From Candidatus Gastranaerophilales bacterium (GTDB lineage Bacteria; Cyanobacteriota; Vampirovibrionia; Gastranaerophilales; Gastranaerophilaceae): a DNA stretch of 64,000 nucleotides. Of the stretch, positions 1 through 64,000 are shown piece after piece (within the stretch, counting starts at the first letter, position 1; each line of letters opens with the position of its first letter). The notes beneath the pieces were generated by a model. That model was not told where the DNA came from. It was given only the letters and a program-made list of their open reading frames with translations, and ran no database searches. The stretch is from contig CALVBI010000002.1 of the NCBI GenBank assembly GCA_944325735.1, positions 620,001-684,000 on the forward strand, given 5' to 3'. The translations under genes and the position numbers were made by a program.

Positions 1-316
1 GATAATAAATAACTTCTTTTTCAGTAACAGAAGGTCTAGCAATTATATATAACCCATTAGATTCATTAGATAATTTAACCTGAGAAATATCTAAACCTTC
101 TTCTTGCCAGCTATCAAGCAAATAATCTTTAAAAGGATCATTGCCAACTCTTGTAATAAAACCTACTTTAGAACCCATTCTTAATGCAGAAATAGCTGTA
201 GCCAAAGCATCTCCACCATAATATTTATATAAACAACCAGATGTTGCTAAATTTGCATTTGTAGATAATTCTATTAAACTCTCCCCAATAGCTACAATGT
301 CTAATTTAGTATCCAT
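1..316 (-). CDS. kdgK: 2-keto-3-deoxygluconate kinase (PfkB family), N-terminal part
   Basis: The first 105 residues of a PfkB-family sugar kinase are visible; the gene runs off the left edge of the window. It starts at an ATG one base after the stop of the KDPG aldolase gene, so the two are almost certainly co-transcribed. The translated start (VAIGESLIEL) and the later stretch GGDALATAISALRMG followed by VGFITRVGNDPFKDYL are the typical first substrate-binding and nucleotide-fold region of ribokinase-like enzymes. Next to KDPG aldolase, the most likely reaction is phosphorylation of 2-keto-3-deoxygluconate to KDPG, the step before aldol cleavage in hexuronate or Entner-Doudoroff catabolism. 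The C-terminal catalytic GAGD motif lies outside the window, so a fructokinase or other PfkB substrate cannot be excluded. Confidence 0.82.
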   Translation of the reverse strand, partial: MDTKLDIVAIGESLIELSTNANLATSGCLYKYYGGDALATAISALRMGSKVGFITRVGNDPFKDYLLDSWQEEGLDISQVKLSNESNGLYIIARPSVTEKEVIYY

Positions 317-317
317 A

Positions 318-926
318 CTATCCCTTTAAATCCCTAATAACTTTTTTCGCTCTATCTGTAATCTCTGAAAGAGATAAACCATCATATAAATCTCGACCAA
401 TTCCAACAACTGATGCTCCTGCATTTATATAAGACTGGATTTCATCAATCTTAACGTTTCCTAAAGGCATAACATTCAAAAATGGCATAGGTCTTAACAA
501 ATCTTCAATATACATAGCTCCACCCATAGCGGTAATTGGATAAATTTTTATTAGTGGAATACGAGCTTTCCAAGCATTATAAGCTTCATTAGCAGTTGAA
601 GTACCTGCAATATAAGGAATTTGTTTATCTTTGGAAATTTTAACTAAATTCATAGAAAAAATTGGAGAAGATAAAATTTTTGCACCAGACATTATAGCAG
701 CTTCAGCTTGCAAAGATGTAATAATACCTCCTGCACAAACATTTGCATATTTTGAAATTTCTTCTATTGCTTTGTAAATAGTAGGATTTTCAACATTTAT
801 TTCTATAACTTTTATGCCAGCATCAATTAAAGCTTTTGCTCTATCAATCATTAATTGAGCATCTTTACATCTTAAAATAGGTAAAATTTTTTCTTCTGCA
901 AGTAAATTAATTAAATTTTCTTTCAT
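318..926 (-). CDS. eda: 2-dehydro-3-deoxyphosphogluconate (KDPG/KHG) aldolase
   Basis: This 202-residue protein has the normal length of class I KDPG aldolases, which split KDPG into pyruvate and glyceraldehyde 3-phosphate in the cytoplasm. The sequence LPILR near residue 15-19 gives the phosphate/substrate arginine, IEINVENP has the conserved Glu42, and IKIYPI carries the Schiff-base lysine (Lys127). The C-terminal GIGRDLYDG is also typical. It is first in a leftward transcript with the sugar kinase (1-base gap). An extended -10 (TGATATAAT on the minus strand) and an AAGGATAG Shine-Dalgarno precede the ATG. The pair implies growth on hexuronates or gluconate. Confidence 0.93.
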   Translation of the reverse strand: MKENLINLLAEEKILPILRCKDAQLMIDRAKALIDAGIKVIEINVENPTIYKAIEEISKYANVCAGGIITSLQAEAAIMSGAKILSSPIFSMNLVKISKDKQIPYIAGTSTANEAYNAWKARIPLIKIYPITAMGGAMYIEDLLRPMPFLNVMPLGNVKIDEIQSYINAGASVVGIGRDLYDGLSLSEITDRAKKVIRDLKG

Positions 927-949
927 AAACTATCCTTTTTTCGAAATTT

Positions 950-958
950 ATTATATCA
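950..958 (-). promoter_or_regulatory. Extended -10 promoter of the aldolase/kinase transcript
   Basis: On the minus strand the bases read TGATATAAT, a TGn extended -10 with a perfect TATAAT (950-955). Transcription would start near 943 and give a short leader before the ATG at 926. No good -35 hexamer is seen at 17 bases, which is normal for extended -10 promoters. The divergent cyclase gene starts only about 20 bases away. Confidence 0.6.
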
Positions 959-979
959 TAAAATAAAGGGATAAGGGAT

Positions 980-2929
980 ATGAAAATTTTTAAGGGTAAA
1001 ACTTTCTTTATAAAATCAATTTTTTTACACATATTTTTAGTTTTTATAATTGCATTTATATCTATAAATTTTTGGGAAAATCCAATTTATGATATGCTTA
1101 TAAATTCCACCTCTGCAATAAAGGAAGGATCTAAAGACATATCATTAATTGTTATCGATAATAAATCTCTTGATACATACAGATGGCCTTGGGCAAGGTC
1201 ATTGTATGGAGAAATTTTTGAATACTTGAACAAATATACAAATGCAAAAGTCGTGATATTTGATTCTGTATTAAGTAATCTTGACAAAGAAAGACCAGCC
1301 GAATCTGATAATTATTTCTTCAAAACAGTAAAAAAATCAGATAACTTCATTGGCGGTTATATGGCTCAAAGAACTCAATATGAAGATATAAATTTAGGGA
1401 GTCAATATGATAAAGATTTCAATAAAAAATTTGCTATAGATATTACAGACAAAAGAACAAAAAACAATTCAAGATTCAGTAATTACAATAGTTTAACAAT
1501 GTTTCCTAAGCCTTATTTTGATGCTCAAAAGTATGCAGGATCAGTAAACTTAGGAACAAACGCTATAGATGGTGTACTCAGAGAATCAACTGATTTAATT
1601 GGCTATAATGACAATTACTATCCATCTCTTGCTCTAAGAGCATATTTACTTGCAAATAATACTGATAAAATTACTCTTACGAATAAATATATAATTGTAG
1701 ATAAAACAGGTCTAAAAATCCCTGCTTTTCAGAAAAAAGGGGATATCAGACATAAAATAAAATTTTATAAATTATATGAAAATTCAGAATACTCACACCA
1801 AAATTATTCAGCAATAGATATTATACAGTCAAATAGGCTTTTAAATAATGGACAAAAACCAATCATAAATCCTTCTGAATTTAACAACAAAATAGTCCTA
1901 GTTGGCGCTAATGCTCTTGGAGTTGAAGATGCTCTTGAAACTTCTATTTCTCTTAAACACCCTGGAGTAGATATTCAAGCAACAATTTTAAATAATTTCA
2001 TTGATAATGAATACTTGGTAAAATTTGCAAATTGGCAAAATATTTCAATAATTATTTTGCTTTGTATAATCACATTTGCAATAATAAGATTTTTAGCATT
2101 TATTCCATCTCTAATTACGTTGATTGGAATTGCGATCTTATACTTTATCTTCTGCATAGTTTGCTTTAAACACAATCTCATACCTTACGTTATTACACCT
2201 CTTGCTGTCCAATTAAGTACAATGATATTTGGATATTCATATAGATTTATACTAGAGGGTCGTAACAAAGAAAAAATTAAAAATGCTATGGGCAAATATC
2301 TTTCACAAGATATTATGAAAAATGTTGTCCAAAATATTGATGATATTAAACTTGGCGGGAAAAAAGCCAATGTAACTGTGCTATTTGCAGATATTAGAGG
2401 TTTTACAAGTATGAGTGAAAAAATGTCTGCAGAAGAGGTATCTGTTATCTTAAACGAATATTTTTCAGAGATAGAACCAATAATTACAAAATACAACGGA
2501 GTTATAAATAAATTCATCGGAGATGCTGTAATGGCAATATTTGGAGAGCCTATTCAAGATATTAATCACCCTCAAAATGCGGTAAAATGTGCTTGTGAAA
2601 TGCTTAAAAAAGTTGACCAATTACAAGAAAAGTGGCTTTTTGAAGGGAAACCAAAAATTGAAATCGGAATAGGCATTAATACTGGAGAAGCATTTGTCGG
2701 CAATATCGGATCAGAAAAACGTTTAGAATACACAGTTATCGGCGATATGGTAAACTTAGCAAGTCGTATTGAAAGTTACAATAAAGTATATAAAACAAAC
2801 ATGTTAATAAGCAGCTCAACATATTCATATGTCAGTGAACTTGTTGATGTTATAAAAATTGCTGATGTTACAATTCGCGGTAAAGCTAAAAAAATGGATA
2901 TCTATGAGGTTTTACGTTTAAGTGATTGA
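980..2929 (+). CDS. CHASE2-domain class III adenylate/guanylate cyclase
   Basis: This 649-residue membrane protein has an N-terminal membrane anchor (about residues 10-30), an extracytoplasmic CHASE2 sensor (about 35-335), three clustered transmembrane helices (about 350-420) and a class III nucleotide cyclase domain (about 455-645). The catalytic residues are present: metal-binding Asp in FADIRGFTSM (about 470) and in KFIGDAVMAIFG (about 514), and the transition-state Asn and Arg in VNLASRIE (about 592 and 596). The Lys before IGDAV and the TVIGD stretch suit an ATP-using cyclase, so cAMP is the likely product, but this is inference. CHASE2-cyclases are common in cyanobacteria. The stop overlaps the GTG start of recG by 8 bases, so translation is likely coupled. 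Confidence 0.93.
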   Translation: MKIFKGKTFFIKSIFLHIFLVFIIAFISINFWENPIYDMLINSTSAIKEGSKDISLIVIDNKSLDTYRWPWARSLYGEIFEYLNKYTNAKVVIFDSVLSNLDKERPAESDNYFFKTVKKSDNFIGGYMAQRTQYEDINLGSQYDKDFNKKFAIDITDKRTKNNSRFSNYNSLTMFPKPYFDAQKYAGSVNLGTNAIDGVLRESTDLIGYNDNYYPSLALRAYLLANNTDKITLTNKYIIVDKTGLKIPAFQKKGDIRHKIKFYKLYENSEYSHQNYSAIDIIQSNRLLNNGQKPIINPSEFNNKIVLVGANALGVEDALETSISLKHPGVDIQATILNNFIDNEYLVKFANWQNISIIILLCIITFAIIRFLAFIPSLITLIGIAILYFIFCIVCFKHNLIPYVITPLAVQLSTMIFGYSYRFILEGRNKEKIKNAMGKYLSQDIMKNVVQNIDDIKLGGKKANVTVLFADIRGFTSMSEKMSAEEVSVILNEYFSEIEPIITKYNGVINKFIGDAVMAIFGEPIQDINHPQNAVKCACEMLKKVDQLQEKWLFEGKPKIEIGIGINTGEAFVGNIGSEKRLEYTVIGDMVNLASRIESYNKVYKTNMLISSSTYSYVSELVDVIKIADVTIRGKAKKMDIYEVLRLSD

Positions 2930-5309
2930 TAATATTGAACAACTTAAAAAAGCTATTGAAATAGAAATTCAATATAAATACATTGATATTCATGGAAAAA
3001 CTCAGGCTTTTTCAAGTTTTATTAAAAATGAAGCAAAAAAATATTATAAACTTTCTAAAAAAAATCCAAAATGGGCAGTGCTTATTGAAATCTTTGAGCA
3101 CTATCCTTTTGCTGGGATTAATGAAAGAAGAAAAAGTATAGATAGATTAATTAAAATTTTAAAATCAGAAACTACACAAAAAATTGAAGAAGAAAAAACA
3201 AACAAAACTAATGGTAAACTTAAACCGGCAAAAGACACTGATGTAATGTACATGAAAGGTGTAGGGCCCAAAATTGCATATAAATTAAATAAACTTGGGA
3301 TTTATACTGCACAAGATTTAATAATGTATTTTCCTAAAAAACATATTGACTATTCTTCAAGAACTCTGATTAGAAACTTAAAAGAAGGTGAAAATACAAC
3401 CGTTTTCGGATATATTAGATCTGTTTCAGCCTTCAATACAAAAAACAATTTATCAGTAGTAAAAGTTACAGTTACAGACGAAAGCGGTCGAATTGAATGG
3501 AGTTTCTTCCAAGCAAAATCAAACAGATTTATGCTAGAAAGAATTAAATCTCAATTTCCAGTAAATGCAGGAATTATGGTCTCTGGGAAAGTCAAAAGAA
3601 ACAATTTTGACGGAAAATTAACTTTTGATAAACCCAACTACTCTATTATGACAGGTGAGTTTCTTGAAGACAAAAATTCAAATTTAAACCTTGCTCGAAT
3701 TGTACCAATTTACACTGTATGCGAAGACTTGAGCATAAAAGTTCTAAGACGAGCAATTTTTAACGCAATTAATACATATAAAAATGAAATTGACAATGTT
3801 CTACCAGATTATATAAGAGAAAAATACGGAATACTTAATAAAAAAATTGCAGTTGAACAAATTCATTTCCCAGAAAGCATAGAACTTTTAGAACAAGCAA
3901 GATTTTCATTAATATTTGAAGAATTATTCTTAATCCAGTTAAAATTAGTGAGATTAAGAGAAGCAAATTCTCATAATCATTCAGCTTTAGCTCTTAAAAT
4001 CAAAGAAAAAGGATTGGTTCGAAAATTTATAGATACACTACCTTTTGAATTAACAGGCGGACAGAAAAAAGCTGTAAATGAAATATTAAATGACTTAAAC
4101 TCTGATATTCCAATGGCAAGATTATTGCAAGGTGATGTTGGCAGTGGTAAAACAGTTGTTGCAACAATTATGCTTCTTGCAGGAGTTGAAAACGGCTATC
4201 AAGGAGCTCTAATGGCACCAACAGAAATTCTTGCACAACAACACTACAATAATTTGCAACAATGGCTAACACCACTAGGAGTAAGTGTTGGGCTATTCTT
4301 AGGCAGCCAAGGGAAAAAAGTTAGAGAGAAATTTAGAACAGATTTAAGAAATGGGCAAATGAATATTGCCGTTGGAACACATGCTCTTATACAAGAAGAC
4401 GTCGATTTTAACAATCTTGGAGCTATTGTAGTAGATGAGCAACATAGATTTGGGGTAAAACAAAGAAACATTCTAAAGAAAAAATCTCAAAATCCACAAA
4501 TGCTTACAATGACAGCAACTCCAATTCCAAGAACTCTTGCACTAACAGTTCACGGCGATTTAGATTTAACTATTATTGACGAATTACCAAAGGGACGAAA
4601 ACCGATAAAAACATCTCTTGTAACCTCTCATAGAGGAGTTTATGACTTAATAAAAAAAGAAATAGAAGCTGGACGTCAAGCATACGTTGTATATCCTCTA
4701 ATTGAAGAAAGCGAAACTCTTTCCGCTAAAGCAGCAACTATTGAAGCAGAAAGATTGCAAAATGAAGTATTCCCACAATTTAAAATCGGACTTTTACATG
4801 GAAAACTAAAAAATGATGAAAAAGAGCAGGTAATGGCTGATTTTAAAAATAAAAAATATGATATTTTGGTATCAACCACAGTAGTTGAAGTTGGAGTAGA
4901 TGTTCCTAACGCGACAGTAATGCTTATTGAAAATGCCGAACGTTTTGGCTTATCGCAACTGCATCAGTTAAGAGGAAGGGTCGGAAGAAACGATTTACAA
5001 TCATATTGTATTCTTCATACTTCAACTAAATCTCAAGAAACAAAAGAACGACTAAATATAATGACTCAAACCAATGATGGCTTTGTAATTGCAGAAAAAG
5101 ATTTACAACTAAGAGGACCTGGAGAATTTTTAGGAACAAGACAAAGTGGCTTACCTGATTTAATAATTTCAGATATAGTTCGTGATGCAAAAATTCTTGA
5201 AATGGCAAGAAACGAAGCAATAGATTTTGTTAAAACAAATAATATTGAAAACTACCCTATATTAAAAGAAGCAACATCTCTTCAGCTTTTCAGCAGTTTA
5301 GATATCTAA
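2922..5309 (+). CDS. recG: ATP-dependent DNA helicase RecG
   Basis: RecG remodels stalled forks and branched DNA. The 795-residue protein has an N-terminal extension of about 100 residues as in cyanobacterial and plant RecG, then a helix-hairpin-like MKGVGPKIAYKLNKLG and wedge/OB domain (about 105-260), then the superfamily 2 motor. Motor motifs are Walker A GDVGSGKT (about 403), DEQH box in VVDEQHRFGVKQR (about 504), TATPIPRTLALT and the C-terminal QLRGRVGRN. The start is a GTG inside the end of the cyclase gene; no other start fits the N-terminal region as well. An A/T-only hairpin with little T-tail follows the gene. Confidence 0.95.
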   Translation: MIDNIEQLKKAIEIEIQYKYIDIHGKTQAFSSFIKNEAKKYYKLSKKNPKWAVLIEIFEHYPFAGINERRKSIDRLIKILKSETTQKIEEEKTNKTNGKLKPAKDTDVMYMKGVGPKIAYKLNKLGIYTAQDLIMYFPKKHIDYSSRTLIRNLKEGENTTVFGYIRSVSAFNTKNNLSVVKVTVTDESGRIEWSFFQAKSNRFMLERIKSQFPVNAGIMVSGKVKRNNFDGKLTFDKPNYSIMTGEFLEDKNSNLNLARIVPIYTVCEDLSIKVLRRAIFNAINTYKNEIDNVLPDYIREKYGILNKKIAVEQIHFPESIELLEQARFSLIFEELFLIQLKLVRLREANSHNHSALALKIKEKGLVRKFIDTLPFELTGGQKKAVNEILNDLNSDIPMARLLQGDVGSGKTVVATIMLLAGVENGYQGALMAPTEILAQQHYNNLQQWLTPLGVSVGLFLGSQGKKVREKFRTDLRNGQMNIAVGTHALIQEDVDFNNLGAIVVDEQHRFGVKQRNILKKKSQNPQMLTMTATPIPRTLALTVHGDLDLTIIDELPKGRKPIKTSLVTSHRGVYDLIKKEIEAGRQAYVVYPLIEESETLSAKAATIEAERLQNEVFPQFKIGLLHGKLKNDEKEQVMADFKNKKYDILVSTTVVEVGVDVPNATVMLIENAERFGLSQLHQLRGRVGRNDLQSYCILHTSTKSQETKERLNIMTQTNDGFVIAEKDLQLRGPGEFLGTRQSGLPDLIISDIVRDAKILEMARNEAIDFVKTNNIENYPILKEATSLQLFSSLDI

Positions 5310-5345
5310 TTGTTAACATTTATAAACTTATTTTTTAATAAATAA

Positions 5346-5388
5346 GCAATTAATTGACAAAGATATACTTTATATATTTAGAGTATAG
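5346..5388 (+). promoter_or_regulatory. Shared promoter-like module, copy A
   Basis: The sequence GCAATTA (5346) is followed 18 bases on by TATACTTTATATATTT (5364-5379) and lies 43 bases before the ATG at 5407. The same arrangement is found before the gene at 6823, and the TATACTTTATATATA core also at 48059 and, on the minus strand, at 27694. A consensus-like TTGACA (5354) sits inside the module but has no well-spaced -10. I infer a promoter for a special set of genes; which part is the -10 is not certain. Confidence 0.55.
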
Positions 5389-5406
5389 AAAAAACGAGGC
5401 ATTTTT

Positions 5407-6582
5407 ATGGAAACATTTTATAGCTTCCTTGGCGGGCCACGAACATTTTGGGGCAACAGTAACAGAACTATAATAAATAACAATTTTATTGGTGCAATGC
5501 CAATGACATACGGTTTTTCAAGACAAATGCCTATATTTGGAGCACACCATTGCTGTGGTGGTAATTCAAAAGCATTAAACTGGATGCTTGGATTTGGATT
5601 AGCAAGTTCAATTGTTGGCGGAATAATGAATACAGTTAACCAATCTAATAATGCAAATGTAAATTTTTACAATCCATACCAAACATATAATAATCCTTAC
5701 TATAATCCATATAATAATAACAACTATACTTATAATTATTCTAATCAAGATTTATCAAGCTTAACTGCTAAAGTAAATAAATTGGAAAATGAACTAGAAA
5801 CATATCAAAAACAAATACAAGAACTTGTGCAAAACAACGAAAATAAAGAAGTTAAGGCTGAAACAACGCCAACACAACAACAAGAAAATACACAACCAGA
5901 AATTCAAAAAAAAGAAGAAGTAAATACTCAAAATGAAACACAAAAAGTAAATAAAGAACAAAAAACAGAAACTCCTACAAATATTGAAAAATCTAAAGAA
6001 ACAACAGAAACACCAAATAACAAAAATAAAGTTGAAACTGTTGATAATTCAAAAAAAGTAGAAGAACCAAAACAAGAAAAAACTCTCGATGATATACTAA
6101 ATGAAATCGGTTTTAATAATCTAGATGAAGCAGCAAAGGACTACGTAAAAAGTAGAATTTCTCAAGTATATATCGACAATAACGGAAACATAAAATATGA
6201 TATAAAAGCTGTAGTCCATGATGGTGATAACTTAAATACAATTATTGATAGATTTTATACAGATGATGAAAAAGAAAATCTTGAAGTAGCAAAAGCTAAA
6301 TTACATACACAAGGTTCTGAAACAAAACTTATAGTAAATCCTCTATCTGGAGATACAATTACAGCAAACGGAGTTTCAGAATATGGACTAAAAGCTCTTA
6401 TGGAAGACGCAAAAAAAGGAATTACAAGACAAGGCGAAATTACCAAAACAAATAAAAGAATCTATGATTTAAAAGCAGCCTTCACAAACGGTGAAAAGAA
6501 ATTGTCAAAAGCATATGTATTACAAAATAAACTAATGACAGAAGAAGAATATAATAAAATTATTAAAGAAAAATACTCGTAG
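5407..6582 (+). CDS. Lineage-specific protein with TIINNN-HCC module and LysM-like C-terminal region
   Basis: I do not recognise a named family. The 391-residue protein begins with a short module shared with the gene at 6823: TIINNNFIG (residues 21-29), HHCC (47-50) and a glycine-bearing hydrophobic segment NWMLGFGLASSIVGGIMN (58-75). Then come an Asn/Tyr-rich stretch, a coiled-coil (about 118-145) and a long Glu/Lys/Thr/Gln-rich linker to about 225. The C-terminal domain (about 230-391) includes HDGDNLNTIIDRFY, which looks like the start of a LysM repeat, so cell-wall contact is possible but unproven. There is no signal peptide. The gene has its own promoter module and a strong terminator, so it is a single transcript. 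SD is ACGAGG, 8 bases before the ATG. Confidence 0.75.
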   Translation: METFYSFLGGPRTFWGNSNRTIINNNFIGAMPMTYGFSRQMPIFGAHHCCGGNSKALNWMLGFGLASSIVGGIMNTVNQSNNANVNFYNPYQTYNNPYYNPYNNNNYTYNYSNQDLSSLTAKVNKLENELETYQKQIQELVQNNENKEVKAETTPTQQQENTQPEIQKKEEVNTQNETQKVNKEQKTETPTNIEKSKETTETPNNKNKVETVDNSKKVEEPKQEKTLDDILNEIGFNNLDEAAKDYVKSRISQVYIDNNGNIKYDIKAVVHDGDNLNTIIDRFYTDDEKENLEVAKAKLHTQGSETKLIVNPLSGDTITANGVSEYGLKALMEDAKKGITRQGEITKTNKRIYDLKAAFTNGEKKLSKAYVLQNKLMTEEEYNKIIKEKYS

Positions 6583-6602
6583 TAAAATGTTAGTAAATCT
6601 AT

Positions 6603-6638
6603 AAAAGCCACTCAAACAATAATAAGAGTGGCTTTTTA
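6603..6638 (+). terminator. Intrinsic terminator after the first HCC protein
   Basis: AAAAGCCACTC (6603-6613) pairs with GAGTGGCTTTT (6626-6636) over a 12-base loop and runs into a T-tract. Confidence 0.9.
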
Positions 6639-6728
6639 ATTTGTTATATAAGCTTAAATTCAGGGAATATAAAATCAATGGGGATAGTTATTTTTCCATA
6701 TTAAATAATAAGCTTTTTTAATTCTTTT

Positions 6729-6801
6729 GTAACGAAATATTACAAAAATTCAAATAAAAAGCAATTATTTAAATAGTATATACTTTATATATATAAGAGA
6801 G
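6729..6801 (+). promoter_or_regulatory. Shared promoter-like module, copy B, with upstream inverted repeat
   Basis: An inverted repeat GTAA-N7-TTAC (6729-6743, core ACGAAATAT) lies upstream, then GCAATTA (6761), then TATATACTTTATATATATA (6777-6795), 44 bases from core to ATG. The 19-base core is identical to the minus-strand copy near 27694. The inverted repeat resembles TTACGAAATGTAA placed at nearly the same distance before the copy at 48059, suggesting a bound regulator. Confidence 0.6.
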
Positions 6802-6822
6802 TATAAATACGGAGAACTAGCC

Positions 6823-8025
6823 ATGGGTATGTATAGCATAACCGGATGGTCAGGCGGAGGACGCCGTCCATTAACATACAATTTAAAAGCAGGACAATTC
6901 AGAGGCATGGGAAGAGTAAATGTTATCCCTAGCCAAACTACAATTATTAATAACAACATAATTGGTGGCGGGTATCAAACAAATCATTGCTGCGATAACA
7001 GTACTCCTAAATGGATGAATTGGATGATGGGTATCGGTATTGGCTCAACACTACTCGGTGGTATACTTAACATGTTTGGCATCGGAGGTGGAGGAGGAAC
7101 AGTCGAAGGTGCCGGAGGAAAAGAAGAACCACAAACAAGAACAGTAAAAGAAAAAGAAACAACTGATCCAACTCAATCAAAAGAATATCAAGAATTAAAA
7201 ACTCAACATGAAAAAGATGTTGAAGAAATTAATAAATTGAAAAAACAAGCAGAAGAGTATCAAAAGCAGTTACAACAACAATCTACACAACCAAAAGTAG
7301 AACAAGAAGAACCAAAACAACCAGACTACTCATTTATTAAAAATGGAGCTGCAATGGTTTGCAGAGATGCTAGTGGAAGAACTCAAAATATTGCAGGAAC
7401 ATTATCAAATGTTCAAACTGATGCAAATGGTGTTCCTCAAAGCTTCACATTGACAGATGGTACAAGTGGAAATAAATACCAATACGAAGTAAGAGTTGGT
7501 AATGACGGTACATTAACTTATGAATGTATAAGTAAAAACGGTCAAGCAACTATAGGTGCTCCAACATACACATTAGAAAACGGCCAACTAGTGAACAAAG
7601 AAGGTCAAAATGGTTTTGGACAAGGTATCAAAACACAAAGTACACCAACACAAACTGTCACAACTCCAACGCAAACAACACCTGCATCACAAAACGAAAT
7701 CAAAACACTTGCTGATGGGACGATGGTAAGCGACAATTTCACTGCTGTAACACCATATGAACATTCTGATGGCAAATATTATTCTAAAGAAGAAGCAATA
7801 ACCCCTTGGGGTAAATATGCACAAAACCAAATAAACAATACACAAACAAATACACCTAACTCAATAAAAACAAAACTTGAGAATAGCCAAGCCTTTAAAA
7901 ATGCTGGCGGCAGTGATGTAAAAATTACTCAAAATAGTGATGGCACATATACTGCTACATTCAAAATAGCAGGCGGCACAAGAACTATAAGCGGAGAAGC
8001 ATTACAAAAATTTATAGAATCATAA
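6823..8025 (+). CDS. Lineage-specific protein with TIINNN-HCC module (paralogue of 5407)
   Basis: No named family is recognised. The 400-residue protein shares its N-terminal module with the gene just upstream: TTIINNNIIG (39-48), NHCC (54-57) and a hydrophobic Gly-rich segment NWMMGIGIGSTLLGGILN (66-83) followed by FGIGGGGG. A coiled-coil runs from about 120 to 155. Two beta-rich stretches follow (about 170-270 and 350-400) with repeated small units such as NSDGTYTATFKIAGGT, separated by a Thr/Gln/Pro-rich linker. The C-terminal parts differ from the paralogue, so the conserved N-terminal module probably gives a common location or assembly property. There is no signal peptide. It is flanked by its own promoter module and terminator. 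SD ACGGAG precedes the ATG. Confidence 0.75.
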   Translation: MGMYSITGWSGGGRRPLTYNLKAGQFRGMGRVNVIPSQTTIINNNIIGGGYQTNHCCDNSTPKWMNWMMGIGIGSTLLGGILNMFGIGGGGGTVEGAGGKEEPQTRTVKEKETTDPTQSKEYQELKTQHEKDVEEINKLKKQAEEYQKQLQQQSTQPKVEQEEPKQPDYSFIKNGAAMVCRDASGRTQNIAGTLSNVQTDANGVPQSFTLTDGTSGNKYQYEVRVGNDGTLTYECISKNGQATIGAPTYTLENGQLVNKEGQNGFGQGIKTQSTPTQTVTTPTQTTPASQNEIKTLADGTMVSDNFTAVTPYEHSDGKYYSKEEAITPWGKYAQNQINNTQTNTPNSIKTKLENSQAFKNAGGSDVKITQNSDGTYTATFKIAGGTRTISGEALQKFIES

Positions 8026-8052
8026 AAAACTCCCTAATTGGGGAGTTTTTTA
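8024..8052 (+). terminator. Intrinsic terminator after the second HCC protein
   Basis: AAAAAACTCCC and GGGAGTTTTTT form a stem (8024-8051) with a short AATTG loop directly after the stop codon. Confidence 0.9.
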
Positions 8053-8077
8053 TTGGTAAATTATTCTTTACATAAAA

Positions 8078-8106
8078 TTGGCAATTTATAAAAAAAAATG
8101 TATAAT
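8078..8106 (+). promoter_or_regulatory. Sigma-70 promoter of rpiB
   Basis: TTGGCA (8078-8083), 17 bases, TATAAT (8101-8106). Because the -10 lies over an upstream in-frame ATG at 8098, that ATG cannot be the translation start; the ATG at 8134 is. Confidence 0.75.
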
Positions 8107-8133
8107 AAATGTGTAGAAAGAAAGAGGGGTTAT

Positions 8134-8568
8134 ATGGATGATTTAAAAATCGCAATCGGCTCAGATCATGGTGGTTTTCATTACAAAGAATCAATTATTG
8201 AATATTTAAAAGCAAGAAATATCGAATACATTGACGTAGGTACATATACTCGTGAATCTTGTGATTATCCGATTATAGCAAAACATGTTGCTGAAAAAAT
8301 TATTTCAGGAGAAGCTAACCGTGGAATTCTTGTTTGCGGCACAGGTATTGGAATGTCTATAGCAGCAAATAAAATTAGAGGGATCAGAGCAGCACTTTGC
8401 GGTGATACATATTCTGCAAGAGTATCAAGAGCTCACAATAATTCAAATGTGCTATGTCTAGGAGAAAGAGTTATCGGAGAACACCTTGCTCTTGATATCG
8501 TAGATGTATGGCTTAAATCTGGATTTGAAGCAGGAAGACACAAACGCAGAGTTGATATGATTGAATAA
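8134..8568 (+). CDS. rpiB: Ribose 5-phosphate isomerase B
   Basis: This 144-residue enzyme interconverts ribose 5-phosphate and ribulose 5-phosphate (RpiB/LacAB family). SDHGGFHYK near the start carries the conserved Asp and His, VCGTGIGMSIAANK holds the catalytic cysteine (about residue 68) in an anion-binding loop, and HKRRVDMIE is the usual C-terminal phosphate-binding arginine region. The start at 8134 is chosen because it begins at MDDLKIAIGSDHG, has an AGAGGGG Shine-Dalgarno, and lies after the TTGGCA/TATAAT promoter. rsfS follows after 39 bases. Confidence 0.94.
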   Translation: MDDLKIAIGSDHGGFHYKESIIEYLKARNIEYIDVGTYTRESCDYPIIAKHVAEKIISGEANRGILVCGTGIGMSIAANKIRGIRAALCGDTYSARVSRAHNNSNVLCLGERVIGEHLALDIVDVWLKSGFEAGRHKRRVDMIE

Positions 8569-8607
8569 TTGTTTTCATGATACAATTAATATAAAAAAGG
8601 AAATACC

Positions 8608-9000
8608 ATGGAAAAACAATTAGATTCAAAATTATTAGCAAGCGTTATCGCAAGAGCACTTGATGAAAAACTAGGTAAAGACATTACAATTTTAAATATC
8701 AGTAATGTATCATCACTTGCTGATTATTTTGTAATAGTTACAGGTGATTCTACTCCTCAAGTAAAAGCCCTCATGAATAATACTAAAGAACGTATTAAAG
8801 AATTATTTTCAAGATCTCCAATTAGATTTGAAAATGATGCTAAAAACAGATGGAACTTACTTGATTATGGAGATGTAGTTGTACATATCCTTCATAAAGA
8901 AGAACGCCAGACTTATGCAATAGAAAAATTTTGGAGTAACGCTTTTAGTATTCCCGAAGAAGAATGGAAACAATTATCAGAGGAATACAAAGAATTTTAA
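8608..9000 (+). CDS. rsfS: Ribosomal silencing factor RsfS
   Basis: The 130-residue protein is a RsfS/DUF143 member, which binds ribosomal protein uL14 and blocks subunit joining when nutrients are short. Typical blocks are LADYFVIVTGDSTPQVKAL and the C-terminal RWNLLDYGDVVVHIL followed by KEERQTYAIEKFW. In many Firmicutes rsfS follows nadD-yqeK; here nadD-yqeK are about 40 kb away and rsfS follows rpiB. An AAAAAGGAAA Shine-Dalgarno precedes the ATG. Confidence 0.94.
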   Translation: MEKQLDSKLLASVIARALDEKLGKDITILNISNVSSLADYFVIVTGDSTPQVKALMNNTKERIKELFSRSPIRFENDAKNRWNLLDYGDVVVHILHKEERQTYAIEKFWSNAFSIPEEEWKQLSEEYKEF

Positions 9001-9010
9001 TAACGTAATC

Positions 9011-9042
9011 GGCTTCACAAAAATATGTGGAGTCTTTTCTTT
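9011..9042 (+). terminator. Intrinsic terminator after rsfS
   Basis: GGCTTCACA pairs with TGTGGAGTC using two G-U pairs, with an AAAATA-type loop and TTTTCTTT after it. Confidence 0.75.
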
Positions 9043-9063
9043 ATGTAACATTTCTAAATACTA

Positions 9064-9091
9064 TTGCAAATTATACAAAATAGTGTAAAAT
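9064..9091 (+). promoter_or_regulatory. Promoter of the TPR gene, close to leaderless
   Basis: TTGCAA (9064-9069), 16 bases, TAAAAT (9086-9091). The expected start of transcription is about 9098, and the ATG is at 9100, so the mRNA would have almost no leader. Confidence 0.5.
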
Positions 9092-9099
9092 AGGTTATT

Positions 9100-10161
9100 A
9101 TGAATAGAGAAGAGATAAATAATAAAATTAATGAATTGGTCTTAGCAATGGCTAAAGAACCTAACAATATTGACAATTATCACAGATTATCAGAACTTTA
9201 CTTACAAGTTGAAGACTATGACAAAGTAATGTCTGTATTAGATAGTCTTTTAGCAATTAAGCCAGATGATGTTCAAGCTCTAGTTGGTATGGGCACTATG
9301 TGGTTTTACGAAAAAGATTTTAGAAAATCATTATCATATTATAATAAAGCTCTTACTGTAAATCCTAAGAACTATTTAATATATTATAATATGGGTAATG
9401 TATTTGCTGAATGGAAGAACTTTCCAAAAGCTTTATTTTACTATAATAGAGCTATTGATTTAAATTCTACAAATCCTGAAATTTACAATGCAATTGCTCT
9501 TTTATATCAAGATAATGAAGATTACGTAGAATCAAAAGCTTATTATGAAAAAGCATTATCACTAGATCCTGAAAATATTACAGCATTGATTGATATGGGC
9601 AATGTTTGTTTCAAATTATTTGATTATGAAACAGCTTTAGAACTATACAAAAAAGTTTTTGTATTAAATCCTGATAACAAAATTGTTGCTATTTGTATAG
9701 GGAATACTCTTACTTTAATGAAAGAAAGAGAAAAAGCTTATAATTACTTTGAAAAAGCTTTAACAATGGAAGGCGACAATTATAAAACTTATATTTGTTA
9801 TGCAATTGCACTTTCTGAATTTGGAGAATATGATATGGCTGTAGAAATGTATAAAAAAGCTCAAAATATTCAACCAAAAGAAATTGATGCACAAGTTTTA
9901 CTAGCTAATTTATACACAAACTTTAATCATTTAGATTTAGCAATGGATTTGTACAAAGAAGCTATCAGATTAAAACCAAACAGTGCAAAAACATATATGC
10001 TTTTAGGAAATGCTCATTATTTAAAAGGTGAAATGGAACAATCAATAGCCTCTTATAGAGCATCAATAAGTATTGAACCGGAAAATGACGAATTTAGGCT
10101 TGTGTATACGCAAGTACTAGATGAATATATTGATAAAAAAAGAAACGGAGAAGCTGTATAA
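9100..10161 (+). CDS. Tetratricopeptide-repeat protein
   Basis: The 353-residue protein consists almost wholly of tandem TPR units of 34 residues (about nine to ten, from residue 15 to 345), with the typical pattern such as YYNKALTVNPKN, YYEKALSLDPEN and LYKEAIRLKPNS. There is no signal peptide or membrane segment, so it is a cytoplasmic protein-binding scaffold. Partner unknown. It lies directly before the Tic20-like membrane protein gene (adjacent, no gap), so a joint role at the membrane is possible. Confidence 0.9.
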   Translation: MNREEINNKINELVLAMAKEPNNIDNYHRLSELYLQVEDYDKVMSVLDSLLAIKPDDVQALVGMGTMWFYEKDFRKSLSYYNKALTVNPKNYLIYYNMGNVFAEWKNFPKALFYYNRAIDLNSTNPEIYNAIALLYQDNEDYVESKAYYEKALSLDPENITALIDMGNVCFKLFDYETALELYKKVFVLNPDNKIVAICIGNTLTLMKEREKAYNYFEKALTMEGDNYKTYICYAIALSEFGEYDMAVEMYKKAQNIQPKEIDAQVLLANLYTNFNHLDLAMDLYKEAIRLKPNSAKTYMLLGNAHYLKGEMEQSIASYRASISIEPENDEFRLVYTQVLDEYIDKKRNGEAV

Positions 10162-10569
10162 ATGCAAAAAGATACCCCATATATGATTGAAAGAATTATA
10201 GCTGCTCTTACATATCTAACTATGGGAATGGTTGGATTCATATGGCTAATAATAGGTTTGTTTACGAAAGCAAGATTAAAACCTTTTTTGCAATACCATA
10301 TATTTCAATCAATATTTATTTCTTTAGCATTTGCTGTACTATCAATATTCGTCAGCTGGCTTTCAAATATTTTAAGTTTTATACCATTAATAAACAGATT
10401 AGTTGCACAAATTACATTCTTATTAAACATGCCACTAATATTTGACTATTCATTATTGCAATCTGTTATATATATTTTCATAATATATTTGGCAGTTACA
10501 GCGTTTATAGGCAGATTCAGCTATATACCTTGGGTATCAGATATAATTGATCAGAATATTAATCATTAA
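10162..10569 (+). CDS. Tic20-like four-helix membrane protein
   Basis: The 135-residue protein has about four hydrophobic helices. The N-terminal RIIAALTYL, the middle LKPFLQYHIFQSIFI and the C-terminal SYIPWVSDIIDQNI line up well with memory of cyanobacterial Tic20 proteins (which have RF..MQA.L and IP.ISDAV motifs); DUF4870 proteins are a second possible relation. Tic20 is a channel component in plastid import; the function of bacterial forms is not settled. It follows the TPR gene without a gap and is probably co-translated. A database profile search would decide between the two families. Confidence 0.6.
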   Translation: MQKDTPYMIERIIAALTYLTMGMVGFIWLIIGLFTKARLKPFLQYHIFQSIFISLAFAVLSIFVSWLSNILSFIPLINRLVAQITFLLNMPLIFDYSLLQSVIYIFIIYLAVTAFIGRFSYIPWVSDIIDQNINH

Positions 10570-10592
10570 AAAAAATGCGCTGTAAAGCGCAT
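10566..10592 (-). terminator. Intrinsic terminator of the phosphodiester glycosidase gene
   Basis: On the minus strand ATGCGC-TTTACA-GCGCAT is followed by TTTTTTTT. The plus strand has no T-tract here, so the hairpin serves the leftward gene, although it abuts the stop of the Tic20-like gene. Confidence 0.8.
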
Positions 10593-10621
10593 AGATGTGG
10601 TCAGTATGAAAAGATTATGAA

Positions 10622-11884
10622 TTAAGACTGATTAGATTTTGATAAAATTATTGCATTTGAAAGAGGTATACCTCCCGTTTGTTGAGGTTTATTTACAACT
10701 CTGCCATTTACATACATAACTGTTGAGCCACCACCATCTAAATTGATTGCTCCAACGCAACCAATTGATTGCATAAAATTAGCTAACTCCATTAATGTCA
10801 TACCTATAGAGCTACCTTCACGACCATCTACTGCGACAAAAATAAAATTATTTTCTTTTGTATAACCAATAGCACTTCTAGGGTTACGTCCGCCTATTGC
10901 TTGAAGCCTTTGAGCTGTCATATCAACAAAGACTTCTCCATTTTTAACTAAATACGGACCACCGCTTATTATATGCTTAACGCCGTCCCAATCTGGATTA
11001 GTCTTAATTGATAGTTCAACATCTTTTTTATCTAATAATGCATATAAAATACTTTTAGGACCGGAAATTACATAACCGTTTTGAGGGATTTCAACTGCAT
11101 TAGCAGATGCTTTAGTAATTTTATTATCAATTACTTGCAAACCAACACCATATTTAGGAGCAGCCGGAGAATATTTTCCCCATTCAGGCGTATATACAAT
11201 AACATGAGTAGAAAGCATACGAGGTTGATTTATATTATTAACAGCAATAGTCTTTCCACTGCCTTTTAACGTAGCATTAAGCTGTATTCTTGCAATATCG
11301 AAACTATTTTCAAAAATTCCCATAGCTACTCTATCGTAAATAGGGCCTGTGTACATTTTTTGATTAATCATCAAAGTTCCAAGAGGAACACCTGTTTGAG
11401 GCTTAAAATATGTACCGTTTAATGCAACTATAGCATTATTATTTTTAGCAATTGTAGTAATAGTCCTTCTACTTTTCAATGTTGAATCTGATGAAAGTGC
11501 GGGGGTTAATTCTAAATCCTTAGCCAGTTTCATATCAACTTCTACCACATTTATTCTGACAGGTCTCCCGCTATAGTATTTTGTAAGTTTGATATGCTTT
11601 ACCCCACTGGTTACATCAGCAATAGCTGCTTTAGGATATTTTTGCCGAATTAAATTATCAAAATTTCTTTGCCGAACCTCAGGAGAAATCTCATTTAATA
11701 TCTTATACTTAATTTGTCCAGTATCAAAGTCAGGAGCTGTAACCTGTGCGATTTTATTACTACTTGCATGGATAGGCAACAGCACCTGACACAAAACTAA
11801 AACCCCAATAACAGAAATATTTACAGCTACTTCTGCTAATTTTCTCAGCTCATAATTTTCTGCACGGTAAATCAATGTATCCAT
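10622..11884 (-). CDS. Phosphodiester glycosidase (NAGPA-domain) family protein, membrane-anchored
   Basis: The 420-residue protein has an N-terminal hydrophobic segment (VAVNISVIGVLVLCQVLL, about residues 20-38) that acts as a signal or anchor, and a C-terminal phosphodiester glycosidase domain (PF09992 type, about 170-415). Diagnostic blocks are NGTYF, ISGGPYLVKNG, GRNPRSAIGYT, VAVDGREGSSIGMTL and INLDGGGSTVMYVNG. Bacterial members are thought to act on glycan or exopolysaccharide phosphodiesters outside the cell. The start at 11884 is chosen because AAGAGGTGA lies just before it; an upstream in-frame ATG at 11950 lies in a structured leader and has no Shine-Dalgarno. The leader may control expression. 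Confidence 0.85.
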   Translation of the reverse strand: MDTLIYRAENYELRKLAEVAVNISVIGVLVLCQVLLPIHASSNKIAQVTAPDFDTGQIKYKILNEISPEVRQRNFDNLIRQKYPKAAIADVTSGVKHIKLTKYYSGRPVRINVVEVDMKLAKDLELTPALSSDSTLKSRRTITTIAKNNNAIVALNGTYFKPQTGVPLGTLMINQKMYTGPIYDRVAMGIFENSFDIARIQLNATLKGSGKTIAVNNINQPRMLSTHVIVYTPEWGKYSPAAPKYGVGLQVIDNKITKASANAVEIPQNGYVISGPKSILYALLDKKDVELSIKTNPDWDGVKHIISGGPYLVKNGEVFVDMTAQRLQAIGGRNPRSAIGYTKENNFIFVAVDGREGSSIGMTLMELANFMQSIGCVGAINLDGGGSTVMYVNGRVVNKPQQTGGIPLSNAIILSKSNQS

Positions 11885-12001
11885 AGTGTCACCTCTTAGG
11901 TTAAGTAACCGGATACCTTTTTGATTTAAGAGTGGGGTGGGGAATAACACTCGTCGGAAACCTGATTTTATCTTTTAAGAAACCATTTTCAGGATCTTCC
12001 T
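11885..12001 (-). promoter_or_regulatory. Structured 5' leader of the phosphodiester glycosidase mRNA
   Basis: The predicted transcript start (about 12001) leaves a 117-base leader with unusual C-rich content (CCCCACCCC). CACTCTTA can pair with TAAGAGGTG, with one bulged G, which hides the Shine-Dalgarno; a nested hairpin GGTT-ACTT-AACC and a distal CCTGA/TCAGG stem are also present. This looks like a translation-controlling element. I could not match it to a riboswitch class I know. Confidence 0.45.
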
Positions 12002-12007
12002 ACTATT

Positions 12008-12036
12008 ATTGTAACATATTTTAACAAAGACTTCAA
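12008..12036 (-). promoter_or_regulatory. Promoter of the phosphodiester glycosidase gene
   Basis: On the minus strand TTGAAG (12036-12031), 17 bases, TACAAT (12013-12008). Confidence 0.55.
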
Positions 12037-12085
12037 TCCCTTTTATATCAAGGGTTTAACATTTCTAAATATAGTATTTTTTACA

Positions 12086-12117
12086 CTAAAAAGCCTCGAC
12101 ATAAATCGAGACTTTTC
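12086..12117. terminator. Hairpin terminator after the small secreted-like gene, possibly two-way
   Basis: CTCGA-CATAAA-TCGAG has A-tract and T-tract on the two sides, so it can end transcripts in both directions; the gene it clearly serves is the leftward one at 12144. Confidence 0.75.
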
Positions 12118-12143
12118 TCTATTTAAGTATTAGAAATTAAAAA

Positions 12144-12581
12144 CTATTTTAAATCTTGTAAATATATTTTTACCATTGATTTAGCTTCTTTTGCAGACAT
12201 ATCTTCATCAGCTGAAGTTATTTTTACTGATTTACCAGCAGATCTTGAAATATTAAAATTAGCATAAGATTTATTTCCAAATACTCCATCAGTTAATGTT
12301 AATTTAGCCTCTTTTCCAAATTTAGTTTCTTGCAAAAATATATTTACTTTATCAGAAGTAGCTAAATATGTTCCTAATCCATTATTTTTTCTGTTCTGAG
12401 CTAATTTAGAAAAAGCTTTATGAACAAGTTTATCAATTGAATTTCCTTTAGAAGTAAAAGAAACAGTATCTGCTTTTAGACCTGTATTAAAATTCAATCC
12501 ACTATTTTTTTTAGGTACACAATTATTTGCATAATAATTTGCAGCAAAAGCTACAGGGGTAGACATAATTTTTGAAATCAT
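12144..12581 (-). CDS. Small lineage-specific protein
   Basis: No family is recognised. The 145-residue protein has a weakly hydrophobic N-terminal part, then LKADTVSFTSKGN (residues about 35-47), a short motif of a type I also see near the start of two other proteins in this window (PKFGMA at 15063, LQFKAL at 45780). The C-terminal half (about 70-145) is Lys-rich and looks alpha/beta. No Cys pair, no membrane segment. It is a single-gene transcript ended by a hairpin. The stop is 14 bases before the end of a T-rich stretch; the start has AAAGGAATA upstream. Confidence 0.7.
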   Translation of the reverse strand: MISKIMSTPVAFAANYYANNCVPKKNSGLNFNTGLKADTVSFTSKGNSIDKLVHKAFSKLAQNRKNNGLGTYLATSDKVNIFLQETKFGKEAKLTLTDGVFGNKSYANFNISRSAGKSVKITSADEDMSAKEAKSMVKIYLQDLK

Positions 12582-12655
12582 TTGTTATTCCTTTATATTA
12601 AACGTATATTACACACTTATTAAACAGCAAAATTGAATTGTTGTCAAACAGAAAA

Positions 12656-14944
12656 TTAGTCAACATCAACAGGTTCACGTTGTATTTTTTCGATAGCTTC
12701 TCTAGCTGTAAATACAATAGCTTCAGGAACATTTTCTATAGTTGTAAATTGCCTTAGTACATCAACTACTCTTTTAAAAGATCTTACAATATCTCCTTCA
12801 CCAATATCAATTTGTTCTGTTATAGTTTCCCATTCAGCACCCTCAACCCACAATTCAATTAGAGAACTAAAATAAGGGTTTATATACATCGGAGCCTCAA
12901 CAGAGTATCTGTTTTGAACTTTTTCAAGTTTACGTCTAATATTTCTTATCAAATTTAAAGTTTTTCGAACTGGTTCAGACAAAGGTAAATATGGTATATC
13001 AATACGTAAATCCTCTGTTGTAATCGCACAAACAACTGCTGCTAACTGAGATGGTGTTAAATTTTCTAACACATTTGAAAAAATAATTTCTGCAATAAAT
13101 AATTCATTTTCTGAACGTATTTGAGAAGTTGTCATACCTCTTGGAGTTGGGTAATCATCTCGTAAATAATCCATATCCATCAATACACTTCTATGAGCTA
13201 AAAATTTATTCCAGAAAATATCTCTTTGTTTTTCAATTTCTTTATCTAATTTACCTAGTCTAATTGCAAAACGCTCCAGAACCTCAACATTTTTTGAATG
13301 TTTTTTATACAATTTACAGTTATCACATTTGAAGTTATGCATTTTTTCAAGCATAGCTTTAGTTTCTTTACCAAATTTAATAGCCTCAGGAGAAAGCGGT
13401 CTGTTTTTTGAACGTTCTTGCTTACAAATTTTTTTATACGTTTGACGATTTTGAACGTAAATATGTCTTATTTTATCGTACTCGTGCAATTTTTCATCAC
13501 ATAATTTGTAAGGACAAACAAATTCTCTAGCTTTAACTTCATTTTTAATTTGTTCTTGAGCTTTTAATAGTGGTTGTAATCTTGAACCTGATGAAAAATA
13601 CCCAAAACTTTTTAAGATTAATTCTTTAGCTTCATCTAAAGAAAATCTTTGCAAAAGATTTAACACCATTGAATAACTTGGAGAAAAACGGCTTTCCAAT
13701 GGGTTAGCATCACTTAATACAAGTTCTGCAACTTCTTCGGGAGATTGGAATTGAGTACCTACAATAGTTACATATCCCACTTCGTCCATTCCTCTTCGTC
13801 CTGCACGACCTGACATTTGCAAAAATTCACTTGCTGTCAACATTCTATGGCCAGAATCAGTCCTTTTGCTTGTAGAACTAATTACAGTTGACCGAGCAGG
13901 CATATTTATCCCTGCAGCAAGCGTTTCTGTTGCAAATACAACTTTTATTAAACCTTTTTGAAATAACTTTTCAACCAAATTTTTCCAAGCAGGCAGCAGT
14001 CCAGCATGGTGAGATGCAACACCGCATAATAAATATTCGATATGCTTGTTATTATATAAATGAGGATTTTCCGCAATATAATCATCAACTATTTGTCTGA
14101 TTTCAGCTTTTTCAGCTTTTGAAATCAAGTCTAACGAAGCACATTTTTCCATCTGCTCATCACATTTTCTACGAGAAAATGTAAAATAAATTGCAGGCAA
14201 CATATCATTATTTTGTAAGTTTCTTATAACCTCTTTTACATAAGATTTTTTATTTTGAAGCTTACGTCCAAATACGCGTTTTTCTGGTTTGATTTTTTTA
14301 TTTAATTGTCCGCTTGGAGTCAATAAAGGTAACAATTTTGTGGGCTGAGAACTATCAAAATAGAAAAATTTTAAAGGAACAGGTCTAAAATCGGTATCAA
14401 CTAATTCAGTTTTAGAATGTACAGTATTAATCCAATCAGTAAGTTCCTGAGCATTAGCAACTGTTGCAGAAAGTGCTATAATTTGCACGTTAGTTGGACA
14501 ATAAATAATACTTTCTTCCCAAACAGTACCACGTTGTTCATCATTCATATAATGTACTTCATCAAGTACAACATATTTTACATCTTTCATATTATCTGTA
14601 ACTGAGCCAAAATTCGTTCCATACAACATGTTACGGAATACTTCTGTCGTCATTACAACAATTTGGGCATTACGATTAATAGATGTATCACCAGTTAAAA
14701 GTCCTACTTTTTCTGACCCGTATTTTTCGCCAAAATCGTAATATTTCTGATTAGAAAGAGCTTTTAAAGGTGTTGTATAAAAAATTCTATTTCCATTTTC
14801 TAATGCTCTATGAATTGCATGCTGAGCAATAACCGTTTTACCAGCACCAGTTGGGGCACATACAACAACACTTTCCCCCTCATCAATAAAATTACAAGCC
14901 TCTTTTTGAAAATCATCCAGCTCAAATGGAAATTCGTACATCAA
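12656..14944 (-). CDS. Ski2/Mtr4-like superfamily 2 RNA helicase
   Basis: The 762-residue protein is a DExH helicase of the Ski2-like group, with motor motifs CAPTGAGKTVIAQ (residue about 30-42), LDEVHYMND (DEVH box), LSATVAN, and QMSGRAGRRGMDEVGYV (motif VI). The C-terminal part carries a DSHCT-like helical region. A four-cysteine pair set CPYKLC ... CDNCKLYKKHS (about 475-545) sits between motor and C-terminal domain and may bind a metal; HelY-type bacterial homologues have a similar insertion. Ski2-like helicases unwind RNA for exonucleases. The start MMYEFPFELD fits the family; the upstream Shine-Dalgarno is AAAGGAG. Confidence 0.9.
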   Translation of the reverse strand: MMYEFPFELDDFQKEACNFIDEGESVVVCAPTGAGKTVIAQHAIHRALENGNRIFYTTPLKALSNQKYYDFGEKYGSEKVGLLTGDTSINRNAQIVVMTTEVFRNMLYGTNFGSVTDNMKDVKYVVLDEVHYMNDEQRGTVWEESIIYCPTNVQIIALSATVANAQELTDWINTVHSKTELVDTDFRPVPLKFFYFDSSQPTKLLPLLTPSGQLNKKIKPEKRVFGRKLQNKKSYVKEVIRNLQNNDMLPAIYFTFSRRKCDEQMEKCASLDLISKAEKAEIRQIVDDYIAENPHLYNNKHIEYLLCGVASHHAGLLPAWKNLVEKLFQKGLIKVVFATETLAAGINMPARSTVISSTSKRTDSGHRMLTASEFLQMSGRAGRRGMDEVGYVTIVGTQFQSPEEVAELVLSDANPLESRFSPSYSMVLNLLQRFSLDEAKELILKSFGYFSSGSRLQPLLKAQEQIKNEVKAREFVCPYKLCDEKLHEYDKIRHIYVQNRQTYKKICKQERSKNRPLSPEAIKFGKETKAMLEKMHNFKCDNCKLYKKHSKNVEVLERFAIRLGKLDKEIEKQRDIFWNKFLAHRSVLMDMDYLRDDYPTPRGMTTSQIRSENELFIAEIIFSNVLENLTPSQLAAVVCAITTEDLRIDIPYLPLSEPVRKTLNLIRNIRRKLEKVQNRYSVEAPMYINPYFSSLIELWVEGAEWETITEQIDIGEGDIVRSFKRVVDVLRQFTTIENVPEAIVFTAREAIEKIQREPVDVD

Positions 14945-15062
14945 AACTCCTTTTCTATAATAATATTATGCCCTAAAAATTAATAAATGTAAAATTAAAT
15001 CAATTTTATTAGTAAAAAATTTTTCAAGAAGTTACTATTATTAATATAGGTAAGGAGAAGAA

Positions 15063-15440
15063 ATGAAAGTAAATTTTGATTTATCACAAAATACGCCCAA
15101 ATTTGGAATGGCTATAAAAGTACAAGATACTCAAAAAGGTCTTGTAAAGAATTATTTGTTTAGACAAATTAATAATATTGAAGATACAATTCAACTAAAT
15201 AAGTACATTGAAACACAAAAAAATAACCCAATAGATATATATTTATCAACAACTGGAATAACAAATTCTCCTCAGGAAAAACTAAAAGCTGTTGTTGGCG
15301 GATGGGAAATAATAGGGAAAAAAAGTCTAAAAGTAATAAAAAAAGCAATTACTTATGCAAATAAGTATAATGAAGAAAGAATTGCAAATGAAGCCAAAAA
15401 TTCTGGATCATCAGTTATAATAACAAAATTATTAAAATAA
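15063..15440 (+). CDS. Small lineage-specific protein with N-terminal PKFGMA motif
   Basis: The 125-residue protein has no recognised family. It begins with NTPKFGMAIKV (residues 10-20), a motif that recurs in variant form in other unrecognised proteins here. The rest is mixed alpha/beta with Lys-rich C-terminal helices (about 80-120). There is no signal peptide, membrane segment or Cys. A strong Shine-Dalgarno (AAGGAGAAG) precedes the ATG, and a strong terminator follows, so it is a monocistronic, probably well translated gene. Confidence 0.75.
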   Translation: MKVNFDLSQNTPKFGMAIKVQDTQKGLVKNYLFRQINNIEDTIQLNKYIETQKNNPIDIYLSTTGITNSPQEKLKAVVGGWEIIGKKSLKVIKKAITYANKYNEERIANEAKNSGSSVIITKLLK

Positions 15441-15445
15441 AAACA

Positions 15446-15476
15446 TAAAAAGCTCCCTTTTTAAGGGAGCTTTTTA
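15446..15476. terminator. Two-way terminator between the small gene and serS
   Basis: AAAAAGCTCCC-TTTTTAA-GGGAGCTTTTT is symmetrical, with A- and T-tracts on both sides, between convergent genes. Confidence 0.92.
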
Positions 15477-15491
15477 TTACATACTTTTGAA

Positions 15492-16757
15492 TTAAATTTT
15501 ATCAAATCCAGTGTATTTTCTTAAAACTTCTGGAATTATAATTGTACCGTCTTCTTGTTGATAATTTTCAACAATTGCAGCAAAAGTTCTACCAACTGCA
15601 AGACCTGATCCGTTAATAGTATGTACAAATTGAGTTTTTCCTGTAGCTTTATCACGGTATCTGATATTTGCACGTCTTGCTTGGTAATCTCCGAAATTAG
15701 AACAACTTGAAATTTCTTTATACGCACCATATGATGGCATCCAAACTTCCAAATCCCAACATTTATTAGCAGAGAAACCTATATCCCCAGTAGATAGAGC
15801 TTCACGTCTATATGGAAGTTCCAATAATTGAAGCATTTTTTCTGCATCTTCAGTTAATTTTTCATGTTCTTCTTTACTTGTTTGAGGAGTACACAATTTT
15901 ACTAATTCAACTTTATTGAACTGGTGAACTCTTATCAAACCTCTAGTATCTTTACCAGCAGATCCTGATTCTCTTCTGAAACAAGGAGTAAATGCTGTCA
16001 TATATTTTGGCAAATCATCTTCAGATAATATTTCTCCAGAATAAATATTTGTAACAGGAACTTCAGCTGTAGGGATTAAGAATAAATCTTCATCCACACA
16101 TTTATACATATCTTCTTTAAATTTAGGCAACTGACCAGTTCCAGTCATAGTAGCAGCATTCGCCATAAATGGGGGAAGAATTTCTTCATATCCTTGTTCT
16201 TGTGTATGGTAATCTAAGAAAAAGTTAATAATAGCACGTTCTAATTTTGCACCCTTACCTCTGTATAAAATAAATCTGCTTTGAGAAATTTTTACACCAC
16301 GTTCAAAATCAACAAGTCCTTTTTCTTCGCATAAATCCCAATGAGCTTTAAATTCAAAATCAAATTTTCTTGGTTCTCCCCATTTATAAACTTCAACATT
16401 ATCATCTTCAGATAATCCGATAGGAGTTGTTTCATCAGGAATATTAGGGGTGTGTAGTAAAATATCTCTTTGCTTATTATCTAATTCTGTTTGTTTTTCC
16501 TCTAATGCTTTTATTTCATCACCTAATTTGCGAACTTCTTCTTGTATTTCATCTGTATTTTCGCCATTTTTCTTCATCATACCGATTTTTTGCGAATCAT
16601 TTTTTCTTTTTGCACGCAATTCATCGGCTTGTGTTTGAATTTTTCTTCTTTCCTCATCAATTTTTAAAACTTCATCTATTGATAATTCAGGATTTCTTCT
16701 TTTTAAAAGTTCATTAATTTTTTCAGGACATTCTCTAATTAATTTAATATCAAGCAT
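15492..16757 (-). CDS. serS: Seryl-tRNA synthetase
   Basis: The 421-residue class II synthetase charges tRNA-Ser. An N-terminal coiled-coil tRNA-binding arm (about residues 28-100) is followed by the catalytic core with TAEVPVTN, motif 2 in [20 protein letters not shown] and motif 3 in [16 protein letters not shown]. Length is normal. AAGGTGGT precedes the ATG. I looked for a T-box leader upstream and saw none; the 200-base divergent region to 16958 is plain A/T-rich sequence. Confidence 0.97.
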
Positions 16758-16957
16758 TTTTTACCACCTTTTATATATTCCTTATTAAATTTACTTCCAA
16801 ATAAAGCTTATACTTCTTTTTTTATCAAATATTTACTCAAATATTCTAGTTTAAATATAAGTTATAATCAAGAAAAAAATTATACTTATATATTTGTAAA
16901 GAATTGTAGCTTTTCTTGACAAGTAATGTATAATGAAATTAAGGGGATTGTGTAAAT

Positions 16958-17284
16958 ATGATGTTTAAAAAATTAGCTCAAAAACTGAATTTGGAGAAAA
17001 AAAAGCACACAAGTGGAGCAATAAACCCATTAGATGTTGATTTTGAGGGAAGAAAAAGCATTTTCCTTAATAAGTTAACAAAAACTGCGGTTAATATGTA
17101 TGAAAGAAAATGTGATATTAAAAATTTCACCAAATTAGCACTTTCAGACCCCGAAAATAATTCTCATAATAAAATAATGGATGAATTATTTGCAAAAGGA
17201 GTAATTGATCCTTCTGAAGACGAAAAATTATTAGAATTATCTGATAATACTAGATTTTTAAAAGATTTAGGACTAATTGAATAA
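16958..17284 (+). CDS. Small soluble protein of unknown function
   Basis: The 108-residue protein is not recognised. It is rich in Lys and Asn, begins MMFKKLAQKLNLEKKKH, and appears helical without a signal peptide or membrane segment. A TATAAT (16929-16934) lies 30 bases upstream without a good -35, and AAGGGG serves as Shine-Dalgarno. The TMEM43-like gene starts 21 bases after its stop, so the two may be one transcript. Confidence 0.6.
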   Translation: MMFKKLAQKLNLEKKKHTSGAINPLDVDFEGRKSIFLNKLTKTAVNMYERKCDIKNFTKLALSDPENNSHNKIMDELFAKGVIDPSEDEKLLELSDNTRFLKDLGLIE

Positions 17285-17305
17285 TTATAAATTTAACAAG
17301 GAAGT

Positions 17306-18358
17306 ATGATGTTTAAAAATATATTCGGGACTGCAATATTAGGTTTTATAATTCTCATTGCATCAATTTTTGCGTTATTTATTAATGAACACAATTATGT
17401 TAACGCTATAAAAATAGCTAATTTCGCAGAAAAAAATGCAATTATTGTAAGCGCTAATGATTTAAACCCTTCAAATGATAATAAACTAATTTTCACGAAT
17501 GGTAGCGCCTATTCTCAAGAGCTTTTAACAGACTCTATAGTAAGAATCCCAAATGCAATAGCTCTTTTTAGAGATACTGAAATTTATCAATGGGAAGAAA
17601 TTAGAAAACATCGCGACAATAATAAAATATCATATACTTACAGAAAAACATGGAGTAAAAACCTTATAAACTCTGATAATTTTGAAAGTTCAGCATATAA
17701 AAATCCTAAAAAGATGAAATATGAACCTAAAAATATATATGCGCACAATATTGGCTTAGGGAAATTTTATTTGTCAGAAGAGATAATAAAAAATATAAAT
17801 TCTATAAGCAAAATAACTCAACTACCATATAACTCAAACTTTAAAATATATAATGGTTTTTATTTCACAGGTAATGATTATGATAACCCAAAAATCGGAG
17901 ATCAAAAACTTTCATATTCATATATTCCATCAGGAATTAAACTTTCAATCATAGCGAAGCAATCTGGGAATCACCTTGAAAATATGAACAGCAAATATGG
18001 GGATTTTTCAATTGTAATGAATGGGGAAAAAGATCTAAAAACAATGATTTCTGATTACAAAAAAAATCTCACAAATAATACTTGGTTAATAAGAGGTATT
18101 AGCTTATTATTTCTATTCTTAGGATTAAATTTAATTATACAACCAATTGTAAATTTAGGAAATACAATTCCAATATTAGGTGAGCTTACTCAAATGGCAG
18201 CATTTGCATCAACATTAATCATCACAATAGCATTAGGGACTTTAATAATATCTCTAGCTTGGCTTCTATTTAGACCAGAAATAGCTATTCCTCTAATTAT
18301 AATTTCAATATTAACAATAATTAGTTTAAAAAAAAGGAAACGAGTAATAATTAACTAA
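17306..18358 (+). CDS. TMEM43-family membrane protein
   Basis: The 350-residue protein matches the TMEM43 (PF07787) layout: an N-terminal transmembrane helix (about residues 7-25), a large non-cytoplasmic domain (about 30-265) that holds the typical LFRDTEIYQWEE stretch, and a C-terminal group of about three to four helices (about 268-345). Function in bacteria is unknown; in animals the protein is in the nuclear/ER membrane. It follows a small unrecognised gene by 21 bases. AAGGAAG precedes the ATG. Confidence 0.82.
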   Translation: MMFKNIFGTAILGFIILIASIFALFINEHNYVNAIKIANFAEKNAIIVSANDLNPSNDNKLIFTNGSAYSQELLTDSIVRIPNAIALFRDTEIYQWEEIRKHRDNNKISYTYRKTWSKNLINSDNFESSAYKNPKKMKYEPKNIYAHNIGLGKFYLSEEIIKNINSISKITQLPYNSNFKIYNGFYFTGNDYDNPKIGDQKLSYSYIPSGIKLSIIAKQSGNHLENMNSKYGDFSIVMNGEKDLKTMISDYKKNLTNNTWLIRGISLLFLFLGLNLIIQPIVNLGNTIPILGELTQMAAFASTLIITIALGTLIISLAWLLFRPEIAIPLIIISILTIISLKKRKRVIIN

Positions 18359-18360
18359 TA

Positions 18361-18389
18361 TTGACAAAATTCTCTATATCGTAAATAAT
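18361..18389 (+). promoter_or_regulatory. Promoter of the poly-C pilin-like gene
   Basis: TTGACA (18361-18366), 17 bases, AATAAT (18384-18389), followed by the AAGGAG Shine-Dalgarno and ATG at 18411. Confidence 0.6.
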
Positions 18390-18410
18390 AAAATAAAAAA
18401 GGAGTTAAAA

Positions 18411-19177
18411 ATGTTTAAACAAGAAGCTTTGAGAGTGCCCCCCCCCCGCGAAACGCTTATATAGAAACACTTTCAAAATATAACCTTAACAAATTAATAA
18501 AACACAATAATAAAAGTAATATAAAACATCTAACTAAAAAAGCGTTTACATTAGCAGAAGTATTGATCACATTAGGAATTATAGGAATAGTAGCAGCACT
18601 TACAATTCCAACATTAATGGCAAATCAAAGAAAAAAAGCTGTTGAAACAAAATTAAAAAAATTTTATACAACAATGTCTCAAGCCGTTATAATGTCTGAA
18701 ATAGAAAACGGTCCATCTTCAGAATGGGCTTTAAATCATTCTTCTTACAGCAGTTCTTTAGATTTTTATAATACTTATCTCGATAAATATTTATCTAAAG
18801 TATCAACTAAAAAAATTGCAGAAAATAGACAAGATACCATAATATATTTGTCAGATGGCACTGCATTTAAACTTGGGAATGGGGCATGCGCAGACATAAC
18901 ATTTTATATAAATAAAGAAAAAATGAATAAAATAATGACAGAACAAATCCCTGGGAAAGATTACTTTTCATTTAAAATTTGTCCCGAAAATACGGGATAC
19001 AATGGAGGGAAACCTGGAGGATTTCAGACTGCAAGCAACGGCAATTTAAGTCAAAGAATGGATCGTGATTATCTATTAGAGCACTGTAAAACACCATTTG
19101 CAGATGGGAATACATGTAGTGCACTTATTGAATTTGACGGTTGGGAAATAAAAAAAGATTATCCTCATAGATTTTGA
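18411..19177 (+). CDS. Type IV pilin-like protein, reading frame broken at a ten-C tract
   Basis: The ATG at 18411 has a strong AAGGAG Shine-Dalgarno and a TTGACA promoter, but as sequenced its frame stops at a TAG (18462-18464) after 17 codons. Just after the C-tract (18438-18447) another frame is open to 19177 and encodes a basic leader, the prepilin motif AFTLAEVLITLGIIG (with Ala rather than Gly at -1, and Glu+5), an N-terminal helix and a Cys-containing C-terminal domain ending in a WEIK..Y stretch like the other pilins here. One extra C (eleven) or two fewer (eight) joins the two frames into a single protein of about 255 residues. The gene is therefore either phase-variable, in the OFF state, or affected by a homopolymer sequencing error. 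The end overlaps the isocitrate dehydrogenase gene tail to tail by 13 bases. Confidence 0.75.
18438..18447. repeat. Homopolymer tract of ten C within the pilin-like gene
   Basis: Ten consecutive C residues in a strongly A/T-rich region; the next longest C runs I saw in this window have six. It lies at codon 10-13 of the gene, exactly where the reading frame is lost. Confidence 0.95.
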
Positions 19178-20157
19178 ACAATAGCATCTGTAAAATCTTT
19201 AGTTGAAGCAGTTCCCCCCAAATCTGCTGTAAATATCCCATTTGCTAATGTTTTAAATAAAGCTTTTTCTATTCTGTCAGCATAAGAAAATTCTCCAATG
19301 TATTTAAGCATTTCTATTGCTGAAAGCAGTAAAGCTGTAGGATTTGCTTTATTTTGTCCTTTTATATCAGGAGCAGAACCATGAACAGGTTCAAACACTG
19401 CATAATCCAAACCGATATTTGCTCCTTGCGCAACACCTAGACCACCAATCAATCCTGCGCACAAATCAGACACAATATCTCCATATAAATTTGGCAATAC
19501 TAAAACATCAAATTGAGAAGGATTTTGAACTAATTGCATACATAAATTATCAACTAAAATTTCACGTTTTTTTATTTCAGGATAATTTTCTGCAATCTTT
19601 CTGTAAGACTCTAAAAATAATCCGTCAGAAAGTTTCATAATATTGGCTTTTGTTACAACACAGACTTCCTTTCGACTATTTTTTATTGCATAATCAAATG
19701 CAAATTTACAAATTCGTTCAGAAGCTTTTCTTGTAATAACTTTTATACTTTCAGCAGTATCATTATCCACTTGTCTTTCAATTCCAGCGTACAAATCTTC
19801 AGTATTTTCTCTTACAACTACAATATCAACACTATCAAATTTTGTTTTTACATTCGGTAAATTTTTACAAGGTCTTAAATTTGCATACAAATCCAAAGCC
19901 TTACGCAATTGAACATTAACTGATCTGAATCCTTTTCCGATAGGAGTAGTAACAGGAGCCTTTAATGCGATTTTATTCTCTTTTATAGAATTTAATACCC
20001 TCTCCGGCAATGGAGTTCCTTCTTTTTCGATAACATCAGCACCAGCTGTTTGTATATCCCAATCGATTTTTAATCCTGACGCTTCGATAATTTTTACAAC
20101 TGCATCTGAAATTTCTGGTCCTATTCCATCTCCATTAATCAAAGTAATTCTTCTCAT
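19165..20157 (-). CDS. NAD-type isocitrate dehydrogenase (isocitrate/isopropylmalate dehydrogenase family)
   Basis: The 330-residue enzyme has the family start INGDGIGPEI, the substrate loop SVNVQLRKALDLYANLRP with the isocitrate-type Ser and Arg, VRENTEDLYAGIE, the TKANIMKLSDGLF lysine block, the metal-binding Asp in NLYGDIVSDLCAGL and the NAD loop EPVHGSAPDI. The SVN..LRK substrate loop favours isocitrate (oxidative decarboxylation to 2-oxoglutarate) over isopropylmalate, and the short length suits the NAD-dependent form. Homoisocitrate cannot be excluded. No leu or aco gene is beside it. Its 3' end overlaps the pilin-like gene by 13 bases. Confidence 0.87.
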   Translation of the reverse strand: MRRITLINGDGIGPEISDAVVKIIEASGLKIDWDIQTAGADVIEKEGTPLPERVLNSIKENKIALKAPVTTPIGKGFRSVNVQLRKALDLYANLRPCKNLPNVKTKFDSVDIVVVRENTEDLYAGIERQVDNDTAESIKVITRKASERICKFAFDYAIKNSRKEVCVVTKANIMKLSDGLFLESYRKIAENYPEIKKREILVDNLCMQLVQNPSQFDVLVLPNLYGDIVSDLCAGLIGGLGVAQGANIGLDYAVFEPVHGSAPDIKGQNKANPTALLLSAIEMLKYIGEFSYADRIEKALFKTLANGIFTADLGGTASTKDFTDAIVQNL

Positions 20158-20322
20158 TATACCCTCAAAATATTCTGTAAAAACTTATAGAAAAATTATA
20201 CAACTAATGAAAATATTATCAAATGTTAACATAACTTAACAATATATAAAAAAAAAGCAATATTAAATCATAAAAATTTTTTATGTAATTAAGGTAGGTT
20301 ATAAAAAGTTAAGTAGGTTAAA

Positions 20323-21225
20323 ATGAACATCGGATCTATTGCATCAAAAGGATGGAATTATATTCAACGTGCAGGCAGAATTTATCCAGATTTCGTAATG
20401 GGAACAGGTAATGAAGCCTTTACTCAGGTTATGAGAAGCACAATAAAAAATAGAGCTGCAAACGGACAAACATACATGCAATCTGTATGGTCTGGTATTA
20501 AAGATGGTGCCAGAGCTGCAGAAAGACATAATAATATTTTAAACAAACAACAAGGTGGTTTTTGGAAAAGCACATGGCACGCACTAAAAACAACTCCTAA
20601 GAAAATTGCTCAAGGCTGGAGAGTTGGTGGAAGACTTGCAGATCGTGCAGGCAAAACAGGATTATCAAAAATCTGGTCACAATTTAAAGGTTCTCTAACC
20701 GGCATAGGGAAAAGAATGCCTTTAATATTCTCGTTAATGGTTGTATTACCAGAACTTCCAAATATATTTTCTGCATTTAAAGATAAAGGATTAGTTGGAG
20801 GTGTTGCAGAAACAGGGAAAACAGCTCTTAGATTAGGAGCAGGTATGACAGCTGCAGCAATTGGACAAGCATTAATTCCAATCCCAATTTTAGGCGGTAT
20901 CGTAGGTTATATGGCTGGTGATTGGTTAATGAGTAAATTTACAGGCAAAAGCCATTCTGAAAAGAAAGCAGAATTAGAAGAAGCTCAGCAACAACAAATT
21001 GCACAACAACAAGCAATGATGCAACAATACAATACAAATCCATTCGGAACTAATACAAATCCAACAACAGTACAACCACAATTTAATATTCCAAAACCAA
21101 CAATGACACCAGAACAACTTATGGCTATGAAGCAAATGTTATACAATAACAGTATGGCAAATCCTATGGATCAAGACTTTATGGCAATGACATCAGGAAT
21201 GAACAGATTAAATTATTTAGGATAA
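20323..21225 (+). CDS. Lineage-specific protein with glycine-zipper membrane segment, copy 1
   Basis: No named family. The 300-residue protein has a basic, helical N-terminal part (1-125), a hydrophobic segment LIFSLMVVLPELPNIFSAF (about 130-148), then GGVAETGKTALRLGAGM and a Gly/Ala-rich segment ending GGIVGYMAGDWLMSKFTGKS (about 160-210), then a Gln/Asn-rich tail. The next gene has the same order: hydrophobic PE(L/I) segment, Gly-rich zipper, GKS.SEK. The two genes also share an upstream AAAAAAAGCAAT...AAAAATTTTT block, so they look like a tandem duplication. No signal peptide is present. Membrane insertion without a leader is typical of some toxins and phage-like proteins but no direct evidence exists here. 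Confidence 0.75.
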   Translation: MNIGSIASKGWNYIQRAGRIYPDFVMGTGNEAFTQVMRSTIKNRAANGQTYMQSVWSGIKDGARAAERHNNILNKQQGGFWKSTWHALKTTPKKIAQGWRVGGRLADRAGKTGLSKIWSQFKGSLTGIGKRMPLIFSLMVVLPELPNIFSAFKDKGLVGGVAETGKTALRLGAGMTAAAIGQALIPIPILGGIVGYMAGDWLMSKFTGKSHSEKKAELEEAQQQQIAQQQAMMQQYNTNPFGTNTNPTTVQPQFNIPKPTMTPEQLMAMKQMLYNNSMANPMDQDFMAMTSGMNRLNYLG

Positions 21226-21254
21226 AAAGCGATGATCATTAAATCATCGCTTTA
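21224..21254 (+). terminator. Intrinsic terminator between the two glycine-zipper genes
   Basis: AAAGCGATGAT and ATCATCGCTTT pair over a short CATTAA loop, followed by a T/A stretch. Confidence 0.8.
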
Positions 21255-21340
21255 ATAATTCTTAATAAAAAAAGCAATTTTTAAACAAAAAAATTTTTAT
21301 ATATAATACGGGGATTAATTTATAGGAGACAAACGGATTT

Positions 21341-22822
21341 ATGACTGGTCCGGTAAATAAAGATTATTATAGATTAGCAAGCTATGCAACAGGCGCTCAA
21401 ATCAACCATAACCCATTTGGAGTACAAGAGTTGCAATCTCAATTACTTTTTGCCGGCGGAACAATGGCTCTTCCGATTGCTTTTAAAGCAGGCAAAGCTG
21501 CTTTATGGACTGCACCTCAATGGGCATACAAAAACTTTGGCAACTATACATCTGCTTGGCAAGAATTAATGGCAAAAAATAAAGCCTCAAAAGATGCTAT
21601 TAATTATCTAAAAGGTAATAATATTTTTGAAACAATAAACAACAGAAGCAACTATAATTCATTATTAGAACTAGAAAAAAACTTAAAAACAGCTCCTGAT
21701 TACAGAACTTGGTCAACGCTGAAAACAGAAGCTGCAAGAAAAAAATTCATTAATGAAGGAAGAAAAGCAAAATATTATGATGAAGCTCGCAAATTAATAG
21801 AAGAAGCTAAAACAAGAAAATTAACAGGCAAAGAATTAAAAGCACATCTAAAAAAAGTAGATGAAGCAATTGCAAAAGCTGATTTAGCAGTACACAAAGC
21901 TATTACCTCAGGAGAAATCAAACCTGCAACTTTAAGAGGAAAAGCTTGGGCTGGTGTAAAAAAATATACAGGATATGATGCCGTAAATGGGGCATTAAAA
22001 AAAGGAGCAACAAGCTCAAATAAAGTTGTGAGAAACCTTGCAAAAGGTGCTAAAGGCGGCGGACTTGCAACAGCAGCAATCGGGCTTGCAATTGAAACAC
22101 CTGAAATAATCGAAACATATAAAAAATGTGGAGCAGGAAAAGGTACAAAACAACTAGCTAAAACAACAGCAGTTGTCGCTGCTGAAGGTGTAGGCTACGC
22201 AGTTGGAGCAAAAGTCGGAGCAATTGCAGGTGCAAAAGTCGGAGCTACAATCGGAACTTGTATAGGTGGTCCTGTAGGAACAGCTATAGGTGGTGCTGTT
22301 GGTGCTCTAATTGGAGTTGGAACAGGTATTCTATGCAGCTGGGCAGCAGGTAAAGGTGCTAAAGCAATGGTTGGGAAATCTGAACTTGAAAAACAGAAAG
22401 AACAAGAAGCTAGAAAACTTGCAAAAGATGCAATTAAATCAGAAGAAGGCAAAGAAAAATTACTTTCTAAAGTTGAAGAAAAATCAAAAGAAGAAGGCGG
22501 TTGCACAGACGACAAAGTAATTGCAGCATATGAAAAATTAACAAATGATAAAGAAGAAATGATTGCAGAAACTGAAACTGTAACAGAAACTAAAACAACA
22601 AAAAAAGAATCAGATAAATCAAAATATATAAAAGAAAACAATTATTCAGATATTCTAAACAAACTAAATATGCTAGCATCAGGAAATTACAACAACAATA
22701 TATTTACAAACCCAATTTACAACAATTCATATTCACAATTTACTATGCCAAATATGTTTGGCTTGAATATGTTTAACACTTATAATCCATATAATATTAA
22801 TGGATTTGGAATGATTGCATAG
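21341..22822 (+). CDS. Lineage-specific protein with glycine-zipper membrane segment, copy 2
   Basis: The 493-residue protein is not recognised. A helical N-terminal half (about 1-225, Lys/Ala-rich, with probable coiled-coil at 145-190) leads to a hydrophobic segment (about 235-260) and a long glycine zipper (about 275-345) with repeats such as AKVGAIAGAKVGATIG and GGPVGTAIGGAVGALIG. A charged stretch GKSELEKQKEQEARKL follows, then Thr/Lys/Glu-rich sequence and an Asn/Tyr/Phe-rich tail. It is a paralogue of the preceding gene in the zipper part. A TATAAT at 21302-21307 is the likely -10; GGAG is 12 bases before the ATG, which is a long spacing. Possible roles are membrane pore or surface assembly; this is speculation. 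Confidence 0.75.
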   Translation: MTGPVNKDYYRLASYATGAQINHNPFGVQELQSQLLFAGGTMALPIAFKAGKAALWTAPQWAYKNFGNYTSAWQELMAKNKASKDAINYLKGNNIFETINNRSNYNSLLELEKNLKTAPDYRTWSTLKTEAARKKFINEGRKAKYYDEARKLIEEAKTRKLTGKELKAHLKKVDEAIAKADLAVHKAITSGEIKPATLRGKAWAGVKKYTGYDAVNGALKKGATSSNKVVRNLAKGAKGGGLATAAIGLAIETPEIIETYKKCGAGKGTKQLAKTTAVVAAEGVGYAVGAKVGAIAGAKVGATIGTCIGGPVGTAIGGAVGALIGVGTGILCSWAAGKGAKAMVGKSELEKQKEQEARKLAKDAIKSEEGKEKLLSKVEEKSKEEGGCTDDKVIAAYEKLTNDKEEMIAETETVTETKTTKKESDKSKYIKENNYSDILNKLNMLASGNYNNNIFTNPIYNNSYSQFTMPNMFGLNMFNTYNPYNINGFGMIA

Positions 22823-22855
22823 CAAAAAGACCGTTTGAAAAACGGCCTTTTTGCT
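22821..22855 (+). terminator. Strong intrinsic terminator
   Basis: AGCAAAAAG-CCGTTT and AACGG-CTTTTTGCT form a long stem around a GAAA loop. It ends the glycine-zipper gene and sits just beside the end of the small leftward gene at 22858. Confidence 0.9.
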
Positions 22856-22857
22856 AA

Positions 22858-23031
22858 TTAAAGAGATTGTACGTTAAAATCGCGTTCGGATCTGCTTGAC
22901 GTACATTCTAAAATATTTTTAATAAAACGTTCGATAGTTGATTCCATTGAAGAGATTTCTTCTTTCAATGCTTTGTAACTCTCCTCCCTTATATCTTTAA
23001 GGGCATTTTCAAAAATTTCATCATGATACAT
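22858..23031 (-). CDS. 57-residue acidic helical protein
   Basis: This short gene reads MYHDEIFENALKDIREE at its start and ends DFNVQSL. AGGAG lies 8 bases before the ATG. The product is highly charged, probably one long amphipathic helix, with a single Cys. It is not recognised. The reading frame is well formed (57 codons and TAA), the only gene-like content of the 413-base space between 22822 and 23236, and uses normal codons; a real gene is likely but not certain. The remaining bases (23032-23235) are A/T-rich leader sequence, with TTGTTACAAAA at about 23161. Confidence 0.6.
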   Translation of the reverse strand: MYHDEIFENALKDIREESYKALKEEISSMESTIERFIKNILECTSSRSERDFNVQSL

Positions 23032-23235
23032 GACACATCTCCTATTTTCATTAATACCTTTGTAGACTTCAACAAGTAATTTGTTTGATTACCGCAAAGG
23101 CTACTTCACATATTCCCATAACGGAACTTTTTGGAACATTCTTTAATAAATTTTATAATATTGTTACAAAATTTATTATTCTTACAAAATAAATTTACTT
23201 TAGGGTAAAATATTAAAATACATAGAGGGAATAGA

Positions 23236-24072
23236 ATGGCTACTGATTTTCTAACAAGTTATGATTATTATTCAAGCAGACGTGATATGGAAGTTATATC
23301 AAACATCGTAGAATCTTTAAAAAAGATTCTAGAAGAAGATAAATTACAACCGCAACCGTTATTTTTAAAAACGTCTGAAAATCTTATTCTTAATATCGCA
23401 AGAAAAGTCGTACAAGAAAAAAAGAAAACTTTTTTAATTGGGATTACAGGAGAAAGTGCATCTGGAAAAACTGTTTTTGTTGATAATACTATTAAAGCTT
23501 GCGTAAAAGAAAAAAAAGAAGGAATATATACAGTTATTCGCTGTGATGATTATTATAAAGATACTTCTAAAGAACTTCAAGAAGCAGGAAGTTATGAAGC
23601 TTTATTTAAAACAGGATTTAGTTTTGACACCCCTGATGTAATTGATTTAGAGTTAATGAAAAAACATCTAATGAAACTTAAATCAGGAGTACAAATTACA
23701 TCTCCAAAATATGATTTTGTAACTTGCGTATCAGATCCTAACGGAGATATTAAAAAACCAGCTAAAGTTGTATTAACCGAAGGTCTATACGTATTAAATG
23801 AAGGCGTTAGAGATATTATGGACGTAAAAGTCTATGTATTTACACCATTAGAAGTTATAAAAGAAAGATGGTATAAAAGAGCTGCTCTAAGAGGTAAAAC
23901 AGGAACTGCTGCAGATCTTCAATTCCAAGATGTAAATAGAACTGCTCAAAAATACATAAGACCTGCTTATCAAATCTCTGATGCAGTAATAAATGGTATG
24001 GTATCCCAAGAATACATTCAAGAAATTACTGATAAAATATTTAATACACTTAAAAATATTGTTGAATATTAA
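23236..24072 (+). CDS. Uridine kinase-like P-loop kinase
   Basis: The 278-residue protein has Walker A GITGESASGKT (about residues 69-79), RCDDYYKD, the acidic FDTPDVIDL block and PTEGLYVLNE-like LTEGLYVLNEGV, all typical of the uridine kinase/phosphoribulokinase family. The N-terminal 65 residues are an extra helical extension relative to Udk. The most likely reaction is phosphorylation of uridine/cytidine with ATP or GTP. A phosphoribulokinase role is less likely given the short length. It ends at a two-way terminator and has TTGTTACAAAA about 75 bases upstream. Confidence 0.82.
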   Translation: MATDFLTSYDYYSSRRDMEVISNIVESLKKILEEDKLQPQPLFLKTSENLILNIARKVVQEKKKTFLIGITGESASGKTVFVDNTIKACVKEKKEGIYTVIRCDDYYKDTSKELQEAGSYEALFKTGFSFDTPDVIDLELMKKHLMKLKSGVQITSPKYDFVTCVSDPNGDIKKPAKVVLTEGLYVLNEGVRDIMDVKVYVFTPLEVIKERWYKRAALRGKTGTAADLQFQDVNRTAQKYIRPAYQISDAVINGMVSQEYIQEITDKIFNTLKNIVEY

Positions 24073-24104
24073 AAAAAAAGCCCTTGTAAAAAGGGCTTTT
24101 TTTT
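24072..24104. terminator. Two-way terminator after the uridine kinase-like gene
   Basis: AAAAAAAGCCCTT-GTAA-AAGGGCTTTTTTTT between convergent genes. Confidence 0.92.
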
Positions 24105-24106
24105 AA

Positions 24107-24469
24107 TTAATGACCACAAGATGTGCATCTTGGCTGAACAGGTGCAATATAAATTTCATCACAAGTGTTACAAGTTGGCTCTGCAAATGCTTTTTTACAA
24201 GTTGGACATTTATTCATTTGAACAGGTGCACACTCATCACATTTTTTTACTTTTTTAATTTTACACTTATTGCAGTTTTTAAACCCCTTAAATGGATTCA
24301 AGCTAAATGAATAGTTGTTTTCGGCTTCATTTACATAAGTCACAGGATTCAAATATCCAATATAAGGCATTGGATTTAAATTCTGCATACAATTACAAGC
24401 TGCAAATACACCTTGAGAAGATAATGCCAAAGCGCCAATAAGCACTAAAGAAATACATAAATTTTTCAT
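24107..24469 (-). CDS. Secreted cysteine-rich protein
   Basis: The 120-residue protein has a classic signal peptide (MKNLCISLVLIGALALSSQGVFA, cleavage after AFA-type FAA at about 23). The mature part carries CxC and five CxxC pairs: CNC, CNKC, CDEC, CPTC, CNTC and CTSC, spread over the C-terminal 60 residues with Lys-rich spacers. This is like a zinc-ribbon or heavy-metal-binding array, but outside the cytoplasm it may instead form disulfides. I do not recognise a family. GGGAG precedes the ATG. Confidence 0.8.
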   Translation of the reverse strand: MKNLCISLVLIGALALSSQGVFAACNCMQNLNPMPYIGYLNPVTYVNEAENNYSFSLNPFKGFKNCNKCKIKKVKKCDECAPVQMNKCPTCKKAFAEPTCNTCDEIYIAPVQPRCTSCGH

Positions 24470-24596
24470 AAAATACTCCCATATAATTCTAATATCCGTA
24501 AAAATTAATTTACATATTAATTTTAAACTTTATGAAAAAATTTACTATACCCAACTTGATAACTAATCTAAGCAAATAGGACTAATAAAAATTATT

Positions 24597-24632
24597 AAAA
24601 AAATAAGGATTGAGAATAAACTCAATCCTTAT
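24597..24632 (-). terminator. Intrinsic terminator of the SLH-protein gene
   Basis: On the minus strand AAGGATTGAG-TTTATT-CTCAATCCTT is followed by ATTTTTTT. Confidence 0.9.
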
Positions 24633-24658
24633 CTTCTTTTAAAGTTTACTAATATAAA

Positions 24659-25918
24659 TTATTTTGAAATAACAGCATCGTCAAGTAAAATTACATAAAT
24701 ATTTTCACCCGCTTTTGCATGGTATTGAAGACCAGGAGTAACTAATCCTGTAACTAAACCAACTGCAGCACCAACTGGAGTACCAATTGCAACACCTGTA
24801 CCGATGTTAGCTGGGTTTGGAATAAATGCGAAACCAACACCTGCGCCAGTACCAACCGCTGCACCTGCTGCTGTACACAATAATAATTTACCTGTCGTCA
24901 TCCAAGGACCTTCTTTTAAAGAATAATCTTTAGAGAATGGTTTAGCATTAAATGCTAACTCTTTACCGCTAGGTAAAATAATTTTTGTTAATTGAGGATA
25001 AACTCTTGCATTCTTATTGAATTTCTTTGGAGGTTGAATTTCATTAATTTGCGCAACAAATTTAGTGCCTGCTGGAATTATAAGAGTTCCTTCTTCTGTA
25101 CAAATATCTTTGTCTGCAAGAAATGTAACAACATCACCAGCTTTGTGTTCTTCAGATTTAAATTTATCTTCAAATGCAACAACTAATACGTTACCTTGAT
25201 TAATAGTGCTTTGAATATTATTGATTGCGACCTCATTATTAGGAGCTTTTCTTGTAACATCAAGGTGTTCAATTCTTGTTGTTCCAATATACTCTTGTTT
25301 TACTAAATCCAATTTTTCTTTCAATCTAGCTAACAATACAGCTGCTTCTGCTCTTGATAAATTATCATTTGGTCTTAATTCTCTTGAATCAGGATAATTT
25401 ACATAGATACCGTAATTAATTGTTTTAGCATAAACTTTTTTAGCCCAAGCAGGAATTGCTGCTGCATCCTTGAATTGATTTAGGACTGATGTATCAGCAT
25501 CCATATCTTTTGTAATGTGGCTAATTACAGATTGAGCTTCAGATCTCAATACTGTATTATTAGGTTTGAAAGTACCATCCGGATAACCATAAACAAGACC
25601 TAATTGTTGTGAACGTAATATGTTGTCGTAATTTGGATTTGAAGATTGAACATCTTTAAATTTGTTAGAAATTGTTACATTCAAATTTTCATCTGACAAA
25701 ACTTTTAATAAAGCATTCACAAATTCAACTCGGGTCATATTACCTTCAGGATTAAAACGATTTCCTGACAAAGTCATAATATTGTTATCTACAACAATAT
25801 TAATTTCTTTGCTAGCCCAATAATTTTGGCTAACATCTGCAATTGATGCAGCTAATGCAGGTATAGCATTAAATGCTAATAAACACAACGCCATTACCCC
25901 AGAAACAAATTTTTTCAT
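24659..25918 (-). CDS. S-layer homology (SLH) domain protein with glycine-zipper C-terminal part
   Basis: The 419-residue secreted protein has a signal peptide (about 1-23) and three SLH repeats (about 25-78, 86-140, 145-205) with FNPEGNMTRVEFVNALL, YPDGTFKPNNTVLRSEA and LRPNDNLSRAEAAVLLARL motifs. SLH repeats bind pyruvylated cell-wall polymer, or in cyanobacteria join outer membrane to wall. The C-terminal half (about 225-415) has a beta region and a Gly-rich hydrophobic stretch (about 350-395). It is not an OprB-type porin by sequence. It stands alone with its own promoter and terminator, and a 14-base palindrome in the leader. Confidence 0.9.
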   Translation of the reverse strand: MKKFVSGVMALCLLAFNAIPALAASIADVSQNYWASKEINIVVDNNIMTLSGNRFNPEGNMTRVEFVNALLKVLSDENLNVTISNKFKDVQSSNPNYDNILRSQQLGLVYGYPDGTFKPNNTVLRSEAQSVISHITKDMDADTSVLNQFKDAAAIPAWAKKVYAKTINYGIYVNYPDSRELRPNDNLSRAEAAVLLARLKEKLDLVKQEYIGTTRIEHLDVTRKAPNNEVAINNIQSTINQGNVLVVAFEDKFKSEEHKAGDVVTFLADKDICTEEGTLIIPAGTKFVAQINEIQPPKKFNKNARVYPQLTKIILPSGKELAFNAKPFSKDYSLKEGPWMTTGKLLLCTAAGAAVGTGAGVGFAFIPNPANIGTGVAIGTPVGAAVGLVTGLVTPGLQYHAKAGENIYVILLDDAVISK

Positions 25919-25934
25919 TTTCTTACTTCCTCAT

Positions 25935-25948
25935 GTTTACTAGTAAAC
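25935..25948. promoter_or_regulatory. Perfect palindrome in the SLH-gene leader
   Basis: GTTTACTAGTAAAC is a perfect 14-base palindrome between the -10 and the Shine-Dalgarno of the SLH gene. Its place suits a repressor operator; the binding protein is unknown. Confidence 0.5.
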
Positions 25949-25962
25949 CTTTTTTGTGTAAA

Positions 25963-25991
25963 ATTATAACGTACATTTTTATATTTGTAAA
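25963..25991 (-). promoter_or_regulatory. Promoter of the SLH-protein gene
   Basis: On the minus strand TTTACA (25991-25986), 17 bases, TATAAT (25968-25963). Confidence 0.7.
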
Positions 25992-26039
25992 CATGATTGT
26001 TGTAATTATATAAATTTACCCAATATAGAAAGGAAAAAT

Positions 26040-27500
26040 ATGGACAATTACACTATGACGAAAATTGTTGCAACACTAGGACCTGCAACATCTACAAAAG
26101 AAAAAATCAGAGAGCTTTTTAAAAATGGCGTAACCATGTTCAGATTAAATTCTTCACATGGCGATGTTGAAATGCACAAAACAAATTTATCTTACATTAG
26201 AGAAATTGAAAAAGAAGAAAACACTTTAATTCCTGTTCTTTTAGACTTACAAGGTCCAAAAATTAGAATCGGAAATTTACCTGAATCTATTGAAATCAAA
26301 AAAGGTCAAATTTTAAAATTCCGTCACCAACCAGAAATTACAGGCGATATTTTACCTGTTGACTATAAAGGAATGGCTGATGATGTTACTCCTGGCGAAA
26401 TGATTATGATTGATGACGGAAAAATTCAACTTGAAGTAAAAAAAGTTGAAGACAAAGTAATCTTTGCTGAAGTTTTAACTGATGGACTTTTAAAACAAAG
26501 AAAAGGTATTAATATCCCAGGATCTCAAGGAAGCCTTGATGTTTTAACAGAAAGAGATATTAAATTTGTTGAATTCGCAGCTCACAATGATATTGATTAC
26601 CTTGGTTTATCATTTGTAAGAGAAGCATCTGATGTTGTTAAATTAAGAGAATTATTACACAGCCATGGCAATACAACTGCTAGAATTATTTCTAAAATTG
26701 AAAAACCTCAAGCTGTTAATAATATTGATGCAATTATTGAAGTGTCAGACGGTATCATGGTTGCAAGAGGCGACTTAGGTATTGAAATTTCTAACGAAAA
26801 AGTACCTATCGTTCAAAAAACTATTATCAGAAAAGCAAATACAAAAAGAAAAGTTGTAATCGTTGCAACTCAAATGTTAGATAGCATGATTGAAAACCCA
26901 ATTCCTACACGTGCAGAAACTTCTGACGTTGCAAACGCTATTTTAGATGGTACTGATGCTATTATGTTATCAGGTGAAACTGCTGCTGGTGCTTATCCGG
27001 TAGAAGCTGTAGCTATGATGAAAAAGATTGCTGATAATGTTGAAGAATCTCCATTCATGAGAAAAAATAAATTCCCTCGTAAAATGATTGAAGAAGAAAA
27101 AGATTCTCAAGCAATGGCTATCGGTATGTCTATCGCTGATATGGCAAGAAAAATGAATGTAAAAGCTGTTATTGCTCTTACTGGAAGCGGATTTACAGCT
27201 TCTATGCTTGCAGAAGGAAAACTTAATATTCCTATTTTTGCATGCTGCCCTTGCAAACATATTTGTAGAGATATTAAATTATACCGTGGAGTTTTCCCAT
27301 ATGTTGTTGATTTCGATGCTTCTATTGACAAAGAATCTTTAAAACAAATGGATGAATTCTTAATGAAATCAATGAAATTAGAAGATGGCGACTTAGTATT
27401 AGTTACAGGTTCTGTTCCTGAACTTCTAGTAGGTGGTACAAACTTCATTAAAATCCATGAAATTGGAAAATTAAAAAGACAAGAAAATGCTCAAAAATAA
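26040..27500 (+). CDS. pyk: Pyruvate kinase
   Basis: The 486-residue enzyme transfers phosphate from phosphoenolpyruvate to ADP. Motifs include KIVATLGPAT, FRLNSSHG, LLDLQGPKIRIG, the active site block KIEKPQAV...SDGIMVARGDLGIE and QMLDSMIENPIPTRAE, with the effector-type C-terminal domain (about 355-480). The ATG at 26040 has AAAGGAAAAAT before it; an internal ATG at residue 6 is a less likely start. The pyk gene is well expressed in fermenters, and its own terminator follows. Confidence 0.97.
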   Translation: MDNYTMTKIVATLGPATSTKEKIRELFKNGVTMFRLNSSHGDVEMHKTNLSYIREIEKEENTLIPVLLDLQGPKIRIGNLPESIEIKKGQILKFRHQPEITGDILPVDYKGMADDVTPGEMIMIDDGKIQLEVKKVEDKVIFAEVLTDGLLKQRKGINIPGSQGSLDVLTERDIKFVEFAAHNDIDYLGLSFVREASDVVKLRELLHSHGNTTARIISKIEKPQAVNNIDAIIEVSDGIMVARGDLGIEISNEKVPIVQKTIIRKANTKRKVVIVATQMLDSMIENPIPTRAETSDVANAILDGTDAIMLSGETAAGAYPVEAVAMMKKIADNVEESPFMRKNKFPRKMIEEEKDSQAMAIGMSIADMARKMNVKAVIALTGSGFTASMLAEGKLNIPIFACCPCKHICRDIKLYRGVFPYVVDFDASIDKESLKQMDEFLMKSMKLEDGDLVLVTGSVPELLVGGTNFIKIHEIGKLKRQENAQK

Positions 27501-27529
27501 AAAACATAATATTTAAGCATTTAACATAA

Positions 27530-27566
27530 ATAACAGTCATAAATTATTATGACTGTTATTTTTTTC
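27530..27566 (+). terminator. Intrinsic terminator of pyk
   Basis: AACAGTCATAA and TTATGACTGTT form an 11-base stem with a short loop and ATTTTTTT tail. Confidence 0.9.
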
Positions 27567-27598
27567 AAAAAAAAAGCCTCCTTAAAATATAAGGAGGT
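27567..27598 (-). terminator. Terminator of the candidate small RNA
   Basis: On the minus strand CCTCCTT-ATATTTT-AAGGAGG is followed by C and nine T. On the plus strand the tail is poor, and pyk has its own terminator just before. Confidence 0.85.
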
Positions 27599-27680
27599 AA
27601 AATTTTCTTTTAGGAAGGTAGGAATAGGAATTTATAGTCTCTCTTTATTTAAACGATCTCTCTTAATATCATCGTGTTAT
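27567..27680 (-). ncRNA. Candidate small RNA convergent to pyk
   Basis: A leftward transcription unit of about 110 bases without a sensible reading frame runs from a promoter-like copy of TATATACTTTATATATATA (27694 leftward) to a strong terminator. The RNA holds C-rich single-strand candidates (CCTATTCCTACCTTCC) and ACCTCCTT at the terminator stem, the kind of sequence that can pair with Shine-Dalgarno regions. No Shine-Dalgarno or open reading frame over eight codons is seen at its ATG. The promoter likeness to three protein genes argues that this is a real unit. Exact ends are inferred. Confidence 0.55.
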
Positions 27681-27683
27681 ATA

Positions 27684-27733
27684 TATAAAGTATATAATTA
27701 ATATCTAATTTCAAAGATTACCCAATTTGTTAC
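27684..27733 (-). promoter_or_regulatory. Shared promoter-like module, copy D (minus strand)
   Basis: On the minus strand GTAACAAATTGGGTAA (from 27733) is followed by TGAAATT and then TATATACTTTATATATATA (27696-27678). TGAAATT sits 17 bases before the core, exactly as in the copy at 48057. The same site lies upstream of the rightward gene at 27813 and may serve both. Confidence 0.55.
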
Positions 27734-27746
27734 AAAAATTAATACT

Positions 27747-27775
27747 TGATTTTATCTTATATATATTTTATACTT
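27747..27775 (+). promoter_or_regulatory. Promoter of the 92-residue protein gene
   Basis: TTGATT, 17 bases, TATACT, ending about 40 bases before the ATG at 27813; TAGGAG elements lie in between. Confidence 0.45.
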
Positions 27776-27812
27776 ATATTTGTAGGAGACATATAGGATA
27801 TAGGAGTTAGGA

Positions 27813-28091
27813 ATGTTAGTTTCTTCCATCGCTAGATTCAATGCAATTAACACTATGAATAATGCATCTTTTGCCTCAATGCAGGCTTCAAATTCTATAA
27901 TTAATGGTCTTAATAATACACATACATTTGGCGGTGAGCATGATTTAAGCATGTTAAATAAAATGGATAAGAAAAACAGTCTTGACTTATTAACAAATAA
28001 ATTATTATACAAAGTTGCATATCTTCAAGAAAAAATGGCTGCTAAACAGCAAAGTAATCAACTAAAAAAATCTTTAAATGTTTTAGCTTAA
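27813..28091 (+). CDS. Small protein of unknown function
   Basis: The 92-residue protein is unrecognised. It is Asn/Ser/Met-rich in the first half and helical, Lys/Gln-rich at the end (LLYKVAYLQEKMAAKQ). The end faintly resembles LLFAQMNFIAMANKQ in the 54-residue protein at 48109, which has the same type of promoter region. The Shine-Dalgarno ATAGGAG lies 6-7 bases before the ATG. The stop overlaps the MFS gene by 4 bases, tail to tail, leaving no space for a terminator. Confidence 0.65.
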   Translation: MLVSSIARFNAINTMNNASFASMQASNSIINGLNNTHTFGGEHDLSMLNKMDKKNSLDLLTNKLLYKVAYLQEKMAAKQQSNQLKKSLNVLA

Positions 28092-29260
28092 TTATTTTCT
28101 TTAAATAATTCTTTTACCAATATTGAACATGCTGCAGGTATAATTGATACAAATATCAATACATTTGTAATACCAAATTTTTCTGCAATAAATCCTAATA
28201 AAGACATTGCTATTGCAACAATTCCCCAAGAAAAACCATTTATAAAACCTGAAATTATACTTTTATATTCAGGAATAACATTTTGAGCCATAACCATAGT
28301 TACAGGTGTTGCCATCATTGTAATAAAGCCCATAATAACAAATATTACAAGAGATAATGTCGGATGAGAAGAACAAGTTAAAATAAATAAAATCATTAAT
28401 GGAAAAGTTGAAATCATTGAAATATAAAATACATTCGCAGCACCAATATTCTTTTCAATATGACCACTAATTAAAGAACCTATTCCTCCTGCAAAAATAA
28501 ACATAAACAAAGCCATACCAATATAGAATGGTTTATAGCCCATATTTTTCCATAAAAATGGCAACAAAATAAAGCATGCTGACATTATCATCGTCTTTAG
28601 CATTGCAATTACATTTAAAATATTTAATTTTCTATTAGTTAAAATGCGTTTAAAAGCAGTTTTAAAATTAATCTTATTAATAACTTTTTCAGATAAAGAA
28701 AGTTTTGGCACGAAAGAAAACATTATCAATGCCCAAACAATACCTAAAAAAGTCATTAAAGGCATTTTAGGCATTCCTAAAAACTGTGTAATAGCAGATG
28801 AGACAACTGGTCCCATTGAATAACCTAAAGTTCCCATCGCTACAAAAACAGCCATTGATTTCCCTGCTGAATCATTCTGAGCAAACTTAGAAGCAAAACC
28901 AAGAGCTTGAGGGTGGAAAAGGCTTGAGCCAATACTACCGAATATAATAAATAATACTAAAATAAACGGATTATGAGCTAAAGCCGATAATGGAATAAAT
29001 ATTGATGATAAAATCAATCCCCAAAATATAAAAGAACGTTTTACTATATTATCAGCAAAAAATCCAAATAAAGGCTGCAAAAGCGATGAAAATATATGAG
29101 ATATTGTCAATATTATTGTAGCAATAGCCATTGAAATCCCTATTTTTGCCGCAATAAAAGGCATAATAGGATTTAATACACCTGTATAAATATCGTTTAT
29201 AAAATGTGCTCCACTTAACCAAATAAGAGCTCTTTTGTTTTGGGGTAAATTGTTTTTCAT
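28088..29260 (-). CDS. Major facilitator transporter, fosmidomycin-resistance-like
   Basis: The 390-residue protein has about 12 hydrophobic helices. The first part, HFINDIYTGVLNPIMPFI, and the SSLFHPQALGFASKF stretch (about residues 110-125) are characteristic of the Fsr-like branch of MFS, which exports small drugs or sugar-like compounds by proton exchange. The substrate is not knowable from sequence. It is last in a three-gene leftward group after a TPR lipoprotein and lgt (37-base gap). The Shine-Dalgarno-like AAGG lies too near the ATG, so translation could be weak or the site could differ. Confidence 0.82.
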   Translation of the reverse strand: MKNNLPQNKRALIWLSGAHFINDIYTGVLNPIMPFIAAKIGISMAIATIILTISHIFSSLLQPLFGFFADNIVKRSFIFWGLILSSIFIPLSALAHNPFILVLFIIFGSIGSSLFHPQALGFASKFAQNDSAGKSMAVFVAMGTLGYSMGPVVSSAITQFLGMPKMPLMTFLGIVWALIMFSFVPKLSLSEKVINKINFKTAFKRILTNRKLNILNVIAMLKTMIMSACFILLPFLWKNMGYKPFYIGMALFMFIFAGGIGSLISGHIEKNIGAANVFYISMISTFPLMILFILTCSSHPTLSLVIFVIMGFITMMATPVTMVMAQNVIPEYKSIISGFINGFSWGIVAIAMSLLGFIAEKFGITNVLIFVSIIPAACSILVKELFKENN

Positions 29261-29297
29261 ACCTTAATTTAATGACAAATAATAAAAAAAATCAATG

Positions 29298-30086
29298 TTA
29301 GTTTGCGTTATCTTTATATATTAGAAAAGCCATAAATACTGCAGCAAATAAAATTATTAAAAGTGAAACTAATTGTGCCACAGGATAACCATAAATATTT
29401 AGAACACTGTCAATCCTAAAATGTTCAACAAAAATTCTTACAAAAGAATATAAAATTAAATATATACAAGCAATAATACCAGGATGTTTAGAACATCTTT
29501 TAAAAATTGCTAAAAGTATCAAAAATATTATTAAATCCAATATACTTTCATATAAAAAAGTCGGATGAAAATATTCAAATTTCACATATTGAGCAGGTCT
29601 TTGAGAAAGCGGGATAAACAATTTCCAAGGAAGATTAGTAGGAGTTCCAAAAGCCTCTGAATTAAAGAAATTTCCCCATCTTCCAATACATTGCCCTAAT
29701 GCCGTTCCACATAAAAAAACATCAATAAGTTTCAAAAAAGACATTTTATAAATTTTTGAAAAAGCAAATAAAGTCAAAATACCAATAATAATAACACCAT
29801 GAATAGATAAACCACCTTGTCGTATATAAAAAATTTCCAAAGGATTTTCAATATAATAAGAATAATTAACAAGACAATAATATAATCTTGCACCAATTAT
29901 TCCAATAATTATTAAATACGGAGCAAAATCCATGATACAAGAAGCTTTATCTAATCCGTAAAACTTTTTATATAAAAAATAAGAAGCATAAACACCTATA
30001 AAAATTGCTAAAGCAAGTATTATTCCATAATAATAAACAGGAAATCCAAAAATATTAAATGCAACTTCTGCCGGTGATTGAAACAT
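29298..30086 (-). CDS. lgt: Prolipoprotein diacylglyceryl transferase
   Basis: The 262-residue membrane enzyme moves diacylglycerol from phosphatidylglycerol to the lipobox cysteine of prelipoproteins. Seven or so hydrophobic helices are seen, with GGLSIHG carrying the essential His (residue 96) and the Lgt signature GRWGNFFNSEAFG (135-147). ARLYY near 66 and HPTFLYES are also typical. It starts 3 bases after the stop of a gene for a lipoprotein, its class of substrate. Confidence 0.96.
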   Translation of the reverse strand: MFQSPAEVAFNIFGFPVYYYGIILALAIFIGVYASYFLYKKFYGLDKASCIMDFAPYLIIIGIIGARLYYCLVNYSYYIENPLEIFYIRQGGLSIHGVIIIGILTLFAFSKIYKMSFLKLIDVFLCGTALGQCIGRWGNFFNSEAFGTPTNLPWKLFIPLSQRPAQYVKFEYFHPTFLYESILDLIIFLILLAIFKRCSKHPGIIACIYLILYSFVRIFVEHFRIDSVLNIYGYPVAQLVSLLIILFAAVFMAFLIYKDNAN

Positions 30087-30089
30087 ACA

Positions 30090-30668
30090 CTACTTCACTG
30101 TATTTTTAGCAAGGAGCATTTGAAGTTCCTTTATTTTATCCTCAACATACTTTCTATCATCAATTGAGCTCTCTTTATCTAAATATATCTGATAATCAGA
30201 AATAGAGTTATTTAAAAGAGTTGTTAACATTTTCAATGAATTTTCAGATAACTTAATTTCTTTAATATCTTCATCATCAGACAGTTCGACTTTTTCAATT
30301 GAATCATCATCATTAACTTTAACATTTCCTGCAATAATATCCTTAGCTAAATTTTCTTCACAAACAGCTAAAGAATAATATGCGTCAGGAAAATCAGGGT
30401 TTAATTTTATAGCATCATTATACGTCTTAATCGCGTTTGCATAATCTTCAGCTTTTGTGTAAGCAACCGCAAGATTATATTGAGTTTCAAATATACTACC
30501 GTCTAAATCAACACTAGACTTTAATCTTTCAATAGCAGAAGCATAATCGCCTTTTTCCATAAAATCTTGAGCTTTATTATTTAACTCTTGCACAGCAAAA
30601 TTATTTATACATGCTGTTGAAATTACAGAAATAAACAAAATTGTAGCTAGTAAAAAAGCTTTTTTCAT
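30090..30668 (-). CDS. TPR lipoprotein
   Basis: The 192-residue protein has a lipoprotein signal peptide MKKAFLLATILFISVISTAC with the lipobox Cys at residue 20. About two to three TPR units follow (about 30-115: AIERLKSSVDLDGSIFETQYN, AIKTYNDAIKLNPDFPDAYYS), then an acidic linker and a C-terminal helix. It is likely anchored at the outer face of a membrane and may hold partner proteins. It is directly upstream of lgt (3-base gap). Confidence 0.9.
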   Translation of the reverse strand: MKKAFLLATILFISVISTACINNFAVQELNNKAQDFMEKGDYASAIERLKSSVDLDGSIFETQYNLAVAYTKAEDYANAIKTYNDAIKLNPDFPDAYYSLAVCEENLAKDIIAGNVKVNDDDSIEKVELSDDEDIKEIKLSENSLKMLTTLLNNSISDYQIYLDKESSIDDRKYVEDKIKELQMLLAKNTVK

Positions 30669-30778
30669 GCTATAATCAACCTCATAAAATTAATTGTAAT
30701 TTTTATTATAAAATAAATTACATATATAATGCAAATTTTATACATAAAAGTTACAAATTGAAAATGAGAGGATTTTAT

Positions 30779-31036
30779 ATGTCAGAAGATAAAGTAATAA
30801 AATTAGGGGCAAAAAGAGAAAAATCATCAGAAAAAGAACATAAAGAAGATGATTTAGTATATTGCAGTTTTTGCGGAAGACCTAATACACAGGTTTTGAA
30901 AATGGTACAAGGTCCTGGGGTTAATATCTGCTCTGAATGCGCAATGATTGCTGTTCAATACTTAATTTTAAATGACAGAATGCCATCTGCAGAAGCTCAA
31001 CAAATCCTTGACGCTTTTTGGGGGAAAGCTCGTTAA
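30779..31036 (+). CDS. Stand-alone ClpX-type zinc-binding domain protein
   Basis: The 85-residue protein consists of a Lys/Glu-rich N-terminal 25 residues and one ClpX C4 zinc domain: CSFCGRPNTQVLKMVQGPGV followed by ICSECAMIAVQYL. In ClpX this domain dimerises and binds substrates and adaptors, but here the AAA+ motor is absent. It is not a fragment of a nearby gene, as the reading frame stops cleanly and the next gene begins in the overlapping TAATG. The start is the ATG at 30779 with GAGAGGA upstream; a TTG 21 bases earlier is unlikely. It heads a run of eight genes, the fifth of which encodes Clp_N repeats without a motor. Confidence 0.85.
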   Translation: MSEDKVIKLGAKREKSSEKEHKEDDLVYCSFCGRPNTQVLKMVQGPGVNICSECAMIAVQYLILNDRMPSAEAQQILDAFWGKAR

Positions 31037-32550
31037 TGATTGATAAATTTGAACTTAATCCTTTTGAATTAAAAGCTGAAATTATAAAAATTTTAGAAAA
31101 ATTAAAAGGAATAAAAGATTTTGAAAATTATGAAATCCACTATAAAACTCTTGATCAACAACCAGATAAGAGTATTATTACAAAGCTTTTATTTAAAGAA
31201 ATTAATAATCCAGACTCAAATCAAGATTTAATAAAATTCCTCTTGCTTAGATATTGTCCAAAAGATGAACTTATAGAAAAGCTCTGGAATATAATTAAAA
31301 ACAATTTAACATCAAACCAAGCCAAAATATTTGCTTTAGACCTGCTAAGAGATATTGATACAAACTGGACTTATGATGAATGTGATAAATACATTGATAA
31401 CCCAAATGAACTTGTAGATGCTGACACTAGAAAAATTCTCGATAATGCAATTATTAATCCTGAAGTCCAAATTGATTTTTTAGACTTTTTAAATTCTCTG
31501 CCTGATAATGACAAAATTATACTTCTTAAATCATTAGGCGAAGATTATTCTAAAGATGAGCTTGCAAATATGCTTATCCCAGTATTTTTATCAATGCCAT
31601 ATAGTGAGGTGGGGAAAACAGCCCTTGAAATTTTAGGAAATTCTCAATCTCAATTGGCATATCACGCTCTCAATTCTGTACTTGACACGATTGATGAAGA
31701 TTTAAAACCTGCAATTATGAAGAATTTATCAATATTAAAAATTGCAGGAATTAGAGAAGACAAATCTATTGAATTCTATAAAAAACTCTTAGAAAATTCA
31801 AAACCTTACAAATTCTGCATAACTTACCCTGACGGTCATGGCAATCAAGCTGTTATAATTTCTAGAATTAACAAGCAAGGGAAAGTTCAATTTGTTGCAA
31901 TTGTAATTGATGATTACAAAGGTGTTCGCGATTGCTTTGGATTTAATGAAATTTCAAAATTCGAATGCAATACAATTATAGAAAGATTTTACAGAGGTCA
32001 AAGAGCTCTTGAAGTAGAACCTGGAATTTTAAAATCAATACTTATAAAAGCTGAAAAATTATCTAACCATAAAATACCTTATGAATATGTTTGTTGGAAA
32101 AATTTATTAGCTGACATTGAGCCAATTGCTTTAAAACTTGATTACAAAATAAAAAAACTGACAAATAAAGAATTTGAGAACATTTTACAAAGTGATTTCA
32201 CTGATTACTGGTTTCTTAACAGCACATACAGTGATGAATTTGAGGATTTCATAAAAATACTCAATGATACACAACCTGAAAATTATGAGACAATTATTGA
32301 TGAAAACCTCGAAAAAATATTCTATAAAGAAGAATATCAAGTATGGTCTCAAAGAATATTAAACACAGCATTACTAAAAAAACTTGCAAACGATGAAAAA
32401 ACTGCTCAAAATTTATATTCTTTGTATAATGATAAAGAACTCAAACGAGAATTATTCAAAAATATAATAAGAAAAAGTATCTATGAATACTACTTTGCAA
32501 AACAAGACAAAGAAAAAGTAAAAGCAATCGAAAAAATGTGGGTAAAATAA
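31036..32550 (+). CDS. HEAT-like repeat protein of unknown function
   Basis: The 504-residue protein is not recognised as a named family. The first 240 residues are helical with HEAT-like pairs (for example VGKTALEILGNSQSQLAYHALNSVL split over two helices). The middle (about 260-345) is a beta-rich part with YKFCITYPDGHGNQAVIISR, and the end is helical. No membrane segment or Cys cluster is present. The ATG overlaps the stop of the zinc protein (TAATG), and its stop overlaps the ruvX start the same way, so all three are coupled. It may bridge the zinc domain to another protein; this is inference from context. Confidence 0.7.
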   Translation: MIDKFELNPFELKAEIIKILEKLKGIKDFENYEIHYKTLDQQPDKSIITKLLFKEINNPDSNQDLIKFLLLRYCPKDELIEKLWNIIKNNLTSNQAKIFALDLLRDIDTNWTYDECDKYIDNPNELVDADTRKILDNAIINPEVQIDFLDFLNSLPDNDKIILLKSLGEDYSKDELANMLIPVFLSMPYSEVGKTALEILGNSQSQLAYHALNSVLDTIDEDLKPAIMKNLSILKIAGIREDKSIEFYKKLLENSKPYKFCITYPDGHGNQAVIISRINKQGKVQFVAIVIDDYKGVRDCFGFNEISKFECNTIIERFYRGQRALEVEPGILKSILIKAEKLSNHKIPYEYVCWKNLLADIEPIALKLDYKIKKLTNKEFENILQSDFTDYWFLNSTYSDEFEDFIKILNDTQPENYETIIDENLEKIFYKEEYQVWSQRILNTALLKKLANDEKTAQNLYSLYNDKELKRELFKNIIRKSIYEYYFAKQDKEKVKAIEKMWVK

Positions 32551-32951
32551 TGTATAAAGTAATGGCACTTGATATCGGCACAAAAAGAATTGGAATCGCA
32601 CTAAGCGATTATCTTTTAATGCTTGCAAACGGCCATTCATACATTCAAAGACAACCTGAAGACAAAGCGATTGCGGAAATTTTAAAAATAGCAAAAGACA
32701 ATAATGTAAAAAAAATAGTAGTAGGTGTTCCATACAATATGAACGGCACTCAAGGCTCTCAAGCACAAGATTGCAAAAATTTTGCATCTAAAATTACCGG
32801 TTATGAGATATTCTATGAAGATGAAAGACTCACATCTGACACTGCAGAAGAAAATTTAAGAGCAAAAAAAATAGACTTTAGAAAAGACAAAGGACTGGTT
32901 GATATAGAAAGTGCTTGTATTATACTTGAACAGTATCTATCAAGATGTTAA
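32550..32951 (+). CDS. ruvX: Putative pre-16S rRNA nuclease / Holliday junction resolvase (YqgF/RuvX)
   Basis: This 133-residue RNase-H-fold protein has MALDIGTKRIGIALSD with the first catalytic Asp (residue 8), VVGVPYNMNG, DERLTS and DIESACIILEQYL with the last acidic residues. YqgF proteins process the 5' end of 16S rRNA; some are described as junction resolvases. A GTG 12 bases upstream is in frame, but the ATG in TAATG with the preceding stop is the better start. A DUF1292 gene follows, as in the yrrK-yrzB order of Firmicutes. Confidence 0.93.
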   Translation: MYKVMALDIGTKRIGIALSDYLLMLANGHSYIQRQPEDKAIAEILKIAKDNNVKKIVVGVPYNMNGTQGSQAQDCKNFASKITGYEIFYEDERLTSDTAEENLRAKKIDFRKDKGLVDIESACIILEQYLSRC

Positions 32952-32999
32952 AATACAAAAACAAGTTAAATAGAATAATTAAGAAAGGAAAATAAAATT

Positions 33000-33263
33000 A
33001 TGGCAGATGAAGATCAAATCATAGAAACAATTGACGAAAACGGTAACGTGATTAAGTTTGAATTATTTGACATCGTTGAAGTTGATGAACAAGAATATGC
33101 ACTACTATTACCAGTAGACGAAGAAGAAGAATCTACAGAAGTTGTATTAATGAGATTGTCTAAAGAAGGCGAAGAATACTTATTCGAAACAATAGACGAT
33201 GACGAAGAATTTGAAAAAGTAGCAGCTTATGTAGAAAGCATGGAAGACGAAGACGAGGAATAA
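33000..33263 (+). CDS. DUF1292 protein (YrzB-like)
   Basis: The 87-residue acidic protein matches the DUF1292 pattern: IETIDENGNVIKFELFDIVEVDEQEYALLLP and VVLMRLSKEGEEYLFETIDDDEEF. The function is unknown, but the gene is found right after ruvX in many Firmicutes, and the same order here supports the assignment. The Shine-Dalgarno AGAAAGGAAA lies before the ATG. The next gene begins 3 bases after its stop. Confidence 0.9.
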   Translation: MADEDQIIETIDENGNVIKFELFDIVEVDEQEYALLLPVDEEEESTEVVLMRLSKEGEEYLFETIDDDEEFEKVAAYVESMEDEDEE

Positions 33264-33266
33264 GTT

Positions 33267-34631
33267 TTGTTTGAGAAATTTACGGAAAAGGCAATAAATG
33301 TAGTAAGCTCATCACAAGAATCAGCTAAAAAATTAGGCTTAAAAAAAGTAAGTCCTGAACTTCTTTTACTGGCTCTTTTTGACGAAGCAAAAGGGATATC
33401 GCTAAAGATTTTCAAATCTTATGATATTACAAGAGAAAAATTAGTTGATGTATTAAAAAAATATGTAGAACTTTCTACAAATCCATCAACATCAATTCAA
33501 CCTCTACCTTTTGATGATGAATACAAGGAAATATTAAAAAAATCTCTTGATTTAGCAAATAAATCAGGAAATCCAACAATATTATATGAACATTTATTCC
33601 TTTCCGCAATTTCCGACAAAAAATCAAACAACATTAAAATTTTAGAAGATTTAGGATTTGATATATACAAATCAAAAAGTTTATTAGAAAAACTTGTCCA
33701 AAAGAAAATAAAACGTCTATATCACCCTGAAATAGATGAAAATAAGGAATCAAAAGAAAATAAAGCAGAAGAAACTGACAATATATTTGATTGTGAAGAA
33801 TCCGCAAAAGTTTTTGAACGTGCAGTATCTAAATTATCTACATCAAACTATGAAATTCTAGGTACTGAACAAATTCTATCATCTATTTTAGAAGATAAAG
33901 AATCTGAATTAACCAAAATTCTTGCACAGTATGGAGTTACAAGCGAAAACTTTGAAGAAAAACTTCAGAAAATTCAATCAAGACAATCTGAATATGAAGG
34001 AAGACAAATAATCTTTACGCCAAATGCATTCAAAACAATGAATATGGCATTAGAAACAGCAAAAGAATTAGGATCATCAGTTGTCTTACCGGAACACATA
34101 ATCTTAGGATTACTCAAAACAAAACGAGGAATCGCTTATGACATATTAAAAGAATTAAAAATTCCAGAAAATGACTTAGCACACAGCATAATAAAACCAA
34201 TTGAGAAACAAATGCCTGAAACTCTTACAATATTACGCCTTGCAAAAGAAGAAGCAAGAAGATTAGGAAGAAATATTGTAGGAACTGAAATGTTTCTTCT
34301 CGGTATAATTGGAGAAGCTACAGGAATTGGCGGTCAAGTCCTTTCTGAATTAGAAATAAACATTAAAGATGCAAGAACTGTCGTTGAAAATTTAATTGGG
34401 TTTGGTAACGAATACTACGATAAAGAAATCATATTTACCAAACGAGCAAAACGAGTTCTTGAAACAGCTTGGGAATTAGCCAAAAAAGATCACAAACAAA
34501 AAATTGAGTCAGCTCATATGTTACTTGCACTTACAACAGAACCTGATTCTTTAGCTATGAAAGCTCTAGAAACCTTAGGAGTTGATGCTGTTGAAATTAA
34601 AGAAGGTGTAAAAAAACTTCAAGAGGCTTAA
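33267..34631 (+). CDS. Protein of tandem Clp_N repeats without AAA+ module
   Basis: The 454-residue protein begins MFEKFTEKAINVVSSSQESA, as does cyanobacterial ClpC, and contains three double Clp_N domains (about 1-145, 175-310, 310-454). The third is the most ClpC-like, with EEARRLGRNIVGTEMFLLGIIGEATG split across it and a second half FTKRAKRVLETAWELA. There is no Walker A or B anywhere. In ClpC the N domain binds adaptors (MecA, McsB) and substrate, so a free array may act as an adaptor, inhibitor or decoy. The start is a TTG with GAGGAA upstream and is the only start aligning with the ClpC N-terminus. Confidence 0.9.
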   Translation: MFEKFTEKAINVVSSSQESAKKLGLKKVSPELLLLALFDEAKGISLKIFKSYDITREKLVDVLKKYVELSTNPSTSIQPLPFDDEYKEILKKSLDLANKSGNPTILYEHLFLSAISDKKSNNIKILEDLGFDIYKSKSLLEKLVQKKIKRLYHPEIDENKESKENKAEETDNIFDCEESAKVFERAVSKLSTSNYEILGTEQILSSILEDKESELTKILAQYGVTSENFEEKLQKIQSRQSEYEGRQIIFTPNAFKTMNMALETAKELGSSVVLPEHIILGLLKTKRGIAYDILKELKIPENDLAHSIIKPIEKQMPETLTILRLAKEEARRLGRNIVGTEMFLLGIIGEATGIGGQVLSELEINIKDARTVVENLIGFGNEYYDKEIIFTKRAKRVLETAWELAKKDHKQKIESAHMLLALTTEPDSLAMKALETLGVDAVEIKEGVKKLQEA

Positions 34632-35897
34632 TTGATTAAGGATAATATCAAAAATTTTATAAAGAAACATAATCTGTCAGGGACAATTATTGTGGCATTT
34701 TCTGGTGGTTATGATTCAATGTGTCTTTTAGATATTCTTGATAAACTTGGAGAAAAAGTTATTGCTGTTCACCTAAACCATAATTGGCGTGGAGAAGAAA
34801 GCCTAAAAGAAGCTGAAAACTGTGAAAATTTTGCAAAATCAAGAGGTATACAATACTATTCTGAAATTCTATCAGATTGTATTGAAAAAACCGAAACAGC
34901 AGCACGCGAAGCTAGATATGATTTTTTCAGAAGATGTGCAAAAAAATTTAACTCAAAAATTGTATTCACTGCACACAATTTTGACGATAATGCAGAAACT
35001 GTTCTTTATAGAATTATACGAGGTACAGGTACAATAGGACTTCAAGGTATTGCCGAAAAAAGAGACATCTTTTTCAGACCTCTTTTAAAAACAACAAGAG
35101 CTGAAATAGAAAAATATTGCAAAGATAACAATCTTAATCCCAATAATGACAGCTCAAATTCAAATACAAAATACAAAAGAAACTTTATTAGGCATAAAAT
35201 TATTCCATTACTTAAAGAAATTAATCCAAATGTCACAGATGCGCTAAATTCGCTTTCTGAAATTGCATATGAAGAGAATCGTCTAATTGATACTTACCTG
35301 CCTAAAAATCTCATTCTGGCCTCTGAAATTGAACAAAAAAGATTAATCTATAAAATACTTAATGAAAATAACATAGATTACGATAGAGAAAAAATTGAAA
35401 ACATTAAAAAATTTATACAAGAAAATAAAAATTCAAAATCAGGGAAAAAAATATCTTTAACAGATAATCTATGGCTATTCGTCAGCAGCAAAAAGGTAGA
35501 AATCATAACTAAAACAGAAAAAAACACTGAAGAAATAAATATATCAAAATGTGGGAAATACAAATTTGAAGATTATATCTTTTCAATTGAAAAATATAAT
35601 GAAGAAATAACTGAATTCCCTAATGATACAGAATATAAAGCCTATATATCTGCTAATGAAATAAATTTTACACTAAGACACAGAAAAGACGGAGATAAAA
35701 TACAACCTCTCGGGTCTAAAGGCTCTCAAAAATTAAAAAAATACTTAAATGAAAAGAAAATTCCTCAACATGAAAAAGATAAACTAATCTTTTTATGTAA
35801 GGATAATGAAATCTTATGGGCAGCAGGTATTGGGTTAAGTGAAAAAATTAAAGTTGCCCAAAAGCCAACACATATGCTAAAATTAGAAAAGAGGTAG
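34632..35897 (+). CDS. tilS: tRNA(Ile)-lysidine synthase
   Basis: The enzyme changes C34 of tRNA-Ile(CAU) to lysidine so that AUA can be read. The 421-residue protein has the PP-loop motif FSGGYDSMCLLD (about residues 24-35), HLNHNWRGEE, TAHNFDDNAETVLYRIIRGTG, and a C-terminal TilS domain LRHRKDGDKIQPLGSKG ... KKIPQHEKD. The start is TTG, next to the preceding stop. tilS followed by hpt is a widely conserved order, usually with ftsH next; here a histidine kinase occupies that place. Confidence 0.95.
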   Translation: MIKDNIKNFIKKHNLSGTIIVAFSGGYDSMCLLDILDKLGEKVIAVHLNHNWRGEESLKEAENCENFAKSRGIQYYSEILSDCIEKTETAAREARYDFFRRCAKKFNSKIVFTAHNFDDNAETVLYRIIRGTGTIGLQGIAEKRDIFFRPLLKTTRAEIEKYCKDNNLNPNNDSSNSNTKYKRNFIRHKIIPLLKEINPNVTDALNSLSEIAYEENRLIDTYLPKNLILASEIEQKRLIYKILNENNIDYDREKIENIKKFIQENKNSKSGKKISLTDNLWLFVSSKKVEIITKTEKNTEEINISKCGKYKFEDYIFSIEKYNEEITEFPNDTEYKAYISANEINFTLRHRKDGDKIQPLGSKGSQKLKKYLNEKKIPQHEKDKLIFLCKDNEILWAAGIGLSEKIKVAQKPTHMLKLEKR

Positions 35898-35900
35898 GTT

Positions 35901-36440
35901 ATGGATATAAATAAATTAAAAATTCTTTTCACTGAAGAACAAATTCAATCAAGAATAAAAGAACTTGCAGATGAAATGAATAAATTTTATGGAAACGAAG
36001 AAGTTTACGCAATATGTGTATTAAAAGGTGCTGTGATGTTTGCTGTGGATTTGGTAAAACACCTTAATATGCCTTTAAAAATTGAATTTATAAGATTATC
36101 CAGCTATAATGGAGGCACAAGTACCTCAGGCAAAGTAAATGCTGTAGATATATCATTACCTGATCTCAATGGAAAAAATGTTTTAATTATTGAAGATATT
36201 GTAGATACAGGATTAACTGCAAAATTCCTGCTTGATTTCCTAAACTGCAACTTCCATACTAAATCTACAAAATTCTGCTCTCTTTTAGATAAAAAAATAA
36301 CACGAGTAGCAGATGTTGATGCTGATTATTACGGATTTGAAGTCGATGATAAATTTTTAATCGGCTATGGGCTTGATTATGATGGTTATTATAGAAACTT
36401 AAGATACATAGGATATGTTGATAAATCAGATTTGGAGTAA
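35901..36440 (+). CDS. hpt: Hypoxanthine phosphoribosyltransferase
   Basis: The 179-residue enzyme salvages hypoxanthine/guanine with PRPP. The PRPP loop VLIIEDIVDTGLTAKFLLD (about 94-112), the early LKGAVMFAVDLVK and the FVIGYGLDYDGYYRNL-like FLIGYGLDYDGYYRNL stretch are all typical. It starts three bases after tilS and ends three bases before the histidine kinase, so it is clearly in the same transcript. GAGG precedes the ATG. Confidence 0.95.
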   Translation: MDINKLKILFTEEQIQSRIKELADEMNKFYGNEEVYAICVLKGAVMFAVDLVKHLNMPLKIEFIRLSSYNGGTSTSGKVNAVDISLPDLNGKNVLIIEDIVDTGLTAKFLLDFLNCNFHTKSTKFCSLLDKKITRVADVDADYYGFEVDDKFLIGYGLDYDGYYRNLRYIGYVDKSDLE

Positions 36441-36443
36441 AAA

Positions 36444-37538
36444 TTGGCTGAATATGAAAAATCTATTGAATTAATGAATGAATTTTTTAATATTGAACAG
36501 TCTGAAAATTTTTCTAATGAAATTTTTCAGACACTACAAAAAATTATCAATTTTGATTCAGGATACATATTCTACACAAATCCTACAAGATTAGAATATT
36601 CATGCAATCCAAAAACAAATGACATTAATAATATACAAGGGAATTACCTTGTAGAAGATTTAAAAATTAAAAATACTGTTTTTGGAAAAATTATTATCAC
36701 CGGAAACTATTTTTCTGATAATGATAAAAAAGTATTTAAAACTTGTGCATCAATCATTGCAAATATAACAAAAGATAAAGAAATTTCAAAAATTATAAAA
36801 ATGCAAATACAAGCCTTACAAGAAGGCTATGAAAAGGTTCAAAAAAGTAATAAGAAAATACTTGAATCAGAAAAAATAAAAACTAAATTTATATCGCACA
36901 TATCACATGAATTACGAACACCACTCAATTCTATTTTAGGATTTTCTGATTTACTTGGGAATGAATATATAGGAAAACTAAACGAAAAACAAAAAGAATA
37001 CATCAACGATATAAAAATTTCCGGTCTGCATTTATTAGGTATGATTAATGAAATACTTGATATGTCAAAAATTGAAGCAGGAGCTATTAAGCTTACCTTA
37101 CGAGAATTTGAAATTAAACAAGCAATAAATGAAGTTATAAATATAATAAATCCTCTTCTTATCAAAAAACATCAAACATTAGAAACTTACATAGAAGAAT
37201 TTAAAATAAAAGCAGATTATCAAAAAATCCAGCAAATACTATTTAATCTGCTCAGTAATGCAATTAAATACACTCCTGAAAATGGAAAAATCAAGATTAG
37301 TACATCTAAAAAAGATAATTCTGCAATAATTCAAATAGAAGACAATGGAATAGGAATAGCAACTAAAAATCATAAAAAAATATTTAAAAAATTTGAACAA
37401 ATAGGAGAAGCTCAAGCAAATTCTACAGGATTAGGACTATCTATAACCAAAGAACTTATAAAATTACACAAAGGTAAAATAGCCATAAATAGTGAACTTG
37501 ATAAAGGCTCAATATTCAAAATCACCTTGCCACAGTAA
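36444..37538 (+). CDS. Soluble sensor histidine kinase
   Basis: The 364-residue protein has no membrane segment. An N-terminal GAF-like sensor region (about 5-110) and coiled-coil (about 112-145) lead to HisKA with the phospho-accepting His155 in SHISHELRTPLNSILGF, and an HATPase_c domain with N-box FNLLSNAIKYTPENG, G1 IEDNGIGIA and G2 GLGLSITKEL. No response regulator gene is beside it, so it is an orphan kinase. The start is TTG with GGAG upstream. It closes the eight-gene run. Confidence 0.92.
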   Translation: MAEYEKSIELMNEFFNIEQSENFSNEIFQTLQKIINFDSGYIFYTNPTRLEYSCNPKTNDINNIQGNYLVEDLKIKNTVFGKIIITGNYFSDNDKKVFKTCASIIANITKDKEISKIIKMQIQALQEGYEKVQKSNKKILESEKIKTKFISHISHELRTPLNSILGFSDLLGNEYIGKLNEKQKEYINDIKISGLHLLGMINEILDMSKIEAGAIKLTLREFEIKQAINEVINIINPLLIKKHQTLETYIEEFKIKADYQKIQQILFNLLSNAIKYTPENGKIKISTSKKDNSAIIQIEDNGIGIATKNHKKIFKKFEQIGEAQANSTGLGLSITKELIKLHKGKIAINSELDKGSIFKITLPQ

Positions 37539-37547
37539 TATATAGGG

Positions 37548-37576
37548 TTGTTTTTTATTTAAACATATGTTATAAT
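37548..37576 (+). promoter_or_regulatory. Promoter of the DUF4013-like gene
   Basis: TTGTTT (37548-37553), 17 bases, TATAAT (37571-37576) with TG just upstream (TGTTATAAT). It starts inside the end of the kinase operon. Confidence 0.75.
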
Positions 37577-37611
37577 AAAATGGTAAAGAAAGAATAGAGG
37601 AGTTTGGATTT

Positions 37612-38328
37612 ATGGCATCTATAAAAGACGCTTTTGAAGAATCATTTCAGGATAATCACGCAATTATAAAATACATTTTATTTGCAATTCCTGTATATTA
37701 TTGTGTTCATTTATACTCTAATGCTACCAAAGGAGATTTAACCGGTTTTTGGTGGATGTTTGGAGTTACATTCTTATTACTTTTTGGTTTTTTAATAAAA
37801 TGTACAACCAATGTAAGAAATGGAAAAGATCACGTACTACCTTCATTTAATATCTTTGCTCTATTTTGGGCAGGTATAAAAGGAACAGTTGCCTTAGGTC
37901 CATCTATTGCAATTAACTGTTGGTTAGCATCATTGTTAACAGGTTTAGTTGCTAATTATATTCCAGAACCAAATACACTTCTTATTTTCCAAGTTATAAT
38001 ATGGGGGCTATTTGGATCAATTATATTAACTGGTTATTTGTGCTATGCAAAAAGCTTTAAAATTTCCGATGCATACAATTTTAAAGTAATATCTGAATCT
38101 TGTTGTGATATTTTAGTCGCAGTTTTATTTATGATCCCACAAGTACTATTAGCTAATGCTCTTTTGATCATACCTGTTTCATATGTTATATGGGTATTTT
38201 TAGGAATACCACACCCTGTTGCAATATATTACTGGAGTATGGTATTAATATTCAACCTTGCAATGTGCGGTCATTATTTAGCACAAGTTGATTATGAAGC
38301 TATTGAAACAAAAGAAAAAAGCCAATAA
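37612..38328 (+). CDS. DUF4013-like multi-pass membrane protein
   Basis: The 238-residue protein has about six hydrophobic helices. The features NVRNGKDHVLPSF followed by WAGIKGTVAL, and the late YYWSMVLIFNLAMCGHYLAQV, fit what I remember of DUF4013 proteins, whose role is unknown. The N-terminal FEESFQDNHAIIKY is likely cytoplasmic. It has its own extended -10 promoter, a GAGGAG Shine-Dalgarno and a two-way terminator. Confidence 0.7.
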   Translation: MASIKDAFEESFQDNHAIIKYILFAIPVYYCVHLYSNATKGDLTGFWWMFGVTFLLLFGFLIKCTTNVRNGKDHVLPSFNIFALFWAGIKGTVALGPSIAINCWLASLLTGLVANYIPEPNTLLIFQVIIWGLFGSIILTGYLCYAKSFKISDAYNFKVISESCCDILVAVLFMIPQVLLANALLIIPVSYVIWVFLGIPHPVAIYYWSMVLIFNLAMCGHYLAQVDYEAIETKEKSQ

Positions 38329-38359
38329 AAAATAAAAAGTTTTATAATTTATAACAAAT

Positions 38360-38391
38360 AAAAAAAGCCTCAAGTAAAAAGAGGCTTTTTT
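38360..38391. terminator. Two-way terminator between the membrane-protein gene and uvrB
   Basis: AAAAAAGCCTC and GAGGCTTTTTT pair over an AAGTAAAAA loop. Confidence 0.92.
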
Positions 38392-40378
38392 ATTTTTCAA
38401 TCATTTCTCTAAGTTTTTTTAATTTATCACGTATTTCTGCAGCGCGTTCAAAATCGAGGATTTTTGCAGCTTTATGCATATCTTTTTCAAGTTTATCAAT
38501 AAGTTTTGGAAGATCTTTTTTATCAATTCCCATGTCAACCATCTCTTCTGCAACTATATCTTCTAAATCTCGATAACTTGCAACAAGAGATAATAAATTA
38601 TTTTCAATAGGTTTTTTAATTGTTTGCGGGATTATTCCATACTTTTTATTATATTCAAGCTGAATTTTTCTTCTGCGTTCTGTTTCAGATATTGCCTTTT
38701 CCATAGACTCAGTCATTCTATCAGCATACATAATAACTTCACCACAAGCATTACGAGCAGCACGCCCGATAGTTTGGATTAAACTCGTTTCAGATCTTAA
38801 AAAGCCTTCCTTATCTGCATCCATAATTGCAACAAGTGAAACTTCTGGAATATCCAGACCTTCTCTCAAAAGATTAACACCAATAAGGACATCAAACTCT
38901 CCTAATCGTAAATCTCTCAAAATTTCTACACGCTCTAATGATTGAATTTCACTATGAAGATACCTGACTTTTATTCCTTCTTGAATAAAGAAATCTGTCA
39001 AATCCTCTGCCATACGCTTGGTTAGAGTAGTAATTAATACCCTTTCATCTTTTTCCGTGCGTTTTTTAATTTCTTCTTTTAAATCATTTATTTGTGATTC
39101 AATAGGACGAACTGAAATTTTAGGATCGACAAGACCTGTAGGTCTGATGATTTGTTCAACTAACTGAGCAGAAGTCTGTCTTTCAAAATCACCTGGAGTT
39201 GCTGATATATAAATTTTTTGATGGACTTTTTTAAAGAATTCTTCATTTTTTAAAGGTCTGTTATCCCTTGCACAAGGCAATCTAAAGCCATATTCAATTA
39301 AAGTATTTTTTCTTGAAGAATCACCGTGATACATTCCCTTTAACTGAGGAAGAGTAACATGAGATTCATCAATTACAGTTAAAAAATCACCCCTAAAATA
39401 ATCTAATAAAGTTGCTGGGGCAGAACCTTTCGGGCGACGCTCAATTATTCTTGAATAATTTTCAATACCTGAACAATAGCCCATTTCTTTAATCATTTCA
39501 ATATCATATTTAACTCTTTGTTCTAATCTTTGAGCTTCAACAAGTTTATTTTCATTCTGAAGTTCTACAAGTCTATGTTGAAGTTCTTCTTTTATCAATT
39601 TTATTGTTTCTTCAACATTTTCATCATATGAAAGATAATGCACTGCAGGATAAATTACAACTTTTTGAGGAGTTTCAATTATTTCACCTGTCACATTATC
39701 GATTCTGACAATTTTTTCAATTTCATCGCCAAAGAAATAAACTCTCGTAATAATTTTTTCATAAGCAGGCATAATTTCAACAATATCACCTCTTGCACGG
39801 AATGTTGAACGTTCCAGAACAAGATCATTTCTTGTATACTGAACACTAACAAGATGTTTTAACAAATCATCACGATTAATTTCATCCCCAACATTTAATT
39901 CAACAGAACCTTTAAAATAATTTTCTGGAAGCCCCAAACCATAAATACAACTTACTGAGGCAACAATAATTACATCATTTCTTTCATACAGGCATCTTGT
40001 AGCATTGTGCCTTAATCTATCAATTTCTTCATTAATAGATGCTGATTTTTCAATAAAAGTATCAGTCCGAGGAATATAAGCTTCAGGCTGATAATAATCA
40101 TAATAACTTATAAAATATTCAACAGCATTATCAGGAAATAACTCCTTAAACTCATTATATAACTGAGCTGCAAGAGTTTTATTGTGTGCAATGATAAGCG
40201 TCGGTCTTTGGATTTTTTCAATAACATTTGCAATAGTAAATGTTTTACCGGAACCTGTAATCCCCAACAAAGTCTGAGCATCATCACCTTTTTTAATTCC
40301 ATCAACCAATTGTTCGATAGCTTTTGGCTGATCTCCTGCTGGCTTATATTTAGATGATATTTTAAATTTTCTATCCAT
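38390..40378 (-). CDS. uvrB: Excinuclease ABC subunit B
   Basis: UvrB is the damage-verifying helicase-like subunit of nucleotide excision repair. The 662-residue protein has Walker [13 protein letters not shown] (about 38-49), the DNA-locking beta-hairpin [48 protein letters not shown]-like [17 protein letters not shown] and IGRAARN, and the C-terminal UVR motif (about 620-655) that binds UvrC. I saw no LexA-type box in the upstream region. The start [18 protein letters not shown] is standard. Confidence 0.98.
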
Positions 40379-40475
40379 ATTAAAATTATACTAAAATAAA
40401 AAAAACTAGCAAAAAATTTTTTTTACTAGTTTATAGTAAAATAGGAATATTCTAAAAAGTTAAGGACCCCAAAAA

Positions 40476-41546
40476 TTGATTAATCCGATACTAAACGCAG
40501 ATACAAAAAAGAATACACAAGAAAAATACAAAGATCCGTTAAGTAAGAAATTACCGGTAATGATGTCCTATTCAAGTGAAGTAGGTACTGCAATTTCTGA
40601 GATTGCTCCAAAACTTGGAGCAGCACTATGGGCGCCAACTTTTATGTATCTGGGAGCTGACATATACGACAAATATAAAAATGACAAAACAAGTTATAAT
40701 CCAAGTGCAAAGAGAGCTCTTAAAAGAGCTATTTATCAAGGATTAACTTCAATTGTAGCTCTTCCAGCAGTAATTATTGCCGGTCAATTTATAGCATCAC
40801 CACTTGGGAAACTAGGGAAAGCCGGCATTAGCGGGAATGCAAAAGATGCTGTATATAAACATATTAAAAATGTAATAGACCAAGCACATGGCAGTGCTCT
40901 TGATAATTACGAAAGTTTTAATCGTATTATTACAGAAACCTTAGAAAATAAAATAAAAGTTCGAAACAACGAGAAAAAAACAATTAATCCATTCAAACGC
41001 TTTTATAACAAATATTTTACAGATAGATACGATTTACTTAGCTCCGATAAAGATAAAATCATTAAGTTTGCAAAAGAAAATGCCCTTGCAACATTTAATA
41101 TAAAAAATGCACTCAAACATGGTGACAAAAATAAAATTCCAAGCAAAGTTTATCACAAATACAATGATATACTACCAGTAATGAAAGAAATGTATAAAGA
41201 AGGCGATTATGCGTATCAGGCAACTAGAAACGCTCTAAAAGAATATCAAAATTCATTAATATTTAAAAATAAATTACTAAAAACAATAGGCGGTCTTGGT
41301 ACATTATTTTTACTCGCAACTCCTATTAATACATTCGTTGATAAACAACTAATGAAAAAATATATTGGACCAGGTATTGATCAAATATCACATAATTTCG
41401 TTAACGAATCTCGAATGAAATCAATCTTTAACGACATGAAAGATAGAATTACAAATCAGAATGATAAAAACGAGAAGACATCGAACCTGCTTCAGAAAGT
41501 AAAGACTCAGCCCTTATCGAAGTCAAAGGTTGAGGTATCTCAGTAA
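40476..41546 (+). CDS. Lineage-specific protein with hydrophobic segments
   Basis: The 356-residue protein is not recognised. There are two hydrophobic regions near the N-terminus (about 40-60 and 85-110) and one near the C-terminus (about 268-287), with a long Lys-rich helical middle (FKRFYNKYFTDRYDLL at about 167-185, similar in pattern to FKGFLKKNFVDRFRIT in the protein at 45780). It starts at TTG with AAGGA upstream. Its last 32 codons overlap the end of the CpaF-like gene on the other strand. The two 45780/40476 proteins may be distant paralogues. Confidence 0.65.
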   Translation: MINPILNADTKKNTQEKYKDPLSKKLPVMMSYSSEVGTAISEIAPKLGAALWAPTFMYLGADIYDKYKNDKTSYNPSAKRALKRAIYQGLTSIVALPAVIIAGQFIASPLGKLGKAGISGNAKDAVYKHIKNVIDQAHGSALDNYESFNRIITETLENKIKVRNNEKKTINPFKRFYNKYFTDRYDLLSSDKDKIIKFAKENALATFNIKNALKHGDKNKIPSKVYHKYNDILPVMKEMYKEGDYAYQATRNALKEYQNSLIFKNKLLKTIGGLGTLFLLATPINTFVDKQLMKKYIGPGIDQISHNFVNESRMKSIFNDMKDRITNQNDKNEKTSNLLQKVKTQPLSKSKVEVSQ

Positions 41547-42810
41547 CATACCCACCATCTTCATATTTAGCGATAACCTTTACTGAGAGAGCTGCAGTTC
41601 TTGCAGGTGTAAGTTCGACAACTGAAGTTACACGTCTTACACCATCATTCATTCGATTTAGTTGTATAATATAGTCAATATTTGTAAGAACCTTTGTCTT
41701 TGCATATTTCTCAGAAATATTATCAGCTGAAATAACAGCAGAAATAAGCTTTGACAAAGCATTATCAATAGATGAAGCACGTAAAGTTAATATATTACCT
41801 TTGACATCTGATAATTCTGGAATTACAAAATTTAAATCAGACAAAATATAATCAGAAGACATTTTTAAAATATTAGATAACAACAAATAATAATCATCAG
41901 AATGTTTATCTATTGAAAACTTCATCAATGTATTAAAATCAGCAGTAATAGAAGGAAAATTCTCTAATAAAATTGCTCTTTTATCCTCTAAAGTTGATTT
42001 TACTAATACATCTAAAAGAGTAGTTTTTCCTGAGTTTATATCACCTGATATTATAATATTTTTCTTGGAATTGATCATCAAAATAATAAAATCAAGAATT
42101 TCTTTTGACATCATATTATTTTGAACAAGCTTATCCATATCAAAATCGCAAGACTTTCTAATAGTAATGTTATAACCTGATTGAGAAATATTAGGCATAA
42201 TAATAGTAATAACCAAATTATTAACCTTGCAATTCCAAATATTTTTAGAGCTATCAAACTTAACACCAGACATAGAAGAAATATTACTCAAAATAAAATT
42301 GATTTGCTTTTCATTCAACTTCATTTCAGTATTTAATATTTTCCCATTGATTTCAATATGAACACTATTTATACCATTCACATAAATAGCATCAACATTG
42401 TCCTGCACAATCAAATAATCTAAAGGGCCAAAGCCCATAATTGAAGTAAACAATTTTTCTATTAAATCATCTTTTTCATTATCTGCTAACTTTATAGATT
42501 CAGAAATCAATTTATTTTCAACAAAACTCTTAATTAAATCCTTTTGCTTATCAGCAGTATATTCAAACCATACAGGAATTGAATCAATTTTTTCTAATAA
42601 TGATTTTTTTAATTCTGTTTCAAAATCTATATCCAAAGTCTTTTCAGGGACTTGTTCCTCTACAACTGAATTCTCATGATTTAGCTCATTATCTACATTT
42701 TGCGAATTAATTTGAGCTTTTGAAAATACAAATTTTTTAGGTCTATCTTTTACAATATCGTCAGTTTCACTACTTTTAAATCTATTACTTAACTTACTAC
42801 TTTGTAACAC
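41449..42810 (-). CDS. CpaF/TadA-like secretion ATPase with degenerate catalytic motifs
   Basis: The 453-residue protein has the VirB11/CpaF architecture: an N-terminal domain with FGPLDYLIVQDNVDAIYVNG (about 127-146), NITIRKS, and a C-terminal RecA fold with Walker A SGDINSGKTTLL (about 255-266). However, the place of Walker B and the Glu (GEVRG in CpaF) reads YILSDLNFVIPEL, and the His-box (TIHAN) reads LTLRASS (about 341-347), with a shortened segment between. It may bind but not hydrolyse ATP normally. It is just downstream of cpaE (gap 2), and both may serve a tight-adherence-like pilus or a related machine. The 3' end overlaps 98 bases with the convergent gene. Confidence 0.82.
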   Translation of the reverse strand: MLQSSKLSNRFKSSETDDIVKDRPKKFVFSKAQINSQNVDNELNHENSVVEEQVPEKTLDIDFETELKKSLLEKIDSIPVWFEYTADKQKDLIKSFVENKLISESIKLADNEKDDLIEKLFTSIMGFGPLDYLIVQDNVDAIYVNGINSVHIEINGKILNTEMKLNEKQINFILSNISSMSGVKFDSSKNIWNCKVNNLVITIIMPNISQSGYNITIRKSCDFDMDKLVQNNMMSKEILDFIILMINSKKNIIISGDINSGKTTLLDVLVKSTLEDKRAILLENFPSITADFNTLMKFSIDKHSDDYYLLLSNILKMSSDYILSDLNFVIPELSDVKGNILTLRASSIDNALSKLISAVISADNISEKYAKTKVLTNIDYIIQLNRMNDGVRRVTSVVELTPARTAALSVKVIAKYEDGGYVTEIPQPLTSIRAESLLSEAGSMSSRFYHSDL

Positions 42811-42812
42811 TT

Positions 42813-43982
42813 TTAAATCCTTCCAAGCTTTTTATTTAATTTTTGACGATAAACACTGTCTGAAACCATTAATGCTAAATTTTTATAGCTTAATGCAACA
42901 TTAGAATCAGGATTAATATCAGACACTGGAACACCTTTATTAATTGCAGACATCATAGTAAAATAATTATTAGGTATTTTCCAATATAAACTTTTACCTA
43001 ATACCTCTTCGACATCTTCAGCTTTAATCTCATCATTTTCCATATAACGATTTACTAATACCTGAACTTTATCTTCATCAAATCCTAATTTCTCAAACAA
43101 TTCAAGACATCTTTGACAATTTCTTATTGCAGGTAAATTTACAATTGTCGCAAGAAAAATTAAATCAGAATTTTCCAAAGCTGTCATAGCTTTATTATCA
43201 AAACCACCAGATGTATCAACTACAACATATGAAAAAGTATCACGTAAAATATTAAATAACTTTGTAATATCCTTAGAGGATACATCATCAACCTGCTTAA
43301 AATAAGGAGGATCTGCTAAAACATATAAAGAAGTATCTTTATACTTTTCTAACGTAGATAATAGAAAATCCTCATTAATCTTATCTAAATTTTGAAGCAT
43401 ATAAGATATATTAAAAGAAGGCTTCAAATCAAGAAAAGTAGTAACATCACCCAGTTGAAAATTTAAATCAATAAGTGCAACATTTTCCTTAGTTATTTTT
43501 GCAAGTTCTAGAGCCAAATTAGATGCAATAGATGTTTTACCTACACCACCCTTGTTTGAATAAACAGTGATTACTCTACACTTAGATTTTTTAGGCTTAT
43601 CCCCTACTAAATCCTGATAAGTTTTATTCAAAACTTCAAAAAACTCATCTTTTATTAAAGGCAATGAAAGAAAATCAGAAGCACCAATTCTCATTGCTCT
43701 AATAACTAAATCAACTACAGGTCTGTCAGACAACGCAATTACTCTACAATCACTAAACTCTGATGTAATTTTAGATACAAAATTTAATGCTTGTTCCTGA
43801 TATTCAGAAACATCAACAATCACAAGCACCTTTGTAAGTTCTTTTATAGCACTATATGCTTTTGAAAAATCAGAAGTTTCTGCTAAAAAAGTAAAATTTT
43901 TGCAATCTTCAATATAACGTTTCAAAAGTTCTGCAGTATGCACCTGCTCAGTAATTACAATTGTTTGAATAGCTTGTTTCAT
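42813..43982 (-). CDS. CpaE-like MinD/ParA-family ATPase with receiver-like N-terminus
   Basis: The 389-residue protein has an N-terminal receiver-like domain (about 1-125, IVDVSE with Asp57) and a C-terminal MinD/ParA ATPase with deviant Walker A VYSNKGGVGKTSIASNLA (about 140-157), LIDLNFQLGDVTTFL and VVVDTSGGFDN (Walker B region). CpaE proteins place the Tad pilus apparatus. It lies 74 bases after a pilin-like gene and 2 bases before the CpaF-like gene, so the three form a pilus group. Confidence 0.88.
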   Translation of the reverse strand: MKQAIQTIVITEQVHTAELLKRYIEDCKNFTFLAETSDFSKAYSAIKELTKVLVIVDVSEYQEQALNFVSKITSEFSDCRVIALSDRPVVDLVIRAMRIGASDFLSLPLIKDEFFEVLNKTYQDLVGDKPKKSKCRVITVYSNKGGVGKTSIASNLALELAKITKENVALIDLNFQLGDVTTFLDLKPSFNISYMLQNLDKINEDFLLSTLEKYKDTSLYVLADPPYFKQVDDVSSKDITKLFNILRDTFSYVVVDTSGGFDNKAMTALENSDLIFLATIVNLPAIRNCQRCLELFEKLGFDEDKVQVLVNRYMENDEIKAEDVEEVLGKSLYWKIPNNYFTMMSAINKGVPVSDINPDSNVALSYKNLALMVSDSVYRQKLNKKLGRI

Positions 43983-44006
43983 ACAAGAATTGTAACATAT
44001 TAAGCC

Positions 44007-44039
44007 TCAATAAGCAATAATTTTATTATTGCTTATTGA
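44007..44039. repeat. 14-base inverted repeat between pilin and cpaE-like genes
   Basis: TCAATAAGCAATAA-TTTTA-TTATTGCTTATTGA can fold into a long hairpin without a T-tract. It may be an mRNA stability or processing element that sets unequal amounts of pilin and ATPase mRNA. Confidence 0.8.
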
Positions 44040-44055
44040 ATTTATAATATTAACA

Positions 44056-44784
44056 TTAATAAGTCATTTCCCAATTGTCATTTAAAATTTTACCAAAACA
44101 ACCACTCCAATAAGCATTGTCTGAAGAACAATTATTAGTGAAGGCAGTATCTCTCATATCTTTATCTGGTTTAACACCACCAGTACCAGGGGTATCATCA
44201 ATAGACCCATCATTATAAACATAAATTGCAAAAAGATCGCGCCCTGCAATATTAGGTCCTTGAGTACCATTAACATCTACATATATTGAAGCGACACAAT
44301 CACCAATAAGCGTAGAACTAAATGTCATAGATGCTCCACTTGCAATTGTTAAATAGTAAGTCCGCTCAACTCCAATACCACCAGCTCCACTCAATTTTTT
44401 ATATTCGTGACTTGGAAGTAAACAAGGCTCTATTTCTTCTCCACAATCATTTACAACTTTAAAATAAGATTTAAAAAAAGATCTTAGTGCATCGCTACTA
44501 GTAAATCCTGCTTCCCTTAAATTTAAAGCATTTCTATCAGTCTGATATTGAACTAATGCTTGAGATAATTCATTATAAAATTTATGCAATTGAGTTACAT
44601 AACTTTTTCGCTGATAATTCTGCATCAAAGTAGGCACAGTCATAGCTGATACAACACCAATTATACCTAATGTAACCAATACTTCTGCAAGTGTAAAACC
44701 AAGCCTAAGCTTATTCAAACGACTACTTAAAGAATTATTTAAAAACATATTCCGATTACATATAGTTTTTAAGAATTTAATCAT
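44056..44784 (-). CDS. Type IV pilin-like protein
   Basis: The 242-residue protein has a 29-residue positively charged leader, the prepilin site LG-FTLAEVLV (Gly29/Phe30, Glu+5), and a hydrophobic helix GIIGVVSAMTVPTLM. The globular part has several Cys and the late motif DVNGTQGPNIAGRDLFAIYVYNDGSID split here as NGTQGPN and GRDLF, and ends NDNWEMTY. The same end motif is in the proteins at 57067 and 57787. A GAAAGGA Shine-Dalgarno precedes the ATG, but I see no promoter between it and the 6S RNA terminator region, so read-through from the 6S promoter may contribute. Confidence 0.93.
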   Translation of the reverse strand: MIKFLKTICNRNMFLNNSLSSRLNKLRLGFTLAEVLVTLGIIGVVSAMTVPTLMQNYQRKSYVTQLHKFYNELSQALVQYQTDRNALNLREAGFTSSDALRSFFKSYFKVVNDCGEEIEPCLLPSHEYKKLSGAGGIGVERTYYLTIASGASMTFSSTLIGDCVASIYVDVNGTQGPNIAGRDLFAIYVYNDGSIDDTPGTGGVKPDKDMRDTAFTNNCSSDNAYWSGCFGKILNDNWEMTY

Positions 44785-44806
44785 TAATTAATCCTTTCAT
44801 ACTTTA

Positions 44807-44987
44807 TAAAAAGCCCTATACAAATGTGATTTTGTTGCCTGCGTGGTCTCGCAGGTGGGTGAACGCCTCGGATTATCCGTTTCCCGCTGGCGATTATAAA
44901 TCGGCGGGTATACTTCACATCCTGACAGAGTCAAATTCTCCCTTTTAAAATAAATGTAGGAACAAAATGAGCACCTGTACAGAGCTA
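44807..44987 (-). ncRNA. ssrS: 6S RNA
   Basis: On the minus strand a GC-rich (for this genome) 175-180 base RNA can fold like 6S RNA, the RNA polymerase sigma-70 inhibitor. The ends AGCTCTGTACAG (from 44986) and TTGTATAGGGCT (to 44812) pair over 12 positions, followed by GTG/CAC and a perfect ATTTTGTT/AACAAAAT stem. After a large central bubble, an apical arm holds CCCGC...GCGGG and CGATT/AATCG. The 3' side of the bubble reads GTTCACC followed by a small hairpin CCTGCG-AGACCA-CGCAGG, the same layout as in E. coli 6S (TTCACC plus a small hairpin). A TTTTT tract follows the closing stem. The promoter fits the 5' end exactly. Confidence 0.82.
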
Positions 44988-44992
44988 ATCTT

Positions 44993-45021
44993 ATTATAAC
45001 ATACTTATTAAGCAAATACAA
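44993..45021 (-). promoter_or_regulatory. Promoter of the 6S RNA
   Basis: On the minus strand TTGTAT (45021-45016), 17 bases, TATAAT (44998-44993) with TG before it (TGTTATAAT). The expected transcript start is 44986, the first base of the closing stem. Confidence 0.75.
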
Positions 45022-45035
45022 TATATCAAGTTAGA

Positions 45036-45725
45036 CTATTTCGAGAAATGATTAGCACCAAAATAAAAACCGATATACATAGACAATAAAACTAAAATAA
45101 TCGGACTAATTATAGCCAAATATGGAGATTCTGAAAATACTGCACTTGCAATTAAAGCTAATAATCCTATTATTAAAATTCCAACAGTATATTTTAGAGT
45201 ACTTTTATGTCTTGGAGCAATTTTTACATTATGACAAAGTTTGCTTGAATAATCATCTATATTTGATAAATTACAAACTTTTTCAAAAGCTTCTTGTGAA
45301 ATTTTCCCACTATCCAAAAGCTGTTTACAAGCTTTTGTAAAAGATTTTTTTACCTGAACTTCAACCAAAGTCAACATTTGCTCTTGCGACAAATTACTGA
45401 ATAAAGATTCTTTACCCATTTCAAAAGCAACATAAGCAAGTTTTTGCAAAATACTTTCATGATACATTTCAGGAATATCAGAACGCAATAAATCAATATA
45501 CTTATGGAAAGTCCACTCTGAAATCAACTGAGTTAAAGTTTTTGCAGTATCTGAATTTTCAATTGTATCATCATTAGAAAATGCTTCTCCTGCAATAAAA
45601 GTAAAGTTATATATTTTATCCAAAAATTCTTTTTTATGCTTCAAAGCAATATCTTCCGGAATACTTTTTTCTGCTTCTTTTGTTAAATCTTTCGCAAAAC
45701 CTTTATAATCAAATGTTGCAACCAT
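45036..45725 (-). CDS. C-terminally membrane-anchored protein of unknown function
   Basis: The 229-residue protein is not recognised. Residues 1-165 are helical, soluble and rich in Lys/Glu; two hydrophobic helices at the C-terminus (about 180-200 and 204-222) place it as a tail-anchored membrane protein. There are three Cys near 134-165. It has a good promoter (TTGCCC/TATAAT) and a GGAGG Shine-Dalgarno, so strong expression is likely. The 6S RNA gene begins about 50 bases after its stop. Confidence 0.7.
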   Translation of the reverse strand: MVATFDYKGFAKDLTKEAEKSIPEDIALKHKKEFLDKIYNFTFIAGEAFSNDDTIENSDTAKTLTQLISEWTFHKYIDLLRSDIPEMYHESILQKLAYVAFEMGKESLFSNLSQEQMLTLVEVQVKKSFTKACKQLLDSGKISQEAFEKVCNLSNIDDYSSKLCHNVKIAPRHKSTLKYTVGILIIGLLALIASAVFSESPYLAIISPIILVLLSMYIGFYFGANHFSK

Positions 45726-45741
45726 AAAACCCTCCGAAAAA

Positions 45742-45770
45742 ATTATAACATGCTATTTTCTATTGGGCAA
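45742..45770 (-). promoter_or_regulatory. Promoter of the tail-anchored protein gene
   Basis: On the minus strand TTGCCC (45770-45765), 17 bases, TATAAT (45747-45742), extended -10 TGTTATAAT. Confidence 0.8.
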
Positions 45771-45779
45771 CATATGAAA

Positions 45780-47939
45780 TTAATTCATTTTTAATGTCTG
45801 CAACGCTTGTTGTTCTGCCAAATCAGCTCTACGCATAGCGGCATCTGCTGCGGTTAAATCTTCCTTATTCTGAATTTGTACTCCAACAGGAGATGGAATA
45901 TAAGTTCTCACCGGTTCTTGAGTTATACTATCCGAATTTGAAACAGATTTTGTCGTTGTTGTAGTTGTAGCTGTAGAGCCATTTTTATAAGGGGTCAACA
46001 AATTTGAAGGACTTATATTTGAATTCTGATTTGTTCTTGTAGTAGTAGTTGTTGTTATTGTTTGAGCATTAGTTTGTTGAGGCTGTTTCAAAGGCTGTTG
46101 CAATTGAGGAGGCAATTGTAGCTCTTGATTAATTGCTTGAGTTTGTGTTTTATCTTCTTTTCCTTCATCTAAAACAGAATTTTTAGGTTTACCAAACAGC
46201 AAATGAGATCCTTTAACAGCTATTTTACTTAAGAATGGTAAAATAACCATCATACCTAAAATAATTCTCATTGGATAACCTGCCATTTGTTTCATACCAA
46301 ACTTAGGATGTCTGAATAAATCTTTTATTTTATCACCTATACCGTTTCTTGTAACAGCTTTACTATCATACGGTCTAATTTGTTCAAGACCAACTGTCAC
46401 AATACGACCAATTCGTTTAAATAATTTTGTAATAGGATTTTTAACACCTGCATTCAATTCAGTCTTTAATGCATCTTTACTTGCTTTCCAAGCGGATTTA
46501 TCAGCAAATCCGCCTGCCATAGCTTTATCATTATGAATTTTTAAATGCTGTCTGTATTGTTCAACTTGCTCTTTAGTCATTCCTGCATATTGCAAACCGC
46601 CAACTCTATGCATTAACTGAATTGCAAAAGGCATTGCAACGAAAAATGCAATCATTTCAGTAAAACGTTCAGCAAAAGTTTTAACTTTTTCACTTGCGCC
46701 ATCAACTTTAGCAGTCTTATACAATACATCAGCTAAATATGCTGCTTGCATTAATGCAACAAATTTTCCACCTGCAACTCTGTTTGTTGCACCTTCTAAT
46801 ACCAAGTTATTATATTTAGCCAAAAATTTTCCTAGTATTGATTTTGGAATTTTCTTATCTAAACCTGTTTTTTTCAAAACATTATCTAATTCTTTATTTT
46901 CAGCTAAATTTATATTTCCTAAAGAACCTGCAATTTTATTGGCAGTTTCTGAAGCATAGACTTCACGTCCTATAATCCAAGTTTTAAAACGTCCCAAAGC
47001 ACTGTGGTTAGAACCCCAAATTCTTGTAAACATTTTTTTATTAGCATCATGACAAGCTTCAAGAACCCTTGGCATTTTTTCTTGAATATTTTTTGCCACA
47101 GCTTCCATTTCTGCAAAATCTTTATAACCCCATTCAAAAGCTTTCAAATCCTTTAATTTCGCAATTTTAGCCTCTGGAGTTAATCCTTTAAAATCTGATA
47201 TTTCTTTAGCAATTTGAGCAGGTGTTCTTTTTAACCTAGAATTTTGCAAAATTGTTTCTAATTCAGCACGCTGCATTATTTCTGCTCTAGCTTGCGGAGT
47301 TGATGCTTTATCTAATAAACCTTTCCATTTTGCTATATCAGTTTTAGATGCGCCATAACAATCTAAATCTTCAACATATTGAAGAGGTTTTACAAATTGC
47401 TCTCCATGTTGAGGATAATCAAATAATTGCATACCCCACATTCCATTAGCCTGACCTTTTACCATATCTAATTCAGGTCGAGAAGGTGTATATGCCATTG
47501 CCCTTGTAATTCTAAATCTATCTACAAAATTCTTCTTTAAAAAGCCCTTAAAACTTTTAAAACCATTATTTATAGAAGTTGCAAAACTTGATTTTCCAAA
47601 TGAGCTATTTTTAACATAATTAGTTACATCATCACCAAATTGCCCGACTTTATGATGAACTGTATTCTCAAAATCACCTCTGGATCTGTTTGCATAAACA
47701 TCCATTCCCTTAGCAATAGCAAACCAAGTAGGTACAGTTAATGCAGCAGTATATAACATACCTTTAGGATCTTCAGTAGTTTCACCAATTCTATTTGCAA
47801 CATAACTATCCTGAACATTTTCCTTTAATAATTCAGGATTAACAGCCTGCATAGCCACTTGCTGTTGAGATGCTTGCTGCGGTGAAAGAGCTTTAAACTG
47901 GAGTAACTGCTGTTTGTTATTAACGTTATTATCAAGCAT
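45780..47939 (-). CDS. Large lineage-specific protein with hydrophobic segments and Gln/Thr-rich tail
   Basis: No named family is recognised. The 719-residue protein starts MLDNNVNNKQQLLQFKALS (the FKAL motif recalls PKFGMA and VSFTSK near the start of two small proteins here). Long helical parts surround hydrophobic segments at about 65-80, 425-450 and 565-585. The end is a Gln/Pro/Thr-rich linker with runs of Thr (about 630-675) and a short conserved-looking helix. The start at 47939 is preferred over an upstream in-frame ATG because AGGGAAAAT lies just before it. An AGCAATAATTGCT element lies upstream, like the GCAAT box of the glycine-zipper genes. Pilus or surface involvement is only suggested by the neighbours. 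Confidence 0.72.
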   Translation of the reverse strand: MLDNNVNNKQQLLQFKALSPQQASQQQVAMQAVNPELLKENVQDSYVANRIGETTEDPKGMLYTAALTVPTWFAIAKGMDVYANRSRGDFENTVHHKVGQFGDDVTNYVKNSSFGKSSFATSINNGFKSFKGFLKKNFVDRFRITRAMAYTPSRPELDMVKGQANGMWGMQLFDYPQHGEQFVKPLQYVEDLDCYGASKTDIAKWKGLLDKASTPQARAEIMQRAELETILQNSRLKRTPAQIAKEISDFKGLTPEAKIAKLKDLKAFEWGYKDFAEMEAVAKNIQEKMPRVLEACHDANKKMFTRIWGSNHSALGRFKTWIIGREVYASETANKIAGSLGNINLAENKELDNVLKKTGLDKKIPKSILGKFLAKYNNLVLEGATNRVAGGKFVALMQAAYLADVLYKTAKVDGASEKVKTFAERFTEMIAFFVAMPFAIQLMHRVGGLQYAGMTKEQVEQYRQHLKIHNDKAMAGGFADKSAWKASKDALKTELNAGVKNPITKLFKRIGRIVTVGLEQIRPYDSKAVTRNGIGDKIKDLFRHPKFGMKQMAGYPMRIILGMMVILPFLSKIAVKGSHLLFGKPKNSVLDEGKEDKTQTQAINQELQLPPQLQQPLKQPQQTNAQTITTTTTTRTNQNSNISPSNLLTPYKNGSTATTTTTTKSVSNSDSITQEPVRTYIPSPVGVQIQNKEDLTAADAAMRRADLAEQQALQTLKMN

Positions 47940-48010
47940 AATTTTCCCTATTTTCCCTATATAAATATAAAAACAGATTTTTAGCAATTATTGCTATTTA
48001 AAATAAAATA

Positions 48011-48075
48011 TTACGAAATGTAACAAGTTTTATGTTTTCTGAAATTTTGATATTTGTATATACTTTATATATACA
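48011..48075 (+). promoter_or_regulatory. Shared promoter-like module, copy C, with upstream inverted repeat
   Basis: TTACGAAATGTAA (48011-48023) is an inverted repeat (TTAC/GTAA) sharing ACGAAAT with copy B at a similar distance (46 versus 47 bases) from the core TATACTTTATATATA (48059). TGAAATT (48040) sits 17 bases before TATATACTT as in the small RNA copy. The gene at 48109 begins 50 bases after the core. Confidence 0.6.
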
Positions 48076-48108
48076 CAAGCGATAAATAAGAAGAATGAGA
48101 GGCATAAA

Positions 48109-48273
48109 ATGGCAGTTGCAAATTTGAAAAAAATTGATGATAAATTAAAAAACATCTATGAAAATCAAGTTACTGTTAACAATAACCAACCATTTGAAGA
48201 TAGATCGGACTTATTATTTGCACAGATGAATTTCATCGCAATGGCAAACAAACAAGCTTTACACTTAATTTAA
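48109..48273 (+). CDS. 54-residue protein of unknown function
   Basis: The gene begins MAVANLKKIDDKLKNIYENQ and ends AMANKQALHLI. It has a GAGAGG Shine-Dalgarno 6 bases before the ATG, its own promoter module and its own terminator, which make a true short gene likely. The product is helical at both ends with an Asn-rich middle and no Cys or membrane segment. Its promoter core is shared with two larger unrecognised genes and the small RNA, so it may belong to the same regulon. Confidence 0.7.
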   Translation: MAVANLKKIDDKLKNIYENQVTVNNNQPFEDRSDLLFAQMNFIAMANKQALHLI

Positions 48274-48314
48274 AACTATTTAACTCCAATTAATTTTTCC
48301 CCTACAAATTTTGT

Positions 48315-48346
48315 ACCTGATTTCACCCGAAATCAGGTTTTTTTTA
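48315..48346 (+). terminator. Intrinsic terminator of the 54-residue gene
   Basis: CCTGATTT-CACCCG-AAATCAGG followed by eight T. Confidence 0.92.
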
Positions 48347-48390
48347 TCTTATTTTAATGTTTCTATAAATATTTATAATATAATGTAATT

Positions 48391-48978
48391 ATGAAATTAT
48401 GCATTTTTTCAGGGACTTTTAACCCTATTCATAGAGCTCATATAAAAATGGCAGAATATGTATTAGAGCATTTTGGTTTTGACAAAATTATTTTTATACC
48501 TGCATACAAACCACCTCATAAAGATTACGCACCAGAAATGTGTCAGCACCGCTATAACATGGTTAAACTAGCAATTAAATATAATCCTCATTTCGAAATT
48601 TCTGATATTGAATATAAAAATGAAGGCAAATCATATTCATACCTAACAGCTCTTGAATTAAATAAACAATATAAAATAGATGGAAAAATTAACTTTATTA
48701 TCGGCACTGATGCTTTTGAAAAAATTGAAAGTTGGTATGAAACTGATAAATTCAAAAAACTTGTTGATTTTATTGTATTTGTAAGAGAAAATGAAGAAGT
48801 TAATCTAACTCACCTTAAAGAAAAAGGCTATAATTACAAAATTGCGCAAATGCCATTTATTGACATTTCATCAACAGAATTAAGAAACAGAATATCACAA
48901 GGATTATCTATTAAAAATTTAGTATCAAAAGAAGTAGAGGATTATATAAATAAAAATGGATTATACAGAAATACTTAG
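48391..48978 (+). CDS. nadD: Nicotinate-nucleotide adenylyltransferase
   Basis: NadD joins ATP and nicotinate mononucleotide to deamido-NAD. The 195-residue protein has the nucleotidyltransferase start IFSGTFNPIHRAHI (about 5-18), IPAYKPPHK, FIIGTDAFEKIESW and the late ISSTELRNRI block. A TATAAT (48379-48384) ends only seven bases before the ATG and there is no Shine-Dalgarno, so the mRNA is probably leaderless. yqeK overlaps its end by 23 bases. Confidence 0.95.
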   Translation: MKLCIFSGTFNPIHRAHIKMAEYVLEHFGFDKIIFIPAYKPPHKDYAPEMCQHRYNMVKLAIKYNPHFEISDIEYKNEGKSYSYLTALELNKQYKIDGKINFIIGTDAFEKIESWYETDKFKKLVDFIVFVRENEEVNLTHLKEKGYNYKIAQMPFIDISSTELRNRISQGLSIKNLVSKEVEDYINKNGLYRNT

Positions 48979-49531
48979 TTGGTTAAAAAACAACCTTAAT
49001 GAAGAAAGATATATACACACACTAGGGACAGCAGAATGTGCTAAAGAACTTGCAAATAAATTTAACTTAAACAGTGAAAAAGCTTATCTTGCAGGACTTT
49101 TACATGACTGTGCAAAATGTTTTTCAAACGAAAAATTATTAGATATTATACATCAGCATTTGAATGTTGAAGAATGTGAAATGCTTAATTACAAAACATT
49201 ACACGCTCCTGTAAGTGCTTATATTGCAGAAAAAGAATTTCAAGTAAATGATAAAGAAATTTTGTCTGCTATAAGATGGCACACTCTAGGAAAACTAGAT
49301 ATGACAGATTTTGAAAAAATTGTATTCCTAGCAGATAAAATAGAGCCAAACACAAGAGATAAGGAATATTCTGATAAAATAAAAACACTATTAGATGAAC
49401 CTAATGGCATTAATAAAGCACTACTAAAATGCTACAAAGAAACAATCAAAAGTCTTGTGAAACGAGATTTAAAAATATGTCTTTTAACTATTGACATCTA
49501 CAACAAACTTCAAGATTTAGTACAAAATTAG
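48956..49531 (+). CDS. yqeK: YqeK-type HD-domain symmetrical Ap4A hydrolase
   Basis: The 191-residue protein is an HD-domain metal-dependent hydrolase. Metal residues are RYIHTLGTAECA (His), LLHDCAK (HD), HAPVSAYIA, and SAIRWHTLGK with FLADKIEPNTRD. YqeK proteins split diadenosine tetraphosphate symmetrically to ADP. The nadD-yqeK order is conserved in Firmicutes. The start overlaps the nadD gene by 23 bases, so translation is coupled. Confidence 0.93.
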   Translation: MDYTEILSWLKNNLNEERYIHTLGTAECAKELANKFNLNSEKAYLAGLLHDCAKCFSNEKLLDIIHQHLNVEECEMLNYKTLHAPVSAYIAEKEFQVNDKEILSAIRWHTLGKLDMTDFEKIVFLADKIEPNTRDKEYSDKIKTLLDEPNGINKALLKCYKETIKSLVKRDLKICLLTIDIYNKLQDLVQN

Positions 49532-49572
49532 CATGTTCATGGTAAACTATGTTTCAAGGTGAGGAAGTTTAA

Positions 49573-51795
49573 ATGAAAGTATTGGAAATTAAGAACAATT
49601 TAGTTAAAATAGCTTATGATGTAAAAGACAATCTTGCTCTTTCTAATTTTGTAATTATTGAGGATACAAATACTCCTTATGTCGCACAAGTTGTAAATAT
49701 CAAAGCTGACTCTGCAATAAATTTTGCGATTGTAAAATTACTTTTTACATTCAACGAAGATGGAATCCTAAAAAATTATAATGGGACAATCCCTTCAACT
49801 AAAGCGAATGTAACAATACTTCCATCAAACGAATTACTAGATATTATTCCTATTGAAGACCCTATAAGAATAGGACAACTTGCACAACAAGAGATTGAAT
49901 TAAAAGTTGACAAAACAATATTTGATAATAATTTACTTATCTGTTCTAACAATTTAGAAAATACTTCAACACTTCTTAATAACATACTTAAACAACTAAA
50001 AAATAAAATTGTAATTTTTGACACAGATGGTCAATTTGATTATGAAAATAAATTGTATTTTGGAAAAGATTTTAAATTACCATTAAATTACGATACAATA
50101 AACTTTATCTATGATACAGAACTTGAAGATGTAGATGCTACAAGCAAAGCTATTATTCAAGATATCTTTATCGAAGTCCAAGAATATACAAAAACTCTTC
50201 CTGAAGGCTATCTTCCTTTTGAAACATTCTTAGACGTTGTAGATCAACAATATAAAGAAACACAAATAACACAACTGGTCTTATTAAAAAATAAATTATT
50301 AAAATATAGAGATCTAAATGTTTTTGCAGAAACATTGAAAGATGTTTTAAATTTAAGCATAGCAATTGAAAAATCAGATATTGCAGTTATTGATATATCC
50401 GATATGCCAAATCAATTACAAAAAGAAATCATGTCATATACTTATGGAATAATGAATTCAATAGATTCTGACATATATTCATTTGTAAAAATTGACAATT
50501 CAAATAGTGACAAAAAATTGTTAAAAAAATTCCTTACAAGAAGTAATATATACACAACAATAATTTGCTCACACGAATACAAATACTTACCGGAAATTAA
50601 AGAAGTTGCTCAAAACTTAATCTTATTTGCACCATTGACACTGCAACATGATTTTGCAAGTTATAATACTTTCTTAAACAAATTAAACCAAGATGAATTC
50701 ATTATATATGGTGCTCATACTCAAAATATACCATTAATCGTTGAACTTGATGAAATAGAAGTTGATGATAATGAAGAAAATAATAATTCAGATGAAACCA
50801 AAGATAATGTTATCCCGATGCCAATCGCAAACGAAAATAAACAGATTGAAGAACAACAAACAATAAAAGAAGAAACATCTGATAAAGTAGAAGAAGATAA
50901 TAATAATAAAGAAATTATTGAAACTACTTTTACTCAAACTCCAGAAGTAGAATATCCTGATATAACAGAAATTCCAATAGAAGAAAACAACGTTCAAACC
51001 GAAGACACAGAAATTATTTCTGTTGAAGGAAATACTCAAATTAATAACGAAATATTACCTGTTGATAATATACTTTCAGAAAATCCTACACAAGAAACTA
51101 TTGAAGACAATATTATAGAAAATGAAGAAATAGTTGAAAATACTCCAGAAAATATAATAATTGAAGAATCAATAGAACCAATTGAAATATCAGCAGAAGA
51201 ACCTGTTGCACAAGAAGAAAATATAGAAATATACAATTCAGAAGATAATATTAATGAAACAGAAGAAGATGAAATTGAGCCCCAAATTGAACTTCAAGAA
51301 CCAGATATTGACTATTCTGTAGAAGATATAGATATAGAAGAAAACTTTGGAGAACCTCAAATTATAGAAAATAATGACGAATTGGTAGAACAAGTTGCAA
51401 AAGATGTTGATAAAGCATTTTATGAAAAACTTCCAACAGAAAATTACGAACTATCAGAAAATGAAAATATAGCAACAGACGAACTTACAGAAGATGATTT
51501 AAATCTAATCGATGATTTAGCAATCGATGATACAAATGTTCAGTTAGAAGATTTTCAAGATTTCGATAATATTCAACAAACACCTGTTGTACCAATATAT
51601 GAGACAGAAGACATGGAGCCAAAAGAAAATCAAAAATTAGAGCCTGGAGATAGAGTCTCAACTCCTAAATATGGAGAAGGTATAGTTGAAAAAATGATAA
51701 AATACGGCAATAAAATGCTATGCTCAATTGAATTTCCAAATATTGGAAGAAGACTTCTTGATCCAGCAATGAGTGAAATTACAAAATTAGATTAA
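49573..51795 (+). CDS. Degenerate HerA/FtsK-like protein with acidic linker and PcrA-type C-terminal domain
   Basis: The 740-residue protein begins with a beta-barrel-like region (about 1-80) reminiscent of the HAS barrel of HerA-type ATPases, then a RecA-like fold (about 100-395) in which the Walker A place reads LLICSNNLENTSTLL without GKT, while IVIFDTDGQFDYEN resembles the next HerA strand. About 300 residues of Glu/Asn/Ile-rich disordered linker follow (about 395-685). The last 50 residues, GDRVSTPKYGEGIVEKM to IEFPNIGRRLLDP, match the C-terminal Tudor-like domain of PcrA/UvrD, which binds RNA polymerase. This mix suggests a non-hydrolysing protein tied to transcription or DNA. It follows yqeK by 41 bases. 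AGGTGAGGAAG lies before the ATG. Confidence 0.72.
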   Translation: MKVLEIKNNLVKIAYDVKDNLALSNFVIIEDTNTPYVAQVVNIKADSAINFAIVKLLFTFNEDGILKNYNGTIPSTKANVTILPSNELLDIIPIEDPIRIGQLAQQEIELKVDKTIFDNNLLICSNNLENTSTLLNNILKQLKNKIVIFDTDGQFDYENKLYFGKDFKLPLNYDTINFIYDTELEDVDATSKAIIQDIFIEVQEYTKTLPEGYLPFETFLDVVDQQYKETQITQLVLLKNKLLKYRDLNVFAETLKDVLNLSIAIEKSDIAVIDISDMPNQLQKEIMSYTYGIMNSIDSDIYSFVKIDNSNSDKKLLKKFLTRSNIYTTIICSHEYKYLPEIKEVAQNLILFAPLTLQHDFASYNTFLNKLNQDEFIIYGAHTQNIPLIVELDEIEVDDNEENNNSDETKDNVIPMPIANENKQIEEQQTIKEETSDKVEEDNNNKEIIETTFTQTPEVEYPDITEIPIEENNVQTEDTEIISVEGNTQINNEILPVDNILSENPTQETIEDNIIENEEIVENTPENIIIEESIEPIEISAEEPVAQEENIEIYNSEDNINETEEDEIEPQIELQEPDIDYSVEDIDIEENFGEPQIIENNDELVEQVAKDVDKAFYEKLPTENYELSENENIATDELTEDDLNLIDDLAIDDTNVQLEDFQDFDNIQQTPVVPIYETEDMEPKENQKLEPGDRVSTPKYGEGIVEKMIKYGNKMLCSIEFPNIGRRLLDPAMSEITKLD

Positions 51796-51809
51796 TTTAA
51801 AGAATCAAA

Positions 51810-52157
51810 TTATCTTAAAACAGATGCTCCTTTAAGATAAACAAATTGTGGTATAAATTTTTCATCACAATTAAGAACAATTAATACTCTTAAACATTTT
51901 GGTAAAGCATTTGGGACATCTAATTCATGAAAGCACATCATTGCCGCACTTTCCCAGCCTAGATTAAGTCTTGCAAATTTTGCAGGAAATGCTGCATTTA
52001 AATCATTGGTCAAAGTAAAAATCACATGAGATATCATTGATTCTTCAATATAATTAGCGAGAATCATAGCATTTAAAAGTTCAAGTGTAGCATTTTTTAT
52101 TGCCTCACAGGAATTTTCTTCAACTGTAATTGCCCCTCTTATTCCTTTTGTAATCAT
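51810..52157 (-). CDS. aroH: Monofunctional chorismate mutase, AroH class
   Basis: The enzyme converts chorismate to prephenate for Phe/Tyr. The 115-residue protein starts MITKGIRGAITVEENS, with the AroH-type Arg in RGAITVE, TLTNDLNAAFPAKFARL and CLRVLIVLN blocks. The start is set at 52157 because it overlaps the fmt stop as ATGA; a longer in-frame extension into fmt is unlikely. It is last in a six-gene leftward run. Confidence 0.93.
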   Translation of the reverse strand: MITKGIRGAITVEENSCEAIKNATLELLNAMILANYIEESMISHVIFTLTNDLNAAFPAKFARLNLGWESAAMMCFHELDVPNALPKCLRVLIVLNCDEKFIPQFVYLKGASVLR

Positions 52158-53065
52158 TTTTTTAACCCGTTTGCCCAATCTCTTGCAAACATCTCACCTT
52201 TTCCTTCTGGTTTAACTTTTACAAGCAAAATACAATCTTTACCACAACCAACTAAAATACCATCTTTTGATATTTTAACAAATTCTCCGCAAGCTCCAGA
52301 TTCTTTCACAACTTGAGTTTCGAGTACTTTAATAATTTTATCGTTATGTATAAAATATGCAGACGGAAATTTATAAATACCTCTAACTAAATTATGAATA
52401 TCTTGAGCTGACTTAGTCCAATCAATAAGAGTTTCTTCCTTAGTCAATTTATTTGCCATACAAACACCATCCTCAGATTGTTTTTGAGGCGTAATAGACT
52501 TATCTACTAAGCCAATTAATGTTTTTTCAATAAGTTCAGGAGATTTCTCACTTATTTGCTCAAATAAATCAACACAAGTCATATTATCAGGGATTTGAAT
52601 AACTTCTCTTAAACAGACATCTCCACAGTCAAGTCCTAATTCAGTAATCATAGTACAAATACCTGTTTCTTTATCACCATTAATTATTGCACGTTGAATA
52701 GGATTTGCACCTCTATATTTTGGAAGTAATGAAGCATGGAGATTTATTGTTTCGTATTTAGGAATATCCAAAACTTCTTGTGATAAAATCTGCCCAAATG
52801 CAAATGTTACAAAGAAATCAGGATTTAATTTTATTAATTCATTTTGAATATCTAGTTCTTTTCTAATTGATTTAGGCTGAAACACAGGTAAGTTTTTTTC
52901 TAGAGCAAATTGTTTTATTGGGGACATAGACAACTTATGTCCTCTTCCCGCAGGTTTGTCAGGTTGAGTTACAACAGCTAAGACATTAATTTTATCTGAA
53001 TTATAAAGATACTCTAAAGATTTTAACGCAATAGCAGGCGTTCCGAAAAAAACTATATTAATCAT
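52154..53065 (-). CDS. fmt: Methionyl-tRNA formyltransferase
   Basis: Fmt formylates initiator Met-tRNA. The 303-residue protein begins MINIVFFGTPAIALKSLEYL and carries HASLLPKYRGANPIQRAIING with the catalytic His and the fmt signature, then LGLDCGDV. The start at 53065 overlaps the end of def by 8 bases; longer forms reading into def do not fit the family. def-fmt is the classic order. Confidence 0.96.
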   Translation of the reverse strand: MINIVFFGTPAIALKSLEYLYNSDKINVLAVVTQPDKPAGRGHKLSMSPIKQFALEKNLPVFQPKSIRKELDIQNELIKLNPDFFVTFAFGQILSQEVLDIPKYETINLHASLLPKYRGANPIQRAIINGDKETGICTMITELGLDCGDVCLREVIQIPDNMTCVDLFEQISEKSPELIEKTLIGLVDKSITPQKQSEDGVCMANKLTKEETLIDWTKSAQDIHNLVRGIYKFPSAYFIHNDKIIKVLETQVVKESGACGEFVKISKDGILVGCGKDCILLVKVKPEGKGEMFARDWANGLKK

Positions 53066-53630
53066 TTTTCTTATTTTCCAATTCCTTATCAATTTCTGGC
53101 TCACTAATCAATTTATCAGCATCAACAGGTGGTAAATTATGTTTTGCTAAAATATCATCAGTTTCAAAACGATTTACGCAATGGTCAATAAATAAAATAC
53201 CATCCAAATGGTCATTTTCATGCTGAATCGCACGGGCAAGCAGGCAACCATCCTTTGCTTCGAGTACAAATGGACGACCATGTCTATCAAGTGCTTTTAC
53301 CATTACATAATCATAACGTTTAACATCAGTATACGCTTCAGGAAAACTTATGCAACCCTCTTGAGCTACAACAGCACCAGATTTTTTAATAATTTTAGGA
53401 TTAATGAAAACTATTGGATTCAAAGGCTCATCATTTTTTGAAACATCAATTACAAAGACTCTATAATTAACACCAATTTGAGGTGCAGCCATACCTACGC
53501 CATTTTTAGCGTACATTGTATCCAATAAATCCTGAACAAGATCTTGAATTTTTTTAGATACCTTATGAACCTCTTTTGAAGGTTCTCTTAAACTTTTTTC
53601 TCCATATTGCAAAACTCTTTTTACAGACAT
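53058..53630 (-). CDS. def: Peptide deformylase
   Basis: Removes the formyl group of new proteins. The 190-residue metalloenzyme has GVGMAAPQIG (44-53), EGCISFP with the metal Cys93, and the HEXXH motif QHENDHLDG (His137, Glu138, His141). The C-terminal 25 residues are an extra acidic tail. AGAGG precedes the ATG. It is coupled to fmt. Confidence 0.97.
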   Translation of the reverse strand: MSVKRVLQYGEKSLREPSKEVHKVSKKIQDLVQDLLDTMYAKNGVGMAAPQIGVNYRVFVIDVSKNDEPLNPIVFINPKIIKKSGAVVAQEGCISFPEAYTDVKRYDYVMVKALDRHGRPFVLEAKDGCLLARAIQHENDHLDGILFIDHCVNRFETDDILAKHNLPPVDADKLISEPEIDKELENKKND

Positions 53631-53684
53631 ATTAAACCTCTTTACTAATACTTCCTCTTAATAAATACTATACTATAAAAAAGC

Positions 53685-54353
53685 CTATCTTACATCTAAA
53701 AACTTATGAACTTGAGGTATTAATCTCACTTTTTCATATCTATCTAAGAATTTATCAAGAATTGTTGATGCAAATTCAGAAGAAACAGACATTTTATCTT
53801 GAATCATTTCAGGCTGTAAAATAAGCTCAATACCATATTTTTTAGCTAAATCAGAACTTCTTTGAATTTCATCATCAGAAATTTTTTCATTAAAAACAAT
53901 TTTAGCAAAAGTTTCAATACCATTACAATTTTCAAAGAATTTATCATGGAATTTGTAAGAATCTTTAATACCTGTAGCACTCTCTAACTTAATATCAGCA
54001 GATACAATATCAATAAAAGGCTTAACAATTAATAACTTATCAGCCAAAGTCGCATTTGTCTCTAAATAAATTTTCTTATTGACCAAAGGTAAAAAATCCT
54101 TCAGAAAATCTGCAGCCAAAAGAGGTTCTCCCCCCGTTAGAGAAACAGAATGAACTAATTTATATGAGTTTACAACCTCAGCTAATTCACAAGGATTATA
54201 TTCCTTATAATCGTTTTCAGAAGAAAATTCAGTATCGCAATAATTACATTTTAAATTGCAATTACAAAATCTAATAAATAACTGCTTATAACCGACATAA
54301 GGACCTTCACCCTGTATTGATTCAAAAATTTCTTTTATTCTTACATTATTCAT
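53685..54353 (-). CDS. queE: 7-carboxy-7-deazaguanine synthase (radical SAM)
   Basis: QueE makes 7-carboxy-7-deazaguanine for queuosine. The 222-residue protein has IQGEGPYVGYKQLFIRF and the radical SAM motif CNLKCNYC (Cys32, 36, 39), plus an extra Cys30, then SLTGGEPLL. The end RLIPQVHKFLDVR is typical of QueE. Other queuosine genes are not in this window. The start overlaps the dnaJ stop by 8 bases. Confidence 0.93.
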   Translation of the reverse strand: MNNVRIKEIFESIQGEGPYVGYKQLFIRFCNCNLKCNYCDTEFSSENDYKEYNPCELAEVVNSYKLVHSVSLTGGEPLLAADFLKDFLPLVNKKIYLETNATLADKLLIVKPFIDIVSADIKLESATGIKDSYKFHDKFFENCNGIETFAKIVFNEKISDDEIQRSSDLAKKYGIELILQPEMIQDKMSVSSEFASTILDKFLDRYEKVRLIPQVHKFLDVR

Positions 54354-55359
54354 TTAATAAATTCTCTCGTATATTTTGTGATGACAATTTTTTAAGCTTT
54401 TCATAAAGCCTAATTTCATCATCGGACAAAGAACAAGAAATTTCAATATGCACAATAACTATCATATCGCCTACTTTTCCATTTTGATTAAGCCCCTGAC
54501 CTGATAGGCGAAATTTTTGACCAGAATGAGTCTTTGGAGGAATTTTTAAATTAACAGAACCCTCAAAAACAGGAATTGAAATATTTCCACCTAAAACAGC
54601 CTCAAATGGGGTAATAGGGACATTATAAATCACATTATTACCATCAAATGTTATTCGATTATTCGGTTCAATTTTAATTTTCAAATATAAATCACCATTA
54701 CGCCCACCATTTTGACCGCATTTACCCTCTTGAGAAATTCTTAATTTTGTACCGTTTTTCACATTTTTAGGGATTTTTACAGTAATTTTTTTATGCTCTA
54801 TTTTTTCACCGGTACCTTTACAAACATGGCATAAAGAACCATTAATAAACTTTCTTCCTTTACAATTTGGACATTCAGAAGAATGCATAACATTTATTAT
54901 ACGTTCAGCACCATTCACAGCCTCTTTGATTGTGATTGAAATATCTTCAAACAGATCTTCTCCACGTTTTGGATATACTCTTTCTTTTTTAGGTTTAGGT
55001 TTAGAAAACTCTTCAAATATGTCATTTATTTTTTTAGAAAATTCATCTTTAGACATTTTAGGCTCAGTATGATTTTGAGAAGAATTGTTCTTTTTATATT
55101 CACTTTGGGCTTTATCAGATGATGTATGTTGTTTTTCTTGTTTTGGAGCAGATTTAAAAAATCCATTTATTGTATCATATTGCATTCTTTTTTTAGCATC
55201 TGACAAAACTTCATATGCTTCTGTTATATCTTTAAATTGAGCTGTGCCATAAGGATTTACATCTGGATGAAATTTCCTTGCCAAACGTCTGTATGCAGAT
55301 TTAATTTCTGCATCAGAACTGTCAGGTGTAACTCCAAGAATTGAATAATAGTTCTTCAT
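54346..55359 (-). CDS. dnaJ: DnaJ-type chaperone with a reduced zinc finger
   Basis: The 337-residue protein has an N-terminal J domain (about 1-65) with the HPD motif (FHPDVNP), a Lys/Ser/Glu-rich linker without a strong G/F region (about 65-130), a zinc part with only two CxxC units (CPNCKGR and CHVCKGTGE, about 165-185) instead of the usual four, and the DnaJ C-terminal beta domains (about 190-320). It is thus able to hold a single zinc. Classical DnaJ holds two. It stimulates Hsp70 ATPase. A gap of 21 bases separates it from the purD-like gene; it overlaps queE. Confidence 0.92.
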   Translation of the reverse strand: MKNYYSILGVTPDSSDAEIKSAYRRLARKFHPDVNPYGTAQFKDITEAYEVLSDAKKRMQYDTINGFFKSAPKQEKQHTSSDKAQSEYKKNNSSQNHTEPKMSKDEFSKKINDIFEEFSKPKPKKERVYPKRGEDLFEDISITIKEAVNGAERIINVMHSSECPNCKGRKFINGSLCHVCKGTGEKIEHKKITVKIPKNVKNGTKLRISQEGKCGQNGGRNGDLYLKIKIEPNNRITFDGNNVIYNVPITPFEAVLGGNISIPVFEGSVNLKIPPKTHSGQKFRLSGQGLNQNGKVGDMIVIVHIEISCSLSDDEIRLYEKLKKLSSQNIRENLLNE

Positions 55360-55380
55360 ATCTTCATATATAATGAAGTT

Positions 55381-56625
55381 TTAAAATTTTTCAACCTGCT
55401 CACAAATATCAGTACGGTATTTTTTACCATCAAAATTAATTAATTCAACATCCTCATATAAGAATTTACGAGCTCTTGATAAAGTTTTAGCTGTTTTTGT
55501 AACAACTAAAGATTTTCCTTTAACTGTCTCATATTCTAAATATTTATTTTTTACATTTCCGAAATGCGAAATATCTGATTCTACTAAATCTAATCCGCTA
55601 ATGATTTTACCTTCATTTCTTGCTGAAATAACACAAGACACAGATGAATTATCAGATACGTCTATTTTTTCATAATCATCAGCAAACGAACCAACCGCAC
55701 AAGCCTCAAATAAAGTTAATAAATTTTCATCTATCAAATTTAAAACAGCCTCAGCATCATGATCAGATAAGAATGGTTTAAAATCTAATACAACATATTG
55801 ATTATCATCAGTTAAAACACAATCAATCCCTAAAATACCAAGATAAGGAGTTTCTTTCTTTTGTAAAGAATCTAACACCCTAGCTACAACATTTTGCATT
55901 ATGTTTAATTCAACATCTTTTGATACTTTATAATCAGGAGTATAAGCTCCAATTCCAGATGTTAAAATTCCAGCATCACCATTTTCCATAAACTTATAAT
56001 TAGCAACAGTAGCAATTGGTAATGCACTATATCCATCAGTTACAACATAAAAAGTAAATTCATGTCCATAGACATAATCTTCTAATACAACCTTTTTTTC
56101 ATCTCGACAAAATAAATCCTCTACAAAAGTCTTTGAATTAATAAAAGATGTACAAACTAACCTATCTGCAGACATGGATGTTTCATCAGTTCTTATAACT
56201 TGAGGCATAGGTGCATTTTTTAGATAATCTACAGCCATTTGTAATTTGTCAAAAATTGCAAATCTTGGAGTAGGAATTCTTAATTTATACAAGAATTTTT
56301 TACCAACTGAACGACTTATTGCAAAAGTTGAACTTTGAGCAGTCGGGGCAAATATTAATTGAGAATTTGCTTGAAAAAGGCCAGAAATATCATTTTTAAT
56401 AGCAGTTTCAGAAGTTGCAATAGTTAAATCAATTGCATTTTCTAAAACAAACTCTAATAACTCCTGAACGTTATCTTGACGAATATCAATACATTCTGCA
56501 ATTTCTTTTATAGCAGAATTGCCAGGAGCAACAAAGATATCACAAGTATAATTTTTGAACTTTTTTACCAACGCGAATTCTTTTGCAGAATTACCAACAA
56601 TTAATATTTTTTTTCTCTTTTCCAT
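55381..56625 (-). CDS. PurD-like ATP-grasp protein, divergent
   Basis: The 414-residue protein follows the layout of phosphoribosylamine-glycine ligase: start ILIVGNSAKEFALVKKF, VAPGNSAIKEIAE, a FAPTAQSS stretch and LRIPTPRFAIF, GHEFTFYVVTDG, and AYTPDYKVS. But the Gly-rich ATP loop (VVKADGLAAGKG in PurD) reads VIRTDETSMSADR and the metal-binding end reads VVLDFKPFLSDHDAE rather than EFNVRFGDPE. Either a divergent PurD or a relative with changed function. The -10 (56632-56637) lies right before the ATG with no Shine-Dalgarno, so the message is likely leaderless. It heads the purD-like, dnaJ, queE, def, fmt, aroH run. Confidence 0.7.
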   Translation of the reverse strand: MEKRKKILIVGNSAKEFALVKKFKNYTCDIFVAPGNSAIKEIAECIDIRQDNVQELLEFVLENAIDLTIATSETAIKNDISGLFQANSQLIFAPTAQSSTFAISRSVGKKFLYKLRIPTPRFAIFDKLQMAVDYLKNAPMPQVIRTDETSMSADRLVCTSFINSKTFVEDLFCRDEKKVVLEDYVYGHEFTFYVVTDGYSALPIATVANYKFMENGDAGILTSGIGAYTPDYKVSKDVELNIMQNVVARVLDSLQKKETPYLGILGIDCVLTDDNQYVVLDFKPFLSDHDAEAVLNLIDENLLTLFEACAVGSFADDYEKIDVSDNSSVSCVISARNEGKIISGLDLVESDISHFGNVKNKYLEYETVKGKSLVVTKTAKTLSRARKFLYEDVELINFDGKKYRTDICEQVEKF

Positions 56626-56631
56626 ACTCGT

Positions 56632-56637
56632 ATTATA
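56632..56637 (-). promoter_or_regulatory. -10 of the purD-like operon, leaderless start
   Basis: On the minus strand TATAAT ends six bases before the ATG, so transcription should start at or beside the A of the start codon (56625). Confidence 0.5.
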
Positions 56638-56702
56638 TTACAAAAAATTCTAAACCATATACAGGATATTATTAAAAAATATTAAGAAATTAAATAAAAT
56701 CA

Positions 56703-56711
56703 TGGTATAAT
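56703..56711 (+). promoter_or_regulatory. Extended -10 promoter of the 75-residue protein gene
   Basis: TGGTATAAT, a TGn extended -10. The leader to the ATG at 56768 is about 50 bases. Confidence 0.6.
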
Positions 56712-56767
56712 TATGACAAACTAAAAATTATAATTAATCTTATTAAAGAAGTGAGGTATTGGTAAGT

Positions 56768-56995
56768 ATGGCAGGTATTGTAAATTTATTATCACAAATG
56801 TTTGTTCCTCAAACAACCCAAGTTGCTGTTCCGGTAAAATCATCAAATCCATATAGCAACAATCCATTTGTAAACTATAACGGTAACAATTTGAACAATT
56901 ATGCAAAAAATAACCCTGTAAGAGGTGGATATTTTGCAGGTTATTATAACGGCAAACAAAATATTGTCGGACAACGCTTATTTATTGAGGTTTAG
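56768..56995 (+). CDS. Small Asn-rich protein of unknown function
   Basis: The 75-residue protein begins MAGIVNLLSQMFVPQ and is rich in Asn, Tyr, Gly and Pro, with RGGYFAGYYNGKQNIVGQ near the end. It is unrecognised. The N-terminal 15 residues are amphipathic. An in-frame TTG 9 bases upstream is possible but sits too close to GTGAGG; the ATG is 11 bases from it. It lies just before a pilin-like gene, whose own promoter begins 12 bases after its stop. Confidence 0.6.
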   Translation: MAGIVNLLSQMFVPQTTQVAVPVKSSNPYSNNPFVNYNGNNLNNYAKNNPVRGGYFAGYYNGKQNIVGQRLFIEV

Positions 56996-57007
56996 ACTAT
57001 TCAACAA

Positions 57008-57036
57008 TTGACATTAATAGGGAAAAAGGTTATAAT
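57008..57036 (+). promoter_or_regulatory. Perfect consensus sigma-70 promoter of the pilin-like pair
   Basis: TTGACA (57008-57013), exactly 17 bases, TATAAT (57031-57036). It is the only promoter in the window I found with both hexamers perfect. Confidence 0.9.
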
Positions 57037-57066
57037 TATATATACATAAGAAAGTAAGTTGGTTAT

Positions 57067-57768
57067 ATGAGAAATACAAAAATTTTAGGATTTTCACTGT
57101 CAGAAGCTCTTATAGCAGTTGCTGTTATAGGTATAATTGCTGCAATTACAGTTCCAAACGTTATATCTAGTTTTCAAAAACAATCAATGATTGCATTATT
57201 ACAGAAAACTTATCTTGAACTTGGTCAAAATTTAATAATATTGAGAACAGAAGCATATAATAAAACTTTTTATCAATCAATATTAAGCTTACAAGGCCGA
57301 ACTATTGCAAATACCGCTGGTCGCTTCTTTATTGGGGACGCAAATAACAAGCCTTATTACAGTATTGCAAAAGATTGTGGAACCACAGCTCAACCATGTT
57401 TTGCAGCATCTTATTCAAATATTAATGGGAATAAAACTGAAGCTTTTTCTTGCAGTACTGGCTATAATGTCATTATAAAAAGTGGAACAGCTATGTGCAT
57501 AGTCCCTGCGAATGATGGAAATCCAGCAGTAGTATATGTAGATGTTAACGGTCCAGATAGCCCAAACATTGGTGGCAGAGATATGTTTACATTCTATATA
57601 TATGATGATTATAGCATTGATGAAAAGGGAATTACTCCAGACAAAATAAAGAATAATACTGCAAAAACAGAAAGAGAAACTTTATTCACCAATTCTTGTT
57701 TATCTTCTACTAAAGGAGAAGGCTGCTTTGGAAAACTTTTAAATGATAATTGGAAAATGAATTATTAA
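57067..57768 (+). CDS. Type IV pilin-like protein
   Basis: The 233-residue protein has a short leader MRNTKILG and prepilin motif GFSLSEALIAV (Gly8/Phe9, Glu+5) with an N-terminal hydrophobic helix. The globular part has paired Cys, the late block NGPDSPN ... GGRDMFTFYIYDD, and the end NDNWKMNY. It is 18 bases before another pilin-like gene. With a consensus promoter, high expression is expected. Whether these are pilus subunits or minor pseudopilins is open. Confidence 0.93.
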   Translation: MRNTKILGFSLSEALIAVAVIGIIAAITVPNVISSFQKQSMIALLQKTYLELGQNLIILRTEAYNKTFYQSILSLQGRTIANTAGRFFIGDANNKPYYSIAKDCGTTAQPCFAASYSNINGNKTEAFSCSTGYNVIIKSGTAMCIVPANDGNPAVVYVDVNGPDSPNIGGRDMFTFYIYDDYSIDEKGITPDKIKNNTAKTERETLFTNSCLSSTKGEGCFGKLLNDNWKMNY

Positions 57769-57786
57769 TATTAGAAAGGAATAATC

Positions 57787-58389
57787 ATGAATAAAAAATT
57801 TGCATTTACACTAACTGAAGTTTTAGTAACTATGGGGATAATAGGTGTAATATCAGCATTAACCGTTCCAACATTAATGAATAACTACCAAAGAAAAGCT
57901 TATTCCGTTCAATTAAGAAAAATAACAACAGAAATTGGTAGCGCTGCAGATATGTTAATTACGGAAGAAGGTAAATCAAGATTTTCTGCAACATCGGAAT
58001 TTGCAAACTTAGATTTATTTGTAACTCGAAGACTAAAAACAACAAAAACTTGTGCTTCTACAGATGTAGCAAAATGCTTCGCAAGTGAGAATTATGGAAG
58101 TATAAACGGCAATACAACAGAAGCTTTTGCATGTGCAGGGAATTCTTATGTTTTGGCAAGTTCTGCGGCAATTTGTATGACAAAAAGTGGCAGTAGTGTT
58201 AAAGTAAATATAGACATAAATGGACAAGAAGGTCCAAATATTGGTGGTAGAGATATGTTTGTATTTATGATAGATAGCAATGGAGATATAAAAGGAACAG
58301 GAAATGATACAAGCTGTTTAACAAGCACTACAGGTGATGGCTGTTACGACTTGTTAGCAGAAGAAAGCAATTGGAAAATGAATTATTAA
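57787..58389 (+). CDS. Type IV pilin-like protein
   Basis: The 200-residue protein has a six-residue leader MNKKFA and AFTLTEVLVTMGIIG with Ala instead of Gly at -1 and Glu+5. The globular part has Cys pairs, NGQEGPN ... GGRDMFVFMID and the end ESNWKMNY. The same Ala at -1 is in the poly-C pilin. It follows a similar gene by 18 bases with an AGAAAGGA Shine-Dalgarno, and both share a terminator. Confidence 0.93.
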   Translation: MNKKFAFTLTEVLVTMGIIGVISALTVPTLMNNYQRKAYSVQLRKITTEIGSAADMLITEEGKSRFSATSEFANLDLFVTRRLKTTKTCASTDVAKCFASENYGSINGNTTEAFACAGNSYVLASSAAICMTKSGSSVKVNIDINGQEGPNIGGRDMFVFMIDSNGDIKGTGNDTSCLTSTTGDGCYDLLAEESNWKMNY

Positions 58390-58413
58390 TTTAATCAACA
58401 ATTTAATATCTAA

Positions 58414-58449
58414 TAAAAAACATACAGGAAGTATCTTGTATGTTTTTTA
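58414..58449 (+). terminator. Intrinsic terminator of the pilin-like pair
   Basis: AAAAAACATACA and TGTATGTTTTTT pair around a loop of ten bases. Confidence 0.85.
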
Positions 58450-58547
58450 TTACCGAAAGGACTATAAATAGGTTAAAAAGCTTAATAATTCTTTAAGATG
58501 AATTTAATGTTACAAGTTTTTATTATAAAATTAATAAAAGAGAGTAT

Positions 58548-59645
58548 ATGATGAATATGAATTTAGTAATTGGATGTGGACTATCGGGAGCTACAATTGC
58601 TCGACTATTAGCAGAAAATGGAGAAAAAGTTCTTATCATTGATAAGAAAAATCATATTGGTGGAAACATTTATGACTATACAGATGAAAATGGTATTTGC
58701 ATACATAAGTATGGCTCACATATTTTCCATACAAACAATGAAAAAGTATGGGAATTTGTAAAAAGATTTACGGACTTTAACACATACATGCACAAAGTAA
58801 TTGCAATAATTGATGGCATAGAAACAACTATACCTTTCAATATCAATACTCTTTATGATGTTTTTCCAAAAAGTCTTGCAGAAAGACTAGAAACTAAACT
58901 GCTAAAAGTATTTGAGTATAACACCAAAGTCCCAATTTTAAAGTTTCAAGAACAAAAAGATGAAGATTTAAAATTTCTATCTAACTATGTATATGAAAAA
59001 GTTTTTCTCCATTACACAGCAAAACAATGGGGGAAAAATCCAAATGAAATAGATAGTGCTGTTACAGCAAGAGTCCCTGTATATATAAGTAAAGACTCAA
59101 GATACTTCCAAGACAAATATCAAGGGATCCCCCTTAACGGCTATACTAAAATGGTTGAAAATATTTTAGATCATCCAAATATAACTGTAAAACTAAACAC
59201 CGAATACAATAAATCTTTTTCAGGTTATAAACAAATATTTTGTACCGGATCCATTGATGAATTCTTTGATTATAAATATGGAGAGTTACCTTATAGAAGT
59301 GTAAATTTCAAATTTGAAACTCATAATTGCGAATATTATCAATCAAACGCAGTCGTAAATTATCCTTGTAATTATGATTTTACAAGAATTCACGAATACA
59401 AATATTATCTTAATGATAAGTCAGAAAAAACAGTAATTGCAAAAGAATATTCTGAGCCTTTCAAAAATGGTGAAAATGAAAGATATTACCCAATCATAAA
59501 CAATGAAAATTTAGCAATTTATGAAAAATATCAAAAAGAAACACCTAATAATGTATATTTTCTTGGCAGATTAGGTGATTATAAATACTATGATATGGAT
59601 AAAGCAATAGAAAGAGCTATAAATTTATTTAAGGAGATAAAATAA
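58548..59645 (+). CDS. glf: UDP-galactopyranose mutase
   Basis: Glf is a flavoenzyme that converts UDP-galactopyranose to UDP-galactofuranose. The 365-residue protein has the FAD motif VIGCGLSGATIARLLAE (about 6-22), EKVLIIDKKNHIGGN, IHKYGSHIFHTN, and KQWGKNP, with the late LGRLGDYKYYDMDKAI. It starts a glycan locus, so galactofuranose is expected in the surface polymer. The start ATG at 58548 is followed by two more ATG codons; any of them could be used. Confidence 0.96.
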   Translation: MMNMNLVIGCGLSGATIARLLAENGEKVLIIDKKNHIGGNIYDYTDENGICIHKYGSHIFHTNNEKVWEFVKRFTDFNTYMHKVIAIIDGIETTIPFNINTLYDVFPKSLAERLETKLLKVFEYNTKVPILKFQEQKDEDLKFLSNYVYEKVFLHYTAKQWGKNPNEIDSAVTARVPVYISKDSRYFQDKYQGIPLNGYTKMVENILDHPNITVKLNTEYNKSFSGYKQIFCTGSIDEFFDYKYGELPYRSVNFKFETHNCEYYQSNAVVNYPCNYDFTRIHEYKYYLNDKSEKTVIAKEYSEPFKNGENERYYPIINNENLAIYEKYQKETPNNVYFLGRLGDYKYYDMDKAIERAINLFKEIK

Positions 59646-59647
59646 TA

Positions 59648-60715
59648 ATGGCGAAAATCAGTGTAGTAGTTCCTGTATATAACGTTGAAAAATACCTAAA
59701 AGAATGTATCGACAGCATAATAAATCAAACCTTAGAAGATATAGAAATTATCTGTGTAAATGATGGATCTACTGATTCGTCACTTGAAATATTAAATGAT
59801 TATGCAAAAAAAGATTCTAGAATAATTGTCATTAATAAATCTAATTCCGGCTACGGACACACAATGAATATGGGACTTAATGCTGCAACTGGAGAATATA
59901 TCGGGATAATAGAATCTGATGACTTCGCTGATAAAAATATGTTTGAAGATCTCTACAAATTAGCAAAAGAATACGATGCTGATATTGTAAAAGGAGATTG
60001 GTACAATTACTGGTCCAAAAATAAATTTGCAAGAAAAAATAACAGAATTTCATCTGCAAAAGCCCTAAAATTAACAAATTCAAAACTAGATAAAAGTCTT
60101 TTACGCATAAATCCATCCGTTTGGAGTGCGATTTATAAAAAAGAATTTCTTAATAAATATAATATTAGATTTTTAGAAACACCTGGTGCAAGCTATCAAG
60201 ATCTTGCTTTTTCATTCAAAGTTTTTGCCCTGGCTGAAAAAGTAATCTTAACTGATAAAGCATATTTATATTACAGACAAGACAATATGAATTCTTCGGT
60301 AAAAAGCAAAACAAAAGTATACTGCGTATGCGATGAATATGAAGAAATTGATAGATTTTTAGAACAATATCCTGATTTAAAATTTGAATTTAAAGTCCAA
60401 GAAGAAATTAACCGCTATAATGGCTATGTTAGTTCTGTTCTAAGAATTGATGATTCTGTCAAACCAGAATTTGTAAAAGTATTTTCAGATCATTTCAAAG
60501 AAGAATATAATACAGGATTACTTGGGAATGAATTTTTTAAAAAAATTAATAAAAAAGAATTTATGACATTAATCAATAACCCTGAAAAATATATTAAAGT
60601 TCTTAAATCTATTGAAAAAAGACGAAAATTTAATCAATTTAGAAAAAATATTTTATCAATCCATTTTAGAAATGGGAAATTAAATCTTACCTTATTTGGC
60701 AAAGAGGTTATATAA
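59648..60715 (+). CDS. Family 2 glycosyltransferase
   Basis: The 355-residue protein has the GT-A start ISVVVPVYNVEKYLKECIDSI, the VNDGSTDSS motif, GYGHTMNMGLNAATGEYIGI and a metal-binding ESDD. It adds a sugar to a surface glycan; substrates unknown. The end is basic (FRNGKLNLTLFGKEVI), similar to a short tail shared with other proteins in this locus. It begins 2 bases after glf and ends at the start of the HAD-containing gene. Confidence 0.93.
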   Translation: MAKISVVVPVYNVEKYLKECIDSIINQTLEDIEIICVNDGSTDSSLEILNDYAKKDSRIIVINKSNSGYGHTMNMGLNAATGEYIGIIESDDFADKNMFEDLYKLAKEYDADIVKGDWYNYWSKNKFARKNNRISSAKALKLTNSKLDKSLLRINPSVWSAIYKKEFLNKYNIRFLETPGASYQDLAFSFKVFALAEKVILTDKAYLYYRQDNMNSSVKSKTKVYCVCDEYEEIDRFLEQYPDLKFEFKVQEEINRYNGYVSSVLRIDDSVKPEFVKVFSDHFKEEYNTGLLGNEFFKKINKKEFMTLINNPEKYIKVLKSIEKRRKFNQFRKNILSIHFRNGKLNLTLFGKEVI

Positions 60716-62722
60716 ATGGAACTTTTAAAAGAAGATAAAAAAGTAAAAACATTATATTCTTTTGATATTTTTGATACTCTTGTTACAAGAAAAACTGCTA
60801 CCCCATCAGGGATATTTTTAGTAATGCAAGAATTATTAAAAAATAACCCAAATTATCCTGAATTTTTAAAAAGTAATTTCAAAAAAATTAGAATAGAAAC
60901 TGAAGCATTTGTTAGAGAACAACTATCTTTATCTAAGAATTTTCAAGACATAACTCTTGAGGACATTTATAATAGGATACAAATAAATTATTCTTTAACA
61001 GATTATGAAACAGAATATTTAAAAAATTTTGAAATTGAATGCGAAAATAAAAACCTAATCCCCATAAAAGAAAACATAAAAACATTAAAAAATTTATTAA
61101 ATGATAATAACGTAATCCTTATTTCCGATATGTATCATTCTGAAAAAACATTAAGAAAATTTTTAACACAAATTGATAAAATATTTGAAAACATACCCAT
61201 ATTTGTATCATCTGAATACAAAAAAACAAAAAGAAAAGGGGATTTGTATAAATTAATAAAAGAACAATACAAGCCAGACAAATGGCAACACATTGGGGAT
61301 AGTCAATTAGCAGATTATGGGACAGCAAGAAAAAATAACATAAATGCAACTTTATACCCGTATGAAAAATTAAAAGAATATGAAAATACAGCATTAAAAG
61401 AAAACAATCTTTCTACTGAATATATAGTTGGAACCGCAAAAAATCTAAGACTTTTTAATCTACAGAAAAATATTAAATATAATTTTGGGGCATCATTTGC
61501 AGGACCAATCTTATATTCTTATGTAAATTGGATAATTGAAAATTGCCAAAAAGAAAATATTGAAAATTTATACTTTATTGCAAGAGATGGCTATATTCCA
61601 AAACTAATAGCTGATGTAATCATAAAAGAAAAAAACTTAAATATAAAAAATCACTATATATACGGTTCAAGAAAAGCCTGGAGAATTCCAAATAAAATAA
61701 CTATAGATAAATTTATTACATCAATATTCAACGAATATTTTTATAAATTCTCTGGGAAATTTTTAAAAGAAAGATTTGATATTACAACAGAAGAACTTTA
61801 TAAATATACAAATCTTTTTGATAATAACAAAGTACTAAAAAGTAAACAAAGGAAAGAACTATTTAATAAATTAGCTAATAATCAAGAATTTAAAGATCTA
61901 ATAATTAGGAAAAATGAAAATAAAACTAATTTAATAATTAAATATTTACAACAAGAAATAGATTTTTCAAAACAGAATTTTGCTTTTGTAGATATTAATG
62001 GAACAGGAAGAACTCAAGATATTCTAAAGAGTATAATTTTATTATTCAGCAATTGTCCAATTAAAACGTTTTATTTTTGCACTGATACAAAACTATCAGA
62101 ATACCAAGATTCTATGAAAAAAATATTCATGTGTACTCCAAAATACAAACACTTTTGGCTTGAATTATTATGCAGAAATACAGATGGACAAACTCTAGGA
62201 TACAAAGAAGAAAATGGGGAAATTATACCAATTACAGAAAATGTAAATTCTCAAAAACTAATTAACTGGGGGTATAATGAATACATAAAAGGGATTATTG
62301 ATTTTACAAAAACAATTCTTGCAATAGAAAAACAACTTGATATTCATATAAATAATACCGATTTTTATTATGAATATTACAACTACATAATGAATAATAT
62401 TGATAAAGAAACAGCAGATATTTTAGGGAGTATACCATATTCTGATATTGGAAACGAAAAACTTAATAAAGAATGCGCTCCAGCATACAATTTAATAACA
62501 TTTCTATTGTCAAATATAAAAAACAACAAAGATACAGCTCTTTATTTTATATCAAAAGAACGATCAACAAAACTTGCTAAAATATTGATGAATTTAATAA
62601 TTAAATATAAATCTCTTCGAAAATTCTTTATTGATATCCACATACACAAAAAAAGACAAGAAGCTTATGTATGCTTGTTAGGTTTCAAATTAGACTTATA
62701 TAGACTTGGATTTATGAGGTAA
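60716..62722 (+). CDS. HAD-domain protein of a surface glycan locus
   Basis: The 668-residue protein begins with a HAD-like hydrolase part (about 10-240) with SFDIFDTLVTRKTATPSG, ISDMY and HIGDSQLADYGTARKN. The second half (about 255-600) contains YFIARDGYIPKLIADVI and FAFVDINGTGRTQDI, a combination I know from large proteins in glycan loci, but whose exact reaction I cannot state. The end resembles the tail of the neighbouring transferase (AYVCLLGFKLDLYRLG). It starts directly after the family 2 transferase stop. Confidence 0.8.
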   Translation: MELLKEDKKVKTLYSFDIFDTLVTRKTATPSGIFLVMQELLKNNPNYPEFLKSNFKKIRIETEAFVREQLSLSKNFQDITLEDIYNRIQINYSLTDYETEYLKNFEIECENKNLIPIKENIKTLKNLLNDNNVILISDMYHSEKTLRKFLTQIDKIFENIPIFVSSEYKKTKRKGDLYKLIKEQYKPDKWQHIGDSQLADYGTARKNNINATLYPYEKLKEYENTALKENNLSTEYIVGTAKNLRLFNLQKNIKYNFGASFAGPILYSYVNWIIENCQKENIENLYFIARDGYIPKLIADVIIKEKNLNIKNHYIYGSRKAWRIPNKITIDKFITSIFNEYFYKFSGKFLKERFDITTEELYKYTNLFDNNKVLKSKQRKELFNKLANNQEFKDLIIRKNENKTNLIIKYLQQEIDFSKQNFAFVDINGTGRTQDILKSIILLFSNCPIKTFYFCTDTKLSEYQDSMKKIFMCTPKYKHFWLELLCRNTDGQTLGYKEENGEIIPITENVNSQKLINWGYNEYIKGIIDFTKTILAIEKQLDIHINNTDFYYEYYNYIMNNIDKETADILGSIPYSDIGNEKLNKECAPAYNLITFLLSNIKNNKDTALYFISKERSTKLAKILMNLIIKYKSLRKFFIDIHIHKKRQEAYVCLLGFKLDLYRLGFMR

Positions 62723-62724
62723 TT

Positions 62725-64000
62725 ATGGACAAATATATTAATATTGTACTAACATCTGATAAAAATTACACAAAAATAATTGGAGTAACTATGACTTCAA
62801 TTCTCCATAATATATCTAAAAACATAATTCCAAGGTTCTTCCTTTTTACACAAGATTTTTCACAAAAAGATTTAAATGAAATAAGCAAATTAAAAAATCA
62901 ATATAATTGTGAAATTATCAATGTTCCAATGGAAAATTATATACAATTATTTAATTCCATTGATACAACAAAATTTAAAAATAATTACATATCACTTGCG
63001 TGTTATTTTAGACTGCTTATGCTTAAAATTTTACCAGAAGATGTCGAACAATGTTTTTATATTGATGGTGATATGATTGTAGAATGTGATCTTTCTGAAA
63101 TAAGTCTACCTGAAAATAAACTATTTGCAGCAGTGATAGAAGCACACGCAATGCAATATAAAAAAAATATTCTTGAACATTGCTACAAAATTAAGGATTT
63201 TGAAAACTTTAAAAATTTTCCAAATGATTTTCCATATTTTAATGCGGGCTTTTTTCTTTTAAATGTAAAACTAGCAAAAAAACTTGACTTATTCTCTAAA
63301 GCTATGGATTTTCTAAACAGGAATCCAAACCCTCCATATGCAGATCAAGATACCTTAAACGCAATAATTGGTCAAAAATATAAAGATCTTATAGAATATT
63401 TACCACCAGAATACAATTTATTTGCCAATATAGATTATACAAAAAACTTATATAATGACCTTCCATATGAGCAAAAACAATTATTATACGCAACAGAAAA
63501 AGGAAAAATATACCATTATGCAGGAAAAGAAAAACCTTGGAATACATTAAACATAAAAAATTTTTATAATATTTGGTGGAAATATTACAAAATATCTCCT
63601 TGGAATAAATTTGCTCTGTTAAAACAATTTCTTTTAATATTTAAAACTAGCAATCTGAGAAAATTCATATTTTCTATAAGATGGAATAAAAAACAACATT
63701 ATATAAAATTATTTGGCAAATACCTTTATAATAATAAATATAGAAACAATTTTATCAGTATTATTGTAACAAGCTACAATTATGAAAAATACATTAAAGA
63801 AACTCTTGATTCTATACTAAATCAAACTTATCAAAATTTTGAAGTAATAATTGTTGATGATGGTTCTAAAGATAATTCAGTAAGTATAATAAAAGAATAT
63901 ACTAATAAATATAAAAATTTTCATTTATTCACTCATGAAAATAATATCAATAAAGGCCTTATCAAAAGTATTGAACTTGGCTTATCTAAATGTAAAGGAG
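62725..64000 (+). CDS. GT8-GT2 fusion glycosyltransferase, N-terminal part
   Basis: The open frame runs from the ATG at 62725 past the window edge (425 codons). Residues 1-270 are a family 8 transferase with FYIDGDMIVECDL (DXD), FNAGFFLLNVKL, ADQDTLNAIIG and KIYHYAGKEKPW. A linker with IKLFGKYL follows. Residues about 345 on are a family 2 transferase start, ISIIVTSYNYEKYIKE, and VIIVDDGSKDNS. Two transferases in one chain suggest two successive sugar additions. The C-terminal part is outside the window. Confidence 0.9.
   Translation, partial: MDKYINIVLTSDKNYTKIIGVTMTSILHNISKNIIPRFFLFTQDFSQKDLNEISKLKNQYNCEIINVPMENYIQLFNSIDTTKFKNNYISLACYFRLLMLKILPEDVEQCFYIDGDMIVECDLSEISLPENKLFAAVIEAHAMQYKKNILEHCYKIKDFENFKNFPNDFPYFNAGFFLLNVKLAKKLDLFSKAMDFLNRNPNPPYADQDTLNAIIGQKYKDLIEYLPPEYNLFANIDYTKNLYNDLPYEQKQLLYATEKGKIYHYAGKEKPWNTLNIKNFYNIWWKYYKISPWNKFALLKQFLLIFKTSNLRKFIFSIRWNKKQHYIKLFGKYLYNNKYRNNFISIIVTSYNYEKYIKETLDSILNQTYQNFEVIIVDDGSKDNSVSIIKEYTNKYKNFHLFTHENNINKGLIKSIELGLSKCKG

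What the first reader, a model, noticed from the sequence alone, without database searches (positions are those of the whole stretch)
5346..6801. Shared TATACTTTATATATA promoter module before unknown genes and a small RNA
Seen: near-identical cores at 5364, 6779, 48059 and, on the minus strand, 27694; three of them lie 43-50 bases before start codons. Upstream they share GCAATTA or TGAAATT at fixed spacing, and GTAAC/TTAC inverted repeats 39-50 bases before the core. All protein targets are lineage-specific. A 17-base match in three copies is far beyond a base-composition expectation even for A/T-rich DNA. Inference: one regulator or alternative sigma factor controls a small regulon.
Basis: partly seen in the sequence, partly recalled or inferred. 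Interest (0 to 1): 0.75.

Follow-up and report, generated by a model that had tools for sequence, protein, structure and literature searches.

The report
Order-wide promoter class with HLR1-like site
Four near-identical promoters in this gut bacterium's DNA belong to a promoter type found in every sampled genome of its order (non-photosynthetic relatives of cyanobacteria); it has its own candidate sigma factor and carries the DNA site that photosynthetic cyanobacteria use for light control (RpaB), here placed in front of unknown, probably exported proteins and small RNAs.

Summary
The four window sites are instances of a three-part promoter: TGTWAM-N4-TGTWAM tandem, then GCAATT, then exactly 12 nt, then [TA]ATACTTTATATA[TA]ATA. 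The genome (Gastranaerophilales, 1.94 Mb) has 32 hits against 0 in the reversed control. All 117 sampled genomes of the order have it (3-79 hits; controls 0-4); outside the order counts are at background. Spacing is fixed (103 of 107). The upstream repeat is not inverted: it is a direct repeat of 10-bp period matching HLR1, the cyanobacterial RpaB site, at an activating distance. Published work says these lineages keep rpaB and nblS with no known role. An order-specific sigma factor with an altered -35-reading helix occurs in 114 of 117 genomes and, within its family, usually lies beside a promoter of this class. Best explanation: a dedicated sigma plus an RpaB-type activator drive a regulon of probably exported proteins and small RNAs. 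The promoter class is near certain; activator, sigma and export are inferred.

The parts
5311..5326 (+). HLR1-like tandem TGTTAACATTTATAAA of promoter 1
5346..5351 (+). GCAATT element of promoter 1
5364..5380 (+). core TATACTTTATATATTTA of promoter 1
5407..6582 (+). target gene, 391 aa, no Pfam match, shares an N-terminal TIINNNF...HHCC module with the next gene
6728..6743 (+). HLR1-like tandem TGTAACGAAATATTAC of promoter 2
6761..6766 (+). GCAATT element of promoter 2
6779..6795 (+). core TATACTTTATATATATA of promoter 2
6823..8025 (+). target gene, 400 aa, no Pfam match; the promoter is conserved before its orthologues in three other Gastranaerophilales contigs
27729..27744 (-). HLR1-like tandem TATTAATTTTTGTAAC of promoter 3
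27707..27712 (-). GAAATT variant of the GCAATT element, promoter 3
27678..27694 (-). core TATACTTTATATATATA of promoter 3
27570..27677 (-). predicted small RNA: pyrimidine-rich (CCUUCC, CCUCC) with a terminator hairpin; the 5' end is not mapped
48009..48024 (+). HLR1-like tandem TATTACGAAATGTAAC of promoter 4
48041..48046 (+). GAAATT variant of the GCAATT element, promoter 4
48059..48075 (+). core TATACTTTATATATACA of promoter 4
48109..48273 (+). target: small ORF of 54 aa (MAVANLKKIDDK...)

Best explanation
The four sites are members of one promoter class used throughout the order Gastranaerophilales. An RNA polymerase carrying an alternative, order-specific sigma70-family factor (best candidate: the 304-aa protein at G000:C3:184429-185343, locus L067) reads GCAATT and the AT-rich core 12 nt downstream. 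An OmpR-family response regulator of the RpaB type binds the HLR1-like tandem (TGTWAM-N4-TGTWAM) just upstream and activates. The regulon, about 35-40 units in this genome, consists of lineage-specific proteins without signal peptides, probably carried by the order's second FlhA-type export apparatus, and of short pyrimidine-rich RNAs that probably pair with purine-rich leaders. Shown: the three-part motif, its fixed spacing, distribution, placement before ORFs or short RNAs, and the sigma's co-distribution and linkage. Inferred: binding by RpaB, reading by this sigma, export, and RNA pairing.
For: Motif: 32 against 0 in the genome; 117 of 117 genomes of the order; background in 3 genomes of the same class and about 79 other phylum genomes; spacer exactly 13 to ATACTTTATATA in 103 of 107. 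Unseeded columns are also conserved: A at +17 28/30, T at +33 28/30, A/G at +34 30/30. Start codons 38-62 nt after the core start in 26 of 30. Activator: 10-bp direct repeat, strict form 18 of 95 against 0.04 expected, relaxed 40 against 0.66, other periods near background; identical to HLR1 read on the other strand, an activating site at about -66 to -45 in cyanobacteria (PMC13421787, PMC9241938); rpaB, rpaA and nblS homologues are kept in Melainabacteria with unknown role (PMC3787301; rpaA and rpaB also PMC5877343). Sigma: L067 clade in 114 of 117 genomes, at least 334 bits against at most 296 for paralogues, absent from three genomes of the same class; the only clade with VTKECIRQTE in place of VTRERIRQIE in region 4.2 and with altered regions 2.4/3.0. 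In family f1, 11 of 13 genomes have a promoter of this class or the same small RNA within about 1.5 kb of its gene; 1 of 47 loci of other sigma genes does. Targets: low charge, rich in S/T/N/Q and G/P/S/N at the N-terminus, 0 of 26 with a hydrophobic N-terminal stretch against 23 of 112 controls; a second FlhA-type protein in nearly all genomes.
Against: No transcription start, binding or expression data exist. Three draft genomes (G004, G096, G101) have the motif but no L067 hit. Two other sigma clades (L065, L066) are also confined to the order in this sample. Linkage of sigma and motif was seen only in family f1 and those genomes are related. If TATACT is the -10 hexamer, GCAATT would sit too close for a normal -35. 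About half of the promoters have only a weak tandem or none. Export rests on N-terminal composition and the presence of an apparatus.
Confidence: 0.6

Rival explanations
1. The core is an ordinary SigA -10 (TATACT) without a -35; the RpaB-type activator provides specificity and GCAATT belongs to a second DNA-binding protein. No alternative sigma is involved.
For: TATACT is close to TATAAT; cyanobacterial promoters often lack a -35 (PMC9241938); in this register the tandem lies at about -63 to -48, inside the HLR1 activating window.
Against: An 18-bp conserved core and a rigid 12-nt spacer in 103 of 107 cases are more than SigA needs; many promoters with a perfect GCAATT and core lack a good tandem; the L067 linkage is unexplained.
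Confidence: 0.22
2. Another order-specific sigma (L065 or L066 clade), not L067, reads the promoter.
For: Both clades occur in all nine order genomes examined, including G004 which lacks L067.
Against: Their -35-reading helices are nearly canonical, and no motif lies near their genes in 18 loci.
Confidence: 0.13
3. A/T-rich background or a dispersed repeat, not a promoter.
For: The 15-mer alone is unremarkable in the window at 3 mismatches.
Against: 32 against 0 reversed controls, fixed spacing, position before start codons, absence outside the order, sequence outside the elements not shared.
Confidence: 0.02
4. Promoter and regulators as in the best explanation, but the regulated proteins stay in the cell or envelope; the regulon has nothing to do with type III export.
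For: No target was shown to be exported; most have no recognisable domain; no copy of the motif lies in the flhA2 operon itself.
Against: N-terminal composition and lack of signal peptides; CHAP, SLT and EF-hand domains in some targets; in G108 and G100 a motif-driven gene directly follows flhA2.
Confidence: 0.5

Closest known systems
HLR1 element / RpaB regulon of photosynthetic Cyanobacteria
   Same: Tandem half-sites KTTACAWW-N2-KTTACAWW (the copies here read as the reverse strand), 10-bp period, upstream of the promoter at an activating distance.
   Different: Here combined with a fixed GCAATT-N12-core not described in the RpaB papers read; targets are lineage-specific proteins and small RNAs, not photosynthesis genes.
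Alternative (group 2/3) sigma70 regulons
   Same: Two conserved boxes at rigid spacing, a divergent sigma with changed region 2.4 and 4.2 residues, many scattered targets.
   Different: This consensus matches neither FliA/sigma28 (TAAA-N15-GCCGATAA), sigma54 (GG-N10-GC) nor SigB-type (GTTT-N12-14-GGGTAT) promoters as known from textbooks.
CpxR box of Enterobacteria (GTAAA-N5-GTAAA; from memory)
   Same: Same half-site and period.
   Different: Enterobacterial regulator; RpaB is the phylogenetically closer owner of this kind of site.
Cyanobacterial and streptococcal small RNAs with anti-Shine-Dalgarno motifs (Yfr1, csRNAs; from memory)
   Same: Short, pyrimidine-rich unpaired stretches plus terminator.
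   Different: No Rfam family matches.

Membership tests
[quoted passage not shown]
   period 10 enriched 18 against 0.04 (strict) and 40 against 0.66 (relaxed) in 95 promoters; the window copies are degenerate
HLR1 / RpaB site | located about -66 to -45 from the start site when activating | tested here: inconclusive
   distance to the core is constant and fits, but start sites are not mapped
HLR1 / RpaB site | an RpaB orthologue in the same genome | not tested
   reported for related Melainabacteria genomes (PMC3787301, PMC5877343); not located in G000
HLR1 / RpaB site | binding of RpaB protein | not testable with these tools
   needs EMSA or ChIP
sigma70-family alternative sigma regulon | two boxes at fixed spacing upstream of many genes | tested here: met
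sigma70-family alternative sigma regulon | a cognate sigma with matching distribution | tested here: met
   L067 clade in 114 of 117 genomes, absent from three same-class genomes; L065 and L066 also fit in the smaller sample
sigma70-family alternative sigma regulon | the sigma starts transcription at the promoter | not testable with these tools
   needs in vitro transcription
FliA (sigma28) promoters | TAAA-N15-GCCGATAA | tested here: not met
   consensus
sigma54 promoters | GG-N10-GC | tested here: not met
   consensus
type III secreted proteins | no Sec signal; N-terminus poor in charge and rich in S/T/N/Q | tested here: met
type III secreted proteins | export that depends on the apparatus | not testable with these tools
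   needs culture or heterologous export assays
known Rfam small RNA families | score above gathering threshold | tested here: not met

The most novel reading that the evidence does not exclude
In the non-photosynthetic sister lineage of Cyanobacteria, the NblS-RpaB system was never, or is no longer, a light-response system: with a dedicated order-specific sigma factor it commands a secretome of lineage-specific proteins delivered by a non-flagellar type III-like apparatus, together with regulatory small RNAs, one of them encoded next to the sigma gene.
Probability: 0.35. Interest if true: 0.87.

Novelty: new variant of a known kind. Interest (0 to 1): 0.72.

Why it matters
Since 2013 it has been noted that Melainabacteria keep rpaB, rpaA and nblS without photosynthesis, with the comment that they may have another function. 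HLR1-like sites at a conserved position in an order-wide promoter class give a concrete, testable target list for that regulator in gut bacteria about whose gene regulation little is known. The same promoter signature is a handle for listing candidate exported proteins in these gut commensals, which lack recognisable signals and domains, and it defines small RNA families absent from Rfam.

Tried and rejected
Chance A/T background: rejected. FliA, sigma54 and SigB-like consensus: no match by inspection. SigF-like L068 as reader: unlikely because it is also present in the same-class genomes without the motif. Structure prediction of the 6823 protein: mean pLDDT 53, N-terminal 118 residues without confident structure; Foldseek against PDB gave nothing. 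Rfam: no family. Window sRNA folding: not more stable than shuffles (z -0.69), only the terminator hairpin is solid. Literature on promoters, type III secretion or small RNAs in this order: none found in the library.

Full report
Source. The window is G000:C2:620001-684000 of a 1.94 Mb genome in 8 contigs. The closest named relatives of its genes are Candidatus Gastranaerophilales MAGs, gut members of the non-photosynthetic sister group of Cyanobacteria.

Observation. Taken alone with 3 mismatches the 15-mer is not unusual in the window (26 found, 18.3 expected), but the exact 14-mer occurs 9 times in the genome and 0 times when read backwards. With the upstream box, GCAATT-N12-TATACTTTATATATA at up to 3 mismatches gives 32 hits against 0. 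Four of the ten best fall in this window. Columns that were not part of the search pattern are also conserved: A at +17 in 28 of 30, T at +33 in 28 of 30, A or G at +34 in 30 of 30. A profile built from the 30 sites finds about 39 hits at E up to 0.005.

Distribution. All 117 sampled genomes of the order contain GCAATT-N13-ATACTTTATATA (up to 2 mismatches), 3 to 79 per genome, against 0 to 4 for the reversed pattern; the numbers are lowest in family f3 (3-8). Three genomes of the same class and about 79 of other classes of the phylum are at background. The spacer is fixed: of 107 matches with 10-17 nt allowed, 103 have 13, two have 12 and two have 14; the reversed control has none. The promoter is conserved before orthologues of the 6823 gene in three other contigs.

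What it drives. In this genome 26 of 30 inspected sites have a start codon 38-62 nt after the first core base. Nearly all of these proteins are of unknown family: few of the 26 have any credible Pfam domain (CHAP in two, SLT, HD, ribbon-helix-helix and EF-hand in one each). Families recur behind the motif in other genera, for example MGFLSGAYGKL (L039, L179), MAIGA..YID.LL (L104, L217, L233, L241), the 6823 family (L199) and a ribbon-helix-helix protein (L054, L224, L242). N-termini are poorer in charge and richer in S/T/N/Q and G/P/S/N than those of 112 other proteins of the genome, and none of 26 has a hydrophobic N-terminal stretch against 23 of 112.

Small RNAs. The remaining four sites here, and 10 or 11 of 30 in a set drawn from ten genomes, lead short RNAs ending in a terminator: a CCUUCC-rich class (the window RNA at 27677-27570 minus, L183, L185, L186, L203, L205), a class with ACUAACCUU...ACGAGGAAU (L053, L059, L181, L190, L239, L251, L253), a third in family f2 (L184, L194, L204), and a very conserved one of about 60 nt, UAAAGCUCUCUCUUCUUAUUUAAACGGAUAGGCCUUGAA (L063, L214, L215). 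None is in Rfam. Leaders of the regulon contain GAGAG in 18 of 95 cases against 3.9 expected, complementary to the last RNA; pairing is a guess.

Third element. Upstream of GCAATT lies a direct repeat, not an inverted one: TGTWAM-N4-TGTWAM with 10-bp period in 18 of 95 promoters (0.04 expected), relaxed TRTWAM form in 40 (0.66 expected), other periods near background; it starts mostly 32-35 or 44-45 nt before GCAATT, one helical turn apart. All four window sites have the relaxed form 50-53 nt before the core. Read on the other strand this is HLR1, KTTACAWW-N2-KTTACAWW, the site of the OmpR-family regulator RpaB, which activates from about -66 to -45 (PMC9241938, PMC13421787). Melainabacteria, gut members included, are reported to keep rpaA, rpaB and nblS with unknown role (PMC3787301; rpaA and rpaB also in PMC5877343).

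Which sigma. The genome has eight sigma70-family genes: SigA, three more of the SigA type (L065, L066, L067), a SigF-like one (L068), a FliA-like one (L070) and two ECF. A tree over 12 genomes shows L065, L066 and L067 as clades of the order only. L067 alone has the -35-reading helix changed from VTRERIRQIE to VTKECIRQTE (one member keeps the I) and has altered regions 2.4 and 3.0. It occurs in 114 of 117 genomes with a clear score gap to paralogues. In 11 of 13 genomes of family f1 inspected, a promoter of this class or the conserved small RNA lies within about 1.5 kb of the L067 gene, in either orientation; none was seen beside it in four genomes of other families, where only about 0.8 kb on each side was held. 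Of 47 loci of other sigma genes one has the motif. This is correlation, not proof.

Export. Every sampled genome has FHIPEP (FlhA) homologues. Besides the flagellar type (about 860-890 bits), almost all carry a second type of about 685-736 bits, the only full-length one in G000, in an operon with FliH, FliF and FliE homologues; a separate FlhA C-terminal domain protein also exists (L073). Published accounts describe incomplete flagella in gut members (PMC4040986; PMC3787301). In G108 and G100 a motif-driven gene directly follows this second flhA. That the regulon encodes its substrates is an inference with roughly even odds.

Judgement. Promoter class: near certain. RpaB-type activator: likely (about 0.7). 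L067 as the sigma: more likely than not (about 0.6). Export: about even. The kind of system, a sigma and response-regulator regulon, is known; this combination, its order-wide extent and its link to a cyanobacterial light-control site outside photosynthesis are, as far as the searched library shows, not described.

Noticed in passing
window 12011-12026 (-) and 20226-20241 (-): Strict HLR1-like tandems without GCAATT lie about 60-85 nt upstream of a phosphodiester glycosidase (NAGPA) gene and an isocitrate/isopropylmalate dehydrogenase gene, so an RpaB-type regulator may control further genes.
   Followed up: partly
L072 (G000:C4:37010-39124) and 117 genomes: Nearly all Gastranaerophilales carry a second type of FlhA with FliH, FliF and FliE neighbours, even where the flagellar FlhA is missing.
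   Followed up: partly
L073:1471-2949 (-): A 492-aa protein holds only the cytosolic C-terminal half of FlhA; an extra FHIPEP match besides the full-length one is usual in the order.
   Followed up: no
L063, L208-L215: A small RNA of about 60 nt with an almost invariant 5' part is encoded near the L067 sigma gene in three genera, in either orientation.
   Followed up: partly
L053, L059, L181, L190, L239, L251, L253: A second small RNA family with ACUAACCUU and ACGAGGAAU boxes and a terminator, not in Rfam.
   Followed up: partly
L248 and L252, first ORF after the motif: Two related short ORFs (MKSLLKFINRRKK...; MKALFNFLYRRNR...) follow the motif: a possible small-protein family.
   Followed up: no
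L054, L224, L242: A ribbon-helix-helix regulator (MARVLISMPE...) is behind this promoter in three genera, a possible second tier of control.
   Followed up: no
window 27813-28091 (+): A 92-aa unknown gene starts divergently from the small RNA promoter behind its own A/T-rich upstream region.
   Followed up: no
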